Assembly (NCBI GenBank): GCA_023250585.1
Contig: JAHFAK010000072.1
Coordinates: 1 to 12,179 of the forward strand
Direction: 5' to 3'
Source of the DNA: Deltaproteobacteria bacterium
Lineage (GTDB): Bacteria; Bdellovibrionota_F; JAHFAK01
Length of the DNA stretch: 12,179 nucleotides
Part shown: positions 1-12,179 of the stretch, in pieces
Layout: the number at the start of each line of letters is the position of its first letter
How positions within the stretch are numbered: the stretch's first letter is position 1
Program-made: the position numbers and the translations under genes
Notes under the pieces: generated by a model
The model's input: only the letters and a program-made list of their open reading frames with translations
Told to the model about the DNA's origin: nothing
Database searches by the model: none

Positions 1-1
1 T

Positions 2-934
2 TCATGCAAAATGACAGCTTACTTCTCGATTCTCGACAATTCGTTTGATAGGTTTTTCTTTCTGACATCGTTCTTCGGCAAAAGGACATCGTGTGCGATA
101 CACGCATCCGCTTGGAGGGTTAAATGCAGAAGGAAGTTCTCCTTTAATAGGGATTTCTATATCTTTAGTTTTAATACTCAATATGCTTGCTAACAGAGCT
201 TTGGTGTATGGATGTTTTGGATTCAAGAAAATTTCTTCTCGCGGTCCATATTCCATGATTTCTCCTAAGTACATGACGAGAACCATATCGGCAATGTGTT
301 TTACAACCGATAAATCATGCGAGATAAAAAGATAACTCAAATTAAATCTGTTTTGCAGTTCGATAAGTAGATTGAGAACCTGTGCTTGTACCGATACATC
401 AAGTGCGGATACAGGTTCATCGAGAATTAAAAATTCTGGATGTAAAGTCAGTGCGCGAGCAATTGCGATTCGTTGGCGCTGACCACCGCTAAACATATGA
501 GGATAGCGATGAGCATAGTCAGAGCGTAGCCCAACTTTTTCCATCATCGTGAGAGCTTTTTCAAAGCACTCTTTTTTCTTATGTGTGCGGCGGATAAAAA
601 GGGGCTCTGCAATAATCTTCCAAATTTTCTTTCGTGGATTGAGTGAACTATACGGATCTTGAAAAATCATTTGTACTTTTTCAGGGTAGACTTTTTTTGT
701 ATATGAATTGATATGTCTATCCTCAAAAAGAATGTGTCCTTGTGTGGGGCGCTCAATTTGCATTATTATTTTTGCAAGTGTACTCTTTCCACAGCCTGAT
801 TCTCCAACGACTCCAAGGGTTTTACCTTTTTCTACGGAGAATGAAAGATCATTAATTGCTTTTAATCGTAAAGGTTTTCGCAAGAAACGCTTTATGAAGT
901 ATTCTTTATGTAAGTTTTGTACTTGGAGGATCAT
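2..934 (-). CDS. dppF: Dipeptide ABC transporter ATP-binding subunit DppF
   Basis: One of the two ATPases that power peptide import through the DppBC channel at the cytoplasmic face of the inner membrane. All nucleotide-binding motifs are visible in the 310-residue product: Walker A GESGCGKST (44-52), Q-loop Q92, signature FSGGQ (148-152), Walker B with D172-E173, and switch His206 in ISHD. The C-terminal oligopeptide-transporter extension has four cysteines (277, 283, 290, 307), spaced C-x5-C-x6-C-x16-C; this pattern is associated with an iron-sulfur cluster in some Dpp/Opp ATPases. The start overlaps the end of dppD by 29 bases with no clear ribosome binding site, which suggests translational coupling. 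The stop codon lies at 2-4, so the gene is complete, but anything downstream is outside the window. Assignment to DppF rather than OppF rests on operon order and the very Dpp-like partners. Confidence 0.93.
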   Translation of the reverse strand: MILQVQNLHKEYFIKRFLRKPLRLKAINDLSFSVEKGKTLGVVGESGCGKSTLAKIIMQIERPTQGHILFEDRHINSYTKKVYPEKVQMIFQDPYSSLNPRKKIWKIIAEPLFIRRTHKKKECFEKALTMMEKVGLRSDYAHRYPHMFSGGQRQRIAIARALTLHPEFLILDEPVSALDVSVQAQVLNLLIELQNRFNLSYLFISHDLSVVKHIADMVLVMYLGEIMEYGPREEIFLNPKHPYTKALLASILSIKTKDIEIPIKGELPSAFNPPSGCVYRTRCPFAEERCQKEKPIKRIVENREVSCHFA

Positions 935-1892
935 ACAAATGACATGCTATCTTTCTTTTATTATGCTCTTTTAATTCAGGTAATTCTTTTTCACAACGGT
1001 CGAATTTTTCTTTACAGCGCGGATGGAATTGGCATCCTGTTGGTCTATGGGCAAGATCAGGAACAAGCCCAGGAATCGAAGGTAATTCCGTACGATGTTT
1101 GGTATTCGAATAGTTTTCAGGTAATGCGGCCAAAAGCGCTTGTGTATACGGATGCTCAGGGCGGAGAATAATGTCTTCGGTCTTTCCCATTTCCATAATT
1201 TGTCCGGCATACATAACCATAACTCTATTTGCCATATGTGCCAGAAGCCCAATATTATGACTAATCAATATCATTGCCATTCCAAATTCTTTTTGCAGTG
1301 ATTGCAGGAGTTTTAAAATTTGAGCCTGTATCGTTACATCGAGTGCTGTCGTTGGTTCATCTGCGATGAGTAATTGAGGCCGAGTAGCAATTGCCATTGC
1401 TATCATGATTCTCTGACACATTCCTCCCGAAAGCTCATGAGGATAAGAATCTAATCGTTCGTGTGCTTCAGAAATACCGACATGTTTGAGAAGTTCTATG
1501 GCTCTTTTTCTCCATCCTTTTTTTTTGTTATGTTCAGCTCGCATAATAGATTCTCGAAGTTGAAACCCAATAGTAAAGCTAGGGTTCAAGCTTGTCATGG
1601 GATCTTGAAAAATCATGGTAATATCTTTTCCGCGCAGATTTCTTTTTTCTCGATGTGATGCATGCAACAGATCTCGATTTAAAAATGAAAGTTGTTGTGC
1701 CTCGAGAGAACTAAAAGGCGGTAATAAATCTAAGAGCGCATAGCTTGCCATGCTTTTTCCACAACCTGACTCCCCGACAATACCGAGAACTTCTCCTTCG
1801 GTAAGAGAGAAACTTATATTATCAACGGCACTCAGTGAGCCTTTCAGAGTTTCTATACGAACAGTTAAATTTTTTACTTCTAATAATGGCAT
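906..1892 (-). CDS. dppD: Dipeptide ABC transporter ATP-binding subunit DppD
   Basis: Second ATPase of the dipeptide importer, pairing with DppF under the DppBC permease. From the ATG at 1890-1892 the product is 328 residues, close to E. coli DppD (327). Motifs: Walker A GESGCGKS (40-47), Q-loop Q96, signature LSGGM (154-158), Walker B with D178-E179, and switch His212 in ISHN, where Asn replaces the more usual Asp. Four C-terminal cysteines (287, 293, 300, 317) have the same spacing as in the neighbouring DppF. The frame is open a further 35 codons upstream to 1997, but that stretch lies inside a palindromic element and has no family similarity, so the inner ATG beginning MPLLEVKNLT is preferred. 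No Shine-Dalgarno precedes it; the 12 bases between the start and the hairpin are AT-rich. The hairpin separates it from dppC and could lower its expression. Confidence 0.93.
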   Translation of the reverse strand: MPLLEVKNLTVRIETLKGSLSAVDNISFSLTEGEVLGIVGESGCGKSMASYALLDLLPPFSSLEAQQLSFLNRDLLHASHREKRNLRGKDITMIFQDPMTSLNPSFTIGFQLRESIMRAEHNKKKGWRKRAIELLKHVGISEAHERLDSYPHELSGGMCQRIMIAMAIATRPQLLIADEPTTALDVTIQAQILKLLQSLQKEFGMAMILISHNIGLLAHMANRVMVMYAGQIMEMGKTEDIILRPEHPYTQALLAALPENYSNTKHRTELPSIPGLVPDLAHRPTGCQFHPRCKEKFDRCEKELPELKEHNKRKIACHLYDPPSTKLT

Positions 1893-1904
1893 AAATATTT
1901 GCAC

Positions 1905-2028
1905 ATACGCAACGACATAACGAGCAGACCAAGGCGCGACGAAATCAAGGAATGAGGCGTATATGACAATACGCCTCAATTCCGAGATGAGGAGCAACGA
2001 AGGTATGCGACGTTATGTCGTTGCGTAT
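1905..2028. repeat. 124-bp long imperfect hairpin element between dppC and dppD
   Basis: The terminal arms are perfect 18-bp inverted repeats: ATACGCAACGACATAACG at 1905-1922 and its complement at 2011-2028. A central stem of 10 bp (1953-1962 with 1969-1978) closes on a 6-base loop, and the sequence between is partly complementary, so the whole 124 bases can fold into one long stem. It fills almost the entire 138-base dppC-dppD gap, beginning 2 bases after the dppC stop and ending 12 bases before the dppD start. No T-tract follows on the dpp-sense strand, so it is not a standard intrinsic terminator. It shares internal motifs at matching spacing with the element at 8530-8651. A REP- or MITE-like element affecting mRNA stability or ATPase-subunit expression is the likely reading. 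Confidence 0.9.
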
Positions 2029-2030
2029 AG

Positions 2031-2903
2031 TTATCTTTTCAATTTTGGATCAAACGTATCACGTAATCCATCTCCGAATATATTAAATGCAAGTACGGTA
2101 ATGAAAATACAAAGGCCAGGAAGCGTAACAAGAATCGGTGAGCTTTCAATAAAGGGCCGTGCATCAGAGAGCATTGTTCCCCATTCGGGAATCGGTGGCT
2201 CCGCGCCCAATCCTAAAAAGCCAAGTGCTGCCGCGCATAAGATTGCATCGCTGAATCCAAGTGCGCTTTGTACAATTATAGGCGCAAGACAGTTTGGTAA
2301 GATAGTTGTAAACATCTGTCTCAGATGACTTGCTCCCATCGTGCGAGATATAATGACATAATTTTTATTTTTTTCGGCCATAACTTGAGCTCTCATAAGA
2401 CGCATAAAATGAGGTAATTCAGCTACGCTTACGGCGATAATGGTATTTGCAAGGCTTGGGCCAAGTACTGAAATAATAACAATAGCAAAAAGCACTGATG
2501 GCAGAGCCATAATGATATCATTAATACGCATAATGAGACTATCAATGGATCCACCAAAATATCCGGCAGCTAATCCTAGAATACCGCCGATACTCAATGA
2601 GAGCACTACCGTAAAAAAACCGATTCCTAATGAAATTCGTGACCCATAGATGAGCCGAGATAAAAGATCACGGCCCACATCATCTGTTCCTAATATAAAA
2701 TAATTATGTGTATATTCAGAAAATGGAGGAAGCCGAAAAGCATTTTGAAAAATTGTATCAGAAGCATAGGGTGCAAGAAGGTTGGCACAAAGGGCTACGA
2801 GCATAAAAAAAGCAATGATAATAAATCCAAGAAGAGCGCCTTTGTGGTGTATGAATTGTAAACTGAATTCTTTTAGAGAGCTTGTTTCTGTAGTATCATT
2901 CAC
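2031..2903 (-). CDS. dppC: Dipeptide ABC transporter permease DppC
   Basis: Inner-membrane channel subunit that forms the translocation path with DppB. The 290-residue product (E. coli DppC is 300) has an N-terminal OppC-type segment with a membrane helix at about 24-45, the periplasmic-loop motif LGTDDVGRDLLSRL (71-84), and further helices around 90-115, 130-150, 205-232 and 255-277. The ATPase-contact (EAA) loop lies at about 177-204. The C-terminus, ending DPKLKR, matches the family closely. The start is a GTG at 2901-2903 that overlaps the dppB stop as GTGA; the nearby ATG at 2897-2899 is out of frame. This 4-base overlap indicates translational coupling with dppB. The gene is followed almost immediately by the 124-bp hairpin. 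Confidence 0.95.
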   Translation of the reverse strand: MNDTTETSSLKEFSLQFIHHKGALLGFIIIAFFMLVALCANLLAPYASDTIFQNAFRLPPFSEYTHNYFILGTDDVGRDLLSRLIYGSRISLGIGFFTVVLSLSIGGILGLAAGYFGGSIDSLIMRINDIIMALPSVLFAIVIISVLGPSLANTIIAVSVAELPHFMRLMRAQVMAEKNKNYVIISRTMGASHLRQMFTTILPNCLAPIIVQSALGFSDAILCAAALGFLGLGAEPPIPEWGTMLSDARPFIESSPILVTLPGLCIFITVLAFNIFGDGLRDTFDPKLKR

Positions 2904-3913
2904 GTTTGTTTTCTCATCTTTGGATTAACAATAGCATACGTTGTATCCACTAAAATATTAATCATGATGATCATGCTTGCAATAATAACAATACCTCCTT
3001 GGATAACAGGATAATCTCGTTGAGTCACACTGAGTACGAGCCATCTTCCAATGCCTGGCCATGAGAAAATAGTTTCTGTAAGGATTGCTCCGGTAATAAT
3101 GGAACCAAAAGCAAGTCCAATAACGGTGATTACAGGAATAAGCGCATTTCGAAGCGCATGGATTCCAATTACTCTCATGTTTGTCAATCCTTTTGCATGC
3201 GCGGTGCGAATATAATCTTCTTTTAAAATCTCCAGCATACTCGAGCGTGTCATACGGGTTATAACCGCTAATGGCAAAGTTCCCATAACGATACCTGGTA
3301 GTATAAGATGTTTAAGAACGTCAATAAATGCAGGCATTCCTTCGCCTCTAAGCCATACATCAATGAGCATGAAACCTGTTATAGGTTCAATATCATACAT
3401 AAGATTCATACGCCCTGAGACCGGGAGAATATGTATGTGCACGGAGAAAATAATGATGAGTACAAGACCCCACCAAAATATGGGCATTGAATATCCTGCA
3501 AGTGAAGTAAAAGAAGTAAAGTAATCAAAAAATGAATTTCTTTTGACCGCTGCACATATTCCGAAAGGCATGCCAACAGTAATTGCAAAAAGCAGGGCAA
3601 TAATGCCAAGTTCAAGTGTTGCAGGCAAACGTTGGAAGAATTCATCAACGACTGGACGTTTGGTAATTACTGAAGTCCCAAGATCTCCTTGAAGGCCTTG
3701 ATAAATGAAAAGAAAATACTGTGTGATTAATGGTTTATCAAATCCAAGATTTGCGGTCATTTCTTTGCGTAATTCTTCTGATACACTGCGCTCACCTAAA
3801 AGTAAAGTGATTGGATCTCCAGGTGCGAGACGGATAAGCGAGAATGCAATGATTGTAATTCCGAAAAAAGCAATGAGAAGAACTACTATACGTTGTGAAA
3901 GGTATCGAAACAT
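2900..3913 (-). CDS. dppB: Dipeptide ABC transporter permease DppB
   Basis: Inner-membrane permease subunit, 337 residues (E. coli DppB is 339). It has the typical OppB-type N-terminus with a helix at about 9-29 followed by the conserved APGDP (30-34). A block of helices spans about 98-160, including GYSMPIFWWG (140-149). The EAA loop that docks on the ATPases is at 231-260 (EDYIRTAHAKGL, then the HALRNALIPV block), and the segment ILTETIFSWPGIGRWL precedes the last helix. Its start shares one base with the dppA stop (TAATG on the minus strand), so dppA, dppB and dppC are almost certainly cotranslated. Strong full-length resemblance to DppB makes dipeptide, rather than nickel or long-oligopeptide, import the best assignment. 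Related Dpp systems also carry delta-aminolevulinate or heme. Confidence 0.95.
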   Translation of the reverse strand: MFRYLSQRIVVLLIAFFGITIIAFSLIRLAPGDPITLLLGERSVSEELRKEMTANLGFDKPLITQYFLFIYQGLQGDLGTSVITKRPVVDEFFQRLPATLELGIIALLFAITVGMPFGICAAVKRNSFFDYFTSFTSLAGYSMPIFWWGLVLIIIFSVHIHILPVSGRMNLMYDIEPITGFMLIDVWLRGEGMPAFIDVLKHLILPGIVMGTLPLAVITRMTRSSMLEILKEDYIRTAHAKGLTNMRVIGIHALRNALIPVITVIGLAFGSIITGAILTETIFSWPGIGRWLVLSVTQRDYPVIQGGIVIIASMIIMINILVDTTYAIVNPKMRKQT

Positions 3914-5514
3914 TATTCCTGTAAATCTACTCCATAGAATCTATCTCTTCCAAATGGATCAATTTTGTAACCTACAACTTTATTTGACATTGCAACTGAA
4001 ACTTTTGAATGGGCAAGTGTTACCCAGGGTGCTTCGTCATGGAAAATTTTTTGAGCTTCTTTATATTCAACAATACGTTTATCCAGTTTATCTGTTTTTT
4101 TTGCTGCAATAAGTTTTTCATCAAATTGAGTATTGCACCATCGGGCTCGATTAGCTCCACCGGTTTTTGCATCGCAACTCAAGTTAGTGTAAAGAAAATT
4201 ATCCGGATCGCCATTATCACCGGTCCAACCCATTTGAAGTAACTCATGTTCACCATTTTTTGATTTTTCCAAATAAGTTGGCCAGTCGTATTGTACGAGC
4301 GTTGCTTTAATGCCAATTTTAGCAAGATCACTTTGCATCATCTCTCCCATTTTTTTGCCTTGTGGATTATAAGGACGCGAAACAGGTAATACCCAGAGCT
4401 TTGTCTCAAATCCTTTTGGATATCCTGCTTCTTTGAGAAGTTTTTTTGCACGTTCAGGGTTGTATTCATAATCTTTAATTTCATCATTATACGACCACAT
4501 GCTTGGTGGGATAGGATTCTTAGCAACACGCGCATTTCCTAAATAAATAGCCGTAATGTAGGATTTTTTATCAAGCGCATGATTAATAGCTTGTCGAATG
4601 AGACGATTATCAAATGGTTTTTTATCTACGTTCATGGCGAGGTAACCAACATTCAAGCCTTCTTGTTCCATAACGCGCAAGTTTTTATCTTTTTTTATTG
4701 CATTCAAATCAGTAGGAGATGGATAGGCGGCAAAATGACATTCCCCAACTTTGAGTTTTTGATAACGTACACTAGCATCGGGAGTTATTGAAAACACAAG
4801 TTGGTCAAAAGGCGACCTGCCTTCAAAGTAATCTTTATTTACTTCATAACGAATAATTGTATCTTTTGTATAGCGTTTGAAAATAAAAGGGCCTGTGCCG
4901 ATAGGTTCCGTATCAATGTGTTCTTTTTTCCCAATTTTAATTAAGTAATCTCCATATTCTTTAGAAAGAATACTTGCAAAATCCATGGCAAGGTTTGCTA
5001 AGAAGGGAGCTTCAGGTTTTGTAAGAATAAATTTAACGGTATAATCATCGACCTTGATAATATCTTTGATGAGCTCTCCCATTCCCATTGAATTGAAATA
5101 CTCATAGGTTCCGCCATTTACAAGGTGATACGGATGATCTTTTTTTCGCTGCCGATCAAAAGTAAAGAGAACATCATCGGCATTGAAATTACGAGTTGGT
5201 TTGAAATATTTTGTGGTATGCCAATGTACATCATTGCGTAAATAAAAGGTATACGTTAATCCATCGACAGAAATTTTTGGTTTTTCTTTTGCGAGTGAAG
5301 GTTCTACTAATGTAGTGCCTACTTTAAAATCAACAAGTTTATCATATACTGGTATTGTAGCATTAAATGTTGTGCCATCAGTTGCAAGTTGGGGATTGAA
5401 AGAACTTGGGCTGCCTTCTGAACAGTAAATAAACGTTTTATCTTTTGCATGAAGAGATATAAAAGATGATATGCATACTATAAAAGATGCGCTCAATAAT
5501 AGTTTTATTTTCAT
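3913..5514 (-). CDS. dppA: Periplasmic dipeptide-binding protein DppA
   Basis: Captures peptides in the periplasm and delivers them to DppBC. The 533-residue precursor (E. coli DppA 535) begins with a Sec signal peptide, probably cleaved after Ala23; no lipobox is present, as expected for a soluble Gram-negative periplasmic protein. The mature part is a family 5 solute-binding protein. Conserved blocks include YCSEGSPSSFNPQL (30-43), ADDVLFTFDRQ (112-122), GTGPF (206-210), PVSRPYNP (377-384) and GWTGDNGDPDNF (429-440). The last two correspond to the regions holding the Arg and Asp that hold peptide termini in E. coli DppA, so peptide binding is likely retained. Cysteines 31, 259, 447 and 460 match the positions of the two disulfides of E. 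coli DppA. It is the first gene of the operon, with an excellent Shine-Dalgarno, consistent with binding protein being made in excess. Confidence 0.96.
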   Translation of the reverse strand: MKIKLLLSASFIVCISSFISLHAKDKTFIYCSEGSPSSFNPQLATDGTTFNATIPVYDKLVDFKVGTTLVEPSLAKEKPKISVDGLTYTFYLRNDVHWHTTKYFKPTRNFNADDVLFTFDRQRKKDHPYHLVNGGTYEYFNSMGMGELIKDIIKVDDYTVKFILTKPEAPFLANLAMDFASILSKEYGDYLIKIGKKEHIDTEPIGTGPFIFKRYTKDTIIRYEVNKDYFEGRSPFDQLVFSITPDASVRYQKLKVGECHFAAYPSPTDLNAIKKDKNLRVMEQEGLNVGYLAMNVDKKPFDNRLIRQAINHALDKKSYITAIYLGNARVAKNPIPPSMWSYNDEIKDYEYNPERAKKLLKEAGYPKGFETKLWVLPVSRPYNPQGKKMGEMMQSDLAKIGIKATLVQYDWPTYLEKSKNGEHELLQMGWTGDNGDPDNFLYTNLSCDAKTGGANRARWCNTQFDEKLIAAKKTDKLDKRIVEYKEAQKIFHDEAPWVTLAHSKVSVAMSNKVVGYKIDPFGRDRFYGVDLQE

Positions 5515-5517
5515 AGT

Positions 5518-5524
5518 ACCTCCT
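5518..5524 (-). promoter_or_regulatory. Strong Shine-Dalgarno of dppA
   Basis: AGGAGGT on the minus strand, three bases before the ATG at 5512-5514. It is the best ribosome binding site in the window and fixes the dppA start. It contrasts with the poor sites before dppD, dppF and the histidine kinase. Confidence 0.85.
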
Positions 5525-5552
5525 AATTATGACCTTAAAAAAGAATAAGTTT

Positions 5553-5580
5553 AGTATACAGAATTATTCTGCTGAGTAAA
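5553..5580 (-). promoter_or_regulatory. Predicted sigma-70 promoter of the dpp operon
   Basis: On the minus strand a -10 box TATACT (5553-5558) is preceded by a 16-base spacer and a -35-like TTTACT (5575-5580; four of six consensus bases). It lies about 40 bases upstream of the dppA start in a 113-base divergent gap, and it is the only good candidate there for the minus strand. Assigned by eye; no transcript data. Confidence 0.5.
5559..5571. promoter_or_regulatory. Operator-like palindrome inside the dpp promoter spacer
   Basis: CAGAATTATTCTG is a perfect 6+1+6 inverted repeat lying wholly within the spacer between the predicted -35 and -10 of dppA. A repressor dimer bound here would block the promoter. 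The regulator is unknown; the site could equally be chance in AT-rich DNA. Confidence 0.4.
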
Positions 5581-5597
5581 GGCATTATGTTGCCTTT
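5578..5597. promoter_or_regulatory. Small stem-loop in the dppA/kinase divergent region
   Basis: A 7-bp perfect stem AAAGGCA (5578-5584) and TGCCTTT (5591-5597) encloses a 6-base loop, with a T run to 5599 on the plus strand. It overlaps the predicted dpp -35 box. It could stop antisense transcription toward the kinase gene or be a protein-binding site; neither is shown. Confidence 0.35.
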
Positions 5598-5618
5598 TTA
5601 ACGCTGTTTTGTTATTTT
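5590..5618 (+). promoter_or_regulatory. Tentative promoter of the kinase-regulator pair
   Basis: TTGCCT (5590-5595) and TATTTT (5613-5618), four of six consensus bases each, are separated by 17 bases on the plus strand. If used, transcription would begin only a few bases before the kinase ATG at 5628, giving a nearly leaderless message. That would fit the absence of any Shine-Dalgarno there. Weak evidence. Confidence 0.3.
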
Positions 5619-5627
5619 TTCTCACTT

Positions 5628-7094
5628 ATGATTCCCAAGGAGTTTAATAAAAAAATTCGGAATAAACTCATTGTTACTTTTTTGGTTCCTCTTTTGATCA
5701 TCATTCTTATTTCCGGAGTAATTATTTATTTTATTGCATATCGTGGGCTTGAAGAGGAGTTGAGCCGTAAACTGATTTCAATTGGACTTGCGGCTACTAC
5801 ACGATTTCACGCTGATAGTATAGCATTGCTCGATCCTGGCGATGAATCAACTCGTCTTTATCGCAGTACTCAACAAAAACTTGCCGATCTTTGTAAGCTC
5901 ACAACGATTAATAGGATTTATCTTTTTAAACCAGACAATACTTCATTAATTGATACAGAAAATGATATTAAGATTGGATACAAATATAGCCATCATGAGT
6001 TTGATCAGAATGAACTTTCGTATGCTTTATCTGAATTCCAGCCGATTTCTTCAATTCTCTTTCAAGGGCAAGATGGTGAATATTATAAGACAGGCTATAT
6101 TCCCATTAAGACAAGCAGCAATGGAGCAATTATTTTAGCAATTCAGGGGAATGCTGCGTTTTATAAAACGCTCTCGAGCCTGCGCAGAAATATGTTTTTT
6201 GCTATTTTCGTGGTTATACTTTTAATAGTTACGGCATCACTCGTCTATTCTCAAAATATAGTTTCTCCCATTAAAAATCTTGTCGAAGCTGCGATGAAAA
6301 TTTCAGGAGGGGAACTTACTTCAGAAGTGAATATTAAGACTAAGGATGAAATAGGCTTCTTGGGACAAAAATTTAATCAAATGAGAAAAAATGTTCTTGA
6401 ACGAGATCAGCGTATGCAGATGATGCTTCGAGGTATTGCTCATGAAGTGCGTAATCCTTTGGGTGGATTGGAGCTTTTCTGTGATTTAGCGGATAAAGAA
6501 ACTGACCATCGTGCAGTGAAAAGGCATTTAAAAAAAATTAGAGAAGAAACTGCCACGATTAATCGCATTGTTAATGAGTTTTTAGATTTTGCGCGTACTA
6601 TTGGTATTACGGTCAGTAAAATTTCATCTGCAGAATTTCTTGAAGAAATTGGATTTCATATAGCACATGATATTGAAGTAGATCATATTTTATGGAGTTA
6701 TACACTCACCGATAAGGACATTATCTTTGAAGCTGATCGAGAGCATTTCAAACGTGTCTTTTTGAATGTTATTAAAAATGCGCTTCAGTCATTGGATAAA
6801 CCCGAAAAAAGAATGAGTGTTTTGGTCTCTCGTGATATATTGAATAATGATACTATTCCAACGGATGCTGTTAAATTTATTATTGAGGACAATGGCATGG
6901 GAATTAAAGAGGATGATATAGAAGAAGTATTTAAACCATTTTTTACAACAAAAGAAAAAGGCAGTGGCTTGGGGTTGGCATTTGTTAAAAAAGTTATTAA
7001 TGAGCATCATGGTACTATTCATATTGAGAGTAAGTTGAAAAAAGGAACGAAAGTAGTTATGGTGCTTCCTATTGAGTATAAAACTCAGGTATAA
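5628..7094 (+). CDS. Membrane sensor histidine kinase (NtrB/ZraS-like)
   Basis: Sensor of a two-component pair; on stimulus it should autophosphorylate on His272 and pass the phosphate to the regulator encoded next. The 488-residue protein has a first membrane helix at about 13-37, an extracytoplasmic sensing region at about 38-186, a second helix at about 188-207, and a HAMP linker at about 208-260. The H-box is AHEVRNPLGG (271-280). The ATPase core carries the N-box around N380-N384, the G1 motif DNGMG (421-425), F-box FKPFFTT (435-441) and G2 GSGLGL (445-450). All catalytic motifs are intact. The sensing region is not a family I can name, so the ligand is unknown. No Shine-Dalgarno precedes the ATG; a purine-rich AAGGAG lies just inside the gene (5637-5642) but has no ATG, GTG or TTG suitably placed behind it. 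It is divergent from dpp. Confidence 0.93.
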   Translation: MIPKEFNKKIRNKLIVTFLVPLLIIILISGVIIYFIAYRGLEEELSRKLISIGLAATTRFHADSIALLDPGDESTRLYRSTQQKLADLCKLTTINRIYLFKPDNTSLIDTENDIKIGYKYSHHEFDQNELSYALSEFQPISSILFQGQDGEYYKTGYIPIKTSSNGAIILAIQGNAAFYKTLSSLRRNMFFAIFVVILLIVTASLVYSQNIVSPIKNLVEAAMKISGGELTSEVNIKTKDEIGFLGQKFNQMRKNVLERDQRMQMMLRGIAHEVRNPLGGLELFCDLADKETDHRAVKRHLKKIREETATINRIVNEFLDFARTIGITVSKISSAEFLEEIGFHIAHDIEVDHILWSYTLTDKDIIFEADREHFKRVFLNVIKNALQSLDKPEKRMSVLVSRDILNNDTIPTDAVKFIIEDNGMGIKEDDIEEVFKPFFTTKEKGSGLGLAFVKKVINEHHGTIHIESKLKKGTKVVMVLPIEYKTQV

Positions 7095-7095
7095 A

Positions 7096-7101
7096 GAGAG
7101 G
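7096..7101 (+). promoter_or_regulatory. Ribosome binding site of the NtrC-type regulator
   Basis: GAGAGG lies five bases before the ATG at 7107, inside the 12-base gap after the kinase stop. It supports this start and cotranscription of the pair. Confidence 0.7.
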
Positions 7102-7106
7102 TATAT

Positions 7107-8528
7107 ATGGCAAGTATTTTAGTTATTGAAGATCACGATACAATGCGAGAGGGATTATATTGCAGCATTACTCGTATGGGGCATTTTGTAGTTGCGACAA
7201 AAAATGGTGCTCAAGGAATTGCGACTTATAAACAGAATGTCGATGATTTTGATTTCGTTATTACTGATCTAAAAATGGATGACAAAGATGGAATGACAGT
7301 ACTCAGAGAGCTTCGACACATTAATCCAGACGTGCTTATTATGATTATTACTGGGTATGGCACTATTGAGACGGCAGTAGACGCAATGAAAGAGGGAGCA
7401 TATGATTTTATCACGAAACCATTTTCATATGAACTTTTAAAAACTAAAATAGATTCGGCATTGAAGTTGCATGAACTCAAAAAGGAAAATGCAAAACTGT
7501 CAAATTTTAACTCATATCTTCGCCATAAAGAAAAAGAAGAATTCAATTTCGATGAGATTGTCGGTACTTCGTCTATTCTTGGAGGAGTGAAAGAAACCAT
7601 TAAAAAGGTTGCTCCCACTCATTCTACTGTGTTAATTAGTGGAGAAAGTGGCACGGGGAAAGAGCTTGTAGCCCGTGCTATTCATTACAATAGTGAGCGG
7701 CGAAACCAACCTTTTATAAGTTTTAGTTGTAGCGCCTTGGCAGAAAGCCTTCTCGAAAGTGAACTTTTTGGTCATGAACGGGGAGCTTTTACTGGAGCTG
7801 TTAAAGGGAGGCTCGGACGCTTTGAACTGGCAGATAGAGGGACTATTTTTTTAGATGAAATTGGAGATCTTTCTTCAACTGTCCAATTAAAATTACTACG
7901 AGTACTTCAAGAACGTGAATTTGAAAGGGTAGGAGGCACCCGTACTATTAAAGTCGATGTGCGTATTATCTGCGCAACAAATAAAAATTTGCAGAAATTA
8001 ATTGAGGATGGAACCTTCAGAGAAGACTTATATTATCGGATTCATATTATCCCAATTGTTTTACCGTCTTTACGGGAACACAAAGAAGATATCCCCGCAT
8101 TGGCTCATCATTTCCTCAACCGCCTTAATGAGCGATTTAAAAAAAATATTACGACAATAACGCCCAAGGCGCTGCAGGTACTTTCAAATTATAAATGGCC
8201 AGGAAATATACGAGAATTAGAAAATATTATTGAGCAAAGTTACGTTCTTTCAAATGGCTCAGTTATTGATGAAATGGATCTGCCGTGGAGTTTGAAAGAT
8301 ATCCGTAATAGAGATTTATTACTTGTTCCTCAAAGCGATCTTTCCTTGCCCGATGTTTTAGATAATCTTGAAAAACAACTCATTGAAAAAGCGTATGTGA
8401 AATCACGAGGAATTAAAGCAGAAACTGCACGTTCTCTTGGTATCAAGACAAGTGCTCTTTATTATAAATTAGAAAAATATGGACTCTTAGAAAAATATGG
8501 CTTTAGAGACAGTGAGATTGCCGAGTAA
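7107..8528 (+). CDS. NtrC-family sigma-54-dependent response regulator
   Basis: Cytoplasmic transcription activator that should remodel sigma-54 RNA polymerase when phosphorylated by the upstream kinase. The receiver domain (about 1-120) has the acidic pair E8-D9, phosphoacceptor D54, T82 and K104, all canonical. The AAA+ domain (about 150-385) has Walker A GESGTGKE (179-186), the sigma-54 contact loop GAFTGA (226-231) and Walker B FLDEIGD (248-254); an arginine-rich REDLYYRI segment follows. A Fis-type helix-turn-helix closes the protein (about 436-468, with ARSLGIKTSALYYKL). At 473 residues the length is normal for the family. It could be called NtrC, ZraR or AtoC-like; the exact subgroup and target genes cannot be told from sequence alone. 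Its function implies that rpoN exists elsewhere in the genome. A hairpin element begins one base after its stop. Confidence 0.95.
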   Translation: MASILVIEDHDTMREGLYCSITRMGHFVVATKNGAQGIATYKQNVDDFDFVITDLKMDDKDGMTVLRELRHINPDVLIMIITGYGTIETAVDAMKEGAYDFITKPFSYELLKTKIDSALKLHELKKENAKLSNFNSYLRHKEKEEFNFDEIVGTSSILGGVKETIKKVAPTHSTVLISGESGTGKELVARAIHYNSERRNQPFISFSCSALAESLLESELFGHERGAFTGAVKGRLGRFELADRGTIFLDEIGDLSSTVQLKLLRVLQEREFERVGGTRTIKVDVRIICATNKNLQKLIEDGTFREDLYYRIHIIPIVLPSLREHKEDIPALAHHFLNRLNERFKKNITTITPKALQVLSNYKWPGNIRELENIIEQSYVLSNGSVIDEMDLPWSLKDIRNRDLLLVPQSDLSLPDVLDNLEKQLIEKAYVKSRGIKAETARSLGIKTSALYYKLEKYGLLEKYGFRDSEIAE

Positions 8529-8529
8529 A

Positions 8530-8651
8530 GGAACCTCTACAAAGGCCCATCTGCATCGTTGCGCGCAAAACCACAATCCTCACATACTACCCCAGTATGC
8601 TCCGGTTGCGGCTTTGCGTGCGCCTCGCATCTGGACCTTTGTAGAGGTTCC
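8530..8651. repeat. 122-bp long imperfect hairpin element after the NtrC-type gene
   Basis: Terminal arms are perfect 16-bp inverted repeats, GGAACCTCTACAAAGG at 8530-8545 and its complement at 8636-8651. A central stem CATACT/AGTATG (8583-8588 and 8594-8599) closes on a 5-base loop, with partial pairing between. It starts one base after the regulator's stop codon and ends 65 bases before the next gene. No T-tract follows, so termination would have to be unconventional. Internal motifs TCGTTGC (8556-8562), GCGCCT (8620-8625) and CTG (8631-8633) recur at near-identical spacing in the element at 1905-2028. The sequence is more GC-rich than its surroundings. Confidence 0.9.
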
Positions 8652-8691
8652 CCGAAATTATGAGTTTTTCTAAAGAGTCCTAAAGATTATG

Positions 8692-8697
8692 TATAAA
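8692..8697 (+). promoter_or_regulatory. Candidate -10 box for the envelope gene pair
   Basis: TATAAA stands 19 bases before the ATG at 8717, in the short AT-rich stretch after the hairpin. No convincing -35 box is seen 16-18 bases upstream, and no sigma-54 GG/GC pair is present. Read-through from the regulator gene is an alternative. Confidence 0.25.
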
Positions 8698-8716
8698 TTT
8701 TCAGAAAATTTTTAAG

Positions 8717-9961
8717 ATGAATTCTAAATTAATTAATGTAATTTTTATTCTTGTTATTTCTTCTTATTCTTACACGATAGCTGCATCTTCACAGTCAATC
8801 GAAAAAACAAAAAAGGAAATAACAGAATTGAATACGGAACAAAAAAAAATCCGTACATCTATTAAAGCTATTGAAGAAGAGATGTTCGCTCTATCAAAAG
8901 AGATTACTGATTTAAAACTAAAGGAAAGAAATAATCGGAGCTTTTTTGGAAGCATGAAATTGGATAATCTTTTAAAAGAATCTGAAAAAATTGAAAAAAA
9001 GTTAAAAGAGGAAGAGCTGAAACTGCAAACAGTAAATGCCCATCTTGAAGAAAAAAATATGCTCTTAATGCAAAATTATACTGAGCTTATGAATGAGTCT
9101 AAAAAAGATTTAGAGCAGATGAAAAATCGTAAAAGCGAAGCCTTTACCCAACTGCTTGAAGAATATGCAAAAATTTTTCAAGAACGCGAGAGGCTTATAC
9201 AAGAGCCTCTTTTTAAAATGATTGATTTTTCTGGAATTGTCGTCAGCGAACTTGATACGAGTGCAGATGTGGAAGAGAAGCTTGATATCTTGGTAGATTA
9301 TAGAGAAAAGATGCTTGAACAAAAACGTGCTATTAGCCAGCGATTAAATGAACTCGTTGAACGCAAGACCCTCATTGATCAGGTTCGACAATTTGATGAA
9401 GAACTCCAGTTTTTTAGTGATGATTTTGTAAAATTTGCGACAAAAGTAAAGGATTCAGAATCTACAAATAATGAGGAAGGTTCCGCTTCTACAGCAGGAG
9501 CTACTGACTCTCAGACAGCTAATAACACTTCATCATCGCAAACAGCAACCCCATCAACAAATGGAACCAACAGTTCGGCCAGTACACAGGGTGATACATC
9601 TTCTACGACTACAGGAGTTCAAACATCGTCGCAAGACAATGTTAAAAACCCTGTAGAAGATTCGAGTTTATCAACCGTACCTTCTGCAAGTTCCACTTCC
9701 AGTTCTAGCAATACGTCAACAGAGACTCTGAATACTACAAATACGTTACCCGAAAACTTACTAACAAGGAGTGAACAAATTACTCCATTTAAAAATAGTT
9801 TAGATACTTCAAAAGAAACTTCCTCAAGAGAATCTACAATTGAAGTTATGATTAATAAGCTCAAGAGCGATAAACGTATTATTGATACAAGGCTTAAAAA
9901 GATTGGTACTAAGATTAGGTATTTTAGAGAAGTTGCAAACACACGTAAGGAGAGTGAATGA
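8717..9961 (+). CDS. Secreted coiled-coil protein with Ser/Thr-rich linker, function unknown
   Basis: I do not recognise a named family. The 414-residue product starts with a probable Sec signal peptide (about 1-23, cleavage near the Ala-Ala before SSQSIEK). Residues 26-240 are almost entirely charged, heptad-like helix rich in Glu, Lys and Leu, predicted as coiled coil in two or three segments. Residues 247-345 form a low-complexity linker dominated by Ser, Thr, Asn, Gly and Ala. A second basic helical segment (about 371-412) ends the protein. This layout suits an elongated periplasmic or surface spacer, possibly anchoring or threading to a partner. Its stop overlaps the start of the beta-barrel gene (ATGA), strongly suggesting that the two products work together. 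The ribosome binding site is weak. Confidence 0.85.
   Translation: MNSKLINVIFILVISSYSYTIAASSQSIEKTKKEITELNTEQKKIRTSIKAIEEEMFALSKEITDLKLKERNNRSFFGSMKLDNLLKESEKIEKKLKEEELKLQTVNAHLEEKNMLLMQNYTELMNESKKDLEQMKNRKSEAFTQLLEEYAKIFQERERLIQEPLFKMIDFSGIVVSELDTSADVEEKLDILVDYREKMLEQKRAISQRLNELVERKTLIDQVRQFDEELQFFSDDFVKFATKVKDSESTNNEEGSASTAGATDSQTANNTSSSQTATPSTNGTNSSASTQGDTSSTTTGVQTSSQDNVKNPVEDSSLSTVPSASSTSSSSNTSTETLNTTNTLPENLLTRSEQITPFKNSLDTSKETSSRESTIEVMINKLKSDKRIIDTRLKKIGTKIRYFREVANTRKESE
9947..9952 (+). promoter_or_regulatory. Ribosome binding site of the beta-barrel gene
   Basis: AAGGAG ends five bases before the ATG at 9958 and lies within the 3' end of the coiled-coil gene. It supports this start and tight cotranslation. 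Confidence 0.7.
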
Positions 9962-11043
9962 AAAATGTAAATCTCTCTTTGATTTTCATCATCTTAATAA
10001 TAAATGTTCAGACTGTCTTGAGCGAAGAACAATCACCATTTCTCTCTGATCTCGAAAAACATTTGAAGACAAAGACAAGTGCTCAAGGTGGAATTGAATA
10101 TGATTCGAATGTTTATAAAACACTAGATACGGTAGGGCTTAAAGATGATTTTTTATTTCGATTTTTTCTAAACTTTAATTCAAATTATAACCTTAATAAG
10201 TATGATTCCATTATTTTTACCTATCAGGGTGGGGCAAAAAAGTTTATTGATAGTGATGATAAAGACACTTTGCTTAATTCTTTGAAATTGGGGTACCGAG
10301 GAATCTTTTTCGATAAAAATCTTGTTGCGGTGGAAGGTAATATAAAAACAAAGGATGAGCGCGGTTCAAATGCTGAATTAAAAGAGGACTATTTTTTAAC
10401 ATGGGTAGAAATGCGATTCGGCAGGACTATACATGATTTTCTCGATGCCTCAGCGGATTTTCAATATACCTATTTTGATTTTGATGCTAACGATAACTTC
10501 GATTATCAACGAGGCCGTTATGGCTTTACCTTGGATAAAAAATTTTCACGTTTTTATACTGCAGATGTGGGGTACCATTTTAGTAATCAAAATTTTCGTG
10601 AAACACTTATTGGATTTGGTGATCGTGTTGATACCAAACATGAGTTCCTCACTTCGTTTGAGGCTGATCTATTGGTTCTCTCGCGGTTTTCATATATATT
10701 CGAAGATTCTAATTCAAATATAAGTGGACTTTCATTTACCAATCATCGTTTTTCGCTCCAAATATCACGACTGTTCCCATGGTATATTACAATAGTGGCC
10801 CAGGGTACTTTCCAGATTAAAAGTTATCCAGCCAGTGAATTTGTTGACGATGAAGGACAACGATATCTCCTTACTGAATCGGAAGATGAAAATTTTAATT
10901 CTATAATTTTGAAAATATCTAAAAAACTCTATGAAGACTTATTTTTAGAATTTAAATTTTCTCGTTTTTCTAATGAATTTTCTGATAAAGAAGATCCATT
11001 TAGGCGATATCTCTATAACCTATCGGTACGATATGTCTTCTAA
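9958..11043 (+). CDS. Putative outer-membrane beta-barrel protein, function unknown
   Basis: The 361-residue product has a hydrophobic signal peptide (about 1-22), then a long series of alternating polar/hydrophobic strands rich in aromatic residues and Asp/Asn turns. It ends YNLSVRYVF; a terminal Phe preceded by alternating hydrophobics is the classic signal for the BAM assembly machine. An early block, GGIEYDSNVY (about 44-53), resembles the first strand of several porin-like barrels of unknown function. I cannot assign a transport substrate. It is cotranslated with the coiled-coil protein upstream, which may be its periplasmic partner or plug. The last 11 bases overlap the start of rsmI, although the two functions appear unrelated. 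Confidence 0.82.
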   Translation: MKNVNLSLIFIILIINVQTVLSEEQSPFLSDLEKHLKTKTSAQGGIEYDSNVYKTLDTVGLKDDFLFRFFLNFNSNYNLNKYDSIIFTYQGGAKKFIDSDDKDTLLNSLKLGYRGIFFDKNLVAVEGNIKTKDERGSNAELKEDYFLTWVEMRFGRTIHDFLDASADFQYTYFDFDANDNFDYQRGRYGFTLDKKFSRFYTADVGYHFSNQNFRETLIGFGDRVDTKHEFLTSFEADLLVLSRFSYIFEDSNSNISGLSFTNHRFSLQISRLFPWYITIVAQGTFQIKSYPASEFVDDEGQRYLLTESEDENFNSIILKISKKLYEDLFLEFKFSRFSNEFSDKEDPFRRYLYNLSVRYVF

Positions 11044-11707
11044 AGGAATTATATACACAATAGCCACGCCGATTGGGAATCTTGAGGATATAACTTTGCG
11101 GGCGATTAGAATTTTAAGCGAAGTTGATATGATTCTTGCCGAAGATACGCGCGTGACTCTTCGCCTTCTTAATCATTTACAGATTAAAAAACATCTTATC
11201 AGTTTAAACCGAATTAATGAAAGACACCGGATTCCATCACTCATAGAGCAATTACATGAAGGAAAAAATATGGCTCTTGTTTCTGATGCTGGGACTCCAC
11301 TTTTGTCAGATCCAGGCCGGATCTTGATAGAAGCTGCTTTAGACGTTCATATCCCTGTTATTCCTGTCCCTGGAGCTTCTGCTGTAAGCGGCATTCTACA
11401 AGCATCAAAGCTGGTGAGCAATTCATTTATTTTTTTTGGATTTTTACCCCGTAAAAAATCACATAAGAAAAAATTACTGGATCAATTTCCTGACAGGACT
11501 ATTCCATTTATTATTTTCGAATCACCATTTCGGATTAAAAAGACGTTAAAAGAATTGTATGAAATTTTAGGTGATCGCACTATAACTATAGGTCGCGAAA
11601 TGACAAAAATGCATGAAGAATATTTACATACGACATTGCAAAATGCGATCAATAATTTTGAAGAGAGAAATAAAATACAAGGAGAATTTACTCTGATTAT
11701 TGCATAA
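11033..11707 (+). CDS. rsmI: 16S rRNA (cytidine1402-2'-O)-methyltransferase RsmI, short form
   Basis: Methylates the ribose of C1402 in the ribosomal decoding centre using S-adenosylmethionine. The family's motifs are all present: YTIATPIGNLEDITLRA (8-24), AEDTR, LVSDAGTPLLSDPG, VPVPGASA, FFGFLPRKKSHKKK, FESPFR and GREMTKMHEEY. They make up a tetrapyrrole-methylase fold. The start is the ATG at 11033, beginning MSSKGIIYTIATPIGN; 20 extra in-frame codons upstream lie within the barrel gene and lack similarity. The product has 224 residues, against about 286 in E. coli. It stops right after the GEFTLIIA strand, so the C-terminal domain of the longer form is missing, as in some small genomes. 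No Shine-Dalgarno is seen; the 11-base overlap with the barrel gene suggests coupled translation. Confidence 0.94.
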   Translation: MSSKGIIYTIATPIGNLEDITLRAIRILSEVDMILAEDTRVTLRLLNHLQIKKHLISLNRINERHRIPSLIEQLHEGKNMALVSDAGTPLLSDPGRILIEAALDVHIPVIPVPGASAVSGILQASKLVSNSFIFFGFLPRKKSHKKKLLDQFPDRTIPFIIFESPFRIKKTLKELYEILGDRTITIGREMTKMHEEYLHTTLQNAINNFEERNKIQGEFTLIIA

Positions 11708-11793
11708 ATAAACTCAATCCGCCTTCGCAGAGTACCACAGCTTTAGGCGCATAAGGGCTAACGTGATGATAGAGAAAGTTAATGTTCCAAATC

Positions 11794-11821
11794 TGTCATC
11801 CCCGCGAAGGCGGGGATCCAG
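11794..11821 (+). repeat. Palindromic repeat, 'tgtcatcccc...ggatccag' type, copy 1
   Basis: A 28-base unit with a perfect 8-bp stem ATCCCCGC/GCGGGGAT (11798-11805 and 11810-11817) around a GAAG loop. This small repeat type is scattered through many bacterial genomes. It is GC-rich against AT-rich surroundings and forms an inverted pair with copy 2, 103 bases away. Confidence 0.85.
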
Positions 11822-11924
11822 TGTCTTTCTCTCATTAAAGCTTCATACACTTCGTCATGTACTTCTTCTACTACGAGCAAGCTATAAACACTATATTGTT
11901 TCATATCTTTGAGCTACATTATTT

Positions 11925-11952
11925 CTGGATCCCCGCCTTCGAGGGGATGACA
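11925..11952 (-). repeat. Palindromic repeat, 'tgtcatcccc...ggatccag' type, copy 2
   Basis: The reverse complement matches copy 1 at 27 of 28 positions (G to T at the eleventh base), so the internal stem is slightly weakened. Facing copy 1 in inverted orientation, the two could fold into a large cruciform or RNA hairpin with a 103-base loop. Confidence 0.85.
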
Positions 11953-12009
11953 TAAGAAAGATATCATAATAAAAACAAGCTTCTTTCTAAAAATCAAGTT
12001 AGCGCTTAT

Positions 12010-12030
12010 GTGGCTTGACCACGGGATCCA
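12010..12030. repeat. Degenerate palindromic repeat, 'ggcttgaccacgggatcca' variant
   Basis: A GTGG/CCAC stem (12010-12013 and 12019-12022) around CTTGA is followed by GGGATCCA. The right half keeps the family's ggatcca end while the left half (before 12010) no longer matches, suggesting an old, partly eroded copy. Confidence 0.55.
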
Positions 12031-12128
12031 TCTTCATTTTTCCCATTAACTGAGAAGGTGTGAAAAAATCAAGAGAGAGCTCCATTTTCTGAAAAAGAGC
12101 GATAGGAAACTGAAATGTCCCATTCGAC

Positions 12129-12163
12129 TGTCATTGCGAAAACCTGAAGGGTTTGAAGCAATC
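12129..12163 (+). repeat. Palindromic repeat, 'tgtcattgcg...gcaatctc' type
   Basis: An interrupted hairpin: ATTGC (12133-12137) pairs with GCAAT (12158-12162), and AAACC (12140-12144) with GGTTT (12150-12154). It shares the TGTCAT start with the other repeats but has a different body. It is close to the window end, so a gene beyond may follow. Confidence 0.7.
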
Positions 12164-12179
12164 TCTTCTTACATATGCA

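Follow-up and report, generated by a model that had tools for sequence, protein, structure and literature searches.

Two hairpins in a deltaproteobacterial contig as probable members of a widespread, MITE-like palindromic superfamily whose core is conserved and whose ends are exchangeable

Bacterial MITEs such as Correia/NEMIS, RUP, Chunjie, and QMITE2 are short, non-coding elements with terminal inverted repeats and target direct repeats (PMC2229807, PMC10969869, PMC5896051). Rickettsia palindromic elements (RPE), found in Rickettsia and Wolbachia, measure 105-146 bp and are either intergenic or fused in frame into proteins (PMC2229807). According to the accessible part of its description, a family of short RNA elements in Geobacter is multi-copy and intergenic, carries the central palindrome GRCGTAGCGCTGCTACGCC, and has relatives in other Deltaproteobacteria (PMC2700814). 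REP/BIME sequences are abundant extragenic palindromes of 20-40 bp, present in many phyla and marked by a fixed GTAG or CGTC tetranucleotide tag (PMC3733652).

The window analyzed here (the whole stretch of 12,179 nucleotides of contig JAHFAK010000072.1, from a Deltaproteobacteria bacterium, genome G000) contains two hairpins. With a probability of roughly 0.75, both are members of a widespread, non-autonomous, MITE-like superfamily of palindromic mobile elements in which the core is conserved and the ends can be exchanged. As in bacterial MITEs, many copies are intergenic and near gene 3' ends, and there are terminal inverted repeats and target repeats. Known MITE families, however, are bound to a species or clade and defined by their fixed ends, whereas here the opposite holds: the ends are replaceable, and about a dozen phyla have one conserved core in common. 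The unit also contains an extra inverted end copy, unlike those families. RPEs are similar in size and placement, in that palindromes of about 105-146 bp lie in frame in proteins (here L038, L041, L042, and the RecG gene of L288); RPE families, in contrast, are known from Rickettsia and Wolbachia. The Geobacter palindrome fits the central hairpin of our elements, a likeness by palindrome alone; the accessible part of that paper presents a regulatory RNA of one genus and describes neither ends, direct repeats, nor a phylum-wide core (PMC2700814). Judging from that part, the Geobacter family may be one member of the superfamily that was described on its own. Identity with REP/BIME was rejected, because the elements here are 122-157 bp long, have variable arms, and carry YTAR or AT-rich flanks instead of a tag. 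A literature search, with most subscription journals outside its reach, found no paper on a superfamily with a cross-phylum core or on its spread among phyla, and searches with core and arm sequence strings gave no relevant match.

The two window elements, each named after the family to which it belongs, consist of the following features.

8526..8529, no strand: left 4-bp direct repeat TAAA of the family B element, sharing bases with the stop codon of an NtrC-type regulator gene
8530..8545, plus strand: family B left arm, the terminal repeat GGAACCTCTACAAAGG, 16 bp
8546..8635, plus strand: family B core, with TCGTTGC at 8556-8562 and GCGCCT at 8620-8625
8583-8599, plus strand: central hairpin CATACT/AGTATG within the family B core
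8636..8651, plus strand: family B right arm, a perfect inverted copy of the left arm
8652..8664, plus strand: family B spacer CCGAAATTATGAG, outside the hairpin and conserved in many family B copies
8665..8680, plus strand: degraded third arm copy of family B, TTTTTCTAAAGAGTCC, the far end of the mobile unit
8681..8684, no strand: right 4-bp direct repeat TAAA of the family B element
2011..2028, minus strand: family A left arm ATACGCAACGACATAACG, 18 bp, directly after the oppC stop codon
1923..2010, minus strand: family A core
1905..1922, minus strand: family A right arm, a perfect inverted copy of the left arm
1878..1904, minus strand: degraded tail of this family A copy, with a putative boundary

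From arm to arm the hairpins measure 122-124 bp. Perfect inverted repeats of this size were found at 12 window positions and at none in each of 10 shuffled windows. The order given in the sequence-only reading (arm, 10 bases, TCGTTGC, 56 or 57 bases, GCGCCT, 4 or 5 bases, CTG, 2 bases, arm) matches both elements in coordinates, strands, and spacings, and the arms of 18 and 16 bp are each perfectly paired and absent from shuffled windows. That reading also proposed a common core. Aligned alone, the two window cores are only weakly similar, with 78 of 2000 shuffles as good, so this claim needed more data. We therefore searched the window with a model (R3) of 26 copies from genomes of other phyla, none of them from G000. 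Only 8545-8635 (plus strand) and 1923-2010 (minus strand) were significant, with E-values of 1.1e-19 and 7.4e-10, the next best match having an E-value of 1.2. The shared core is real, and it is the profile rather than the pairwise alignment that makes it secure. The further claim that the arms are unrelated is correct for the two window copies (the families are 50% identical, no better than shuffled) and incorrect inside each family, where arms are conserved. The start codon of oppD (ATG at 1892-1890) lies in the tail of the family A unit, so the element may supply the translation start region of this gene.

A search of G000 with the core model, the arms left free, retrieved at least 65 full or nearly full core copies; the strict core pattern matched 24 copies, and its reversed control none. 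Used as queries, the two window elements each retrieved their own multi-copy family, A or B. Conservation of the left arm, right arm, and core is 0.84, 0.80, and 0.86 in family A and 0.79, 0.85, and 0.78 in family B. The arms are thus conserved like the core inside each family, an outcome that the sequence-only reading had named as refuting it; between families and genomes they differ, yet pair. Other arms occur on further copies in G000 (L043, L125, L126, L132/L134, and L133). The gene context favors 3' ends, with 16 copies between convergent and 2 between divergent gene pairs (p 0.0013). Short forms without a core (L224, L233, and L248) may be either ancestral units or the products of deletion at short repeats. 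In one family B copy (L228, G000 C98:1375-1434) the arms are intact, and most of the core is deleted between two TGCATC repeats. Another palindromic repeat, beginning TCCTGCTTCGTTCCTACGG, sits near the centers of six family A copies in G000 (L045, L046, L048, L049, L051, and L054) and is apparently bounded by the short direct repeat CGCTGCG.

The impression that similar cores recur elsewhere was borne out: 30 of 386 broadly sampled genomes contain related cores with other arms. Eleven candidates were scored per genome, so copy counts are minima. The matches listed for the strict pattern come from Rokubacteria, Deltaproteobacteria/Thermodesulfobacteriota, Nitrospirae, Methylomirabilota, Chlamydiae, Bacteroidota, Peptococcaceae and Selenomonadales, Chloroflexi, Gemmatimonadetes, Chlorobiota, Kaiserbacteria, and Beta/Gammaproteobacteria; named records with the core represent about a dozen phyla among the matches listed. 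These assignments may include binning errors of MAG contigs, which can affect single contigs but not the overall phylum picture. The central palindrome CGTAC/GTACG is present in nearly all strict-pattern copies among the matches listed, even though the pattern itself did not include it. Two strict core patterns had no match in 2.9 million viral contigs, in contrast to the many copies on chromosomes, and a search of plasmids with one element gave no match. In some Beta/Gammaproteobacteria and Geobacter (L279, L302, L317, and L324), an extra module of 12-14 nt lies between the end GGCTGTTGAAAAAC and the core.

The mobile unit is longer than the hairpin. Its parts, in order, are an arm, the core, an inverted arm, a spacer, and a degraded third copy of the arm, and it is immediately flanked by 4-bp direct repeats; it is about 151-157 bp long and, like a MITE, has end copies at both termini and no transposase gene. 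In families A and B alike, the right arm is followed by a conserved spacer and then by another, degraded copy of the arm. Other phyla share this three-arm layout, as in CTAGCAGGCTGCTGAAAAA-core-TTTTTGAGCAGCCTG-spacer-TTTTTCAGCAACCTG-YTAR; the third arm is absent in some genomes (G034, G246). Target-site direct repeats like those of MITEs were found in family B and in units with the CAGG-type end sequence, CAGG(C/A/T)TGCTGAAAAA, although they are imperfect or absent in more than half of the copies. In family B, the 4-mers at both ends are identical in 11 of 27 copies, including the window copy with its TAAA at 8526-8529 and 8681-8684, versus 10% of swapped pairs (0 of 10000 permutations as good). 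In the CAGG-type units, YTAR flanks 14 of 17 left ends and 15 of 17 right ends; the two flanking 4-mers are identical in 8 of 17 units, versus 25% for swapped pairs. These YTAR repeats are, we presume, reminiscent of the IS5 family. The CAGG-type end sequence occurs at 154 sites in G389 (control 0) and at 390 in a Methylomirabilota genome. In G389, CAGG..TGAAAAA ends with YTAR flanks also enclose unrelated contents (L373, L375, and L376), and the ends and contents are thus exchangeable. One of these contents is the palindrome TGTCATTCTGAGGAGC...GAAGAATCTC.

Copies inside genes and differences between species point to movement. Insertions in reading frames are found in a long protein (L038) and in signal-peptide starts (L034, L041, and L042), and a further copy lies within RecG of a Kaiserbacteria MAG (L288). 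When the unit is removed and one TA is kept, intact signal-peptide starts are restored in L041 (MKHIILFCIVLILVGCAKR) and L042 (MKKKYSIILLLFSLPQFVGA). The flanks of L034 joined with TA are not in frame, so the family A duplication is ambiguous between TA and TATA. Among five species of one genus (G246 and G392-G395), one site is filled in G246 alone, and the four sisters have neither arms, core, nor hairpin there. Each of the five species also has many dozens of copies of a different, very abundant repeat family (L422:5212-5356 in G246). DDE_Tnp_1 genes were considered as candidates for a matching autonomous element. In a search of five genomes for DDE_Tnp_1 only, the genes in G000, G352, and G390 lacked these ends, and G388 and G389 yielded no such gene; this outcome counts against the mobile-element explanation.

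The most plausible reading of the arms is that they are the terminal repeats of a transposon. As terminal inverted repeats they would be used for cutting and inserting the unit, which a transposase would move in trans. The inverted copy of the left end would close the hairpin around the core, and the third copy would mark the far end. End sequences would differ by lineage, and the same core would have come to lie between several unrelated end sets. Pairing of the arms would persist either because the enzyme has to recognize both ends or through recopying of one arm from the other in the hairpin.

The sequence-only reading predicted that arms pair while varying, and they do. In 189 copies, the mean pairing score is 13.8 for a copy's own arms, compared with 8.2 for arms swapped among copies of one genome and 5.5 for arms swapped across genomes; a score of 11 or more is reached by 84% of copies and by 3% of between-genome swaps. 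In 21 family A and related copies, double changes are present in 13 of 18 arm pairs. This pattern is what would be expected if the arms are renewed by copying, as that reading suggested, with hairpin template switching rewriting one arm from the other. In the same 21 copies, 39 cells changed on both sides versus 4 with a standard change on one side only, and the outer pairs are almost never broken. Moreover, at a second site in the G246 genus, the orthologous copies of four species differ in the inner helix and inner arm, both of which still pair. The pattern is not specific to copying, however, since a few active source copies whose two ends co-evolve would produce it as well, and the comparisons are among copies and species rather than along one replicating lineage. 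Arm renewal by copying, which is compatible with the mobile-element explanation, is possible, at odds somewhat below even.

From the outside inward, the arms are followed by an imperfect outer stem, an inner helix, another conserved internal loop, and finally the CGTAC/GTACG hairpin. The outer core stem has conserved loop strands (in the family B form, CATCTRC..CGTT and GCCTYGYATCTG). The inner helix is variable and co-varies, with double changes in 9 of 9 pairs. A structured RNA, either a riboregulator or a terminator-like element with a stem P1 free to vary, could account for the co-variation in two helices and for the strong folds, which are found on both strands; likeness between copies would then reflect RNA function and not DNA movement. 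In 175 of 189 copies, folding is about 10 kcal/mol more favorable for the complement strand, whose loops are purine-rich, but the loops are conserved, so this bias is nearly one observation and not 175. The Geobacter elements, whose central palindrome is similar, were likewise called a short RNA (PMC2700814). Nevertheless, we consider an RNA origin of the likeness unlikely. The orientation to transcription is not clear (38 versus 23 co-directional, p 0.07), a bias too weak for an RNA gene, and the preferred sense strand is not the better-folding strand. Intermediate pairs changed on a single side are few in the arms. Strand-specific G-T tolerance, a possible sign of RNA, speaks neither for nor against it: G-T and A-C pairs number 15 versus 33 in the arms and 14 versus 40 in the inner helix, counts that are non-independent. 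Neither window element has a match in Rfam at E-values up to 1, with the gathering threshold not reached, and no Rfam family fits. The direct repeats, in-gene insertions, and lineage-specific gains also argue against this explanation.

Least probable is the other origin offered by the sequence-only reading, that only the core is mobile and enters the loops of hairpins already present, which become its arms: a family A core with unique, perfect 16-17 bp arms (L043), the unique arms of two copies 3' of tRNA genes (L126 and L133), and arms that continue into the flanks (L032) would fit it, but arms are common to family members, the 4-bp direct repeats enclose the arms, core, and third arm copy as one block, and the in-gene copies and species differences do not support it, the four sister species having no arms at the site gained in G246.

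Taking the hairpins as members of a mobile-element superfamily with exchangeable ends, we suggest more tentatively, and with less than even confidence, that the folded DNA core, with its two conserved internal loops and central hairpin, is a chassis that spans phyla and to which unrelated transposition systems each added their own ends. The core and not the ends would then be the lasting unit of selection, perhaps recognized as a single-stranded DNA hairpin or as RNA by a broadly conserved host factor. The pattern of replaceable ends around a conserved middle would allow the shuffling of cargo among transposition systems to be tested and would unite many unnamed multi-copy palindromes as one superfamily; it raises the question of what job the core performs.

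The window contains a third, different inverted repeat at 11794-11952 (TGTCATCCCCGCGAAGGCGGGGATCCAG, with a loop of 103 nt). It has a sub-threshold Rfam match to WsnRNA46 (34.4 bits versus a gathering threshold of 65.3), and its end motif occurs at one further site among the fetched loci, on contig C100 of G000.
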